In this document: positions 1 through 44,983 of the stretch, one piece after another | Numbering within the stretch: the first letter of the stretch is position 1 | Layout of the letters: the number at the start of each line of letters is the position of its first letter | Virus record (IMG/VR): IMGVR_UViG_3300018063_000305 | Span: 1-44,983 of that record | Length of the DNA: 44,983 nucleotides | DNA from: a virus | Reading direction: 5' to 3' (one strand) | Made by a program: the position numbers and the translations under genes | The notes under the pieces: model-generated | The model's database searches: none | Seen by the model: only the letters and a program-made list of their open reading frames with translations | Told to the model about the DNA's origin: nothing

Positions 1-215
1 CCGGTCATTGTATGTATAGTGTGGCATGATATATGTATTAGCATAGCGCGCGCCATGTCTACTATGTCATACTATATACCTTAAAGTCATACTAAGTCTG
101 TGTCGTCTATTTTCTTTTCTTTACTACTATGCACTACCGTATACCATGCAGTCATATAGAGTCTCATACCTGCACATAAATGCACGAATATCAATCATAC
201 AAGCCAAATGATTTT
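1..215. other. Non-coding left end with short TATAC/CATAC-rich repeats
   Basis: I see no convincing gene here. The stretch is rich in short degenerate repeats of the type GTCATACTATATACC and CATACC, spread between about 57 and 172. It also contains an 8-base alternating GCGCGCGC run at 46-53. On the minus strand one copy reads GCATGGTATAC, as in the -10 region of the early promoter near 44790, but no matching -35 box is visible. It may continue the right-hand end of the window if the genome is circular or permuted. Confidence 0.4.
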
Positions 216-383
216 TCATTCATCTTCAAATACAATTGCATATCTAACTACTAATCCATATAAATCATTTGGTTTGTTTTCTATTAAAACAGGTATTATA
301 TGTGTCACTCTTTTATAAGCAGACTTAAGAAGATTAATTTCATCTTCTATCTTAAGTGGTTCTATATTCCAGTGAATTGGCAT
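216..383 (-). CDS. Small hypothetical protein (55 aa)
   Basis: Encodes a 55-residue protein beginning MPIHWNIEPLKIEDEI; I do not recognise a family. The ATG at 383 was chosen because CTCC at 392-395 (GGAG on the coding strand) is then 8 nt upstream. An earlier in-frame ATG at 389 would leave only 2 nt. It is the last gene of the short leftward unit read from the promoter at 877-905. Confidence 0.55.
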   Translation of the reverse strand: MPIHWNIEPLKIEDEINLLKSAYKRVTHIIPVLIENKPNDLYGLVVRYAIVFEDE

Positions 384-470
384 ATTCATTACTCCTTTTA
401 ATTACATGTAACCAGGTCAAAATTCTGGGAGAAAAAAAAATTCTGAGAAGAAAATAATATGTAATAATAA

Positions 471-596
471 TTATTTATTTTTATTAATAGTCCAATATTC
501 ATATTTACATTTTGGTTTACAGAATACTTTATCCTTTCGATGTGCTATAAATGGTTTCTTACAGTTGGGACATACACGATCATACTTCTTTATCAT
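471..596 (-). CDS. Zinc-ribbon mini-protein (41 aa)
   Basis: A 41-residue basic protein whose pairs CPNC (residues 9-12) and FCKPKC (residues 25-30) form a four-cysteine zinc-binding site. The rest is lysine-rich. Such small zinc ribbons are common in phage genomes and their targets are mostly unknown. It follows the 600..830 gene by 3 nt in the same leftward unit. Confidence 0.6.
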   Translation of the reverse strand: MIKKYDRVCPNCKKPFIAHRKDKVFCKPKCKYEYWTINKNK

Positions 597-599
597 ACA

Positions 600-830
600 T
601 TATTCCCATGCTCCGATTGATTTTAATTTTCCATCTTTATCAAATGTGAAATCAGTATAGAAAAAAGTATAACCTGAATTAGGCCGATAATTATCAATCA
701 TATTATGGCTAGATTCAACTCTTATTTTTACTTCACTTTTTTCACATTGATTTCCTGATTTATCATCATGAAGAATTAAATAAGTAATTTTAGAATGATC
801 TAGCATTTCTTTAAATAATTTTAGGTCCAT
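600..830 (-). CDS. Hypothetical protein (76 aa), first gene of the left leftward unit
   Basis: Encodes 76 residues with an amphipathic N-terminus (MDLKLFKEMLDH) and a C-terminal half that looks beta-rich; no family recognised. An AGGA element lies about 9 nt upstream of the ATG. It is the first gene downstream of the minus-strand promoter at 877-905, so it may be made early and independently of the main early operon. Confidence 0.6.
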   Translation of the reverse strand: MDLKLFKEMLDHSKITYLILHDDKSGNQCEKSEVKIRVESSHNMIDNYRPNSGYTFFYTDFTFDKDGKLKSIGAWE

Positions 831-853
831 ACATTATTTTCCTATAGATTGTT

Positions 854-933
854 CAAACGGTTGCGCGCCTGAGGCAAGGATAACACATCACTTCGCCAAT
901 GTCAACCGTTTGTTGACCTATTATAACCGTTTG
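854..933. promoter_or_regulatory. Three 9-bp operator-like repeats between divergent promoters
   Basis: CAAACGGTT at 854-862 and its reverse complement AACCGTTTG at 904-912 and 925-933. The two direct copies are exactly 21 bp apart, two helical turns, so a dimeric or cooperative regulator would bind one DNA face. The 904-912 copy sits within GTCAA-N7-TTGAC. One copy overlaps the leftward -35 box and another lies just upstream of the rightward -35 box. The regulator is unknown. Confidence 0.5.
877..905 (-). promoter_or_regulatory. Sigma-70-like promoter, leftward
   Basis: Read on the minus strand: -35 TTGACA (900-905), 17-bp spacer, -10 TATCCT (877-882). The -35 box is a perfect consensus and shares bases with one of the AACCGTTTG motifs (904-912). 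It would transcribe the 600..830, 471..596 and 216..383 genes. Confidence 0.7.
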
Positions 934-941
934 CTAGGCCA

Positions 942-970
942 TTGACAGGCAACGTGAGAGCGCGTATGAT
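942..970 (+). promoter_or_regulatory. Sigma-70-like promoter driving the rightward (late) genes
   Basis: TTGACA (942-947), 17-bp spacer, TATGAT (965-970). The predicted start near 977 is about 28 nt upstream of the first late gene, whose AGGGG ribosome site follows. This is the only strong promoter I can see for the 27-kb rightward block, so it may drive the entire structural region. Confidence 0.75.
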
Positions 971-1004
971 GGGCGCAAGAAATGGGTTTTAAGGGGAAAG
1001 GTGT

Positions 1005-1361
1005 ATGAAAAAATTACTATTAATTCTTATTCTGGTATTCATGCCTCATGTAGTGATGGCACAAGCAACTACAACTAGTAAATTAGAATTTGATCAATCT
1101 GCTCCAACATTATCCGAAGCAAATGGATATACATATAAATATTATCCTGATGGTTCATTAACTGGAATTAATTTAGTTGTAGTTTGTACTGGTGTAACTT
1201 CACCATTTATTTGTAATACGGCATTTCCTACTTTTACTCCTGGTCCTCATAACATTACATTAACAGCAGGTAATATAGCAGGGGAATCATTAAAATCATC
1301 CCCTTTCGCTTTCGTTTTCGTCGTGGTCCCCGTCGCTCCAAATAGAGTTAGAATAATTTGA
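1005..1361 (+). CDS. Exported Ig-like/fibronectin-like small protein
   Basis: 118 residues. Residues 1-19 form a classic signal peptide: MKK, a hydrophobic core, then VMA-QA as a likely signal peptidase I site. The rest is a beta-rich Ig/FnIII-like segment of the sort found in small phage surface proteins. Two cysteines in the mature part (VVVCTG, FICN) could form a disulfide in the periplasm. AGGGG lies upstream of the ATG. As first gene of the late transcript it is likely abundant. Export suggests a role at the cell envelope; the exact function is unknown. Confidence 0.7.
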   Translation: MKKLLLILILVFMPHVVMAQATTTSKLEFDQSAPTLSEANGYTYKYYPDGSLTGINLVVVCTGVTSPFICNTAFPTFTPGPHNITLTAGNIAGESLKSSPFAFVFVVVPVAPNRVRII

Positions 1362-1365
1362 TTAA

Positions 1366-1479
1366 ATGATAATTTTAAAAGGAATTAGATTTGGAATACA
1401 ATATTTATTCATCACAATTATTTTATTAATATTTATTTTCTTTGGGTTCTTACTCTGGTTCTTAGGTGAAAAACAATAA
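1366..1479 (+). CDS. Single-pass membrane micro-protein (37 aa)
   Basis: A 37-residue ORF with a short basic N-terminus (MIILKGIR), a hydrophobic span over residues 11-33 and the tail GEKQ. It fills the gap between its neighbours with few spare bases. It could be a holin accessory or another envelope micro-protein; function unknown. Confidence 0.5.
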   Translation: MIILKGIRFGIQYLFITIILLIFIFFGFLLWFLGEKQ

Positions 1480-1495
1480 TTTAAGGTAAACTATA

Positions 1496-2074
1496 ATGAG
1501 TATGGGTTTAGTAAATGATGAAGATTTTGAATGTGAATTAAATAAAGGTTCACAATCAAATTCTAATTGGAATCGTGCTATTGCTGAAATTAGAGAAAGT
1601 CCAACTAAAGGTCGCGCGCCCGGTGATGTTGAAGTACCTGAAAGTTTAAGAAAAATCATTGGAGAAACTTCTGAACTAGATGGTAGAAAAGAAGCAGTTG
1701 CATTAGCTAAGATGTTTGATATTTCTGAGAGTTCAGTATCTGCATATGCACATGGTTCTACTAGTACTGCTTCATATAATAAACCGGATATTGGAATAGA
1801 CTCAATTCAGAGTCATATAAATAAATCAAAAGAACGAATTTCAAATAAAGCTCGTTCAAGATTATTCCAATCATTAAAACATATTACAGATGAGAAATTA
1901 AAAGAAGCAAGTGTAAGAGATGTATCTCAAGTCGCGCGTCATATGTCGGCTATTATTAAGGAACAAGAACCATCAGTAAATACTTCAAATGAAAATAATG
2001 GAATTCAATTCATCTTCTATAGTCCACATATTAAAAATGAAGATGTATTTGATACAATCACTGTTCCTGAATAA
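1496..2074 (+). CDS. Putative small terminase subunit / HTH DNA-binding protein
   Basis: 192 residues. Residues 63-86 have the pattern of a helix-turn-helix (GRKEAVALAKMFDISESSVS). Residues 110-156 are strongly helical and charged, as expected for an oligomerisation segment. Small terminases combine an N-terminal HTH with a helical core, and the gene lies upstream of TerL in the packaging/head module, so TerS is the best guess. A transcriptional regulator is the main alternative. An in-frame second ATG lies two codons in. Confidence 0.45.
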   Translation: MSMGLVNDEDFECELNKGSQSNSNWNRAIAEIRESPTKGRAPGDVEVPESLRKIIGETSELDGRKEAVALAKMFDISESSVSAYAHGSTSTASYNKPDIGIDSIQSHINKSKERISNKARSRLFQSLKHITDEKLKEASVRDVSQVARHMSAIIKEQEPSVNTSNENNGIQFIFYSPHIKNEDVFDTITVPE

Positions 2075-2093
2075 ATGAGATAGGAGAATTAAA

Positions 2094-2513
2094 ATGGGAT
2101 TTGGATCAATATTTGGTTCTCTCGGCCGCGCGATTAAAAGACCATTTAAAGATATTCATAAAGCTGTAAAAGGTTCAGGTCGCTTTATGAATAGAGGAAT
2201 AAAGAAAACTTTTGGTGGTGGTGGAGGAGCTAGTAAAACTAGTGAAAGTGGAACTGGTACAGGTGGATTTAGTGGTATCAGAGATAGAATGAAAGCTGGA
2301 AAAGTAGGACCATTAGTTAATAATGCTCCTGGTAAGGTAAGTGGTTCACAAGGTAAAAAAGCAGGTGAATGGATTGGAAGTAAATATATAGGTAGTGGAC
2401 CTAAACCTGAAGATATGGCACAAAAGAAAAAGAAGAAACCAATAATGGGTTCGAATGTAAATAATAAAGTAAATCCTGCTATGGGTAAAGAAGGACAGAG
2501 AAGTAATTATTAA
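2094..2513 (+). CDS. Basic glycine-rich protein, putative virion protein
   Basis: 139 residues with many Lys/Arg and a run of six glycines near residue 40. It has an amphipathic N-terminus (MGFGSIFGSLGRAIKRPFKD) and a basic patch KKKKKP near residue 112. A good GGAG site lies upstream. The composition resembles the 24727..25308 product, which sits in the ejection-protein block, so an internal or membrane-active virion role is possible. No family was recognised. Confidence 0.55.
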   Translation: MGFGSIFGSLGRAIKRPFKDIHKAVKGSGRFMNRGIKKTFGGGGGASKTSESGTGTGGFSGIRDRMKAGKVGPLVNNAPGKVSGSQGKKAGEWIGSKYIGSGPKPEDMAQKKKKKPIMGSNVNNKVNPAMGKEGQRSNY

Positions 2514-2529
2514 TAAGGATTAATAAATA

Positions 2530-2886
2530 ATGAGTACAGCCGCAGTTAAAGGTCAAAATATAACAATTCAAGATGCTCAAACTGTTGGTAATGGAACTGC
2601 ATTAGCAATTCCTCCTGGTGTTAAGAAACATACATTTTATATTCGTGGTAATGGTGCGATTGGGGCGGGCGCAATTACATTAGAAACTGCATCTGACCCT
2701 GATTATACTGGTACATGGGCTCTATTAGTAAATGATTTAGCTACACCAACTGCTAATCCTGTTACTGTAGTTGGTAATGCCGAAGTAATATATCGAATTG
2801 ATGGTACATTCACTGCTCTTCGAGCAAGAATAAGTACTACTATCACTACTACAACTGTTACTGTAATATATCGTGGTAGTAGATAG
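2530..2886 (+). CDS. Beta-rich structural protein (118 aa)
   Basis: 118 residues, Thr/Ala/Val-rich with alternating hydrophobic pattern. The features TWALLVNDL and RIDGTFTALRARIS resemble small phage decoration or fibre-associated beta-sandwich proteins that report mean/variance-like repeats. No catalytic residues are evident. It belongs to the late operon, 16 nt after its neighbour. Confidence 0.55.
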   Translation: MSTAAVKGQNITIQDAQTVGNGTALAIPPGVKKHTFYIRGNGAIGAGAITLETASDPDYTGTWALLVNDLATPTANPVTVVGNAEVIYRIDGTFTALRARISTTITTTTVTVIYRGSR

Positions 2887-2889
2887 TTA

Positions 2890-3045
2890 ATGATGATTCT
2901 AATAATAGAAGTATTACAATTTCTTGCAATAGTTGTAATTGGTTATTTAATTCTTAGAAAATTGTATACTTTAACTAAACACTTAGAAGTCAGTCACCAA
3001 CAAATAATAAGTGATTTGAGAAAGTTAACAAGTAAATTGGAGTAA
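2890..3045 (+). CDS. Membrane micro-protein with coiled-coil tail (51 aa)
   Basis: 51 residues: a hydrophobic span over residues 3-22 (ILIIEVLQFLAIVVIGYLIL), then a charged helical tail rich in heptad leucines (KLYTLTKHLEVSQHQIISDLRKL). One membrane anchor plus a soluble helix resembles spanin or holin accessory proteins, but no lipobox is present. It starts 3 nt after the previous stop codon. Confidence 0.55.
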   Translation: MMILIIEVLQFLAIVVIGYLILRKLYTLTKHLEVSHQQIISDLRKLTSKLE

Positions 3046-3049
3046 AACA

Positions 3050-3427
3050 ATGAGAAAATTGTTTTTGATAATTCTAATTTTAGTTTTGACAGTTACTATT
3101 ATAAGGGGAGATGCAACTTGGGTAGCAGGAAATGAATTTACTAATCCAACAGTAAATACAATTCTAGTTGATACTGGTGGTATATATGAATTTGATCATT
3201 CATTTCAAATTGTTTGTGCAGCGGATGTAAATGCTAACATTGCAATAGAACATCGTAATGTGGCTAATGATACTACTTTAAAATCTCAATTAGTAAGATT
3301 CGGTGGACCTGGAACAGTTGGTGTTGCATTTAATGTATTCTTTTATAATACAAATGAAAGAGTTAGAGTAAGATTACATTCAGCAATTTCATTAGGCACA
3401 ATTCAATGTTCAATATTTCATAGTTAA
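3050..3427 (+). CDS. Exported small beta-rich protein (125 aa)
   Basis: 125 residues beginning with a basic start and hydrophobic core (MRKLFLIILILVLTVTII), a signal peptide or membrane anchor. The rest is a predicted beta-sandwich (NANIAIEHRNVANDTTL, FFYNTNERVRVRLHSAI). It is similar in style to phage fibre-associated domains. With the 1005..1361 gene it makes two exported proteins in the first 3.5 kb of the late operon. Confidence 0.6.
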   Translation: MRKLFLIILILVLTVTIIRGDATWVAGNEFTNPTVNTILVDTGGIYEFDHSFQIVCAADVNANIAIEHRNVANDTTLKSQLVRFGGPGTVGVAFNVFFYNTNERVRVRLHSAISLGTIQCSIFHS

Positions 3428-3431
3428 AATT

Positions 3432-3899
3432 ATGTATACAGTAAGAAGTATAACAGTAGCAACAGCAGCGACCGCAGACCATACCATAGCAGATTTATGG
3501 AATCCACATGCTACCCAAAGAATAAAAGTAGTTTCTGTTGCAATATTTAAACGTGGTGGTGCTGGTACTGCTGGAGATAATCTTAGATTAAAACGCGCGA
3601 CCGTAAGAGGAACTGCTGGCTCAACTGTTACTCCTGATATTGATAATCATGGTGAACGTGCAGTTGCGCCAGTATCAGGAGTATTATTAGATTTATCTGC
3701 ATTCAGTGTTCAACCTACATTAGATGCAAGTGATTTAGGATTTGGTTGGGTTGCGCCTGCTGTTCAAGGTGCAGGTATAGTTATGCCGATACCAGGAGGA
3801 ATAGTAATTCCACCAGGAACTGGATTAGCTATAGTACAAGTTCAGGCAACAATATGGCCTACTTCAGAAATTACTTATTCATGGCTTGAAGATTATTAA
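3432..3899 (+). CDS. Predicted virion structural protein (155 aa)
   Basis: 155 residues, mostly beta-strand and glycine/proline turns; the region PGGIVIPPGTGLAIVQVQA is typical of phage tail or fibre beta-domains. Not assigned to a named family. Its stop overlaps the next start codon (TAATG), so the two are probably translated together. Confidence 0.55.
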   Translation: MYTVRSITVATAATADHTIADLWNPHATQRIKVVSVAIFKRGGAGTAGDNLRLKRATVRGTAGSTVTPDIDNHGERAVAPVSGVLLDLSAFSVQPTLDASDLGFGWVAPAVQGAGIVMPIPGGIVIPPGTGLAIVQVQATIWPTSEITYSWLEDY

Positions 3900-4189
3900 T
3901 GATCTTATATGAAGGAATTCATAAATTTCGTAGAGATAAGGAATTACTTAGACCAATTGTTATTGATTATGCTAGTGTATCAGCATTATCTCCATCAGAA
4001 CTTAAAGTATTTGTAGGAGATAAACTAGTTGAGCATGTATATGTTGGCATTTATTCTCCTCATACATGGTGGGGTAATAATTCCTTATTTGGCCGAAATG
4101 AACCTTTACCTGGAGAAGAATTTACAGTTATTGTAGGAAAAAGTGCAATATTTAGAATAGAAGGTGAGTGGTTTGAAAAGGTGGGTTAA
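3899..4189 (+). CDS. Hypothetical late protein (96 aa)
   Basis: 96 residues of mixed alpha/beta character with aromatic-rich stretches (YSPHTWWGNN). No recognisable motif. It is translationally coupled to its upstream neighbour through TAATG and overlaps the next gene by about 20 nt. Conserved spacing argues for a real gene. Confidence 0.55.
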   Translation: MILYEGIHKFRRDKELLRPIVIDYASVSALSPSELKVFVGDKLVEHVYVGIYSPHTWWGNNSLFGRNEPLPGEEFTVIVGKSAIFRIEGEWFEKVG

Positions 4190-4625
4190 TACAAAAGTTG
4201 TAATTGATATAGAATCTAATAAAGTATTAGATAAACAAGGTTATTATTATTCAGGTAAATGGTCATTAGCAACTAACGTAACATGGACTTTTACTGCATC
4301 AAGTGAAGGAATGATTCTTGGTGGACATAGTATTACAACAGGAACTCCAACTAAAGATGGAATTGATATTAATAGCGCGGGATATGGTGCGCGCTTACAA
4401 TTAGATGGTTTAAGTGCAGCTACTCCGCGACCTAGATTTATGTCACAAGGTGGAGTAATAGGAACTAAAGTATTAGAAGATGGAACAGTAATTGGAGCAT
4501 ACTTTGCGCCAGTTGATTGGACTGATGCTCAAGAAGGATTTGATAATACTGCACCACAACCTCCTCCAGTTATTACTGGATGGGGATTATTATTAGGACA
4601 GAAAAGAAATAGACTTATAAATTAA
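4164..4625 (+). CDS. Conserved-type phage structural protein (153 aa)
   Basis: Up to 153 residues. The start is uncertain: GTG at 4164 gives the longest form. TTG at 4173 (MKRWVNTKVVIDIES) is better placed after AAGGTGAG and reduces the overlap with the preceding gene. The N-terminal NTKVVIDIES...YYYSGKW pattern recalls a protein family common in environmental podovirus genomes. The C-terminus ends with a short basic tail. Structural role inferred from location. Confidence 0.55.
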   Translation: MSGLKRWVNTKVVIDIESNKVLDKQGYYYSGKWSLATNVTWTFTASSEGMILGGHSITTGTPTKDGIDINSAGYGARLQLDGLSAATPRPRFMSQGGVIGTKVLEDGTVIGAYFAPVDWTDAQEGFDNTAPQPPPVITGWGLLLGQKRNRLIN

Positions 4626-4627
4626 TC

Positions 4628-5731
4628 ATGTATCACGGTGATATTCGTTTAGGAGATATACTTGATTTTAAGTTTACTACTGTTAATACATCAGGAGTTC
4701 CTACAAGTTTATTAGGAACTCCAGTTATATCAGCTTACGAAAATAATGATGTAACTGAGATAACTGCTGGTGTAGTATTAACTGTAGACTTTGATGCTAG
4801 AACTGGATTAAATCATGTACGTGTTACAGCATCTGGAGCTAATGGATTTCAAACTGCTGCTAACTATGATTTAGTAATTACTACAGGAACAGTAGATGGT
4901 GGTTCAGTAGTAGGATATGTAGTAGGTTCATTTAGTATTGAAAATCGTTCTGCTATAATGTCTACTACTGTTGCTAATAAGACACTTGATATAACAGCAA
5001 CAGGAGAAGCTGGATTAGATTGGGCAAATATTGGTGCTCCTACTACTGTACAAGGATTATCAGGAACAACAATCAAAACAGCTACTGATGTAGAAACTGA
5101 TACTCAAGATATTCAAGCTAGATTACCAGCTGTACTTACGGGAGATGGAAATATTAAATCGGATACTCTAAGAATAAGTGGAACTCTTCAAACAGCAGGT
5201 GATATAATTGGAGATACAAATGATATTCAATCACGTTTACCAGCAGCATTGGATACTGGTAGAATAAGGGCAGTAGCTGAAGTAGTAGGAGATAAAACAG
5301 GATATGCAATTGGAGTAGGTGGTATTACATCAACTTCTTTCGCCGCGGCAGCATTAGACGCGGCAGCAATAGCAGTTGATGCAATTGGCGCATTAGAATT
5401 CGCGCAAGGTGCTGCTGATAAAGTATGGTTAACTACTGCAAGAACATTGACAAGTGGAGTAGTAAAGAAAAATGCAATATTTAATAATCTTGAATTTTTA
5501 ATGGTTGATTCTACTGACCATGTTACTCCTAAAACTGGATTAACTGTAACTGGAACGCGCTCAATTGATGGTGGCGCATTCGCGGCTGTAACTGGAGCAA
5601 TTGCTGAAGTAGGGAATGGAATTTATCAATTTGATGCAGCCGCGGCTGATACTAATGGCGATACTGTTACATTTAGATTTATTGCTGCTACTGCTGATGA
5701 TACATTTGTGACTATTATTACGAGTACATGA
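4628..5731 (+). CDS. Putative tail fibre / baseplate-associated protein
   Basis: 367 residues. An N-terminal beta-domain (about 1-105, ending GYVVGSFSIENR) is of the type seen at the base of many phage fibre proteins. Next comes an Ala/Thr/Asp-rich, repeat-like middle, with IQARLPAVL (about 175) and IQSRLPAAL (about 205) as two copies of one segment. The C-terminal beta-domain spans about 275-367. The repeated DTQDIQARLP-type segment suggests a trimeric shaft. Its stop overlaps the next start. Confidence 0.6.
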   Translation: MYHGDIRLGDILDFKFTTVNTSGVPTSLLGTPVISAYENNDVTEITAGVVLTVDFDARTGLNHVRVTASGANGFQTAANYDLVITTGTVDGGSVVGYVVGSFSIENRSAIMSTTVANKTLDITATGEAGLDWANIGAPTTVQGLSGTTIKTATDVETDTQDIQARLPAVLTGDGNIKSDTLRISGTLQTAGDIIGDTNDIQSRLPAALDTGRIRAVAEVVGDKTGYAIGVGGITSTSFAAAALDAAAIAVDAIGALEFAQGAADKVWLTTARTLTSGVVKKNAIFNNLEFLMVDSTDHVTPKTGLTVTGTRSIDGGAFAAVTGAIAEVGNGIYQFDAAAADTNGDTVTFRFIAATADDTFVTIITST

Positions 5732-6009
5732 TGAGAAAGTTTCTTATCAGTATATTTCAATATATTCTTCTTTGGTTATATAAACCACTACTCTCTAACA
5801 GAGCTAAAAAATTAGCAGAACTATTTGATGAATTGCAGGTTTCGGGGGAATATAAAAGACATCAAGTATATGCTCAACTTATAAAAGAATTTCCTTTTAT
5901 TAATAGAAGAGATATTAGTAAGTATTTAGAAAGTGCAGTTAGAACTCTATCAATTAATAATAAACCAAGAGAAATTATTTACAAGAGAGAATATAGAGTT
6001 GAGAATTGA
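5728..6009 (+). CDS. Hypothetical protein with hydrophobic N-terminus (93 aa)
   Basis: 93 residues: MMRKFLISIFQYILLWLY forms a hydrophobic or membrane-inserting N-terminal helix, followed by a charged helical domain. It overlaps the upstream stop by 4 nt (ATGA) and the downstream TTG start by 4 nt (TTGA), indicating coupling in both directions. No family recognised. Confidence 0.5.
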   Translation: MMRKFLISIFQYILLWLYKPLLSNRAKKLAELFDELQVSGEYKRHQVYAQLIKEFPFINRRDISKYLESAVRTLSINNKPREIIYKREYRVEN

Positions 6010-6533
6010 TAATACAGTGGAACAAACAAACCGCGACGGACAAAAGACACTTTGCATGGTTAGCATTTGGCCAACCTGCATTAAATCAATATATTTCAAA
6101 AACATCTGGTGCTCCGGTAGGAGTATTACCGTGGAATGCATTATCAGGAGAAAGTGGAATAACAGGTGGCGGTGATATTGATGGTACTTTAATGTTATCA
6201 AAACTTTTAGCTCATATTATAGGTTCAACAGAATTAAAGTTTGGTTCAGCATCTGCTACAGCTGCAAATGCAGTAGTTACAATTACAGGAATAGCAGATA
6301 GAGGAATTTTAGTAAATAAAATTACATGGTCATATTCATCCACTCCAACTGGAGGGAGATTAACAATTTCAGATGGAACTAGAACATTAGATGTAGATAT
6401 TACTGCTGGTGGACCTGGCGCGCTTAATTTAAATTGGCCTGGTATAGTTGGAGCTACAGTTATAATTACATTATTTAGTGGGGGTGGTGGAATTACTGGG
6501 AAGTTAAATGTTCAGTATACTGTTGAGACTTAA
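6006..6533 (+). CDS. Predicted structural/fibre protein (175 aa)
   Basis: 175 residues from a TTG start coupled to the previous stop. It is rich in beta-strands, Gly and Thr. Residues 45-75 (NALSGESGITGGGDIDGTL) resemble the linker seen before fibre head domains, followed by a jelly-roll-like segment (VNKITWSYSSTPTGGRLTISDG). Probably part of a tail fibre or decoration structure; no enzyme motif. Confidence 0.55.
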   Translation: MIIQWNKQTATDKRHFAWLAFGQPALNQYISKTSGAPVGVLPWNALSGESGITGGGDIDGTLMLSKLLAHIIGSTELKFGSASATAANAVVTITGIADRGILVNKITWSYSSTPTGGRLTISDGTRTLDVDITAGGPGALNLNWPGIVGATVIITLFSGGGGITGKLNVQYTVET

Positions 6534-6537
6534 TTAG

Positions 6538-6807
6538 ATGACAGATGAAGTAAAATTTAATAGTGGACCTTGGTTGGTACAGGCAATTTATAAAGTTGGT
6601 GTTCCATCAGCTATTGCTATTTTTTTAATTTGGGTATTAGTTACGAGAATTGATGGAGAAATTACAGAAATTAAAGAAAATTTAAGATTACATGCAGTTG
6701 ATTCTTCTTATATTATAAAGAATACAAGTAATATGCAACAAGTTCTTCAAAGAATATGTGTTAATACCTCAAAAACTACTGAAGAGAGAAATGCTTGTTT
6801 TCCTTAA
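6538..6807 (+). CDS. Putative holin / single-pass membrane protein
   Basis: 89 residues with one transmembrane helix at about 20-36 (VPSAIAIFLIWVLVTRI), followed by a soluble helical region with two cysteines near the end. Small late proteins with this layout just upstream of TerL are often annotated as holin-like (class III type). No endolysin is adjacent, so the lysis assignment is inference. Confidence 0.5.
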   Translation: MTDEVKFNSGPWLVQAIYKVGVPSAIAIFLIWVLVTRIDGEITEIKENLRLHAVDSSYIIKNTSNMQQVLQRICVNTSKTTEERNACFP

Positions 6808-6820
6808 TTGAATAAATAAC

Positions 6821-8455
6821 ATGGCATTTAACCAAGGTTATTGGCGCGCGAAAAAGAAACAAGAGCCATTTCTTGCATTACCTTGGACTATTAAAGAAGG
6901 ATTTTATGGTGGTGGTGCGGGAAGTGGGAAATCAGACGTATTACTTGTATATGGAATAGTTCATAAATTACATGAGAATCCACATTTTAAACAAGTATTT
7001 ATGAGACGTACTTTTCCTGAATTAAGGAATGAAATTGTACCACGCTCGCGCGAAATATATTCAAAGTTTGGGGCTACACTTAATCGTTCTGAAATGTGTT
7101 GGACTTTTCCTCGTCTAGATCAATATGGTGGACAGGGAATGTCAAATGCTGGTGCAATGATATTTCTTGGACATTGTGAAGATGAAAATGATGTTCACAA
7201 ATATGACTCAATGGAAATCAATTTATTTACTCCAGATGAACTTACTTCAATCACAGAATATATTTACTTATATATTGGATTCACCAGAGTACGAACTTCA
7301 GATCCAACTTTACCAGCAATTATTAGAGCTGCAGGAATGCCAGGAGGAATTGGACATTCTTGGGTTAAACGTAGATTTGTCGACCCTTATAAGGATGGAG
7401 GAAAGTTAATAATTGGTAAAGGTGGAAATAAACGAATTTACATATTCGCAACATTAGCAGATAATGATGCAATTGACCCAGGTTATGCACAATCATTAGA
7501 GGCTCTGCCTGAAGCTGAAAAAAGAGCAAAGAAATATGGTGATTGGGATGCATATAAAGGACAAGTATTTGAAGAATTTCGTGAATTACAATATCCAGAT
7601 GAACCAGAAAATGCAATTCATGTAATCTCACCATTTGAAATTCCTGATTGGTGGCCAAAGATAGTTATTATTGATTGGGGATATGCGGCTATGAATTATA
7701 TTTCATATTCTGCTGTATCTCCTAATAAGCGAATTTATACATATCGTGAACAAGGTTGGATTAAAACTAAAATAGAAGAATGGGCTCCATTAGCTAAAGA
7801 GTATATTGATAAGGAACAACCAAGAGTAATTAAAATATGTAGGTCTGCTGGACAAGATAGAGGACAAGAACATACTATTCAACAACAAGTATCAGATGCA
7901 TTAGGTCATCCTGTTGATTTAACTACTGGTAATGTTGGTAGTAGGGTAGCAGGCAAATCATTAATTCATGAATATTTACGTTGGAAACCAAAGCCAGTTA
8001 TTAAATCTAATGGTAATCTAGTATATAATGAAGAATATTCAATGTGGCTTATGAGAAATCGCGGGCTTGATGAATATAAATCTTATCTTCGATCTTTTAA
8101 TCCAGCTGAAATTGAAGAAAATATTCCTAAATGGCAAATATTCAATACTTGTCCAATGATGATTGAATCTTTGAAGAGCTGTTCATATGATAAACCAAGA
8201 AAAAATAAAGTAGCAGAAGATGTAGCAGAATTTGAAGGTGATGATCCATATGATAATTCACGTTATTTAGTGGATGCTGCTGAAAGATATTTTCAAGATG
8301 CTGCCGATGAGTTTAAAGTAATTCAAAGACAACAGAATTTAGTAGAAAAATTAAATAATACTCAAGATTTCACAGCTTTCTATCGTAATATGAGAAGTAG
8401 TGAATCAAGTTCAGATGGACCAAAGATGATTAATCGTTATTCACATCGACATTAA
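6821..8455 (+). CDS. terL: Terminase large subunit
   Basis: 544 residues. This is the ATP-driven DNA-packaging motor and headful/end nuclease. Walker A GGGAGSGKS lies at residues 30-38 and the arginine-rich segment FMRRTFPELR at 60-69. Walker B is INLFTPDE with the acidic pair D139/E140. PGGIGHSWVKRRFVDP (about 174-189) is typical of TerL, and the RNase H-like nuclease begins at VIIDWGYA (D285). Length and domain order match full-length terminases. It follows a holin-like gene and precedes the portal module. Confidence 0.93.
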   Translation: MAFNQGYWRAKKKQEPFLALPWTIKEGFYGGGAGSGKSDVLLVYGIVHKLHENPHFKQVFMRRTFPELRNEIVPRSREIYSKFGATLNRSEMCWTFPRLDQYGGQGMSNAGAMIFLGHCEDENDVHKYDSMEINLFTPDELTSITEYIYLYIGFTRVRTSDPTLPAIIRAAGMPGGIGHSWVKRRFVDPYKDGGKLIIGKGGNKRIYIFATLADNDAIDPGYAQSLEALPEAEKRAKKYGDWDAYKGQVFEEFRELQYPDEPENAIHVISPFEIPDWWPKIVIIDWGYAAMNYISYSAVSPNKRIYTYREQGWIKTKIEEWAPLAKEYIDKEQPRVIKICRSAGQDRGQEHTIQQQVSDALGHPVDLTTGNVGSRVAGKSLIHEYLRWKPKPVIKSNGNLVYNEEYSMWLMRNRGLDEYKSYLRSFNPAEIEENIPKWQIFNTCPMMIESLKSCSYDKPRKNKVAEDVAEFEGDDPYDNSRYLVDAAERYFQDAADEFKVIQRQQNLVEKLNNTQDFTAFYRNMRSSESSSDGPKMINRYSHRH

Positions 8456-8456
8456 T

Positions 8457-9023
8457 ATGACTCCACTAGAAACATTAAAATCAATTCGACCTTATTATCC
8501 TACTCCTATGTCTAATGACCAATTAGGAGAAATGTTAAATAAAGTTGCATGGATTCATAGATTTGAAGGATATGGTTTACTGTCAAAACCACAAGGAAGT
8601 AATTGTAGACAACCAACAACAGGTAAGCTAATCGCGCGTGATATTCTAACTACTGTTACTCCTGCAATTCATTACGATTGTTTAGTTGATGCTGAGGGAC
8701 AAGCTAAACCAATTTGGCAAGATAAAGGTTCATACATTGCTACGCGATTTGTTTCACCAGTTAATTCTGAAGTAGTAATTCCTCCAATTCCTCCAAATCC
8801 TCCTATGACACAGCCATATCCAGATGAAAATACTTGGTGGAAAGATTTTGAAAATGAAGTAGGTCAATTTTATGCTGCAAAAGGAAAAATATATCCTGAT
8901 CCTAATGATCGAGCATCATTAAGATGGCATGGTAGAACTGCATATGATATTGGTATAGGAATGGAAAAAGAATTATCTAAAAAGAAGCATTTAGCTGAAT
9001 TGAAAGTAGAATTAGGATTATGA
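8457..9023 (+). CDS. Conserved-type phage protein of unknown function (188 aa)
   Basis: 188 residues. The N-terminal part (VRPYYPTPMS-like, here IRPYYPTPMSNDQLGEMLNKVAWIH) and GLLSKPQGSNCRQPTTGKLIARDIL look like a protein recurring next to TerL in environmental podoviruses. A proline-rich linker (about residues 107-120, PPIPPNPPMTQPYP) separates it from a helical C-terminal half. No catalytic motif is clear to me. It starts 1 nt after TerL and overlaps the next gene by 4 nt. Confidence 0.6.
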   Translation: MTPLETLKSIRPYYPTPMSNDQLGEMLNKVAWIHRFEGYGLLSKPQGSNCRQPTTGKLIARDILTTVTPAIHYDCLVDAEGQAKPIWQDKGSYIATRFVSPVNSEVVIPPIPPNPPMTQPYPDENTWWKDFENEVGQFYAAKGKIYPDPNDRASLRWHGRTAYDIGIGMEKELSKKKHLAELKVELGL

Positions 9024-9382
9024 CTAATTGGTTTCACAAATTATTTAATCCACATTGCCCATCATGTATTGAGCAGAAACATGAAGATTCTATTTGTCAA
9101 TCATGTGAAACTTTAAAAATGATGTTAGAACAAAGTAATTATGAGAAGAAACAACTATTAGATAAATTACTTAATCCTGTTTTACCAGTTAATCCAACAC
9201 TAGTTGAATATGAACCAATTCAACCAAAAAATATTCCTTGGACTGTTCGCAGACAAATGTTAGAAGCAGAAGATAGAAAAAAAGCTGAACTTTTGAGAAA
9301 TGCACCTAAACCATCTGTTGAAAAATCAGCTTCATTAGAAGTTTTGGAAAAAGAATTAGGTATTTCTGAAAATATAAAATAG
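9020..9382 (+). CDS. Zinc-ribbon coiled-coil protein (120 aa)
   Basis: 120 residues with two CxxC knuckles near the N-terminus (HCPSCIEQK... and ICQSCETLK), followed by a helical, charged region. An N-terminal zinc ribbon plus helical tail suggests a protein- or nucleic-acid-binding adaptor; its role in the head module is unknown. Coupled to the upstream gene by ATGA. Confidence 0.6.
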   Translation: MTNWFHKLFNPHCPSCIEQKHEDSICQSCETLKMMLEQSNYEKKQLLDKLLNPVLPVNPTLVEYEPIQPKNIPWTVRRQMLEAEDRKKAELLRNAPKPSVEKSASLEVLEKELGISENIK

Positions 9383-9393
9383 GAGAAAAAATT

Positions 9394-9627
9394 ATGGCTA
9401 ATACAGGACCATCGGAAGGATTATTATCTAGAATTTTTAGTAGTTTTGGAAAAGTTCCAAAAGGAGATATACAATTACCTGCTGAGACTAGAGAAGGTAA
9501 AAGACGAGAACGAGAACTTGGATTGCATAAAAAGAAAAAGAAGAGTATTTTACAAGAATTTAGTAGTAAGTATAATCCATTTCAACGAATTTCAGATGCA
9601 ATGACTCCTAAAGATAAAGATGAATAA
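9394..9627 (+). CDS. Small basic hypothetical protein (77 aa)
   Basis: 77 residues with a hydrophobic/amphipathic N-terminus (LLSRIFSSFGKVP) and a lysine-rich middle (HKKKKKSILQ). An AGGAG site is well placed. Its stop overlaps the next ATG (TAATG). Composition suggests a nucleic-acid- or membrane-binding protein. Confidence 0.55.
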   Translation: MANTGPSEGLLSRIFSSFGKVPKGDIQLPAETREGKRRERELGLHKKKKKSILQEFSSKYNPFQRISDAMTPKDKDE

Positions 9628-9788
9628 TGCCTCTGTCCAAGTACTTCAAAGGTTCAGGCGAAAAAGTAATGTCTTCCATGAAGAAACAGTATGGAGATAA
9701 AAAAGGTAAATCTGTTTTCTATGCAACTTCAAATAAATATAAATCACTAGGTCCATCAGATAAAGTTAAAAAATCTAGGGAGAGATAA
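9627..9788 (+). CDS. Small basic phage protein (53 aa)
   Basis: 53 residues. The pattern MPLSKYFKGSGEKVMSSMKKQYG...KGKSVFYATSNKYK is a familiar small basic protein found near portal and capsid genes of many phages; its function is not established. It starts within the stop of the previous gene and ends one base before the next start, which supports real translation. Confidence 0.65.
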   Translation: MPLSKYFKGSGEKVMSSMKKQYGDKKGKSVFYATSNKYKSLGPSDKVKKSRER

Positions 9789-9789
9789 A

Positions 9790-10011
9790 ATGGCAGCAAC
9801 AGCAAATGTTACCGTTACTACTGATATTGGACCGGCAATTCAATTAACTACAAAAGTATTTAATGGTGTTACATTAATTAATGTAGATTTAGCTAGAGAA
9901 GTACTTTCTTTAACATTAAGTGATGGAAAAATAATTGATTTAGATCTTGATTCAATTGCAACTGTTTCGTGGACTATTGCATCTAATGTTCATACTGTTT
10001 CATTTACTTAA
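9790..10011 (+). CDS. Small beta-rich protein (73 aa)
   Basis: 73 residues made almost entirely of predicted beta-strands (VTVTTDIG, VTLINVDLAREVLSLTLSDGKIIDLDLDSI). Acidic and Thr-rich, with no cysteine. Possibly a small head decoration or connector-associated protein; no family recognised. Confidence 0.5.
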   Translation: MAATANVTVTTDIGPAIQLTTKVFNGVTLINVDLAREVLSLTLSDGKIIDLDLDSIATVSWTIASNVHTVSFT

Positions 10012-10023
10012 TTTAATTTAATA

Positions 10024-10146
10024 ATGTTTATTCTTAATTTTCTTAAATGGTTATGGAAAGAACAGGACATATTATGTCCTAATTGTGGATATTATTGTAC
10101 TAATAAAACTATATTTTGTTTGCCTCCTTCAATGGAGGATAAATAA
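10024..10146 (+). CDS. Zinc-knuckle micro-protein (40 aa) ahead of the portal gene
   Basis: 40 residues with a hydrophobic start (MFILNFLKWLWK) and a Cys cluster (CPNCGYYC...FC) that could hold one zinc ion. The strong GGAGG near its 3' end serves the portal start, which overlaps its stop codon by one base. It may be a leader peptide coupling portal translation or a genuine micro-protein. Confidence 0.45.
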   Translation: MFILNFLKWLWKEQDILCPNCGYYCTNKTIFCLPPSMEDK

Positions 10147-12467
10147 TGTCACATAAGAAAAAGGAAATTCCAGAAGACATTCAAAAGTTATTAAAGGAAG
10201 TGTGTGACCATTTTGATAAGGAAGATAGGGCCACAAGAGAAAGACAGATACGAACATGGAGACGATTAAAATTGATGTGGGACGGCTTTCAAAGAATATG
10301 GTTTTCGGAAGTAGCCCACGATTGGCGTGTATGGGATGATCAAATTAATGCTGATAGCTCTAATCAGTCTTATTATGATAAACCTATTAATATATTCCGT
10401 GCGTATCTTGAGTCTATCATCGCTGCTCTCTCAATTACTATACCTCCTATTAAATGTTATCCTGATGATGCTGATAATCCATTGGATTTGGCAACAGCTA
10501 AAGCCGGTGACAAGATAGGTGAATTAATTTATCGTCATAATGATGTTGTATTACTTTGGCTTCATGCACTTTTCGTCTTTTGTACTGAAGGAATGATTGC
10601 TTGTTATGCATATCCTAGAGAAGATGAAAAGTATGGAACATATGAGGAAGATGAATATGAGGAAACTACTGAAGAACAACGTATTTGTCCTGTTTGTAAT
10701 GAGCAACTAGCAGATGAATTATTTAGTAATAGAGAATTAGATGAATTTAATCCTGGTGACGATGATGTTGAAATAAAAAATGTAATAAATGATTTAGGAC
10801 CAATTTGTCCTGAATGTGGCGCGCAACTTGACCCAGAACTACAAAAATCTCCTTTAATTGTAACTAGATTAATTGGTAAGACTACTAAACCAAAATCACG
10901 TATATGTACAGAAATATATGGTGGACTTTATGTTAAGATTCCTAATTATGCAATGAAACAGGAAGATACTCCTTATTTAATATTTTCATATGAGACTCAT
11001 TACGCCAATGCAATTGAACGATATGGACATCTTAGGTCAAAGCTAGAGACTAAAATCGGACCAGGTTCAGGTGGATTATATGATCCATATGAACGATGGG
11101 CTAGATTAAATCCACAATATAATGGTGAGTATCCAATGGATACTGTCACTGTTAGAAATAATTGGCTCCGGTCATCAGCATTCAATATATTAAATGAAGA
11201 TGATTCTGAAAAATTAAAGAAATTATATCCTGATGGAGCTAAGGTAGTTCTAGTAAATGATTATTTTGCTGATGCTGAAAATGAATCACTAGATGATTGT
11301 TGGACTCTTTCACACAATCCAATGTCCGATTATATTCACCATGATCCATTGGGTATGTTACTTACTAGTCCACAAGATATTACAAATGATATTATTTCAT
11401 TAGTACTTCAAACAATGGAACATGGCATTCCTCAAACTTTCGCAGACCCGGCTGTATTAAATTTTAAACAATATGAACAAACTGAAGTATTACCAGGTGG
11501 AATATTTCCAGCGAAAGCTGCATCAGGTAAAGGATTAAGTGAAGGATTTCATGAAGTAAAAACAGCGACGTTATCAGGTGAAGTTCTTCCATTTTTTCAA
11601 CAAATTCAAGAATTGGCTCAAATAGTATCAGGTGCTTTACCAAGTTTATTTGGTGGCGCGATAGAAGGTAGTAGAACAGCATCACAATATTCAATGTCTA
11701 GAGCCCAGGCGCTCCAGCGACTCCAGAATACATGGAAAATGCTTACTATATGGTGGAAAACTATATATAGTAAAGCAATTCCAATGTATATTAAAGAAAT
11801 GAAAGATGATGAGAAGAATGTCGAGATGGACGAACAAGGTAATTTCATAAATGTATTCATTCGCCGGGCTGAATTAGAAGGAAAAATTGGTAGAATGGAA
11901 TTAGAAGCTAATGAAAATTTACCAATTACTTGGGCTCAACAAAAAGATATTATAATGCAACTTCTTGAAAATCAAAATCCGAAGATTCAAGAAGCTATGG
12001 CATCTCCTGAAAATTCTCATTTTATTGCAGAAGCAATTGGACTTACAGATTTTGTTATACCAGGTGAAGATGATAGACAAAAACAATACGAAGAAATTCG
12101 TATGTTAATTAATTCTGAACCTATTGTTGAACCAATGATAGATGAAATGACAGGAATGCCTGTAATTGATCCTATGACTGGTGAAATGCAAGAAAATGAA
12201 TTACCATCAGTTGAAGTTGATCCATTAGTAGATAATCACGATATTGAAGCTGATATATGTCGTAGATATTTAGTTAGTTCAGTGGGTCGTTTATTAAAAG
12301 TAGAAAATCCACAAGGTTATAAAAATGTTCTTTTACACATGAAAGGACATATGGATATTATAGCTCAGAATATGATGGCTGAACAACAAGCTGGTCAAGT
12401 TCCAAATGAAAAAACTGATGGTAGTAATATGCCATTAGCTGATGGTCAGGAAGTAGCAACTGTATAG
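10146..12467 (+). CDS. Portal protein with inserted zinc ribbon
   Basis: 773 residues: the dodecameric head-tail portal through which DNA is packaged and ejected. Length, the strongly helical C-terminal half (about 540-650), position between TerL and scaffold/capsid, and segments such as PSLFGGAIEGSRTASQYSMSRAQALQRLQ match large podoviral portals. Unusual is an acidic insertion at about 165-230 with CPVC (181-184) and CPEC (221-224), a clear four-cysteine zinc ribbon that ordinary portals lack. An excellent GGAGG ribosome site precedes the ATG. Confidence 0.85.
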   Translation: MSHKKKEIPEDIQKLLKEVCDHFDKEDRATRERQIRTWRRLKLMWDGFQRIWFSEVAHDWRVWDDQINADSSNQSYYDKPINIFRAYLESIIAALSITIPPIKCYPDDADNPLDLATAKAGDKIGELIYRHNDVVLLWLHALFVFCTEGMIACYAYPREDEKYGTYEEDEYEETTEEQRICPVCNEQLADELFSNRELDEFNPGDDDVEIKNVINDLGPICPECGAQLDPELQKSPLIVTRLIGKTTKPKSRICTEIYGGLYVKIPNYAMKQEDTPYLIFSYETHYANAIERYGHLRSKLETKIGPGSGGLYDPYERWARLNPQYNGEYPMDTVTVRNNWLRSSAFNILNEDDSEKLKKLYPDGAKVVLVNDYFADAENESLDDCWTLSHNPMSDYIHHDPLGMLLTSPQDITNDIISLVLQTMEHGIPQTFADPAVLNFKQYEQTEVLPGGIFPAKAASGKGLSEGFHEVKTATLSGEVLPFFQQIQELAQIVSGALPSLFGGAIEGSRTASQYSMSRAQALQRLQNTWKMLTIWWKTIYSKAIPMYIKEMKDDEKNVEMDEQGNFINVFIRRAELEGKIGRMELEANENLPITWAQQKDIIMQLLENQNPKIQEAMASPENSHFIAEAIGLTDFVIPGEDDRQKQYEEIRMLINSEPIVEPMIDEMTGMPVIDPMTGEMQENELPSVEVDPLVDNHDIEADICRRYLVSSVGRLLKVENPQGYKNVLLHMKGHMDIIAQNMMAEQQAGQVPNEKTDGSNMPLADGQEVATV

Positions 12468-12474
12468 GTGAAAA

Positions 12475-13731
12475 ATGGCTATTGATGATACTACAGTAAT
12501 TGAAGATAAGCAATTATCAAAAGATGATGCAATTGAATTCATGGGTGAAGATGATAATAAAGAAGAAACATTAGATTTAGATGAAGATAAAAAGAAAGAT
12601 AAAGATAAAGACAAAGATGAAAAAGAAGATGATAAGGAAGATGATAAAGAAAAGACAATTGAAGATGAAATAGAAGAAGAATTAGAAGATGAAGAAAAAG
12701 ACCTTGATGAAGATGAACTTGAATTAGTAGTTCCAGCTCGTAAAAAAGAAATACTAGCAAAGTATCCTACATTATTTAAAGATTTTCCATATCTTGAAAA
12801 GGCATATTATAGAGAACAGAAATATGCTGAACTCCTTCCTACAATTTCTGATGCTGAGAATGCCGTGGAAAAAGCAACGGCATTGGATAATTATGAAGCG
12901 AGTCTTTTACAAGGTTCGACTGAAGATATTCTCCGTGCTATTAAATCTGATGACCAAGAAGCATTTAATAGAATTGTAGATAATTATCTTCCTTCATTAG
13001 AGAAGGTAGATGAAAATGCATATTATCATGTTATTGGTAATATTATTAAACATACTATTGCTAGTATGGTTGGTGAAAAAGATGAAGATTTAACTGAAGC
13101 TGCTAGAATATTAAATAAATATATATTTGGTAAAAATGAATATGATAGACCAACTAGACTCTCAAAAAATGAGTCTAAGGAAAATAAACAAGAAGAAGAA
13201 ATTAATGAAAGAGAACAAGAATTTACACATAGACAATTAGTATCAGTTCAAGAGAATTTAGATACTAGAATAACTAATATTCTTAAATCTACAATTGATA
13301 AAAATATTGATCCTAAAGATACAATGAGTGATTATGTTAAGAGACATGCAATTAGAGAAGCCGAAGAACATTTAGATGAATTAATCGGACAAGATACTAG
13401 ATTCAAAGGACTATTAGATAAATTATGGACGCGCGCGATCGATTCTAATTTCAGTGAACAATCTATCGACCGAATTCGTTCTGCTTATCTATCTAAAGCA
13501 AAGACACTATTACCATCAGTAATTAAAAAGTCCAGAAATGATGCCTTAAAAGGACTAGGCAAAAAGATTACTGATGATACTGACGATGAAGTTAAGGATA
13601 AGAAAGGTCCATTACCAGTAGGAAAAACCAGAAGTTCCTCATCCTCATCTGGTGGGAATCGTACTGATAAGGACAAGGCGCGCGAAATTCCAAAAGGCAT
13701 GAGAAGTATTGATTATCTTATGCAAGACTAA
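12475..13731 (+). CDS. Scaffolding / capsid assembly protein
   Basis: 418 residues, between the portal and capsid genes as is usual for scaffolds. Residues 1-85 are extremely acidic with runs of alternating D/E and K (DEDKKKDKDKDKDEKEDDKE), then a long helical, charged body and a Ser-rich C-terminal tail with positive charges. Low complexity, helicity and location fit a scaffold that directs capsid assembly and leaves the head. No protease signature was seen. Confidence 0.8.
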   Translation: MAIDDTTVIEDKQLSKDDAIEFMGEDDNKEETLDLDEDKKKDKDKDKDEKEDDKEDDKEKTIEDEIEEELEDEEKDLDEDELELVVPARKKEILAKYPTLFKDFPYLEKAYYREQKYAELLPTISDAENAVEKATALDNYEASLLQGSTEDILRAIKSDDQEAFNRIVDNYLPSLEKVDENAYYHVIGNIIKHTIASMVGEKDEDLTEAARILNKYIFGKNEYDRPTRLSKNESKENKQEEEINEREQEFTHRQLVSVQENLDTRITNILKSTIDKNIDPKDTMSDYVKRHAIREAEEHLDELIGQDTRFKGLLDKLWTRAIDSNFSEQSIDRIRSAYLSKAKTLLPSVIKKSRNDALKGLGKKITDDTDDEVKDKKGPLPVGKTRSSSSSSGGNRTDKDKAREIPKGMRSIDYLMQD

Positions 13732-13745
13732 GATGAGGAGTTAAC

Positions 13746-14993
13746 ATGGCATTAGTTGAATCACAAGTAACAGCTTTAGAGCTGGAAAGAGTGATTCCGA
13801 AGATTCGGGTACTCTTTGAACGGGACGACAAGTTTTTCTCTAACATTAAAAAGAGAGATGTAGAGAAAATCAGTAATAGACAGATGCGTATTCCATTAGA
13901 ATTACGTCCTGGTGGTTCATTTCAGTATTTTAATGCTGATGGTGGAGATTTAGGACGTGGTGGTGGGCCGACATTTGATAAGGCTGTACTGACTAGTGTA
14001 TTCGTATCAGAGAATATTGAATATACTAAGTTAAGTCAGTGGGCAACAGATGATGAACGGAAAGCTATTACTAATTCTGTTCGGCGTTTAACTGCTACGG
14101 CATTAGATGAATTACGTCGTCAGTTAGATGCTCAAATGATGCAAGCCGGAAATGGAGTTATCGGTACGATAACCACAGTTGCAGTAGCAGCAGGTGTAGA
14201 TACTTACACTATGACTACTGATGGATTCGGTGCGAATCTAATCAGATTTGGTCAAACAGTTCAGGTATTTGATACTACGCTTGCTACAAATCGTGGTTCT
14301 GGTACAGTTACTTTCTACGATAAAGAAAATAAAACTATATCAGTAACTCCTGCTATTGCTGGCGCGGTCGCTACGGACCTGATTGTAACAGCAGGTATTT
14401 CTAGTCCATTGTCTCTACCTGCATTGTATGGTGTGCCATATCATCATTCTAATGCATCTACTGGAACTTGGCTTGGATTTAGTAGAGCGACTACACCTGA
14501 AATTCGCGCGAATCGAGTAAATGCTGGTAACGCTGCATTATCACTTCCACTTCCTAGACTTGCCATTAATAAAATTGGCAATCGAATTGGAATTGACAAT
14601 AGTTTTTCACCAAAAGCATGGATGCATCCTGCTCAGAAACAGGCTTATGAAAGTATTGGACAATTAGTTTCAATCATTCATAAACAAGCAAAAGAAGAAG
14701 CATTGGATTTGTACTTCGATTCAATGCAAATGGCAGGCGCGCCAGTTGTACCATCTTATCAATGGGATAAGAAAAGGATTGATTTCGTTACAGATGATGT
14801 ATGGGGCCGTGGTGAAATTCTACCATTAGGTTTCTATACAACTGATAGTAGAAAGATATTTGAGATTAGAGGAGCATCAGGTGGTGTGGCTGCTGCAGAT
14901 ATCTTCTACATGGTTGTGGGAATGCAAACTTTCGTTAACAACCCAGCAGGATGTAGTTACATAGATGCTTTGGCTGTGCCTACTGGGTACTGA
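13746..14993 (+). CDS. Major capsid protein (HK97-type)
   Basis: 415 residues. The N-terminal arm (about 1-75) is followed by a helix-rich region (KLSQWATDDERKAITNSVRRLTATALDELRRQLDAQM) resembling the HK97 spine helix, a beta-rich insertion (about 140-220) and a P-domain-like C-terminal half. It follows the scaffold and has the strong GAGGAG site of a highly expressed gene. Codon choice is less AT-biased than in its neighbours. Near its C-terminus, TD-x-RKIFEIRG-x-SGG is shared with the early protein at 28946..29269. Confidence 0.88.
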   Translation: MALVESQVTALELERVIPKIRVLFERDDKFFSNIKKRDVEKISNRQMRIPLELRPGGSFQYFNADGGDLGRGGGPTFDKAVLTSVFVSENIEYTKLSQWATDDERKAITNSVRRLTATALDELRRQLDAQMMQAGNGVIGTITTVAVAAGVDTYTMTTDGFGANLIRFGQTVQVFDTTLATNRGSGTVTFYDKENKTISVTPAIAGAVATDLIVTAGISSPLSLPALYGVPYHHSNASTGTWLGFSRATTPEIRANRVNAGNAALSLPLPRLAINKIGNRIGIDNSFSPKAWMHPAQKQAYESIGQLVSIIHKQAKEEALDLYFDSMQMAGAPVVPSYQWDKKRIDFVTDDVWGRGEILPLGFYTTDSRKIFEIRGASGGVAAADIFYMVVGMQTFVNNPAGCSYIDALAVPTGY

Positions 14994-15014
14994 TAAAAAA
15001 AGGAGGTAAACAAA

Positions 15015-15323
15015 ATGAGTGATCTTGATTTTCAAAATATTAGTTCAGTTCAAAATGAACTACAACCAGGAGCAAAGAGTATTACATCAGCTACAACAAT
15101 TGCTCCTACTACACTTTTGACAAAGACGACTGGTGCAACAGCTATTGCTACAATTACACCTCCTGTAACTGGAGATCATGTATTGTGGTTAGTTACAGAT
15201 ACACCAGTTGTAATTGGAATTGGTGGAAATGTATTGGTAGGTTATACAACAGTAACTAACAGACCTATCGCGTTGATTTATGATTCTAAACAAGGAAAGT
15301 ATTACATCGCTGCTGTAGTTTAA
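15015..15323 (+). CDS. Small capsid-associated beta protein (102 aa)
   Basis: 102 residues directly after the major capsid gene with a very strong AGGAGG site, suggesting high expression. The sequence is Thr/Val/Ile-rich with the TITPPVTGDHVLWLV pattern of phage decoration or fibre beta-domains. A head decoration protein is plausible; not proven. The structured element at 15325-15372 lies just downstream. Confidence 0.6.
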   Translation: MSDLDFQNISSVQNELQPGAKSITSATTIAPTTLLTKTTGATAIATITPPVTGDHVLWLVTDTPVVIGIGGNVLVGYTTVTNRPIALIYDSKQGKYYIAAVV

Positions 15324-15324
15324 T

Positions 15325-15372
15325 CTATCGTAAGATAGCTAATAATTCACCCTTGCGCGTTTAGTGAATTAT
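15325..15372 (+). other. Twin hairpins between capsid block and next gene
   Basis: Two adjacent stems fill the gap after the capsid block: CTATC-GTAA-GATAG (15325-15338, 5 bp closed by a GNRA-type tetraloop) and ATAATTCAC / GTGAATTAT (15342-15350 with 15364-15372, 9 bp, 13-nt loop). No T-run follows, so a standard intrinsic terminator is unlikely. An RNase-processing or mRNA-stabilising structure below the capsid genes is the best guess. Confidence 0.45.
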
Positions 15373-15401
15373 AATAGTAACAGGAACGCGTACTTAATAA
15401 A

Positions 15402-15947
15402 ATGGAAACACTTGAAATTATAAATAAACGATTACATGAGAATTATGGTGAAACAGAAAATATGCCTAATTTTCGTATTGTATGGTCAGAAGATCAATTT
15501 GAAATGAGATCAACTAATTATACAGATGAAGGATTTCAATTACTTTATCCTGAAATCAGAAAATTACCAAAATATAAACAATGGATTAAAAGTAAGTATT
15601 TATTAGAAAGATTGACAGCAGTTCCATTTATGAATGAAAAAGAATTAGCAGATGCTAAAATTAGCTATGAACCTTTATGGGTATTTGAAGATATAAAAGG
15701 ATTTCCAGCTAAACCAACATGGGCTGGCGCGAAATTTGTAATAGAAACTGTGCATGAACAAGTTAGAACTAAAGGTGCATACACTAAATACAAAGATCCT
15801 GACGATGGATTAACTGAATCCCAAGCAATTGAGAAAAAGAATGTAGAGTTACAATCAATCCAAGATGAATTATTTGGTAACGAGACAATTATCGGTGATG
15901 CATTAGCCCATAAACAAGGTGTTGGTTTTACTAAGGAAATTAAGTAG
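15402..15947 (+). CDS. Conserved-type virion protein (181 aa)
   Basis: 181 residues with the recognisable phage pattern PNFRIVWS-x-DQFEMR ... LPKYKQWIKSKYLLERL ... ISYEPLWVFED ... GAKFVIETV. I recall similar proteins downstream of capsid genes in podoviruses, where their function is undefined. Largely helical at the C-terminus. Probably structural or head-completion. Confidence 0.6.
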   Translation: METLEIINKRLHENYGETENMPNFRIVWSEDQFEMRSTNYTDEGFQLLYPEIRKLPKYKQWIKSKYLLERLTAVPFMNEKELADAKISYEPLWVFEDIKGFPAKPTWAGAKFVIETVHEQVRTKGAYTKYKDPDDGLTESQAIEKKNVELQSIQDELFGNETIIGDALAHKQGVGFTKEIK

Positions 15948-15959
15948 AGGAATAAAATA

Positions 15960-16643
15960 ATGGCTGTTATGACTCTCGGAGATATGAATCGACGTTTAAT
16001 ACGTGCCCCGATTAATCCATTAGATAAATCAACTGTTGTATCAATTCTTCCAAAACAAATTGATGAAGTAAAACATACAATTCAACCGGGCCGGTTTATA
16101 ATTCCTCCAGGTTCGTATGATAAACCTGCTCTATTAGTTGTTGGTTCTTCATCATGGTGGAAAGAGACCGATGAAGGCCAACCAATGTTAGAAATACCTC
16201 ATTCATCTATTCAAATAGCTGATTCAATTGTAAAAGATTATTGTAATGGTATTCTTGCTTGTAATATGGGAGATATCATGCCTGGTTTATTCTATGTTCC
16301 AGGTAGTTATGATGTTGAGAAATTAAAGAAAGAATATAAAAAAGAATTAGATGAAGCATTAGTTAGACAACGAAATTGGTTTTCTGAATTAGTGAAATTA
16401 GGTGATATTCTTTGGGCGCGCTCGAATGGTAATCCTTTGACTATTTCAGAGGATATGCGTCTTGCTGCGAATGAATTGAATTTAACTAATAAAGAATGGC
16501 TCAGAGATGTTCAGGTAATGGAATTGGTTAGATGTAAGGCATGTGGTTCACTTAAGAATCCTGCCTACCCAATATGTCCAACATGTAAAGCAATTGATAA
16601 TCCTGAATTAGCTAAAAAGCTTGGTTTAGTTTTCGCGAGTTAA
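15960..16643 (+). CDS. Conserved-type virion protein with C-terminal zinc ribbon (227 aa)
   Basis: 227 residues. The main part (NPLDKSTVVSILPKQIDEVKHTIQPGRF... SSWWKETDEGQPMLEIPHSSIQ) is a pattern I associate with uncharacterised head-module proteins of environmental podoviruses. Residues about 192-210 carry CKAC...CPTC, a zinc ribbon near the C-terminus. It follows a similar unknown gene and precedes the head-tail connector candidate. Role unknown. Confidence 0.6.
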   Translation: MAVMTLGDMNRRLIRAPINPLDKSTVVSILPKQIDEVKHTIQPGRFIIPPGSYDKPALLVVGSSSWWKETDEGQPMLEIPHSSIQIADSIVKDYCNGILACNMGDIMPGLFYVPGSYDVEKLKKEYKKELDEALVRQRNWFSELVKLGDILWARSNGNPLTISEDMRLAANELNLTNKEWLRDVQVMELVRCKACGSLKNPAYPICPTCKAIDNPELAKKLGLVFAS

Positions 16644-16645
16644 AT

Positions 16646-16894
16646 ATGAAACATAAAATACTTAAAATATCTCCTTTTATGTTTCTTAGTATGTGTAAAG
16701 AAGATACAATTAATGTTAGAGTAGTTGCAAATATTTTACCAAAAGATGCTAAGTTTATTCGAGCATATACTGACGATTACACTGGATGGGGATATATTAG
16801 TCTAATAATTGAAAGTGAATCATTTGAAGAAATAAAAGAAGGTGATGTAATTCCAATTTTACCATATCCAATTTTTGAAAAGATTTATACATAA
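16646..16894 (+). CDS. Hypothetical protein (82 aa)
   Basis: 82 residues with a mixed alpha/beta profile (MKHKILKISPFMFLSM, RVVANILPKDAKF, EIKEGDVIPILPYPIF). No motif recognised. It starts 2 nt after the preceding stop, and its own stop overlaps the next ATG (TAATG). Confidence 0.55.
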   Translation: MKHKILKISPFMFLSMCKEDTINVRVVANILPKDAKFIRAYTDDYTGWGYISLIIESESFEEIKEGDVIPILPYPIFEKIYT

Positions 16895-17580
16895 TGCCTA
16901 CACCTGCTGAAGTAATGGATATGTCGGCTAGTTTAATGAATGATACTGCACAATCTGTTTACACAGATGCAGCACAATTACCTTATTTAAATATGGCCTT
17001 AAGAGAATTACAAGAAAATTTTGAATTAAATAATATTCCTGTAACTAATGATACTTCTGCTTTACTCAATGTTCCACTTAATACATCTAGAATTGCATTT
17101 ACAGGAACTACACCAGTGCTTCCATCAGATTTAATTGAAATTCAACAAATATGGGAAAGTCCAGAAGGAGAAAATCTTTTCATTCCTATGACTAGAAAAG
17201 AATTTCTTCCACATGATTTAGAAAATACAACAATTAATCAACTTTTAGTTTGGGCATGGATTGAACAAGAAATTAAATTAATTGTAGCAAATGTTGATAT
17301 TGATATAAAATTAGATTATGTTAAATCACTTTTTACTACCATATTAATTGGTGCGATTGCAACTGATTTACCTGTATTAAATTCACTCTCATATTTAGGT
17401 TATAAAACTGCTGCTCTTTGTAGTCAATTTATTGGAGAGAATCCTACTAGAGCAGGTGAACTTAATGGTCTTGCAATGTTAGCATTAGATAGAACTATGG
17501 GAATCAGTACTAAGAGTCGCCAAGCAGTAACTACACGTAAACGTCCATTTAGAGCGGCATACAAGAGTCGTGGTTTTTAA
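16894..17580 (+). CDS. Putative head-tail connector (adaptor) protein
   Basis: 228 residues, N-terminally helical (MPTPAEVMDMSASLMND, YLNMALRELQENFELNN), with a beta-rich insertion (about 45-75) and further helices. This organisation and its position after the capsid genes fit the adaptor ring proteins of podoviruses. The C-terminal tail is basic (TTRKRPFRAAYKSRGF). Functional call by context and fold pattern only. Confidence 0.55.
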   Translation: MPTPAEVMDMSASLMNDTAQSVYTDAAQLPYLNMALRELQENFELNNIPVTNDTSALLNVPLNTSRIAFTGTTPVLPSDLIEIQQIWESPEGENLFIPMTRKEFLPHDLENTTINQLLVWAWIEQEIKLIVANVDIDIKLDYVKSLFTTILIGAIATDLPVLNSLSYLGYKTAALCSQFIGENPTRAGELNGLAMLALDRTMGISTKSRQAVTTRKRPFRAAYKSRGF

Positions 17581-17594
17581 TTAAATAGAATAAG

Positions 17595-17636
17595 ACTCCG
17601 GCACAATTAAGTGCTGGTTCATCAGTGAACTGGAGT
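17595..17636 (+). promoter_or_regulatory. Three-way-junction leader that buries the ribosome-binding site
   Basis: Closing stem ACTCC (17595-17599) / GGAGT (17632-17636) encloses two hairpins: GCAC-AATTAA-GTGC (17601-17614) and GTTCA-TCAG-TGAAC (17617-17630). The right closing strand contains GGAG, six bases before the ATG at 17642, which is the Shine-Dalgarno sequence. When folded, this RNA would hide it. That suggests translational control of the beta-helix gene, by protein binding or refolding; the trigger is unknown. Confidence 0.6.
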
Positions 17637-17641
17637 ATGGT

Positions 17642-18553
17642 ATGACACAACATGGTTATTGGCGTACACTTCGAGAAGAGAACAGGCGCGCGGTTTTAGA
17701 TGACTATGGTGTAATTAATAAAGTTTGGTATTTGTTTCCACAAGGAGGTGGACCTAGAAATAGTTTCACTACATTTACTGATTTAGCTCCAAATCTTCTT
17801 TCGAGAGATTTAATTTATCTTTCAGGTGTATTAAGAGAACAAGCAATAGCACCACAAGATGTATTTGATGTAACAATTCTTGGTGCTGCAAATAGACCGC
17901 GACAAGCTACAGATGCAGGTGTACCAACAGGTGGTGGTGCATCATGGCTACCTCCCTCATCTGGTGCTGTAGCTGCTACTCCACTACTTAAATTAAGAGA
18001 ACAAGGTTGGACTATTGAGAATATTATGTTCTCTCCTCATACTTCATCTGCATGTATTAGACTATCTAGAGCAGAAATTGCTTCTGATATGGATGGTTCT
18101 CATGCTATAATTCGTGGTTGTTATTTTGTTGGTGGAACAACTGGAATTGGAATTGAGGATGTTGGTGGATGTTCAAGAGTAGTAATTGAAGAAAATCGAT
18201 TTGAAGGATTAACTGGAACTGCTATTAAAGGAATTAGTACAGGAATTGCAGTTCCTTCACATTGGAGAATTGCAAGAAATCGATTTAATGGAAATACTAA
18301 TGCAATTGGTATGTCATTAACAGAAGGTCTAGTAGATCATAATTATATTAGACAAACTGCTAATGATGCTAATTTCAAAGTTAATCTTGTTGCAGTAGCA
18401 GCGCAAGGTTCACTTAATCAAGTGATTAAAAATATTTTTCCTGATGTTGCTGCTAATATTACTGTTGCAAAAGGTTATAAACCGGGAACTGATGATGTTT
18501 GGAGAAATTGGGGAACAGGTGCTGCTGATGAAATTGTAGCTGTTCCTGCTTAA
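17642..18553 (+). CDS. Right-handed beta-helix protein (tail spike / appendage-like)
   Basis: 303 residues. Residues about 120-235 show coil repeats typical of parallel beta-helices (ENIMFSPHTSSACIRLS, AIIRGCYFVGGTTGIGIED, VVIEENRFEGLTGTAIKGIS, WRIARNRFNGNTNAIGMSL, GLVDHNYIRQT). Proteins of this fold act as tail spikes, depolymerases or appendages. No catalytic Asp/Glu set can be assigned by eye. Translation appears controlled by the upstream branched leader. Confidence 0.65.
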   Translation: MTQHGYWRTLREENRRAVLDDYGVINKVWYLFPQGGGPRNSFTTFTDLAPNLLSRDLIYLSGVLREQAIAPQDVFDVTILGAANRPRQATDAGVPTGGGASWLPPSSGAVAATPLLKLREQGWTIENIMFSPHTSSACIRLSRAEIASDMDGSHAIIRGCYFVGGTTGIGIEDVGGCSRVVIEENRFEGLTGTAIKGISTGIAVPSHWRIARNRFNGNTNAIGMSLTEGLVDHNYIRQTANDANFKVNLVAVAAQGSLNQVIKNIFPDVAANITVAKGYKPGTDDVWRNWGTGAADEIVAVPA

Positions 18554-18579
18554 TTAACAAAAAGAAAAGGAGTAAAAAG

Positions 18580-18765
18580 ATGGCAAAAGACAAGATTCAA
18601 CATGATTTCGTAGTTGGAGATATTGTAAACATTCCATTTGAAGTTACAGCAATTACAGGTGGAACTCAACCTACAGTATCAGGAACAACAAAATATCCAG
18701 CATTTGATGGAAATAGAGATGCAGTAACTACACTTGATGCAATTCAAGTAATTAAAGATAATTAA
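18580..18765 (+). CDS. Small beta-rich protein (61 aa)
   Basis: 61 residues with a KOW-like or SH3-like beta pattern (HDFVVGDIVNIPFEVTAI) and no cysteine. An AAGGAG site is well placed. It sits between the beta-helix gene and a long hairpin element. Possibly a small structural or tail-attached protein; no family recognised. Confidence 0.55.
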   Translation: MAKDKIQHDFVVGDIVNIPFEVTAITGGTQPTVSGTTKYPAFDGNRDAVTTLDAIQVIKDN

Positions 18766-18781
18766 AGATAATTAGCGAGAT

Positions 18782-18849
18782 GGACTATCCTATATGCTTA
18801 ATTTATATCTGCTCCGGGATAAGTTAAGGTGGGTCATATAGGATAGTCC
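18782..18849 (+). repeat. Long near-perfect intergenic hairpin
   Basis: Outer arms GGACTATCCTATAT (18782-18795) and ATATAGGATAGTCC (18836-18849) pair perfectly over 14 bp. Inside, CTTAATTTAT (18797-18806) pairs with ATAAGTTAAG (18819-18828), ten pairs with one G-T wobble, around the loop ATCTGCTCCGGG. It fills most of the 93-nt gap ahead of the 18859 gene and has no T-tail. A processing site, stability element or small RNA is possible. Confidence 0.6.
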
Positions 18850-18858
18850 TTAATTAAA

Positions 18859-20367
18859 ATGAGAGACCATAATAGTATTTTATTAGAGGAGTTCAATGGA
18901 TTATGGCGAAATGGAGATGCAGAAGTCTGTCCAATTGATCATTTTACTGATTGTGAAAATATTCAATTTATTCAATCGGGAGTTGAAACAAGAGATGGAC
19001 TTAATTTATATCAATCACTTGCAACTGCTTTAGGTAATGTATTACGAATATATAATTATGTAATGCAAACTGGTGAATCATTACTTGTTTTAGTAGAAGG
19101 AGGTTCAATTTATCATGTAGTTAGTTCTACTGTAGTACATGGACCTATCCTAACTATTCCCGCAATGACTGATTTTGGTTTCGTGGCAATAGCAGGGCGT
19201 GCATTCATAACTCCATTTAAAACTGAGACTAATGCACTTGGAATTAATTTTCAAAGGGGATTACAAAACGAATTTGTTTATGTATATAAAGGGGATGGAA
19301 CTGCCGCGCGTAAAGCTGCTGGTCCTCCACCTACAGGTACTGCATTAGTTGCTACACCTGGAGCAGGAACATTTAGTGATTTAGGTTTTCACATTTTCGC
19401 AGTAGTTTATGAAACTGATACGGGTTACTTAACTGCACCTGGACCTGAAGTATTTGCAAAAGCAACTTCAGTTCTTACGACTCAGGGTTATACTATATCT
19501 AATATTACTATTGGTCCTTCAAATATAACTAAACGACATATTGTAGCAACTAAATTTATTAAAGATTATAATGGGGACCAAGATGGATTTCAATTCTTTT
19601 TTGTACCTGGTGGAAATGTTGATGATAATACTACTACAAGTAAAGTAATATCATTTTTTGATATTGATTTATTAGAAGATGCCTCACATTTAATTGATAA
19701 TTTTTCATCTATACCAGCAGGGGTTAGATTAACTACTTATCATGGTTCGATGGTTCTGACGACAACTTTTACTGATATATCTGTTGCATATGTATCACAT
19801 CCTGGTGAACCAGAAGCTATTGACCAAGTTGATGGAGTTTTAATTGCGCCATTAGATGGAAATCCAATTACAAACGCGCAAGAATTTAGAGATGTTCTTT
19901 ATTTATTTAAAAAGACTAGAACTGTTGGATTTTCAGATAATCAAGATGTTCCTTCTACTTGGACTCCATTTGTAGTAGATGAAGGTATTGGTGCGTCAGT
20001 TCATGGTGTTGGAACTGTATTAGATAGTGGTGGAGTTAACGTAGATTTCCTATTAATAGTTGATTATTCTGGATTAATGTTATTTAATGGAGCATATACT
20101 CGTCCTGAATTATCATGGAAAATACGTGATTTATGGTTTTCATTCGCACGAAATGATTTTTCTAAAATTCAAATAATGAATGATTCATTAAATCAGATAA
20201 TTTATCTTACTTTACCTGATAAGAAAATGTTAATTGCGGATTATTCTAATTCAATGAGTGCTAAACAAATTAGATGGGCTAAATGGAAATTTGATATTGA
20301 GGTAACTACGATTACATTGGTAGAAACAAATAAACTAATCATTGGATCTAATAATCAGTTAGTCTGA
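18859..20367 (+). CDS. Predicted tail structural protein, beta-propeller-like
   Basis: 502 residues, beta-rich throughout. The N-terminus (LLEEFNGLWRNGDAEVCPIDHFTDCENIQF... GVETRDGLNLY) follows a pattern seen in uncharacterised podovirus tail hub or nozzle proteins. Repeating blade-like segments (VFVAIAGRAFITPFK-type, LYLFKKTRTVGFSD, DFLLIVDYSGLMLFNG) suggest a beta-propeller. There is no ribosome site close to the ATG, so translation may depend on the upstream hairpin or on re-initiation. Exact tail role not established. Confidence 0.6.
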   Translation: MRDHNSILLEEFNGLWRNGDAEVCPIDHFTDCENIQFIQSGVETRDGLNLYQSLATALGNVLRIYNYVMQTGESLLVLVEGGSIYHVVSSTVVHGPILTIPAMTDFGFVAIAGRAFITPFKTETNALGINFQRGLQNEFVYVYKGDGTAARKAAGPPPTGTALVATPGAGTFSDLGFHIFAVVYETDTGYLTAPGPEVFAKATSVLTTQGYTISNITIGPSNITKRHIVATKFIKDYNGDQDGFQFFFVPGGNVDDNTTTSKVISFFDIDLLEDASHLIDNFSSIPAGVRLTTYHGSMVLTTTFTDISVAYVSHPGEPEAIDQVDGVLIAPLDGNPITNAQEFRDVLYLFKKTRTVGFSDNQDVPSTWTPFVVDEGIGASVHGVGTVLDSGGVNVDFLLIVDYSGLMLFNGAYTRPELSWKIRDLWFSFARNDFSKIQIMNDSLNQIIYLTLPDKKMLIADYSNSMSAKQIRWAKWKFDIEVTTITLVETNKLIIGSNNQLV

Positions 20368-20382
20368 TTCTTTCGGTAAAAA

Positions 20383-21801
20383 ATGGCTCCTCCTACTAAT
20401 ACTACATCTGCAACCGCAATAGTTATTCCATCACTTGATTATACTAATATACAAACTGGAATTCACGATGCTGGAACTACATTTACTGTTTGGTATAGAT
20501 ATACTCCTGTTGGTGCAGATGGAATAATTGGTCTTAGATTTTATGGCGATCCTATAGTATATAAGCCTAATACAGAAGTTTTTATAGATAATGATACAAC
20601 TTCATTAGGTTCAATTGGTTCTAATTTAATGTCTCAGATTCCTACTCTTACTGGTAGGATATTATTTTTCAAAGTAATTCCAAATGGAGGTAATCCTAAC
20701 CCTGCTACTCTTAATGTTAGTATATTACGAGCGCAAAATAACTTATCTCCTGTTGGTTCAATATTTATCAGAGCAGCTTCAATTCTACCATCTTTTATAA
20801 CTGCTGGTTATGCTGGTCTTGGAGCAGGATACATAAATGATAATACTGGTATAATTTTGAAATTTTCTGAGCAACTTCCACCTGGAGAATCTGGTGATTA
20901 TTTACCAACAACAGGTGAAATTTTATTTGGAGATGAATTTATTGAATTTGATAGATTAAAATTATATAGTTCTAGTCTAGTTTTAAAAGCTAATATAGTA
21001 TATGATTGGAAGCAAGCAACTCCAATTATTAGAACTTCTAGAGAAACAAAAAAGTTTTATATTGGAAGTAAGGGTTCAGCACCAACTTTTCCAATTGAAT
21101 ACGTCACTGTAGATTCTTCTGGTATTTTAAGTTCTCCAGTGGTTATGGTTGGATTTGGGATAACTGCAATAGCTAACAGTCACGATAATTTATCTGTTTA
21201 TGTAGCGGGTGTAGGTGGATCAGTAGGAGCTGCTATCAAAAAATGGAATAAAGCTGGTGCAGCATTTGGAGCAGATTTTGCAGCAGGTGTAGCTAATAAA
21301 ATAGTTCAAGATTTATTAGTTATGAAAAATGGCGAGGTCGTTGCACTTTATCACGAATCAGCTACTGATGATATTTTTGTTCGCGTATATAGTTCTGCAG
21401 GTGCAATTTTAAATACCTTTACCGCTCCAGTTGTTCCATATACATTCGTATCTCCAAGGCTTGGATATGCTAATGATGATTCAATTTCATTTTGGTTATT
21501 TTTACATCAATCGGATACTTTCTCTAGATTTATAAATATTAAATTAAGTGATGTTAGCATATTGAGAAATTTTACTACTCCAGATTTTTCTTATTTAGAT
21601 GTCGATCAGGGAGTTTCTCCTACGTTTAGATTTGTTACAAGTGATAGTTGTCCATTTGTACTATCATTAGCAGTAAATAAATACTCAGGATTATATTTTG
21701 TTGAAATTGATAAAACTGATGATACTGTAATTGATGGTGGTGTTGAACTTGATTTGAAAATTCCTGACCCATTTATTAAAACTGCTTTCGTCGGAGATTA
21801 G
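20383..21801 (+). CDS. Predicted tail protein with beta-repeat domain
   Basis: 472 residues. An N-terminal beta-sandwich (about 10-115, TTFTVWYRYTPVGADGIIGLRFYGD) resembles a pre-peptidase/bacterial adhesin-type module. It is followed by blade-like repeats (about 225-460) with alternating hydrophobic strands (KKFYIGSKG, LSVYVAGVGG, GEVVALYHES). This suggests a second propeller-like structural tail protein next to the 502-residue one. No enzymatic motif identified. Confidence 0.55.
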   Translation: MAPPTNTTSATAIVIPSLDYTNIQTGIHDAGTTFTVWYRYTPVGADGIIGLRFYGDPIVYKPNTEVFIDNDTTSLGSIGSNLMSQIPTLTGRILFFKVIPNGGNPNPATLNVSILRAQNNLSPVGSIFIRAASILPSFITAGYAGLGAGYINDNTGIILKFSEQLPPGESGDYLPTTGEILFGDEFIEFDRLKLYSSSLVLKANIVYDWKQATPIIRTSRETKKFYIGSKGSAPTFPIEYVTVDSSGILSSPVVMVGFGITAIANSHDNLSVYVAGVGGSVGAAIKKWNKAGAAFGADFAAGVANKIVQDLLVMKNGEVVALYHESATDDIFVRVYSSAGAILNTFTAPVVPYTFVSPRLGYANDDSISFWLFLHQSDTFSRFINIKLSDVSILRNFTTPDFSYLDVDQGVSPTFRFVTSDSCPFVLSLAVNKYSGLYFVEIDKTDDTVIDGGVELDLKIPDPFIKTAFVGD

Positions 21802-21815
21802 TTTGGATAATTAAA

Positions 21816-22094
21816 ATGGGCGAAGAAAGTATTTCTCATATAACAGGTATAAGATTAAGAGTAAATGGAACAGGAAGTCTTATACCTCGATTTATTTCAC
21901 TAGATGGAATTGAATCACAGACATTAATTTCACTAACTATGTCATTATTAAATGATATTCAACCAACTCGTCTTGCAAATTTTCAAAAGCAACGCGCGCA
22001 ACTTGAACTGAAAACTACTGTAATTAATGAAAAATTTAAAATAAATAGAATAATTATATTCACTAAACCTGTATTTTCTGAATATCCTATGTAA
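21816..22094 (+). CDS. Hypothetical protein (92 aa)
   Basis: 92 residues: beta-rich first half (ISHITGIRLRVNGTGSLIPRFISLDG), then a charged helical stretch (RLANFQKQRAQLELKTTVINEKFKINR). Probably a structural accessory by position; no family recognised. Confidence 0.5.
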   Translation: MGEESISHITGIRLRVNGTGSLIPRFISLDGIESQTLISLTMSLLNDIQPTRLANFQKQRAQLELKTTVINEKFKINRIIIFTKPVFSEYPM

Positions 22095-22097
22095 TTT

Positions 22098-22223
22098 ATG
22101 GCAAGAACAAATAAATTTCAAGAAGGTCATAGTTATCCTAAGGAATCATGGGATATTCCTAAGAAAAAACGGAAAAATAATCTTAAAGGATTTAGATTTT
22201 CTAAAAAATTAAAAACTAAGTAA
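22098..22223 (+). CDS. Highly basic micro-protein (41 aa)
   Basis: 41 residues, about a third Lys/Arg (IPKKKRKNNLKGFRFSKKLKTK). It starts 3 nt after the preceding stop, and its stop is directly followed by the next ATG. Probably nucleic-acid binding or a minor virion component; unconfirmed. Confidence 0.5.
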   Translation: MARTNKFQEGHSYPKESWDIPKKKRKNNLKGFRFSKKLKTK

Positions 22224-23336
22224 ATGGCATTCAAATTACCACCAGTTCAACCAGATTTCGCTCAACTTAAGACGAGTTTAGCTAATTCACATACTCAAGT
22301 TAAAAATAACGCATTATATCAAACTATATTTCAATTAATTGAGAGAATTGAAAGATCGCGTGATTTAATTCTTAAAGATATAGAAGATATTGAAGAGAAA
22401 ATTACTATTATTTCTCCATTTGGAATATCTGGTTTTCCTCCTGGTATTGATGGTGAAGACGGATTAGATGGTTTACCTGGTATACAAGGTTTAACTGGCT
22501 TAACTGGTGCAACTGGAATACAGGGTTTTACTGGTTTAATGGGACCACCAGGAATAGATGGTGAAGATGCAGCAGAACCTATAATTTTAGTTGCAGATGT
22601 AATAGGCATTTTAGGAAATCCTGTAAGAGTTACGAATGGAGGAACTGGAACTGCAACTCAGTTTACACTAGGTTCTATTGTATTTGCTGGAGTTAGTGGT
22701 ATTTATAATCAAGATAACTCTAATTTCTTTTGGGATAATACTAACAAGAGATTAGGTCTTGGTACATCAACACCATTATCTGTCTTACACATGCTTAGTC
22801 CAGAAACTAGTAGTACATTGATTACAGACACCTATTCTGGGGGAGCATCTTCTCCTTCTAACAATTTCTTAGCACGGAGTAGTCGTGGAACAAGTGGAAC
22901 TCCCAGCGCTGTACAAAGTGGGGATACCTTGTTCTTTTTTCAGGCTAGAGGTTCTTTATCAACTGGTTTTACGAGTACTCAAGCGGCTGGTATTCAGATG
23001 CAAGCTACCGAAAACTGGACTATGACAAACCAAGGAGCTCAATTAAGTTTAAATATAACGCCTAATGGATCGGTAACAGCTATCAGGGGCCTTTTAATTA
23101 ATTCCTCAAGCGGAATTACCATTGGCGATACTACTGATCCTGGCGCAACAAATCTTCGTGTATTAGGAACTATTACAACAGGTCAAGGGGCATTTTTAAT
23201 AGTTTCTACTACTGCATTTAATAATGGTGCTGCTGCCGGAGCCGGAACTTTAGCTAATGCACCCGCAGCAGGTAATCCTACTAAATGGATTCCGATTAAT
23301 GATAATGGAACAACAAGATATATTCCAACTTGGTAA
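22224..23336 (+). CDS. Collagen-like tail fibre protein
   Basis: 370 residues: an N-terminal helical region with coiled-coil character (about 1-62), a collagen-like segment of about 14 G-X-Y triplets (residues 74-115), then a fibre head. The head part (about 170-320, RLGLGTSTPLSVLHM ... NWTMTNQGAQLSLNITPNG) is of the type seen at the tips of phage fibres. From about 22780 to 23310 the DNA is visibly richer in G/C codons than the surrounding genes, suggesting that the head domain was acquired separately. Confidence 0.7.
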   Translation: MAFKLPPVQPDFAQLKTSLANSHTQVKNNALYQTIFQLIERIERSRDLILKDIEDIEEKITIISPFGISGFPPGIDGEDGLDGLPGIQGLTGLTGATGIQGFTGLMGPPGIDGEDAAEPIILVADVIGILGNPVRVTNGGTGTATQFTLGSIVFAGVSGIYNQDNSNFFWDNTNKRLGLGTSTPLSVLHMLSPETSSTLITDTYSGGASSPSNNFLARSSRGTSGTPSAVQSGDTLFFFQARGSLSTGFTSTQAAGIQMQATENWTMTNQGAQLSLNITPNGSVTAIRGLLINSSSGITIGDTTDPGATNLRVLGTITTGQGAFLIVSTTAFNNGAAAGAGTLANAPAAGNPTKWIPINDNGTTRYIPTW

Positions 23337-23342
23337 TAAATT

Positions 23343-23627
23343 ATGGCTGAATCTTTAAATTTAACATCACCAATTATAAAAACAATTACTAGTTATATTG
23401 TTAGACGATTAGATATGGATTTAGATGCTGCATATATATCTATTCGTTTAAAAGGTACTGATGGAAAATCAATAGAATTAAATTATGAAGGTTCAATAGC
23501 TACAACACTTATAATAGCACTGAACAAAACTAATCTTTCTATAAATTCATTACAACGACGAATTTTAGAACGATTAGTAATTGATGGTAAATTACCACTT
23601 GGAACAGTTATAGGAAGTCCTGATTAA
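23343..23627 (+). CDS. Hypothetical protein following the fibre gene (94 aa)
   Basis: 94 residues of mixed alpha/beta structure, with LNYEGSIATTLIIALNKTNLSINSLQRRILERLVIDGKLP as the most distinctive part. It follows the fibre gene after 6 nt. A fibre chaperone or attachment protein is possible from position alone; no motif supports it. Confidence 0.5.
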   Translation: MAESLNLTSPIIKTITSYIVRRLDMDLDAAYISIRLKGTDGKSIELNYEGSIATTLIIALNKTNLSINSLQRRILERLVIDGKLPLGTVIGSPD

Positions 23628-23630
23628 TAT

Positions 23631-23768
23631 ATGAATAGTATAGATATACAAGAAATACTTTTACTACTTGGTGCAAAGGAAGTAGAATTATATTTACTTA
23701 AAAAACATATTACTAAATTAGAAGAAGAAATCAAAAAATTAATTAGTAATAAAATAGAAGGAGAATAA
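23631..23768 (+). CDS. Coiled-coil micro-protein (45 aa)
   Basis: 45 residues, almost entirely helical with heptad spacing (IQEILLLLGAKEVELYLLKKHITKLEEEIKKLI). It resembles a short homo-oligomerising coiled coil. It starts 3 nt after its neighbour, and AGGAG at its 3' end probably serves the next gene. Confidence 0.55.
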   Translation: MNSIDIQEILLLLGAKEVELYLLKKHITKLEEEIKKLISNKIEGE

Positions 23769-23771
23769 TAA

Positions 23772-23978
23772 ATGGCACATCAATTTAAATTAACTATTAC
23801 TTATCTTGATACTAGTGAAGCATCAATTTGGTGGAATGATGATAATACTATTGAAGGAATTGTTATGCCTTCAGTTGATTCTGCTGATGTAGCATTAAGA
23901 CGTTTAGAAACTTGGCGATTGTTAGTAGACTATTGTCGTTTAAATAAAATTGATCATTTTCATTGTAAAAAACAGTAA
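23772..23978 (+). CDS. Hypothetical protein (68 aa)
   Basis: 68 residues: beta-strand start (HQFKLTITYLDTSEASIWW), then a helix (DVALRRLETWRLLVDYCRLN) and a C-terminal HCKK. No family recognised. Good GGAG site within the end of the previous gene. Confidence 0.5.
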   Translation: MAHQFKLTITYLDTSEASIWWNDDNTIEGIVMPSVDSADVALRRLETWRLLVDYCRLNKIDHFHCKKQ

Positions 23979-23996
23979 TTAATTTTAGAGGATAAA

Positions 23997-24341
23997 ATGG
24001 CACGTATTCCAAAAAGATTAGTAGGACCGGCTGTAATTGCAACTGGACCAACAACAGTTTATACAGTTCCAGCATTAACGAAAACTATTATTCGACAGAT
24101 ACATATATCAAATCCATCTGGTTCTGCTGTTACATTTACACTATCAGTAGGAGCTGATGCTGCTGGAACTAGATTATGGAGTTCTTATTCAATTCCTGCA
24201 GCAGCGGCTGGAGTAACTGATTCTGTTAGAGATATATTTATGTATCTTGTTGTTGACGCAGCAGAAATTGTAACTTTGAGTGCAGGAACTAATAATATTC
24301 TTACTATTACTATTACTGGTGATGAAATTATTCTTGGTTAA
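23997..24341 (+). CDS. Small beta-sandwich virion protein (114 aa)
   Basis: 114 residues with pattern IPKRLVGPAVIATGPTTVYTVPALTKTIIRQIHISNPSGSAVTFTLSVGADA. This is typical of small phage proteins of beta-sandwich fold attached to fibres or heads. An AGGA site is present. Structural role by similarity of pattern and by context. Confidence 0.6.
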   Translation: MARIPKRLVGPAVIATGPTTVYTVPALTKTIIRQIHISNPSGSAVTFTLSVGADAAGTRLWSSYSIPAAAAGVTDSVRDIFMYLVVDAAEIVTLSAGTNNILTITITGDEIILG

Positions 24342-24344
24342 TAA

Positions 24345-24725
24345 ATGAAATTAAGAGAATTTCAAAATGAAGATATTCCTGAAATCAAAAGGATATATGA
24401 ATCTTTTTATAATGATAATGAATATCCTCATTTTGAAACTGGATATTATGATGTATTTGTTGTAACTGATGATAATAAGAAAATAATTTCAATTGGTGGA
24501 GTTAAACCAATTATGGAAATTATCACTTTAACGAACAAGAATTGTTCAGTTAGAGATAGAAAAGACGCATTAATTCAAATAATGAATACTTCAATATACA
24601 CAGCTGTAAAATTTGGTTTTAATCAATTACATGCATTTGTCCATGATGATTCCGAATGGATTGAACATCTTAAGAAAGTTCAATTTAAAGTATCAGATAA
24701 TCAAGTTCTAATTTTGAGTATATAA
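24345..24725 (+). CDS. GNAT-like N-acetyltransferase (putative)
   Basis: 126 residues with the alpha/beta layout of GNAT enzymes: MKLREFQNEDIPEIKRIYESF (beta1-alpha1), central strands (VFVVTDDNKKIISIGGV), then DALIQIMNTSIYTAVKFGFNQLHAFV. The usual Q/RxxGxG/A acetyl-CoA loop is degenerate (VRDRKDALIQIM), so activity is uncertain. It lies between structural genes, as GNAT proteins do in some podoviruses. Confidence 0.55.
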   Translation: MKLREFQNEDIPEIKRIYESFYNDNEYPHFETGYYDVFVVTDDNKKIISIGGVKPIMEIITLTNKNCSVRDRKDALIQIMNTSIYTAVKFGFNQLHAFVHDDSEWIEHLKKVQFKVSDNQVLILSI

Positions 24726-24726
24726 A

Positions 24727-25308
24727 ATGGGTAAAAAGAAACAACCTGTTCCTGCTCCTATTGCTCCAGTTAAACCGGGTGGAGGTGGAGGAGGTAGAAC
24801 AGGACCATACGGTGAAGTGTTAAGCGGTTATAAAGATTTTGCTAAAACTGGTGGGTTTTCTCCATTAGATATTAGTAATATGCGTGCGCGCGCTGTATCT
24901 CCAGTTCGCGCGGTTTATGCTAATGCAATGCAAAATGTTGAAAGACAAAAAGCATTACAAGGTGGTTATTCACCTGGATTTGGCACATTAAAAGCACGTA
25001 TGGCGCGCGAACAAGGTCAAGGTATATCAGATGCTGCTACTAATGCTGAAGCCGGATTAGCAGAACAAGTACAACGTGGTAAATTAGCTGGATTACAAGG
25101 ATTAAGTGGATTAATTGGTGGTGGCGGTGGAGGTGGTTCAGCACAACCAGTTCCAGAACCAGAGAAGAAAAAAGGATTTTGGGGTAAATTAGGTGGTGGT
25201 CTTAAAAAAGTAGGTAAAATTGCATTACCTATTGCTTTAGGTATGGTTCCTGGTGGTGGTTTAGTTAGTCAGGGATTACGAAAAGTTGGTAAAGCTACTG
25301 GTGGATAA
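24727..25308 (+). CDS. Putative internal-virion / ejection protein (193 aa)
   Basis: 193 residues with two glycine-rich linkers (about 18-25 and 136-140), a helical middle (NAMQNVERQKALQGG ... MAREQGQGISDAATNAEAGLAEQVQ) and a basic, hydrophobic C-terminus (KVGKIALPIALGMVPGGG) that could insert in membranes. Size, order and the two larger genes that follow recall the small ejection protein of T7-like phages (gp14 type). The comparison rests on layout, not on sequence similarity. Confidence 0.55.
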   Translation: MGKKKQPVPAPIAPVKPGGGGGGRTGPYGEVLSGYKDFAKTGGFSPLDISNMRARAVSPVRAVYANAMQNVERQKALQGGYSPGFGTLKARMAREQGQGISDAATNAEAGLAEQVQRGKLAGLQGLSGLIGGGGGGGSAQPVPEPEKKKGFWGKLGGGLKKVGKIALPIALGMVPGGGLVSQGLRKVGKATGG

Positions 25309-25310
25309 TT

Positions 25311-26540
25311 ATGGGTTTACAAGATTTTCTTCAAATAAATAGATTAAAAAATTTATTTGGTGGTGAAAATAATGAACCATCACCATTTAAATCAGTTCAA
25401 TTTGGTGGTAATGATGAATCTGAATCTGAAATGTTACCATCTAGACAAACTACTCCTAATTATTTTGGTGATGAACCTGAACAAGAAGATGAATTATCAG
25501 CATTAGACCAATTTAGAGAATCAGTATTAAATCCACCTCAACGAGATAGATTAGGAAGTAAAACTAATATATTAAGAATGTTAGGAACTGGCGCGCTTTC
25601 AGCATTACAAGGTGATAAAGGATGGGGTGAAAAACCATTCAATATGGCCCAAACTGAAGCAATAATGAATACTCCTTATGAGAAAAAAGTAGCTGATTGG
25701 GAAATGAGAACTGGTGGATTAGGTAAGGCTGCTCAAATTGAAGGTCAAAATATTAGATTAGGTCAAGCACAACAAAGGATAGGACAGGGTGATGTACGAT
25801 TAAGTCAGGGTGATGTAAGAAATGAACAAGCACAACAAAGAATTGATTTGCTTAGAGATAAAGAATCTAAAAATACATTAACTGATAGGGAAAAACTTGA
25901 ATTACAGGGATATATTCGTTCAGGACAAATTACTCAACAAGGTGATATTCGTTCTAGACAGATAGGAGAACAAGGAGATATTAGGAGTAGACAAATTGGT
26001 GAAACTGGAGATGAAAGATTAGAACAAATAGGCGCGCAAGGTCGAGAAAGATTAGGTCAAATTGCTGCTAGTGGAGAAGAAGCACGCAAGACAAAAGTAG
26101 TTGTACCAGGTAAAAATTTAGGTCAAGTTGGTGAAGGAAAACCAGAATCAGCTACACAAACTAAAACTAGATTACAATTACGTGCCAATGCAGCTATTCA
26201 AGAACATCCAGAATGGTCTGAATTTCTTCAAATTAATCCTAATACTGGTATGGTAGATATAACTCCACCTAGTACGAATTGGTATGGTGGACAATCTGGA
26301 CCTGATAAAAAAACATATGATGAAATAGTTCTTCATATGAAAGGTGGTCAAAAAACTCCTGTTGAGGAAAAAACTGATAAAACTGCTCCAGTAACTATTC
26401 CACCTAGAAAAACAGGTTCAGTAGTTGAACCACCTAATTCTGGTAAAATACTAACTAAGACTCAACGTAATCCAGCTACTGGTGCAACTAGAGTTGTTAC
26501 ATCAAGTGATGGTGGTAAAACTTGGTCTGTTAAAAAGTAG
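25311..26540 (+). CDS. Putative internal-virion protein with hendecad repeats (409 aa)
   Basis: 409 residues. Residues about 205-260 contain 11-residue repeats of form QGDIRSRQIGE, two nearly identical copies followed by diverged ones (TGDERLEQIGA, QGRERLGQIAA). They are preceded by related Gln/Arg-rich repeats from about 145 onward. Hendecads form long right-handed coiled coils. The N-terminus is acidic and the C-terminus Pro/Thr-rich. Position between the two other candidate ejection proteins suggests the middle-sized one. Confidence 0.55.
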   Translation: MGLQDFLQINRLKNLFGGENNEPSPFKSVQFGGNDESESEMLPSRQTTPNYFGDEPEQEDELSALDQFRESVLNPPQRDRLGSKTNILRMLGTGALSALQGDKGWGEKPFNMAQTEAIMNTPYEKKVADWEMRTGGLGKAAQIEGQNIRLGQAQQRIGQGDVRLSQGDVRNEQAQQRIDLLRDKESKNTLTDREKLELQGYIRSGQITQQGDIRSRQIGEQGDIRSRQIGETGDERLEQIGAQGRERLGQIAASGEEARKTKVVVPGKNLGQVGEGKPESATQTKTRLQLRANAAIQEHPEWSEFLQINPNTGMVDITPPSTNWYGGQSGPDKKTYDEIVLHMKGGQKTPVEEKTDKTAPVTIPPRKTGSVVEPPNSGKILTKTQRNPATGATRVVTSSDGGKTWSVKK

Positions 26541-26547
26541 TTAAATA

Positions 26548-28743
26548 ATGGCTCAAGAACAATGGGTTGACGTTGACGAAGTACAAGAAGATGATGTATG
26601 GGAAGATGTATCTTCATTAAATCCTCCTAAATCAATTAAACCTGAAACTACTAAATTTGCTAAATCAGTTTCACCTAATAAAATGATAGGTGATTCTATC
26701 TATGGACGAGAACCAGAAAAAGAACCAGAAACATGGTGGGGTGGATTTAGAAAATCTATTAGTGATGAATTAGGTGAAGCATTTAGTGCTAAAAATCCAA
26801 TGCTTCAATCTGCTGCACGCCCTGAAACTTTAAGTGACTTTTCAAATCTTATATTACCATCTGGTATACCTAATTTAAGAAGATTACTTCCTAAACAATT
26901 AATAGGTAAATCAGGATTAAGTAAAGTTGGTAAATCTGTTGTTGAACCATCAGTTATTCCAGATGATATAATTCCTCCTGTTAAACCTAAAATAACTGAT
27001 GAATTAATTCCAGAACAAGGATTAGCTAGAATTGAACCTGAAATACCACATCAGGTAATAGATGATATAGTTGAAAGAGGTGGAGTTCAGTATAAGAAAA
27101 CTGGAATAAATCCTGATACTGGTCAACCTACTTATGAACCTATTCCTGAAGTTGTAGGTGAACCTGATATTTATGATTTAACTGATACTCCAGTACCAGA
27201 TGAAATGCGTAATGTAGGTCCACAAATAAGTGAAGCTGATGATATTGCTAGATTAGGTGCTGCTAAAGATATTACTCCTATTCAAACTGGACAAGAACCA
27301 TTAGATTGGAAGAATGACCCACAAAAAGCTGCTAATATGATGGTAGCTAAAGCCAATAGAATTAAAAAAGAAGTTTTGGAAGGTAAACCAGTTCCACCAG
27401 TTGAAATTAAAAAGACTATACCACAAGATGAAATACCAAAAATGATGGATGAAGCATCTGATGAATTAGACTTCATTAAATCTAGTCCAGATGTTCCACC
27501 TGAAATAGTTGAATCAACTTATGAAAAGATTCGTAATACACAGCGCGCGCTATTAACCGGATTCGATGTATCATTTATTGGTAGACAAGGTCGTGGTCTG
27601 ATAACTCATAAAGGTTACTGGTCTGGTTTAAAAAATCTTTATAAATCATTAGGTTCAAAAGAAGCTGATGATATTTTAACACAAGCTATTATAGACCATC
27701 CATCTGGTTATTTTAAATCTAATGTAGATGAATTAACTGGTAAAGTTACACCATCTTTTGCCGAAAAAGTTGGATTAGATTTAACTAATATTACTAAAAA
27801 AGGAGAAGAAAATCTTCGGTCTAATTGGGCTGAAACTGGTGGTAATATTCCATTCTTTTCAAAAGGATATAGAGAAACAGCAGGTAGAGTATTTAAAGTA
27901 AGCGCGCGTGCCAATACCGCATTCATTAATAAAGCTCGGTCGGATGTATTCGTTTCATTAATTGATGAATTAAAAAATCGAGGAGTTAATCCTGAATTAG
28001 ATTTGGTAACTAGTAAACAAATTGCTAATTCAGTTAATGTTTCAACTGGTCGTGGTTCATTTGGTAAATTAGAATATCCATCTTTTAATACGAGTACGAA
28101 GAAGATGGAAAAATCAGCTTCAATGAAAGCTTTGAATGAGATATTTTTTGCTCCTAAATTTATGAAAAGCCGATTTGATATGTATAATCGAGCGTTGAAT
28201 CCAATTAAAATGTATAATGCTGACCCAATTGTTCGCAAGGAAGCAATACGTTCTATTATTGGAGTAGTAGGAACTGGAATGTTAATACAAGAGTTAGCGC
28301 GCGCGGGTGGTGCTATTGTAATTAATGACCCAACTAATCCTGATTTTAGGAAAATTAAAATAGGTGATACTCGAATTGATAATTTTGCTGGATTAGGACA
28401 GTATGGAGTTGCAACTGCGCAATTTTTGATGGGTAAGTCTACTTCATCTGTTACTGGTAGAACAACTGATTTAACAGCAGGTAAATATGGTCAAAGAACT
28501 AGAGCAGATGTAGCAGCTAATTTCGCAGTAAATAGATTAGCTCCAATTCCTTCTCTATTAGTAGCATGGATGCGTGGTCGAGATTTTGATGGAAAATCTT
28601 TTGAATGGAAAAAGGCTTTAGCTAATAGAACTGTACCTTTAGTTATGCAAGATTTATATGATTTACAACAAGAAGATCCTTCATTAATTCCTCTTGGTAT
28701 TCTTCCAATTGTAGGTGAAGGGATACAAACTTATAGTAGATGA
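26548..28743 (+). CDS. Putative large internal-virion protein with LPD38-like C-terminal region
   Basis: 731 residues. About 1-280 is acidic, Pro-rich and apparently disordered. About 330-731 is helical with segments NTQRALLTGFDVSFIGRQG, LNEIFFAPKFMKSRFDMYNR and hydrophobic helices (IRSIIGVVGTGMLIQELARAGG), resembling the LPD38 associated domain of phage polyvalent proteins. Such proteins enter the host with DNA. Last gene of the rightward unit. Family assignment from memory of motif style; moderate certainty. Confidence 0.5.
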   Translation: MAQEQWVDVDEVQEDDVWEDVSSLNPPKSIKPETTKFAKSVSPNKMIGDSIYGREPEKEPETWWGGFRKSISDELGEAFSAKNPMLQSAARPETLSDFSNLILPSGIPNLRRLLPKQLIGKSGLSKVGKSVVEPSVIPDDIIPPVKPKITDELIPEQGLARIEPEIPHQVIDDIVERGGVQYKKTGINPDTGQPTYEPIPEVVGEPDIYDLTDTPVPDEMRNVGPQISEADDIARLGAAKDITPIQTGQEPLDWKNDPQKAANMMVAKANRIKKEVLEGKPVPPVEIKKTIPQDEIPKMMDEASDELDFIKSSPDVPPEIVESTYEKIRNTQRALLTGFDVSFIGRQGRGLITHKGYWSGLKNLYKSLGSKEADDILTQAIIDHPSGYFKSNVDELTGKVTPSFAEKVGLDLTNITKKGEENLRSNWAETGGNIPFFSKGYRETAGRVFKVSARANTAFINKARSDVFVSLIDELKNRGVNPELDLVTSKQIANSVNVSTGRGSFGKLEYPSFNTSTKKMEKSASMKALNEIFFAPKFMKSRFDMYNRALNPIKMYNADPIVRKEAIRSIIGVVGTGMLIQELARAGGAIVINDPTNPDFRKIKIGDTRIDNFAGLGQYGVATAQFLMGKSTSSVTGRTTDLTAGKYGQRTRADVAANFAVNRLAPIPSLLVAWMRGRDFDGKSFEWKKALANRTVPLVMQDLYDLQQEDPSLIPLGILPIVGEGIQTYSR

Positions 28744-28758
28744 AGTTAATTCCATCTA
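28737..28758. terminator. Weak hairpin at the convergent gene junction
   Basis: TAGATG (28737-28742) pairs with CATCTA (28753-28758) over the end of the last rightward gene and the 2-nt gap to the leftward gene. A run of six T lies at 28770-28775, about 11 nt beyond the stem, too far for a classic terminator. It may still slow polymerase where the two long operons meet. Confidence 0.25.
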
Positions 28759-28943
28759 TCAAATATACCTTTTTTAATAGCACGAATTACTTCTTGAAAT
28801 ATTTCACTTGCATGCATCGAACTTGCTAATACATGACGTGAAATTTTAACATATATAATTTCTTCATCTGTTGATATGTTATGTTTATTTCCCATAACAA
28901 TTGAATGATAATTACGTCTAACTCTATCAGGATGTGATGGCAT
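28746..28943 (-). CDS. Hypothetical protein, last gene of the leftward unit (65 aa)
   Basis: 65 residues from ATG at 28943 (MPSHPDRVRRNYHSIVMG); an upstream in-frame TTG at 28949 overlaps the previous stop and is an alternative start. Mixed alpha/beta with a helical C-terminus (ASEIFQEVIRAIKKGIF). No family recognised. It is the promoter-distal end of the 16-kb early operon. Confidence 0.5.
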   Translation of the reverse strand: MPSHPDRVRRNYHSIVMGNKHNISTDEEIIYVKISRHVLASSMHASEIFQEVIRAIKKGIFDRWN

Positions 28944-28945
28944 AA

Positions 28946-29269
28946 TCAATCACTAGTAACCAAATAACAAATTAATCCACTTCTCAACCCACCACTATCT
29001 CCTCGTATTTCAAATATTTTTCTTCCATCTGTTTTATACCAACTGACATGTTCAGGTAAATTAAATTTATTCATTATTTGTTCAATTTCTTTAGATGGAA
29101 AATGAATTGGAAATTCAAATGCATAATGATAATGATATATATCATCATGTTCATATAATTGCTCTAGTATATAAGCTATATGAGGAATTAGAATATAGAA
29201 CTCCATTGGTGATACTGGACAAATACTACGTCCTAAATCACCTGATTTTGGATCGAATGTAATTGACAT
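28946..29269 (-). CDS. Early protein sharing a C-terminal motif with the major capsid protein (107 aa)
   Basis: 107 residues. The middle is helical/aromatic (YILEQLYEHDDIYHYHYAFEFPIHFP). The C-terminal part contains TD-x-RKIFEIRG-x-SGG (about residues 80-94), matching the same string near the C-terminus of the capsid protein at 14841-14885. Codons differ at most wobble positions, so the identity is at protein level. It may be ancient homology, mimicry or chance. Function unknown. Confidence 0.6.
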   Translation of the reverse strand: MSITFDPKSGDLGRSICPVSPMEFYILIPHIAYILEQLYEHDDIYHYHYAFEFPIHFPSKEIEQIMNKFNLPEHVSWYKTDGRKIFEIRGDSGGLRSGLICYLVTSD

Positions 29270-29272
29270 ATT

Positions 29273-29578
29273 TTATTCCTTTACAGTAGTCCTATACCCA
29301 CCCCACAAAGCACAATAATTAATCAAGTCAATGAATGTATCTTGAATAGATTCATTCTTTGGTTCTTTTTGTCCTAATAGTGAAGCGAGGCGCGCAAGTT
29401 TAATTGCAATAATTGACACAAATACTTTATCTTGTTCTTCACTAAACCATGATGTTAATATAGTTTGACGAGTGAAATTTTCATATCTATCTTTAGTTGT
29501 ATAATCATGTGCTTTCATTTTCATCAAATTTATTCCGTGAATCATTAATTCTTCTGGTGTCGGCATTTCTTCTTCCAT
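29273..29578 (-). CDS. Nmad1/MazG-like all-alpha protein (putative)
   Basis: 101 residues from ATG at 29578; the frame extends to a TTG at 29608. Pattern INLMKMKAHDYTTKDRYENF ... VSIIAIKLARLASLL ... NESIQDTFIDLINYCALW matches DUF1599 (nucleotide modification-associated domain 1), related to all-alpha NTP pyrophosphatases. Acidic residues in the ESIQDTFIDL helix would help bind metal and nucleotide. A role in nucleotide pool or DNA-base metabolism is inferred. The 5' end overlaps the zinc-ribbon gene 29505..29717 whichever start is used. Confidence 0.6.
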   Translation of the reverse strand: MEEEMPTPEELMIHGINLMKMKAHDYTTKDRYENFTRQTILTSWFSEEQDKVFVSIIAIKLARLASLLGQKEPKNESIQDTFIDLINYCALWGGYRTTVKE

Positions 29579-29717
29579 TTCTTTCAGCCCATATTTTTCT
29601 ACAGTCAAAACAATAATACATATCTATGTCTTTACCTTTTTTAATTTTACCACAATTAGGGCATCTTCCTTGTGCTATCATTCTTTGTCTATAAATGGAT
29701 ACATGTTCTTTAGTCAT
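29505..29717 (-). CDS. Zinc-ribbon mini-protein (70 aa)
   Basis: 70 residues: YRQRMIAQGRCPNCGKIKKGKDIDMYYCFDCRKIWAERNGRR. The four cysteines (CPNC, CFDC) and the basic tail form a ribbon common in small phage proteins that probably bind nucleic acid or a host polymerase/ribosome component. The C-terminal 20 or so residues overlap the start of the next gene in another frame and may be less constrained. Confidence 0.6.
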   Translation of the reverse strand: MTKEHVSIYRQRMIAQGRCPNCGKIKKGKDIDMYYCFDCRKIWAERNGRRNADTRRINDSRNKFDENEST

Positions 29718-29910
29718 TCTTCTTATTTTGTTCTAACATTTCTATTAATTCAGCATAAGCTAATTTAGAATCCATTAATGATAAAACTAATACTTCCCAA
29801 AAAGGTTGACCAAATACTCTGCCTATCATTCTCAAAGTTAGTTGTTCTCCACGTTTTAATTCTTCAGATACATTTTGAAACTCATAAGGATTGGTTGGTT
29901 GTATAGCCAT
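29710..29910 (-). CDS. Hypothetical helical protein (66 aa)
   Basis: 66 residues, mainly helical (VSEELKRGEQLTLRMIGRVFG, LSLMDSKLAYAELIEMLEQNKK). Acidic/Gln-rich without cysteines. Overlaps the following gene by 8 nt and is 1 nt from the upstream gene. No family recognised. Confidence 0.5.
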   Translation of the reverse strand: MAIQPTNPYEFQNVSEELKRGEQLTLRMIGRVFGQPFWEVLVLSLMDSKLAYAELIEMLEQNKKND

Positions 29911-30165
29911 TTATTTATCTCCATAATGGAATAAAGCTATCTGAGCCAGTATCCTGACAAATCCATCTCTATGATTTAAATATTCAAGTGCTTTCTTTAA
30001 TATTTCTTCTCTCAATTGAATTTCGACATTAGTTCCCATTGTACATAATATACTTCTAGCAATTTTAGCATGCAAAGTACAATATTTTGGAGGAGGGTTT
30101 TTACCTGGCCAATACACTATATGAGTAGGAACTTCACCACATGAGATTTCACTACAATTTTCCAT
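29911..30165 (-). CDS. Zinc-binding protein (84 aa)
   Basis: 84 residues with an N-terminal Cys/His set (CSEISCGEVPTHIVYWPG ... YCTLHAKIA) that could bind zinc, similar to small phage HNH-like or treble-clef knuckles but without nuclease residues. The rest is helical. Overlaps its upstream neighbour by 14 nt. Confidence 0.55.
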   Translation of the reverse strand: MENCSEISCGEVPTHIVYWPGKNPPPKYCTLHAKIARSILCTMGTNVEIQLREEILKKALEYLNHRDGFVRILAQIALFHYGDK

Positions 30166-30340
30166 GATTCTTCTCCCTATCCTGTTTAATAAACCTTAAT
30201 CGATTAATCCATTTTTCAGTTGTATCAAATTGCATTCTTCTTCCATTATCATACATATTTAATAATCCAGCATAATGACTTTGTAATTTAAGTGATTCTT
30301 TTAATGCATGAATTAATTCTTCTTTTGAATAATCAGTCAT
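30152..30340 (-). CDS. Hypothetical helical protein (62 aa)
   Basis: 62 residues: YSKEELIHALKESLKLQSHYAGLLNMYDNG followed by a basic helix (KWINRLRFIKQDREKNHGK). No known motif. Overlaps the downstream start by 14 nt and the upstream micro-gene by 4 nt. Confidence 0.5.
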   Translation of the reverse strand: MTDYSKEELIHALKESLKLQSHYAGLLNMYDNGRRMQFDTTEKWINRLRFIKQDREKNHGKL

Positions 30341-30426
30341 TTTTCTCTCAATACATAGTCAATTACAATGAATGCAATGAATGTTCCAATTGAAATTTTT
30401 AATATGTCTTTAATGAAATTAATCAT
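30337..30426 (-). CDS. Membrane micro-protein (29 aa)
   Basis: 29 residues (MINFIKDILKISIGTFIAFI... ending DYVLREK): a short charged start, a hydrophobic span (residues 9-23) and a basic tail. It overlaps its upstream neighbour by 8 nt and the next start by 4 nt (ATGA), consistent with coupled translation. Possible envelope-acting early micro-protein. Confidence 0.4.
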   Translation of the reverse strand: MINFIKDILKISIGTFIAFIVIDYVLREK

Positions 30427-30649
30427 CTTCTTTTTCTATTTTAACTGGTATTTCAGTTTTAAGTAAACGAATTGAATCTGGATTGTATGATGGAATCATT
30501 ATAAAATTACAATCAGGTGCATTATCATCAATTGACATTAAAGCTTCTTGAATTAAATTTGAATTTGTTTCTCTTGGATTATAAATTAATATATACCAGC
30601 CTGCTTCGATTGGTATTATTTTAGTATCAATTTTTAAATTTTTAATCAT
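30419..30649 (-). CDS. Hypothetical protein (76 aa)
   Basis: 76 residues with alternating beta-strands (KIDTKIIPIEAGWYILIYNPRET, DCNFIMIPSYNPDSIRLLKTEIPVKI). No motif recognised. Overlaps the DUF3987-like gene by 4 nt, so it is translated from the same message. Confidence 0.5.
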   Translation of the reverse strand: MIKNLKIDTKIIPIEAGWYILIYNPRETNSNLIQEALMSIDDNAPDCNFIMIPSYNPDSIRLLKTEIPVKIEKEDD

Positions 30650-31920
30650 TTATTCTTTCCTTGTAAATACCTCATCAACTCATTCACTTGATTATCTTCC
30701 ATATGATAAATAATTTGATTACCTACACTTTGTATTTTGATCATTCCGGCCTGATCGAATGATAGCATAATTTCATCAAATTCATCAGCCGAAGCATAAT
30801 GCATCCACATCTTCTTTAATAAGATAGTTCTCGATATTTTATGATTATCCCGACCAAGTAACTCATGTATAATATGATTCTTTATAGTTGATGAATCACT
30901 TAAACCCGATTTACCCATAGTCGCGCGCCTTACATTTCCTATTAATTTTTCACATATATCAATCGCTTCAATCATCGCAATTTCACTAATAATTAAATCT
31001 GGTTTTTCTGCTAAGCTGAGTAACATAGCTACTTTCAACACGCTATCACCAAACCGATTTAATGTTCCTGTTGAATCTTTAATTTCTTGTTCCTTAATTA
31101 CTTTCTTAAATTCTTCATACCATAATTGATATATTAAACCTGACTTAGTTAAATATCCTGTCTCGTTTGAATCAGTATAGATTTCAGTATATATATCGGT
31201 TTTATCACGAGAACCCATTGGAGCGAATGGACCTTTAAGTTTAATTAATTCTCTTAAATATTCAGATGATTTCTTATAATCAGGAATCCATTTAGGTGGA
31301 ATAAGTAATGCGTTAGAACGATTTTCAGTATTTTCATATATAATGAACGTGCGCGCGAAATATCCTCCCTGAATTGCTGATTTATCAAAAAATGATTCTG
31401 ACATCGCCTCATTACTTGCAGTTAACATAGTTATTGTTGGTTTACTTAATTTGAATGATTCCATCTTTAATAATGATGCCCATTCACCTACTCGATAATG
31501 TCTATCATATAAATCGGTTAATATCTTAGCTGCAACTGGGTCATCTACTATCGATGAACTAAGTTCAGATGAACAAATAAAAGCAGTTGAAGTAGTTGAT
31601 ATTTTTCCACCAGGTATAGTATGAGCAGTTCCCATTTCTTTTAATATACCTTGAATTGAACTACGACCAGATATTATTTTAGTATTATTAATAGCCGATA
31701 CTAATTGACTAGCCATTGCTACAGGTGGACCTTTTTTAAGTCCAGATTCAGCATGTAACATAACGTATATATTTGGATATAAATTATAAAGGTAACGAGG
31801 TAGCCATATTTGGTCCTTTACTACTGCACTAATTGATGCAAGTGCAGACCAGCGCCAAAATGTAAGAGGTGATTCAAATTCGGAATGTTCATTAACAATA
31901 TCATCTAGCCATGTTGACAC
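30646..31920 (-). CDS. DUF3987-like P-loop ATPase (putative replicative helicase/primase-associated)
   Basis: 424 residues from a GTG start. The N-terminus (SALASISAVVKDQIWLPRYL) and P-loop-like ESGLKKGPPV (residues 58-67) match the modified Walker A, with a K-G pair, of DUF3987-type phage ATPases. A Walker B-like strand is STAFICSSELS. The C-terminal region (about 330-420) is a winged-helix-like segment (ISRTILLKKMWMHYASADEFDEIMLSF). Such ATPases lie next to polymerases in phage replication modules. Substrate unproven. Confidence 0.6.
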   Translation of the reverse strand: MSTWLDDIVNEHSEFESPLTFWRWSALASISAVVKDQIWLPRYLYNLYPNIYVMLHAESGLKKGPPVAMASQLVSAINNTKIISGRSSIQGILKEMGTAHTIPGGKISTTSTAFICSSELSSSIVDDPVAAKILTDLYDRHYRVGEWASLLKMESFKLSKPTITMLTASNEAMSESFFDKSAIQGGYFARTFIIYENTENRSNALLIPPKWIPDYKKSSEYLRELIKLKGPFAPMGSRDKTDIYTEIYTDSNETGYLTKSGLIYQLWYEEFKKVIKEQEIKDSTGTLNRFGDSVLKVAMLLSLAEKPDLIISEIAMIEAIDICEKLIGNVRRATMGKSGLSDSSTIKNHIIHELLGRDNHKISRTILLKKMWMHYASADEFDEIMLSFDQAGMIKIQSVGNQIIYHMEDNQVNELMRYLQGKNK

Positions 31921-32087
31921 AAAATGTCTCGAATCTTACGAACAAGTTGAATAGCTGCTATATTTTCATATGAAATATATTGATATTTTAATAAGTTATA
32001 TAATGTTTTTAATTCTTCTTTTGTTAAATATTTATCTGAATCTAAATAATCTTTTAGTGATGGTTCATTAGAAAGAAATGTCATCAT
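31905..32087 (-). CDS. Hypothetical protein (60 aa)
   Basis: 60 residues, helical: SLKDYLDSDKYLTKEELKTLYNLLKYQYISYENIAAIQLVRKIRDIL. The YLTKEELKTLYNLL segment is a regular amphipathic helix. It overlaps both neighbours. No family recognised. Confidence 0.5.
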   Translation of the reverse strand: MMTFLSNEPSLKDYLDSDKYLTKEELKTLYNLLKYQYISYENIAAIQLVRKIRDILCQHG

Positions 32088-32286
32088 CTATCCTTATATT
32101 ACCAATTTCATCTTCATATATTTTTCTTTGTATATTAAGTAATACAAATGTAAATTGACTAAGTAAATGAACCAAATCATTAGCTTCAATTTTATCGATT
32201 GATTGAATCATTGGTCTTGCTCCTGGTTTTGCTTCAATATCAAAATCTTTATTAAGAACTACTAGTGTTAATTCAAATTGTTTCAT
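32068..32286 (-). CDS. Hypothetical protein (72 aa)
   Basis: 72 residues: a beta-strand start (FELTLVVLNKDFDIEAKPG), then a helix-rich half (ANDLVHLLSQFTFVLLNIQRKIYED). No motif recognised. Overlaps the next gene by 20 nt. Confidence 0.5.
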   Translation of the reverse strand: MKQFELTLVVLNKDFDIEAKPGARPMIQSIDKIEANDLVHLLSQFTFVLLNIQRKIYEDEIGNIRIDDDISF

Positions 32287-32287
32287 T

Positions 32288-32539
32288 TCATTTCACCAAA
32301 ATTAATTCAACATTTTTAAACATAATTCCATTATTTGGTCCTATACTTAATTCAATTATTGTCTCTTCTCCTTCAATATGAACGCTATATTTTGTTACTT
32401 CATTTTTATTTTTAACATACCAATTAAATACATCTTGACAAACATTAGCATATGTTTCATGGTCTACATTAAATGATTTAGGCCATTCACCTAATCCATA
32501 TGTTTTATTAAATATTGAACGTAATTCATTTGATGTCAT
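32288..32539 (-). CDS. Hypothetical protein (83 aa)
   Basis: 83 residues: an N-terminal helical region (SNELRSIFNKTYGLGEWPKSFNVDHETYANVCQDVFNWYVKN), then beta-strands (YSVHIEGEETIIELSIG). No family recognised. Overlaps a small membrane-protein gene at its 5' end. Confidence 0.5.
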   Translation of the reverse strand: MTSNELRSIFNKTYGLGEWPKSFNVDHETYANVCQDVFNWYVKNKNEVTKYSVHIEGEETIIELSIGPNNGIMFKNVELILVK

Positions 32540-32621
32540 TTTTATTATCCTTATATATTTTATATATAACTATTGGAAAAAATAATATTATACATACCGT
32601 AAATATAATGATAAATATCAT
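32526..32621 (-). CDS. Membrane micro-protein (31 aa)
   Basis: 31 residues (MIFIIIFTVCIILFFPIVIYK then KDNKNDIK): one hydrophobic span and a charged tail. It is placed between the polymerase palm gene and the 83-aa gene with short overlaps at both ends (4 nt and 14 nt). Similar in architecture to the micro-proteins at 30337 and 40408. Confidence 0.4.
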   Translation of the reverse strand: MIFIIIFTVCIILFFPIVIYKIYKDNKNDIK

Positions 32622-33529
32622 ATTTTCCTCATCTCATTCTCATAAATAATATTATCCAATCTAGTATCTTCAGGTAAATTAACTACACTAAATTGTTCTG
32701 TTATAGTTTTAATTGGCATGATTGGTGTAATGATTAGACCTTCATGAAATTTAAATTTACTTAAGTCCTTATAATTTTCACCTATTTCAAGTTCACATGG
32801 GATTATCAAGTTACGTCTTGATAATGAACATCTACTAAAATTCAATGGTCTTTCCATTTCTGTCTTAATAATTGGACCTTGTATATCAAGGTCTTTCTTT
32901 CTAATGCAGAAAAGTAAAGCATCATGGCTTTCCAATACAATCCGAATATCAGGAATAATCTGTTTAATCCTTAGTCCTGCTGCCTTAGTGTTATCGCTAA
33001 TTGCTCTCTGTGGAATATATGCAAATGCTTGTCTAAATAATTCATCTCCAAATCGTTCATAAAATGTTCTAGTTCCACCTATTTCTGCATTTATACCAAA
33101 GGGTACTGGTGCTATTAATCTTCTATTTATTTTTAACTGTTCAATTATCTCATGATGAAATATTTGTTGTATTTTTGGTGATTTATTGTGGAATATTTTA
33201 AGCGCGCGTTCGGCTATTACTTCATTAATAACTATTGGAATCTTGTACTTTCTTGCTTGTGTATTTAACTCTATTGATGCTCGTCTTTTTCCTGCGCCAA
33301 GATTTCCCGCATGACGTAAAGTTTTCCCGGCAAATCTGATTGGTGATTCAAAACCCAATACTTTCTTAGAATAATCAGATTCAGAACCACCGAAAAACCA
33401 AGAAGCAGTAAGAGCATGTATGTCGTGATTGTCATACAATTTAAGAGTATCTTCATCATTTGATAATAATGAAACTACCCTTGCCTCAGCTTGTGATGAG
33501 TCACTTTGAAGGAAAATCCATTCATTCAT
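32618..33529 (-). CDS. DNA polymerase family A, palm/fingers half (split gene, C-terminal part)
   Basis: 303 residues carrying the catalytic core: motif A SDSSQAEAR (Asp10), motif B/O-helix RFAGKTLRHAGNLGAG (Arg65, Lys69, His73) and motif C ESHDALLF (His202, Asp203). It begins exactly where family A polymerases pass from the thumb/template region into motif A. The ATG overlaps the stop of the preceding gene in ATGA. His replaces the O-helix aromatic and Leu the usual Tyr (NLGAG). Probably works as a heterodimer with the 33526..35244 product. Confidence 0.85.
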   Translation of the reverse strand: MNEWIFLQSDSSQAEARVVSLLSNDEDTLKLYDNHDIHALTASWFFGGSESDYSKKVLGFESPIRFAGKTLRHAGNLGAGKRRASIELNTQARKYKIPIVINEVIAERALKIFHNKSPKIQQIFHHEIIEQLKINRRLIAPVPFGINAEIGGTRTFYERFGDELFRQAFAYIPQRAISDNTKAAGLRIKQIIPDIRIVLESHDALLFCIRKKDLDIQGPIIKTEMERPLNFSRCSLSRRNLIIPCELEIGENYKDLSKFKFHEGLIITPIMPIKTITEQFSVVNLPEDTRLDNIIYENEMRKI

Positions 33530-35244
33530 GGTATAAATATTTCACGAACATCTGAATATTCTCCGTGCTTTGATATAGTTTGAAATGCCATACCTAAAAC
33601 TTTTTGTTTCTTTTTTCCATTCTCATCTATAACTTCAACCATTGAACGTATTGGAGGGTCTTGTTGGCCTGTACTAGTACGTCCTGTTTCAAGGCATGGA
33701 AAATAAGTTGTTCTCATACGTCCATCATAATCAGGTAAGGCCATGAGATAAGTTGATATGGCTTTTCTCATTCTTCTTCCTTCAAGAATTAATTCAACTA
33801 TTTTTCTATGTTCTTTATTAGTAAATGATTGTAAATTAAGTAATGAAGTTAATTCTTCTTCTCCAGTTCCCTTTCGTGGTGGTAATTTTAAATTATCAAA
33901 TAATAATGAATAAATTTGTTTTGGTGAATTTACATTGATTTCAGTTCCAGTTAATTTAAATAATTCATATCTATTTTGTTCATCCATTGCAATATATTTC
34001 TTTAATAGACGTTCGCGCGCAACTTCATCTATACCAAATCCTTGATTCTCTATACTGAGATAAAGTTCAGGTAACTTCATTAAAAAGTTATTATAGAATT
34101 CTACTTGATTCAATTCAACTAAATCTGGTTCCATATTTTCATCCACTTCGTAGGTAACACAAGCATCTCGCGCGCATCCAATTAATAAATCACTTATTCT
34201 ACCTTCATACATCCCTTCGTCTTTATAGAAAGGTTCTTCCGTATAGATGGATGTGTTAAACGCAAGTGATTTAGGTAATTCAGGATTGATTGCGAAGGCT
34301 TTGAGCATAGTGTCGGATATATGTTTTCTAATGGAAAATCCAAGCCTTCGGATTTTATCTCTATCGTAATTAAAATTTTGTCCAATGATTTCTTTTTCAT
34401 ATAATATTTCAGCCAAGATTAACCAGATTTGTACCAAATCACTATCAGGTATTGAACTGATATTATCTCTATTCCATAATGGAACTGTCATTCCATGTTG
34501 GGGATTAAATGCCAATCCAATACAAATAGGTATACAATGTCCACCTGCTTCAATGTCTACTGATAACTTAATTTTATCTTTATAACGCGCGCGAAATTCA
34601 GCTAACTCAAATGAACTTCGACATATTTGTAAAGTTCTTTGAGGTAACTTAAGTTCAGGAAATTTTGATTGAGCGTTAGCTCGTTTGAAATCGAATACCA
34701 TCACAAAACGATTCCAATATCCTTTTATTTCACTTGCGTCTGTATACAATAAATGAGCTGGATGATATGTTGGAACTACTTTAGTTCCCATTCCTGTTAA
34801 AATACTTCCTCTAAAATTAGATAATGAACCAGCCCGGTATTTTATATTACCTTCATCATCTTCGCTTTTCTTTTTTGATTTAGGTTTAATTCCTGTAAGA
34901 GCCCATAATGCAGTTCCACCTAATGCTAGGATACAATTAGGCTTGATTGAATTAATTTCTTCCTGTAATTCCTTAAGTGATTCTTCTACATTGATGCCAG
35001 CGTTTCGCGCGCGAATCCATGATGGTATCTTTTTTCCTTTTATATTCGGTTGTATCTCGTATTTGAATACATTACTTATCCATGTATCACTTCGTGATAT
35101 GTTAGAATCCTTGAGAAGTCTATCTAATTCTTTACCTGATGGTCCTACAAATGGTTTACCTGCTTCTACTTCTGCATATGATGGTGCTTCACCTAATAAC
35201 ATTAATTTGGCACCGATACTTCCACCACCAGGAACATATTTCAT
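33526..35244 (-). CDS. UDG-like domain fused to 3'-5' exonuclease and PolA thumb (split polymerase, N-terminal part)
   Basis: 572 residues. About 8-185 is a family 4-type uracil-DNA glycosylase-like domain (LGEAPSYAEVEAGKPFVGPSG at 17-37; HPAHLL at 161-166) lacking the four iron-sulfur cysteines of that family. About 225-370 is a DEDD 3'-5' exonuclease (SVDIE, D230/E232; NFNYD, D294; RDACVTYEV, D360). About 380-572 is the thumb/template part ending VREIFIP. The gene stops just before motif A, which resumes in the next frame at 33529. Proofreading and possibly uracil recognition are inferred. Confidence 0.83.
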   Translation of the reverse strand: MKYVPGGGSIGAKLMLLGEAPSYAEVEAGKPFVGPSGKELDRLLKDSNISRSDTWISNVFKYEIQPNIKGKKIPSWIRARNAGINVEESLKELQEEINSIKPNCILALGGTALWALTGIKPKSKKKSEDDEGNIKYRAGSLSNFRGSILTGMGTKVVPTYHPAHLLYTDASEIKGYWNRFVMVFDFKRANAQSKFPELKLPQRTLQICRSSFELAEFRARYKDKIKLSVDIEAGGHCIPICIGLAFNPQHGMTVPLWNRDNISSIPDSDLVQIWLILAEILYEKEIIGQNFNYDRDKIRRLGFSIRKHISDTMLKAFAINPELPKSLAFNTSIYTEEPFYKDEGMYEGRISDLLIGCARDACVTYEVDENMEPDLVELNQVEFYNNFLMKLPELYLSIENQGFGIDEVARERLLKKYIAMDEQNRYELFKLTGTEINVNSPKQIYSLLFDNLKLPPRKGTGEEELTSLLNLQSFTNKEHRKIVELILEGRRMRKAISTYLMALPDYDGRMRTTYFPCLETGRTSTGQQDPPIRSMVEVIDENGKKKQKVLGMAFQTISKHGEYSDVREIFIP

Positions 35245-35415
35245 TTACCAAGGTCCAAGTGTATCATATTCATATGAGTCTCTTAATTGTCCTTTTCTTG
35301 CTTCATAATTTTGTATATTTTTATTAACTATAAATATAGCTTCTAATACACGAGCATCAGGTTCTTTAATTTTACCTAATACTTTTAAAATAGTCTCTAA
35401 TTCTTTTTTAGTCAT
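35245..35415 (-). CDS. Hypothetical helical protein (56 aa)
   Basis: 56 residues (MTKKELETILKVLGKIKEPDARVLEAIFIVNKN...), mostly helical, ending YEYDTLGPW. It ends on the base adjacent to the polymerase start, and its ATG overlaps the preceding stop (ATGA). No family recognised. Confidence 0.55.
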   Translation of the reverse strand: MTKKELETILKVLGKIKEPDARVLEAIFIVNKNIQNYEARKGQLRDSYEYDTLGPW

Positions 35416-35603
35416 TTATCTCTACCCCATCTACCATCATCTAAATCTTTTTCTTTTTCTCTATCTTCTTTTGAACGACCCATTGAATCACGAGTTCCTT
35501 TACAAATTGGATAGTTTTTACATCCCCAGAATACACCAAATTTTCCTTTACGTGATACCATAGGTCCATCACATTCTGGACATTTAACATTTTCATAGCT
35601 CAT
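35412..35603 (-). CDS. Topoisomerase-type C4 zinc finger protein (63 aa)
   Basis: 63 residues with CPEC (8-11) and CKNYPIC (28-34), the pattern of the zf-C4_Topoisom fingers found at the C-terminus of topoisomerase I (CPxC...GxFxGCxNYPxC). The remainder is a charged Arg/Asp/Lys tail. Such a free-standing finger probably binds single-stranded DNA. Lies beside replication genes. Confidence 0.72.
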   Translation of the reverse strand: MSYENVKCPECDGPMVSRKGKFGVFWGCKNYPICKGTRDSMGRSKEDREKEKDLDDGRWGRDK

Positions 35604-35876
35604 TTAATTTCCCTTAATATGTAAATAAGTTTTAATTTTTTCTTGTGATTTTAATACTTCATATACATCTTTTCCTCCGAGTTTTGATGGAAATTGTCCA
35701 ATATATTGCCAATTATGAACTCTTCCTAACCATTCATTATTTGAGTCTCTAGCACTAACTTCAATTAATTCAATATCATCTGTAATTATTTTCTTATAAT
35801 CACTATATCTTGTTGTGATTATTTCTAAATTTTGGTCAAATGTTTTTAGTAATTCAATTAATTGTAGTACCGTCAT
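35604..35876 (-). CDS. Hypothetical protein (90 aa)
   Basis: 90 residues from ATG at 35876 (MTVLQLIELLKTFDQNLEIITTRYSDYK), chosen because GAGG lies at the right distance and because it reduces overlap with the upstream cold-shock gene to 23 nt. The N-terminal helix-strand pattern TVLQLIELLKTFDQNLEI recurs in small phage proteins of unknown role. An upstream in-frame start at 35954 is less likely. Confidence 0.58.
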   Translation of the reverse strand: MTVLQLIELLKTFDQNLEIITTRYSDYKKIITDDIELIEVSARDSNNEWLGRVHNWQYIGQFPSKLGGKDVYEVLKSQEKIKTYLHIKGN

Positions 35877-36123
35877 CTTTAACCTCAGATTCAAGTACAT
35901 GAATCTTAATAGCACGGAATCCTTTATCTTCATTTTCAACAGGAATGAATTCAACTTCCATTCCTTTAATTAGTTCAGTGAAATGTAAAGTTTCTTGAAC
36001 TAATGAAGTCCAATGAAAGAATATTCTAGTGAATGGTATTTCTTTACTTGAAATGAAGCCCCAACCATCTTCACTGAGATAAATAATTTTTCCTACTTTA
36101 GTTTTATTACCAATATTTTCCAT
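35854..36123 (-). CDS. Cold-shock-domain-like nucleic-acid-binding protein (89 aa)
   Basis: 89 residues. GKIIYLSEDGWGFISSKEIPFTRIFFHWTSL ... LIKGMEVEFIPVENEDKGFRAIKI follows the cold-shock domain: the GWGFI and IFFHW strands correspond to RNP1/RNP2-like aromatic patches that stack with single-stranded nucleic acid. It probably acts as an RNA or ssDNA chaperone. Starts 2 nt after its upstream neighbour. Confidence 0.75.
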   Translation of the reverse strand: MENIGNKTKVGKIIYLSEDGWGFISSKEIPFTRIFFHWTSLVQETLHFTELIKGMEVEFIPVENEDKGFRAIKIHVLESEVKDDGTTIN

Positions 36124-36125
36124 AA

Positions 36126-36416
36126 TTATTTTTCACCAAACATATCTTGAATTGCTTGATTTGCTAGTTTAGCTACTTCATTTCTAATCGAATCTTCTAC
36201 TAATTTTCTAGTTTCAGGGCTAAAAACAACTTCATCTACTATTTTTTGAATATCTCCATAATGTTCCATTAAGGCTGTTTTAATTACTTCTGCTAACATT
36301 TCTCCCAAATATTGTTTAACTCGTTGATGTGAAACTAAATCATGTAGAGCGATATCAATTTTATATAACTGAGTTCTATTATCTATTGAAGTTTGGACTT
36401 TAATTTCTGGTTCCAT
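36126..36416 (-). CDS. Hypothetical helical protein (96 aa)
   Basis: 96 residues: a short beta-strand N-terminus (EIKVQTSIDNRTQLYKIDIALHDL) then long helices (VKQYLGEMLAEVIKTALMEHYGDIQKIVDEVV, EDSIRNEVAKLANQAIQDMFGEK). An AAGGAA site precedes the ATG. No family recognised. Confidence 0.55.
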   Translation of the reverse strand: MEPEIKVQTSIDNRTQLYKIDIALHDLVSHQRVKQYLGEMLAEVIKTALMEHYGDIQKIVDEVVFSPETRKLVEDSIRNEVAKLANQAIQDMFGEK

Positions 36417-36438
36417 ATTTATTCCTTAATAAATAAGT

Positions 36439-36504
36439 GGGTAACTGTTACCTTTAAACCGCCTACATCTGTTTGGGATTAGAGTAGTGGAGTAACAGTT
36501 ACCC
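36439..36504. repeat. 13-bp inverted repeat made of two palindromic half-elements
   Basis: GGGTAACTGTTAC (36439-36451) and GTAACAGTTACCC (36492-36504) are exact reverse complements separated by 40 nt. Each arm with its flank contains GGTAAC-N-GTTACC, an odd palindrome in itself. The element could form one long stem in RNA or be a pair of protein-binding sites in DNA. It lies in a gene-free gap of 207 nt. Confidence 0.6.
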
Positions 36505-36525
36505 TATTCATCCTCTAATTCTTTT

Positions 36526-36600
36526 ATTAATTAGGTTCTATTAGCGACTTAACGCTCTTTTGTTCCATTTAAGGACTTGAAAGTAGAACACTTAATTAAT
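36526..36600 (-). other. Branched structured element in the gap downstream of the Acb2-like gene
   Basis: Outer pairing ATTAATTA (36526-36533) / TAATTAAT (36593-36600), continued by GTTCTA (36535-36540) / TAGAAC (36584-36589). Two internal small hairpins: AGCG-ACTTAA-CGCT (36543-36556) and TCC-ATTTAA-GGA. The result is a compact three-way junction. There is no open reading frame longer than 13 codons here. A structured RNA or untranslated-region element is possible; not matched to a known family. Confidence 0.5.
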
Positions 36601-36623
36601 CAGAATCTTTGGATGAATCTCTT

Positions 36624-36839
36624 TTATTCCTTTTCATTTCTCGCAATAGCAGCATTAGCCCAAAATACTGATTGTTCTAAATTAGTTAATGCCAATGACT
36701 GTTCTCTTGATTTAGGTGTTTTCTCTAAAATCACATAAGCTAATTCTTTAGCTAAATTTCTAAGTGATTCATACCTTTCATTCTGATTACCAAATGGTTT
36801 GTGATAAATGAAATTGTTTTCTAAGGTTGGGTCACCCAT
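36624..36839 (-). CDS. Acb2-like anti-CBASS cyclic-nucleotide sponge (putative)
   Basis: 71 residues. The helical hairpin SLRNLAKELAYVILEKTPKSREQ, then SLALTNLEQSVFWANAAIAR (about 48-67), is the signature of the Acb2/Tad1 hairpin domain. These phage proteins bind cyclic di- and trinucleotides made by CBASS and keep them from activating the killing effector. Tyr12 and Lys31 lie where ligand contacts are expected, but I cannot verify the equivalence. An unannotated homologue of T4 Vs.4-type proteins is the likeliest identity. It follows tRNA-Leu in the early operon, so it is probably made before host signalling takes hold. Confidence 0.8.
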   Translation of the reverse strand: MGDPTLENNFIYHKPFGNQNERYESLRNLAKELAYVILEKTPKSREQSLALTNLEQSVFWANAAIARNEKE

Positions 36840-36867
36840 TTATTTTTCTCCTACTAAATTAACTGAG

Positions 36868-36950
36868 TGCGCGCAATCGGACTTGAACCGATATGCTATT
36901 TCTAGCGAAAGATTTTAAGTCTTTTGTGTATGCCATTTCACCATGCGCGC
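36868..36950 (-). tRNA. tRNA-Leu (anticodon UAA)
   Basis: 83 nt on the minus strand. Acceptor GCGCGCA / TGCGCGC with discriminator A and no encoded CCA; D-stem GTG/CAC; anticodon stem AAAGA/TCTTT around CTTAAAA (anticodon TAA, reading UUA). The long variable arm GCTA-GAAA-TAGC is typical of class II leucine tRNAs. T-arm is ATCGG-TTCAAGT-CCGAT. UUA is a heavily used leucine codon in this AT-rich genome, so the tRNA probably supports late translation. Confidence 0.92.
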
Positions 36951-36966
36951 ATTGATTAATCGCGTG

Positions 36967-37043
36967 TACTGGACAGGACCACTTTATCCTGACTTTCATT
37001 TCAGACACTCTCCCTGTTAGCCTCACAGTTAAAGTCTCCAGTA
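36967..37043 (-). other. tRNA-sized branched structure of unknown identity
   Basis: TACTGGA (36967-36973) pairs with TCCAGTA (37037-37043) as a 7-bp closing stem. A 5-bp hairpin CAGGA-N8-TCCTG (36974-36991) abuts it like a tRNA arm. A second arm is ACTTT/AAAGT (36992-36996 with 37031-37035), enclosing CTGT-TAGCCTC-ACAG. The size (77 nt), the 7-bp stem and the neighbouring tRNA-Leu suggest a decayed tRNA. T-loop and anticodon-loop consensus bases are absent on both strands, so another RNA remains possible. Confidence 0.4.
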
Positions 37044-37086
37044 TCCATGCAGGTTATAGGTTTAGTTGCATGAACAGTACATTTAA

Positions 37087-37188
37087 TTAAGATACTTCAG
37101 TCCTTGGAACACGATATTTATGGTTAACTCGATTAACCATTCGACCCTGATATGTATCATTCTCTACATACACATCAGTTTCTTTACT
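37087..37188 (-). pseudogene. Conserved C-terminal remainder of the SSB-like gene beyond an in-frame TAA
   Basis: Directly after the TAA at 37189-37191 the same frame stays open for 33 codons. It encodes a sensible continuation (SKETDVYVENDTYQGRMVNR then VNHKYRVPRTEVS) before a second TAA at 37087-37089. In the family as I remember it, the equivalent region reads ...FDL-x-A-x-GKE...VENG-YQGR-NRINHKYR, with a lysine where the TAA now is. Either it is translated by readthrough or it is newly lost. Confidence 0.65.
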
Positions 37189-37485
37189 TTATGCAGAATT
37201 TAAATCGAATCGCGCGCCTGGTTTAACCTCTACTCCAAATGATTGTAGAAATCCAACTGCAAAGCCAATGGCTTTACTATTGAAATTCCAATCAAGTGGA
37301 ACTCCACTAAATTCTTTATCTCCATTATCACCATTGAACATGATAGTTCCTTCAACAGGATAATTAGTTGAACCACCATCTTTACTAGGTGCTTCACCTA
37401 CTGAATCAATTCTTACACGGTACCAGCTTGGAGTAATTACTTTTCCTCTAAGTAGGTCTTTTTCGGAGAATTGGATGATAGGCAT
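37189..37485 (-). CDS. SSB-like / DUF669-type DNA-binding protein, interrupted by an in-frame stop
   Basis: 98 residues from ATG at 37485 (MPIIQFSEKDLLRGKVITPSW); AAGGA lies 9 nt upstream. An upstream in-frame start at 37536 would overlap the preceding gene. The pattern ...SWYRVRIDSVGEAPSKDGGSTNYPVEGTI ... GFLQSFGVEVKPGARFDL matches a beta-barrel phage protein thought to bind ssDNA, adjacent here to a RecA-like ATPase. The gene stops at a TAA in the middle of the family domain, with conserved sequence continuing to 37087. Confidence 0.68.
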   Translation of the reverse strand: MPIIQFSEKDLLRGKVITPSWYRVRIDSVGEAPSKDGGSTNYPVEGTIMFNGDNGDKEFSGVPLDWNFNSKAIGFAVGFLQSFGVEVKPGARFDLNSA

Positions 37486-37522
37486 TTGTTGTTTCCTTGC
37501 TTGTTGTTTTGATTTATTGTGT

Positions 37523-37738
37523 TTAGAAGTTTCCACGTTGCATGATGTTGAGTAGTTCTTCTAATTCAGGATTCTTATCAAATATCTCCTTTGCTCTTTT
37601 TACATCATTTAACTTTCTTTCAGCTTGTTCAACTGCTAATGTTAATCTCTCCTTTAATGTTGGTTGTCTTACCATCTTAGGTATATCATATCCAGTTGCT
37701 ACTTGATTATATCCACCTAATCCAATAGATTCATTCAT
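37523..37738 (-). CDS. Small coiled-coil protein (71 aa)
   Basis: 71 residues. A short N-terminal linker is followed by TLKERLTLAVEQAERKLNDVKRAKEIFDKNPELEELLNIM, a heptad-rich helix with a conserved-looking KNPELEELL segment found in many small phage proteins of unknown function. It may be an oligomerisation or accessory factor for the adjacent ATPase and SSB-like protein. Confidence 0.55.
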   Translation of the reverse strand: MNESIGLGGYNQVATGYDIPKMVRQPTLKERLTLAVEQAERKLNDVKRAKEIFDKNPELEELLNIMQRGNF

Positions 37739-37739
37739 A

Positions 37740-38534
37740 TTATCCTATCTTAGTTATTGGAATTGGTTGTTCTTTCATCTTGTTAATAGCAGGTAGTATC
37801 CACTTATCATAAAGTGGATCGTTACCAAATACTATCTCGGCCGGTACAGGTAATGAACTGCGCGCCATATCGTCACCCGTATGAACAGTTAAACATGCGT
37901 ATTGTCCTCCTTTTGTAATATCAAAATCGGTTTTAATATTGAAATGATAAATTTCACCACAGTATGCTGGTATTTTTTGTGCAATTCCTTTCCCTGCTGT
38001 GACAATAACTCTACTCATATGAGTTTTACCATCAGCAGTTTTCATTTCCTTTTGAATGACATGAGCTACTAAAATTACATTAATCTTATGAAATGATTTA
38101 ATATCTTTTAATAAGGCTATTAATTCTTTAAGAGCCGAATCTTCAGCATTAAAATCTTCTATACTATTTACTGGAATTGAAGCGATAGTTTTACCCCCAC
38201 CATCTTTTCCTTTTATTTTTAGTGTTTGTCGATTAATCGCATCCGCGCAAGATGTGATTGAATCAATTACAATTGTTTTAAATGAACAATTTAGTTGAAA
38301 TAATTCCAGTTTTTTCTTAGCTGAATTCCAATCGGTATATGAATCGAATTGAACATCTTTCGGATTAATTGACCACGCGCGCAAGGGTAATCCTAATGCT
38401 TCCATCTTTCCATCAAAATCAAAATAATAGATAGGTTTTGGAAATGATAAAGCTGAACTCGATTTCCTAGTACCAGGCTCACCACGGAATAAACAGAATA
38501 AAACTGACGGGTCGATAGTTGACATGTCTGGCAT
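37740..38534 (-). CDS. RecA/Sak4-like ATPase (phage recombinase family, putative)
   Basis: 264 residues. Walker A GEPGTRKSS (18-26) has Arg at the position of the usual third glycine. FDFDG lies at about 38-42, Walker B FKTIVIDSIT at about 85-94, and the INVILVAHVIQKE strand (about 150-162) plus the downstream helix-strand pattern are RecA-fold. Matches Sak4/AAA_24-type phage recombination ATPases, usually encoded with an SSB-like protein, as here. ATG at 38534 has AGGA 6 nt upstream. Confidence 0.75.
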   Translation of the reverse strand: MPDMSTIDPSVLFCLFRGEPGTRKSSSALSFPKPIYYFDFDGKMEALGLPLRAWSINPKDVQFDSYTDWNSAKKKLELFQLNCSFKTIVIDSITSCADAINRQTLKIKGKDGGGKTIASIPVNSIEDFNAEDSALKELIALLKDIKSFHKINVILVAHVIQKEMKTADGKTHMSRVIVTAGKGIAQKIPAYCGEIYHFNIKTDFDITKGGQYACLTVHTGDDMARSSLPVPAEIVFGNDPLYDKWILPAINKMKEQPIPITKIG

Positions 38535-38708
38535 TTATTTTCCTAATTTTTCAGTCATAATTTTTATTGCATTTTTTCTTAATTCTAAACATTCAATACG
38601 TAATTTTTCTAAATCTACTTTACAATAATTAAATTTAGTAAAATCTATTACCATTTCTTCTAAATCAAAAGTCTCTTTTCCACACCTATCACAAAATTTA
38701 ATTTCCAT
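38535..38708 (-). CDS. Zinc-knuckle helical mini-protein (57 aa)
   Basis: 57 residues: IKFCDRCGKETFDLEEMV (a CxxC knuckle), then TKFNYCKVDLEKLRIECLELRKNAIKIM, a helical tail with two more Cys. Adjacent on both sides to other genes without gaps. It probably binds a single zinc ion; role unknown. Confidence 0.58.
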   Translation of the reverse strand: MEIKFCDRCGKETFDLEEMVIDFTKFNYCKVDLEKLRIECLELRKNAIKIMTEKLGK

Positions 38709-38798
38709 TTATTTTCCTACTGGTTTTGGTCTACAATTTGAACAACATTGTCCATTATATCATATTGCTGTTTTACTACCACATTTACCACATTCCAT
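38709..38798 (-). pseudogene. Zinc-ribbon mini-gene interrupted by an in-frame TGA
   Basis: The frame from ATG at 38798 gives MECGKCGSKTAI, then TGA (38760-38762), then YNGQCCSNCRPKPVGK and TAA. Reading through one stop yields a standard CxxC...CxxC ribbon of 29 residues; without it neither half can hold zinc. The second stop is immediately followed by the next ATG. A TGG-to-TGA or CGA-to-TGA change, a sequencing error or recoding would each explain it. Confidence 0.55.
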
Positions 38799-38802
38799 AG
38801 TA

Positions 38803-39798
38803 TTAATCCTCAGAAGGTTCCCAAGGCATTCCAACTTTAAAATGTAACTTAAGTTCTTCTTCTCTCATTCCCCTATCAGCTTCACATATTCCTTTATATG
38901 CACACATTCCATATTTATTTTCACAGTGAGTGAAATTCTGAGGCCAATATCCTGTTTCGTGATACATTACATACATCTTACACCAATATGGTAATGTAGT
39001 TGATTGCCATTCTAACAATCTATCGGCTGAGTATGAAACTACTACACGAAGAAATTTATCTTTCGGCTCAAGTGTAGTTTGGAATCCAATTTTATCAATT
39101 ATCATATTTCGAGTTTTCATAATCAAGCATTGTCCGATGAATTGATTATTTAAACTCACTGTATCTCTTCTAACTTTCATTGTCTTAACATCGACTGGGA
39201 AGATACCTTGATTAGTGTCCACTACACGGTCTAGTTTAGCTTTCCACATTATACGAATATCATCATCTTCATATAATGTTTCTTTTTTAACTACTTCTAC
39301 TTCAAGTGTAATCCATGAATCATTTTTATAATAATCAAAATATTGCTGAACTGTTTCTAATGCCCATTTCCATCCTGTTTTTGAACGGTCAGATTCTTGT
39401 GGCGTATTTTGCATACCTGGGTATTCATTTGGTGAATGACCACATTTTGGTTTTAATATACAATAATCATCACAAACATGTGAAACACCTTCAATATCAG
39501 CATGATGTGTTGGTTCAAAATCAGTACAATAAGGACATCCTCTAATGTAAATATCACCTGCTAAAAAGGCATTTGATATCGCGTCAGGACGTTTGATATG
39601 ATTTACTATATTCTTATGATAAACTTCTAATATTTTATGAACTAAACTACCTACTTCTAATGAATTAGATTTACCATCTAATGAAATGAAATTATGATTA
39701 TATCTTAAGTCTGTTAGACAGCCACATGACATGAGGCTCGATAATACAGATGCATCTATAATTACGTTTCGTTTTGGTGGAATTAATATGTCAGTCAT
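38803..39798 (-). CDS. PD-(D/E)XK nuclease, RecB/Cas4-like with cysteine clusters
   Basis: 331 residues. The N-terminal helical part includes Cys24/Cys26 (MSCGCLTDL) and VGSLVHKILEVYH (GxxxH motif, about 51-61). An inserted Cys/His segment (CPYC...CDDYC...KCGH, about 88-120) follows. The core is AKLDRVVDTNQGIFPVDVKTMK (about 187-208), giving catalytic Asp...DxK. C-terminal cysteines (HCENKYGMCAYKGIC) with the N-terminal Cys pair could ligate an iron-sulfur cluster, as in Cas4/AddB-type nucleases. Probably processes DNA ends for recombination or replication. Confidence 0.78.
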   Translation of the reverse strand: MTDILIPPKRNVIIDASVLSSLMSCGCLTDLRYNHNFISLDGKSNSLEVGSLVHKILEVYHKNIVNHIKRPDAISNAFLAGDIYIRGCPYCTDFEPTHHADIEGVSHVCDDYCILKPKCGHSPNEYPGMQNTPQESDRSKTGWKWALETVQQYFDYYKNDSWITLEVEVVKKETLYEDDDIRIMWKAKLDRVVDTNQGIFPVDVKTMKVRRDTVSLNNQFIGQCLIMKTRNMIIDKIGFQTTLEPKDKFLRVVVSYSADRLLEWQSTTLPYWCKMYVMYHETGYWPQNFTHCENKYGMCAYKGICEADRGMREEELKLHFKVGMPWEPSED

Positions 39799-39964
39799 TT
39801 TTTAATTCATCCAAAATTATATCAAGTTGAATTATAATATCTTTTCTTAAAATGTCTTTGAAATAACCTTCTTCTGTTTCTTCAGCTATAATGTCATTAT
39901 GCCATAATACGTCATATATTCTTTCTAACAAATGTTCAGTTAATTTTGCTCTATCTAATCCCAT
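39791..39964 (-). CDS. Hypothetical acidic protein (57 aa)
   Basis: 57 residues, acidic, helical (MGLDRAKLTEHLLERIYDVLWHND... KDIIIQLDIILDELKND). Overlaps the nuclease gene start by 8 nt. No family recognised; could be a small partner of the nuclease. Confidence 0.5.
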   Translation of the reverse strand: MGLDRAKLTEHLLERIYDVLWHNDIIAEETEEGYFKDILRKDIIIQLDIILDELKND

Positions 39965-39971
39965 AAATTAA

Positions 39972-40214
39972 TTACCTTTGATTAAAATTAAATACAGTTC
40001 TTCTAGGAAAATAGAGGATTTTAGTTCCATTACTTGGCGAATCATAGTAGAGACATTGAATTTCCTTTTTTTCAATTAATTCGTTAATAGCTTCATCATA
40101 TTTTTCATATTCAAAAATTAATGGATTAACTATTTCCATCATTTTTAGACGTAAATCAATATCTCCAATTGCTTTATGAATGTTTTGAAGAATTATTTGT
40201 TTGTAATTAGTCAT
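39972..40214 (-). CDS. Hypothetical protein (80 aa), winged-helix-like
   Basis: 80 residues: ILQNIHKAIGDIDLRLKMMEIVNPL, then YDEAINELIEKKEIQCLYYDSPSNGTKILYF. The second part (helix, then a beta-hairpin) resembles a small winged helix. Its ATG overlaps the previous stop (ATGA), following the KR-TKE-type junction cassette. Confidence 0.5.
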   Translation of the reverse strand: MTNYKQIILQNIHKAIGDIDLRLKMMEIVNPLIFEYEKYDEAINELIEKKEIQCLYYDSPSNGTKILYFPRRTVFNFNQR

Positions 40215-40420
40215 TTATTTAATATCTCCTTCGTTCTTTTTAGTGATATTTCAATTACTAACATTAACATATCATTTGGAATTGAAATTTGTGTATCAAT
40301 TGATGTATTAATTAGTAGAATTAATTCTCTAATGAGAGAATCATGTTCATGTGCCATTAATTGATATTTATCTAACATTTTTTTTAATTCATTTAATTCT
40401 TTAGTCATTATAATATCCAA
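40211..40420 (-). CDS. Hypothetical helical protein ending in the junction cassette (69 aa)
   Basis: 69 residues with long helices (KELNELKKMLDKYQLMAHEHDSLIRELILLINTSI). The C-terminus LKRTKEILNK is encoded by sequence that recurs at the 3' ends of genes 43770..43907 and 43907..44074, each time carrying AAGGA as ribosome site for the next gene. Function unknown. Confidence 0.52.
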   Translation of the reverse strand: MDIIMTKELNELKKMLDKYQLMAHEHDSLIRELILLINTSIDTQISIPNDMLMLVIEISLKRTKEILNK

Positions 40421-40527
40421 AATATTAATTCAATTATTCCAATTAAACCACCTCTATAAATGAATTGAAACGTGAAAATAGCTATTAATCCAATTAGATA
40501 GATAATCCAGCCATATTTATTCCACAT
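40408..40527 (-). CDS. Membrane micro-protein (39 aa)
   Basis: 39 residues: MWNKYGWIIYLIGLIAIFTF, then QFIYRGGLIGIIELIFWIL. Two hydrophobic stretches separated by a short polar turn suggest one or two membrane passes. Overlaps the next start by 13 nt. Possible envelope-acting early micro-protein. Confidence 0.45.
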   Translation of the reverse strand: MWNKYGWIIYLIGLIAIFTFQFIYRGGLIGIIELIFWIL

Positions 40528-40557
40528 AATTATTCTCTATTAGTTAAATAATCCGTT

Positions 40558-40650
40558 TTACCATTGATGTTTACATATTTGACAAGTAAATAATCCAGTA
40601 GTTAAACTAAATAATTTACTTGCTTTACTTTTACATTTAGGACATTTCAC
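40558..40650 (-). CDS. Zinc-ribbon mini-protein (30 aa), GTG start
   Basis: 30 residues, MKCPKCKSKASKLFSLTTGL followed by FTCQICKHQW: a minimal four-cysteine ribbon. The GTG start overlaps the helicase stop in GTGA, which indicates translational coupling. The layout parallels the interrupted mini-gene at 38709..38798. Confidence 0.5.
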   Translation of the reverse strand: MKCPKCKSKASKLFSLTTGLFTCQICKHQW

Positions 40651-42767
40651 ATTTTCACCAATTCACCTAATTTACTAACTGGTTTATTTTTATTCTTTTC
40701 TTTCCATCGTTTAACTATTCCATCAGCTAATTCGACTGCTAATGAATTTGGATTCCAATTCTTAGCATCTCCTTTATTCATTGAACTATGAAATGCCGCG
40801 CGCTTACGCTCAACTATTCCATGAAGTATTGAATCAACAGTGTCGTCAGCAGTGACAAACACAACATTAATAACATTCGCAGTAGAACCGATTCGTCTAA
40901 AGCGGCCTGGCGCGGCTTGGTCTTCATTTTGTGGATTCCATTGTCTTTCATGCATTATCGCATCTGAACAGGATTGTAAATTGATTCCTTCACCTGATGC
41001 TAATGTAGACGCGACTAAAAACGCGCGCTTACTAGTCTTAAATAATTCTTGTATTCTAAATCGTTCTTCACCTGATTGTTCACCAGTTAATTTTAATACA
41101 TCAATCTCTTTACCGAATTTGGACTGTAATTCATTAAATAATATTTCTCCAACGTCTTTATGATGAACGAAGATAGTTAATTTTCTATCAGTCTCTTCAT
41201 AGAATTGTTCGGCGAATTCAATTGTAGCTGGTATTTTTGCAAGACCAGTTATGTGACGCATTCTGGATAGCTTCGCCAAGATATTCATTGAATTAATAGA
41301 ATCTTCGGTTCCATCAATGATGAATTGATTATACCATTTGACGAAGTCAGATACTTCATCATCATATGTTGATTGTGATAAATCGTCTAATTGACAATTA
41401 AATAATGTCCTATTCACATCTGGTAATTCGGACATTACTTCATGTATTTCTCTTCTGATGGCAATATCTTTTATATATTCTTTAAATTGTTCTGGTCGCC
41501 GGATACCACCTTCTTTAGTTTTATTTCCATCGAATATCTTTTCGACCCATCTATCAATGTATCCTTGATATGAATGGAATTTCATTGGCGCCATCATATT
41601 AAGAACTGAAAAGAATTCACTACCTCTATTTTTCCAAGGTGTACCCGACAGAGCTATTACATTAACATTCTTAACTATTCTTCTTACCTGTTGTGTTCTA
41701 GATGAATCAGGATTTTTAATCTGTTGACATTCATCTAATATGATGGTTTTAATTACTCCATCAAATTTACTAATATCAAATCCTTGTTTAATTGTTTTAC
41801 CGTTTTTAGACTTACGTTCCTTATGAACCAGCATATCATATGATATAATGTATCCTTTTAGTTTAGGAATCAATATATCTGAACTGGATGAAATGATTTG
41901 GGCCATGTATTCCGGCCCAAGCCAAATCAATATTTCTTTAAACCATTGAAATTTAATTGCTGATTTGACTACATATAATACTGGTAAGGCTTCAGGATGG
42001 AATTTAATGTAACCTAATGCTTGAATTGTTTTACCTAAACCCATTTCATCGAATATGGCTGCTCCTTTATTTATTGATAGAGCAGTCTCTATAAATCGCA
42101 TACCATCAGTTTGAAATGAAAATGGTCTGTGTGTCAGGCAGACTTGACATGTATTTTTATTCCAAATGTGTTTACAATTTTTATTGTCATTCTCGTCAGC
42201 AATAAGTGAAGCGAATGGAGTTCCTTTAGGAATTAATTTAATTAGAGTATGACCGCATTCTAATCTAATTAATTTTTTATCAGGTTTTGTCTCGTTTTTA
42301 GATTCAATTAATGTTTCATGGATTGATTTAGCAATTTTACCACAATATTCACATTTATCTTGTAATCTAGTGATTTGATATTTAGCTTTACGAACCATTT
42401 CTTCTTCAAATGTAATCTCGACTTGCGCGCCAGACCTAATCGCATCAATTATTTCTGGAGTCAATGACATATTACTGCATGGATTAGTATTATCACATCC
42501 TAATTCAATTGCTTTATTAGCCCAAATTTCATCATGTTGATGGCCTGGAGTTAATGCATGAGCTATTTCGTGTTTAATTGTATTGATTATTTCAATATCA
42601 GGATGAATGTCTATGTGATGTGCATTTAATATAATACATTTGTCTTTATGTGAACAGAATCCTAAAAATTTATCATGGGCATTGGTAGATAAATGAATAT
42701 GCCAATCATTTAGTTTGGCTGAATCCAGTGTATCTCGGAGTAATTTAGTTGCAGTTTCTCTAGTCAT
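40647..42767 (-). CDS. SprT-like metallopeptidase domain fused to an SNF2-type helicase
   Basis: 706 residues. About 10-100 is a SprT-like zinc peptidase (HEIAH at 66-70, then H78/W82). About 135-215 holds two cysteine ribbons (CEYCGK...ECGH; CKH...CQVC). About 220-680 is an SF2/SNF2 helicase: DEMGLGKT (240-247), LDECQQIKN (344-352), SGTP (374-377), STLASGEGINLQ and a motif VI-like QAAPGRFRRIG. Peptidase-helicase fusion recalls eukaryotic Spartan-like repair of DNA-protein crosslinks, or clearing of proteins from phage DNA. Both activities are inferred. Confidence 0.82.
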   Translation of the reverse strand: MTRETATKLLRDTLDSAKLNDWHIHLSTNAHDKFLGFCSHKDKCIILNAHHIDIHPDIEIINTIKHEIAHALTPGHQHDEIWANKAIELGCDNTNPCSNMSLTPEIIDAIRSGAQVEITFEEEMVRKAKYQITRLQDKCEYCGKIAKSIHETLIESKNETKPDKKLIRLECGHTLIKLIPKGTPFASLIADENDNKNCKHIWNKNTCQVCLTHRPFSFQTDGMRFIETALSINKGAAIFDEMGLGKTIQALGYIKFHPEALPVLYVVKSAIKFQWFKEILIWLGPEYMAQIISSSSDILIPKLKGYIISYDMLVHKERKSKNGKTIKQGFDISKFDGVIKTIILDECQQIKNPDSSRTQQVRRIVKNVNVIALSGTPWKNRGSEFFSVLNMMAPMKFHSYQGYIDRWVEKIFDGNKTKEGGIRRPEQFKEYIKDIAIRREIHEVMSELPDVNRTLFNCQLDDLSQSTYDDEVSDFVKWYNQFIIDGTEDSINSMNILAKLSRMRHITGLAKIPATIEFAEQFYEETDRKLTIFVHHKDVGEILFNELQSKFGKEIDVLKLTGEQSGEERFRIQELFKTSKRAFLVASTLASGEGINLQSCSDAIMHERQWNPQNEDQAAPGRFRRIGSTANVINVVFVTADDTVDSILHGIVERKRAAFHSSMNKGDAKNWNPNSLAVELADGIVKRWKEKNKNKPVSKLGELVKM

Positions 42768-42770
42768 TTA

Positions 42771-42926
42771 TTATATACTAGGTTCAATTTTAATAATTGT
42801 TTCGGTGGATAATTGTGATTCTGGTCTATCTGTATGTTTTATTATTGTAACTTCGGAAAATAAACAAATAGATTCTACATTCCAATAAGTATATCTTTTA
42901 TCTGTAGTAATGATGATAATAGTCAT
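42771..42926 (-). CDS. Hypothetical beta-rich protein (51 aa)
   Basis: 51 residues (MTIIIITTDKRYTYWNVESIC... SQLSTETIIKIEPSI), with four to five predicted strands and no long helix. Its ATG overlaps the stop of the upstream gene. No family recognised; could be a small beta-barrel partner of the next gene. Confidence 0.5.
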   Translation of the reverse strand: MTIIIITTDKRYTYWNVESICLFSEVTIIKHTDRPESQLSTETIIKIEPSI

Positions 42927-43642
42927 TGAATTCCTTTTAAATGAATTATAGCTTCAAGTGGAGTCATATTCTTTTTAACACATATCATTTGAATGACAGC
43001 CATTGGAAAACCACTTTCATTTGAACAGCGAACTAATTCATTCTTATCGAATTTTTTAACTGGATTAATTGATTTTGGTTTACTAATAGGTTTCTCATGT
43101 GGAGTATAACTCATATCATTTAGCTTGAGTTTTTCTCTCTCTTCAAGTCTAAGTTTATTTGACAGAGTATTGAGATATGACTGAACCGCGCGTTGTTTAT
43201 TTGATTCTTCAATTATTTCAGCTTGTTTATCGAATATAACTTTACTGAAATGTTTATATCTAACTGTTAGTTCATTGGCTAAATGAAAATGCTTATTCGT
43301 AATCGTGGCATCGCCATCAATTACTGTTTTTAGTTCATTGATTGAAACTGTTTGAGCGTTGAATATATCTTCTTTGACTTGAATTGAATAGTCTAACGCG
43401 CGCGACGATTCGAGTTTTAAATTATTAATTCTCTCCTGTTGCTTAGCTGGAGAATTCCTAATTAATTCTTCTTTTTCGATACAGGACGCGCAAAGTAACA
43501 TTCCAGTATAATCAGGATACAATTCGCACGGCCCGATGAATGGACATGCTTCACATATCGCTAAGTTACTATGGTCCATTTGTAATCTGTGACATTTACT
43601 ACATTTATAAGGGTCAACTGATGGATTGAATGAATGATTCAT
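42923..43642 (-). CDS. Multi-zinc coiled-coil protein (239 aa)
   Basis: 239 residues. About 10-60 contains KCSKCHRLQMDHSNLAICEACPF ... CELYPDYTGMLLCASC, eight cysteines able to hold two zinc ions. About 65-175 is a long charged coiled coil (QERINNLKLESSRALDYSIQVKEDI... KQAEIIEESNKQRAVQSYLNTLSNKLRLEE). The C-terminal domain (about 190-239) is small and helical (VRCSNESGFPMAVIQMICVKK). Probably a scaffold or DNA-binding regulator of the early operon; unassigned. Confidence 0.6.
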   Translation of the reverse strand: MNHSFNPSVDPYKCSKCHRLQMDHSNLAICEACPFIGPCELYPDYTGMLLCASCIEKEELIRNSPAKQQERINNLKLESSRALDYSIQVKEDIFNAQTVSINELKTVIDGDATITNKHFHLANELTVRYKHFSKVIFDKQAEIIEESNKQRAVQSYLNTLSNKLRLEEREKLKLNDMSYTPHEKPISKPKSINPVKKFDKNELVRCSNESGFPMAVIQMICVKKNMTPLEAIIHLKGIQ

Positions 43643-43770
43643 TTTACTAGTTCAGTTTCTTTTACTTTAATTTCATTTATACATTCTTTACATATTCTAT
43701 GATTTGGTACAACTGGATGAATTTCACATAGAATACACAGTTCATTATCAATTAGTTCTTTTATAGTCAT
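43639..43770 (-). CDS. Zinc-ribbon mini-protein (43 aa)
   Basis: 43 residues: ELIDNELCILCEIHPVVPNH, then RICKECINEIKVKETELVK. Two CxxC knuckles 12 residues apart give a compact zinc site. Its ATG shares a base with the preceding TAA (TAATG), within the repeated junction cassette. The downstream gene starts at its stop (ATGA). Confidence 0.55.
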   Translation of the reverse strand: MTIKELIDNELCILCEIHPVVPNHRICKECINEIKVKETELVK

Positions 43771-43907
43771 TATTCTAACTCCTTAGTTCTTTTTAGTTTA
43801 TTCCAAAATAAAATAAATGTATTTATGATACACATATCTCGTTTTCTGACAATGTTAATATTCGTTGTGAAAAAATCAATTTGATACCAAATTAAATGAA
43901 TAGTCAT
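43770..43907 (-). CDS. Hypothetical protein with repeated C-terminal junction sequence (45 aa)
   Basis: 45 residues: MTIHLIWYQIDFFTTNINIV, then RKRDMCIINTFILFWNKLKRTKELE. The C-terminal KLKRTKELE matches KLKRIKELE at the end of the upstream gene. Their DNA is also alike and carries AAGGAG for the next start. The N-terminal body is hydrophobic and beta-rich; function unknown. Confidence 0.42.
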   Translation of the reverse strand: MTIHLIWYQIDFFTTNINIVRKRDMCIINTFILFWNKLKRTKELE

Positions 43908-44074
43908 TATTCTAGTTCCTTAATTCTTTTTAGTTTGGTTATTGGTGAACCTTTTTCATTAGGAACAATGAATTGTTTTATCTCTTCAATTGAATAATTT
44001 TCACCTGTAATACAAGATGGACATTCCCTTAAATGATTGTCGTAAACTGTCTTACATGTTTTACAAATAATCAT
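43907..44074 (-). CDS. Zinc-ribbon mini-protein with junction cassette (55 aa)
   Basis: 55 residues: MIICKTCKTVYDNHLRECPSC (four cysteines in the first 21 residues), then ITGENYSIEEIKQFIVPNEK and a KLKRIKELE tail. The start lies at the edge of the large inverted repeat 44073-44186 and lacks a clear ribosome site, so translation may depend on that structure. Confidence 0.55.
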   Translation of the reverse strand: MIICKTCKTVYDNHLRECPSCITGENYSIEEIKQFIVPNEKGSPITKLKRIKELE

Positions 44075-44186
44075 AATTAACTCAATTACTCAGTCAGGAT
44101 TAAACGAACTCAATAAATAATTGTTATGAGTCTACGTTAACAATATTTACCCTGATTTTATCTGACTGAGTAATTCAATTAATTAT
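44073..44186 (-). repeat. Large 25-bp inverted repeat (23 of 25 matches) between two early genes
   Basis: Left arm 44073-44097 and right arm 44162-44186 are reverse complements at 23 of 25 positions. The inner 14 bp (AATTACTCAGTCAG / CTGACTGAGTAATT) are perfect. The 64-nt interior contains ACTCA/TGAGT and ATTGTTA/TAACAAT pairs that could form alternative stems. It spans exactly from the stop of gene 44183..44494 to the start of gene 43907..44074. Possibly an mRNA-processing or translation-control element, or a DNA-binding site. Confidence 0.6.
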
Positions 44187-44494
44187 TTATTAGTTTCCTG
44201 TTCTCTCTTATTTCTAAGATATTCAGTATAAACATCAAGTTTACCGAATACTTCAGTTTCTTCGCTTACTAGTTCAGGATTAAGACAATTAAAACAATGT
44301 GGCCGAGTCATCATCATATTAGTTGAATCGAATATGCCCATTTCGCCACAGCTCCAACAAATAAATCCTTTACCTGGAATTGTGCTTTCATAATGTTTTG
44401 GCATATGGTGATTACAATCGGGAAGCGCGCAAGCCCAAACTTCTATACCATTTACCTTAACCTTATGATATTTGTGAATATGCTTTTTACTCAT
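44183..44494 (-). CDS. Zinc-binding protein with several CxxC/H motifs (103 aa)
   Basis: 103 residues: WACALPDCNHHMPKHY (Cys2His2-like), FICWSCGEMGIFDSTNMMMTRPHCFNC (ribbon), then a charged helical tail (VYTEYLRNKREQETNK). Two zinc sites are likely. Overlaps the upstream gene by 8 nt. It is among the first genes transcribed from the early promoter. Confidence 0.6.
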   Translation of the reverse strand: MSKKHIHKYHKVKVNGIEVWACALPDCNHHMPKHYESTIPGKGFICWSCGEMGIFDSTNMMMTRPHCFNCLNPELVSEETEVFGKLDVYTEYLRNKREQETNK

Positions 44495-44696
44495 TTTCTT
44501 CTTTCATTTCAAATTCTACTAATGGAACTAATGATGTAGTTCTTCGGACTATTAAAATATTTTCCTGTTTTCGCGGTCCTAATTTATCTACTTTACGTAG
44601 ACAGGAATTACATACTAATATATCAATACAGGTATATAATCCAGTTAAATGATTACATATATCACAATTTGATATTTTAACTACTTTTTGTGGCAT
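44487..44696 (-). CDS. First early gene: zinc-ribbon protein (69 aa, start uncertain)
   Basis: 69 residues from ATG at 44696 (MPQKVVKISNCDICNHLTGLYTCIDILVCNSCLRKV), with CxxC...C...CxxC zinc ligands. A second possible start is ATG 44765 (MSLRQDTVYRNE), which lies about 16 nt after the predicted transcription start. Neither has a good Shine-Dalgarno sequence. Upstream of 44765 the frame runs into promoter and poly-A sequence and cannot be coding. First product of the main leftward operon. Confidence 0.55.
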   Translation of the reverse strand: MPQKVVKISNCDICNHLTGLYTCIDILVCNSCLRKVDKLGPRKQENILIVRRTTSLVPLVEFEMKEENE

Positions 44697-44749
44697 ATGT
44701 TTTTTACTTGTTTTGATTATTGAATGTGTCTCGTTTCGATACACTGTGT

Positions 44750-44786
44750 CCTGTCTAAGTGACATCCTAGTCCCTGTCTCCTGTCT
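44750..44786. promoter_or_regulatory. Three CCTGTCT (AGACAGG) repeats at the early transcription start
   Basis: CCTGTCT at 44750-44756, 44773-44779 and 44780-44786; the last two are in immediate tandem and cover the predicted start site (about 44781) of the early promoter. They read AGACAGG on the transcribed strand. A regulator bound there would block initiation or early elongation. The identity of the regulator is unknown. Confidence 0.45.
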
Positions 44787-44787
44787 G

Positions 44788-44816
44788 AGTATACCATGCC
44801 AGGGTAGCCTTGTCAA
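44788..44816 (-). promoter_or_regulatory. Strong sigma-70 promoter of the leftward early operon
   Basis: On the minus strand: -35 TTGACA (44811-44816), 17-bp spacer, TATACT (44788-44793), with an extended -10 TGG directly upstream of it. Both boxes are close to consensus. It is the only strong leftward promoter seen upstream of the 16-kb early gene block. Confidence 0.82.
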
Positions 44817-44983
44817 GGGGTTCAGGCGGGGGAAAGGAAGTAATAATATATATAAAAAAAAAAAAAAAAAAAATAATTTAAATTTATAACTCCCTTCCTT
44901 CCCCGTGGGCTTTTTTTGCCTTCCCTGGCATTGGAAAATTAACACGGGAGGAAACACAATTTGAACTTCTAAAAAAAGGGAAC
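44817..44983. other. Gene-free right end with A20 tract and polypurine/polypyrimidine inverted repeat
   Basis: Upstream of the early promoter lies a run of 20 A (44854-44873) inside an AT-only stretch. It is flanked by GGGGGAAAGGAAG (44830s) and CCCTTCCTTCCCC (about 44892-44904), which pair with one bulged base. Downstream are GGGC-T7-GCC and more pyrimidine tracts. No gene is evident. The AT-rich, unstable segment could be an UP element, a replication origin or a terminus. Confidence 0.45.

Follow-up and report, generated by a model that had tools for sequence, protein, structure and literature searches.

The virus record IMGVR_UViG_3300018063_000305 of IMG/VR, a 44,983-base stretch of DNA analyzed here over its whole length and called the window below, carries two polymerase open reading frames on its minus strand, the first ending where the second begins. 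This arrangement raises the question of whether the phage makes a family A DNA polymerase from two separate chains, or whether a single gene has been interrupted by a frameshift or by an error in the sequence.

Two Overlapping Genes Read Jointly as One Family A Polymerase

Gene 1 and gene 2 are a real two-gene family A polymerase, whose features are listed in Table 1. The C terminus of gene 1 reads DVREIFIP-stop, encoded at its end by GAA ATA TTT ATA CCA TGA, and gene 2 opens with MNEWIF; the window sequence at the junction reads ...ATACCATGAATGAATGG. The ATGA overlap described in the first-pass annotation is confirmed from both minus-strand ORFs. The two frames lie one base apart, the second being −1 relative to the first, and this single-base difference is known from one metagenomic assembly.

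Table 1. Features of the Polymerase Locus in the Window
Feature	Position	Strand	Description
Gene 1 (N-half)	33526..35244	-	572 aa; family A DNA polymerase portion with UDG, 3'-5' exonuclease, thumb and N-terminal palm
UDG superfamily domain	34735..35229	-	PF03167, gene 1 residues 6-170; motifs GEAPSYAEVEAGKPFVG and HPAHLL
3'-5' exonuclease motifs	34138..34563	-	SVDIEAGG (34540-34563), GQNFNYDRDK (34354-34383), CARDACVTYEVDE (34138-34176)
Family A polymerase domain, N-terminal part	33652..33975	-	gene 1, PF00476 positions 18-127
ATGA overlap	33526..33529	-	TGA, stop of gene 1; ATG, start of gene 2
Gene 2 (C-half)	32618..33529	-	303 aa; catalytic palm and fingers with motifs A, B and C; starts MNEWIFLQSDSSQAEAR
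Motif A	33479..33514	-	FLQSDSSQAEAR; catalytic Asp10, the 10th residue of gene 2
Motif B / O-helix	33290..33337	-	RFAGKTLRHAGNLGAG; invariant R65, K69 and H73
Motif C	32909..32938	-	VLESHDALLF; invariant H202 and D203
Small YANVC gene	32288..32539	-	directly 3' of gene 2; homolog between the halves in split genomes L005 and L175

The Pfam match to the UDG domain has an E value of 2.3e-21, and the acidic residues of the exonuclease motifs are invariant across 54 intact relatives. Both genes match PF00476 above its curated cut-off, and since the gene 1 match is followed in the profile by that of gene 2 (positions 151–380), the halves are complementary. The joined protein is a continuous family A polymerase with zero residues missing, which bears out the earlier reading of the two products as one seamless enzyme. 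Residues D10, R65, K69, H202, and D203 are invariant in all 47 C-halves aligned. Judged by motif spacing, an invariant His occupies the O-helix position that corresponds to Klenow Phe762, and Leu stands at the Tyr766 position in nearly the whole clade; on this sequence comparison the O-helix of the UDG-PolA clade is unusual among family A polymerases.

The position of the break was examined on predicted structures. The AlphaFold model of an intact relative (L003; pLDDT 89.6) matches E. coli Pol I/Klenow, with a TM score of 0.80 against E. coli Pol I (target-normalized). In this model the junction falls after residue 556, within a predicted β-turn between strand 553–554 and the motif A strand, 561–568, in agreement with the first-pass placement of the break just before motif A. 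The C-half of the window, predicted alone, has a pLDDT of 91.8; its first strand (residues 4–11) is the motif A strand, and the predicted structure matches family A polymerases including Taq (E 5e-11).

Two further features of the window concern its composition and gene content. The hexamers GCGCGC and CGCGCG occur 42 and 38 times in the window (1–44983, 33% GC), where 0.65 and 0.20 are expected, and five of the 42 GCGCGC sites lie in the polymerase half genes (33202, 34015, 34170, 34587, and 35007). This enrichment is also seen in the split genomes L045, L205, and L175, and not or hardly in L005, L146, L003, L009, and L029. Upstream of the polymerase genes, at 36867–36950, is a gene for tRNA-Leu(taa); in L146, too, a tRNA is found close to the polymerase.

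The Same Break Is Found in Six Related Genomes

IMG/VR was searched with both halves and then with every split relative, yielding about 280 loci, and two more scans followed. Distinct genomes, defined by 95% N-half identity, number 124 with the window included. In about 117 of them (∼95%) the UDG-PolA gene is uninterrupted, and in 7, again counting the window, it is split. The intact UDG-exonuclease-PolA proteins (e.g., L003, L009, and L171), at roughly 57%–73% identity, have the same domain order as the window and the same neighbors, a cold-shock gene and a DUF3987 primase-like gene, but differ in being one uninterrupted chain. Because most relatives are intact, the split state is probably derived, and because such a proportion of distinct relatives keeps one gene, the split is unnecessary for function. 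One contig (IMGVR_UViG_3300036851_000016, 62,483 bases) carries two different UDG-PolA genes, L009 and L026, at its opposite ends; assembly has probably merged two phage genomes here. A search of GTDB contigs gave no prophage relative. Phage GenBank gave zero nucleotide-level matches to the window and only distant protein matches.

The split seen in the window by the first-pass annotation recurs at the same place in the six other genomes, with different genes between the halves. All six are broken at the loop used in the window, where intact relatives have a linker that varies in length (about 2–27 aa), and have 115–943 nt of unrelated small genes between the halves. The intervening DNA holds five small ORFs in L005 (943 nt), a 38-aa zinc-ribbon-like ORF in L205 (115 nt), and one small ORF in each of L038 (192 nt), L045 (187 nt), L175 (211 nt), and L146 (228 nt; L147 is a second contig of the same genome). 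Despite 80% identity in both halves, L045 and L205 have different inserts. The YANVC family of small genes, found between the halves in L005 and L175, is represented in the window immediately after gene 2. Half 1 ends with P-stop as CC-ATG-A in five of the seven split genomes, and that ATG opens the next gene. Close relatives are thus not all uninterrupted: L005, the nearest row to the window by identity (71% overall), is itself split. Among the UDG-PolA relatives examined, no frame break was found elsewhere in the polymerase gene; apparent internal stops in L133 and L034 were rejected as merely gene ends.

The split genomes do not form a single group. A careful tree of 38 rows requires 5 changes of the split state (4–6 across bootstraps); well-supported branches force at least 4 state changes, and none of the bootstrap trees unites the split genomes in one clade. 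An AU test on a quick tree of 92 rows likewise rejects one split clade (p = 0.025). L038 is clearly separate, with intact L229/L040 as its sister, and the window and L005 form one clade on the quick tree, a branching that the careful tree leaves open. Separate trees of N-halves and C-halves, for which the quick search fell short of better trees by 46–84 log units, lacked the resolution to reveal independent recombination of the halves. Since better topologies escape the quick trees, the number of origins is only approximate. These trees suggest that the same cut has recurred at least four times among the relatives of the window, counted as state changes (fission or refusion).

Both Halves Are under Purifying Selection

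For pairs of split genomes, dN/dS lies between 0.04 and 0.22 for both halves. Between the window and L005 it is about 0.12–0.14 across the halves, a rough estimate with dS near saturation. These ratios indicate that both halves are under purifying selection after the split. The replication-region ORFs scanned, which include a DUF3987/primase-like protein, a Sak4-like ATPase, a PD-(D/E)XK nuclease-like protein, and a SNF2-type helicase, contain no second polymerase.

A Distant Polymerase Lineage Is Split at the Same Turn

The marine phages MEP401 and MEP402 (OP830906/OP830907), members of the Zobellviridae that infect marine OM43 bacteria, have a DNA polymerase in two ORFs around a small unknown ORF, for which an intron was suspected; the break site is not discussed there (2023, PMC10580990). 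MEP401-type gp13 ends with IKTLFLSRYGE-stop, and gp15 opens with MILNADAKALEWV, which is motif A. Like the window, these phages have a two-gene family A polymerase with the break in the turn just before motif A, and one or more small genes, or none, between the halves. Unlike the window, they have an N-half with no UDG domain and belong to a distant polymerase lineage; no MEP401-like record was found among the tblastn hits of the window, which falls outside that lineage.

We sampled this lineage from cultured phages, including MEP401, MEP402, and Alcaligenes phage QDWS535, and from their environmental kin. The break lies at the same site in all 80 loci with both halves readable. Among the MEP401-lineage loci sampled, the split is fixed without exception, in contrast to its rare and derived state in the UDG-PolA clade. 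The gap between the halves ranges from −5 to 3607 nt. The halves overlap in L346, L352, L354, and L356, lie 5 nt apart (TAATG) in L330 and others, and directly abut as two polymerase genes in QDWS535 (OK172329); other gaps measure 229–462 nt and 638 nt. The widest, 3,607 nt in L284 (MW202796), holds several genes including a cytosine methyltransferase. In L285 (MW202697) the ORF between the halves is annotated as an R67 dihydrofolate reductase, and the annotated C-half is probably too short, because its start omits the motif A region.

Alternatives to Two Separate Chains

A sequencing or assembly error, with one base missing at the junction of a gene that is truly continuous, would account for frames that differ by exactly one base and for the seamless protein join, and the intact state of most relatives favors it. 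We nevertheless consider it unlikely. The N-half of L005 terminates with the FIP-TGA seen in the window, and there the gene is truly split, by 943 nt; the split relatives are all broken at this site only, which a one-base error would have had to hit by chance; and when one-base indels were simulated near the linker of 84 intact relatives, only 0.9% of 27,270 gave an ATG overlapping the stop. Programmed −1 ribosomal frameshifting, which would produce a fused polymerase, perhaps beside a short product, fits the direction of the frame change and would give a fusion of the right length. However, the stop of gene 1 is not preceded by an X-XXY-YYZ slippery heptamer, and frameshifting is unable to join the halves in the six split relatives, because whole genes intervene; for the window it is very improbable.

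Removal of an intron, or splicing by a split intein, would also restore a joined polymerase. Phage polymerase genes are classic targets of both elements, the MEP401 authors suspected an intron, and an HNH endonuclease lies between the polymerase halves of Vibrio phage ICP2 (see below). The window, however, has no intervening sequence, and its chains, which end in REIFIP-stop and start with MNEWIF at the palm turn, carry no intein extension, so that both elements are excluded there. Elsewhere the two halves of a split locus overlap, are separated by 5 nt, or stand 3.6 kb apart with ordinary genes between them; an intron cannot account for the overlapping or the distant pairs, and Rfam searches of the split loci, MEP401-like and ICP2-like loci among them, found no intron. 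We therefore give splicing almost no weight. Gene decay, in which the halves would be remnants in a phage that uses another polymerase, begins with breakage by a frame difference of the kind seen here, but both halves keep all catalytic motifs and evolve as intact genes do, dN/dS against L005 is low even if read with caution at near-saturated dS, and the replication-region ORFs scanned hold no other polymerase, making decay scarcely credible. The first-pass annotation had left open a two-subunit polymerase and a frameshift or error; the recurrent split in six relatives and in a distant lineage supports the former.

A Model for the Two-Chain Polymerase

The two genes very probably encode the halves of one family A polymerase that has undergone fission at the pre-motif A turn, with two chains that associate into an active enzyme. 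Fission in the turn that immediately precedes the motif A β strand would yield two genes, the first encoding a chain with the UDG, the proofreading exonuclease, the thumb, and the first part of the palm, and the second a chain with motifs A, B, and C. These chains would associate non-covalently, and the palm sheet would re-form across the broken β-turn to give one active polymerase. Non-covalent reconstitution of the palm is the simplest mechanism, because the junction lies in a turn and the C-half is predicted to fold alone. We infer that the pair has polymerase activity and that it serves as the replicase of the window phage.

The ATGA overlap suggests that translation of the two genes is coupled. 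No Shine-Dalgarno-like sequence lies directly upstream of the gene 2 start, as is also the case for many genes of this phage, and because of the overlap termination-reinitiation is the likeliest way for gene 2 to be started. Chain 2 would then be made by ribosomes that terminate and reinitiate at ATGA, keeping the two chains near 1:1.

Comparison with Other Split Phage Polymerases

Split phage polymerases are already known, in the T4-like gp43A/gp43B and in MEP401, and the window is a variant of that kind. Repeated fission at one active-site turn has apparently gone unremarked in the open-access literature. It is unexpected that fission should repeatedly strike the most conserved part of a replicative polymerase, and always at one β-turn. 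It implies that a palm sheet can form from two chains in nature, and it marks a natural site at which a family A polymerase could be divided in two. For MEP401-like phages, a testable heterodimer replaces the reading as probably an intron. The series of intact, touching, and overlapping genes, and of halves 3.6 kb apart, offers a natural record of how a single-chain enzyme becomes a two-subunit one.

In Vibrio phage ICP2 (L396, NC_015158), PolA is in two pieces with the HNH endonuclease between them, and is annotated as a join. In ICP2_2013_A_Haiti and Saratov-12 (L397, NC_024791; L398, MT066160) the halves are adjacent, without the HNH gene, and in some isolates the gap is 9 nt. These phages form a natural before/after pair for fission driven by a homing endonuclease. 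As in the window, the break in this family A polymerase is near motif A, but it comes about twelve residues earlier (PNLQNISN-stop / MSDIKRCIISRF..IMECDFSQLE). The comparison suggests a route to fission in which a homing endonuclease inserts in the sequence encoding the active site and is then lost or replaced. Taking these lineages together, we lean, with some reserve, toward the pre-motif A turn being a general fission hotspot, broken independently in several unrelated lineages and in at least one of them through an insertion of the homing-endonuclease type. The split enzymes would then make up a widespread, unrecognized class of obligate two-chain PolA, with the catalytic half as an independent, movable gene.

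The LUZ24-like phages also have a family A polymerase from two separated ORFs, DNA polymerase part I and part II, described as exons (PMC3890496), but the split (171 aa + 546 aa) separates the exonuclease domain from the polymerase domain and lies outside the palm. The gp43A/gp43B polymerases of the T4-like Aeromonas phages 25 and 44RR resemble the window in being a phage replicase of two chains, and differ in belonging to family B and in a split that contains either an intercistronic element or a gene for a seg homing endonuclease, neither of which is present in the window. Two-chain reconstitution has a precedent in this system, since gp43A and gp43B from phage 25 reportedly co-purify and show polymerase activity (Petrov et al., 2010; PMC2988022).
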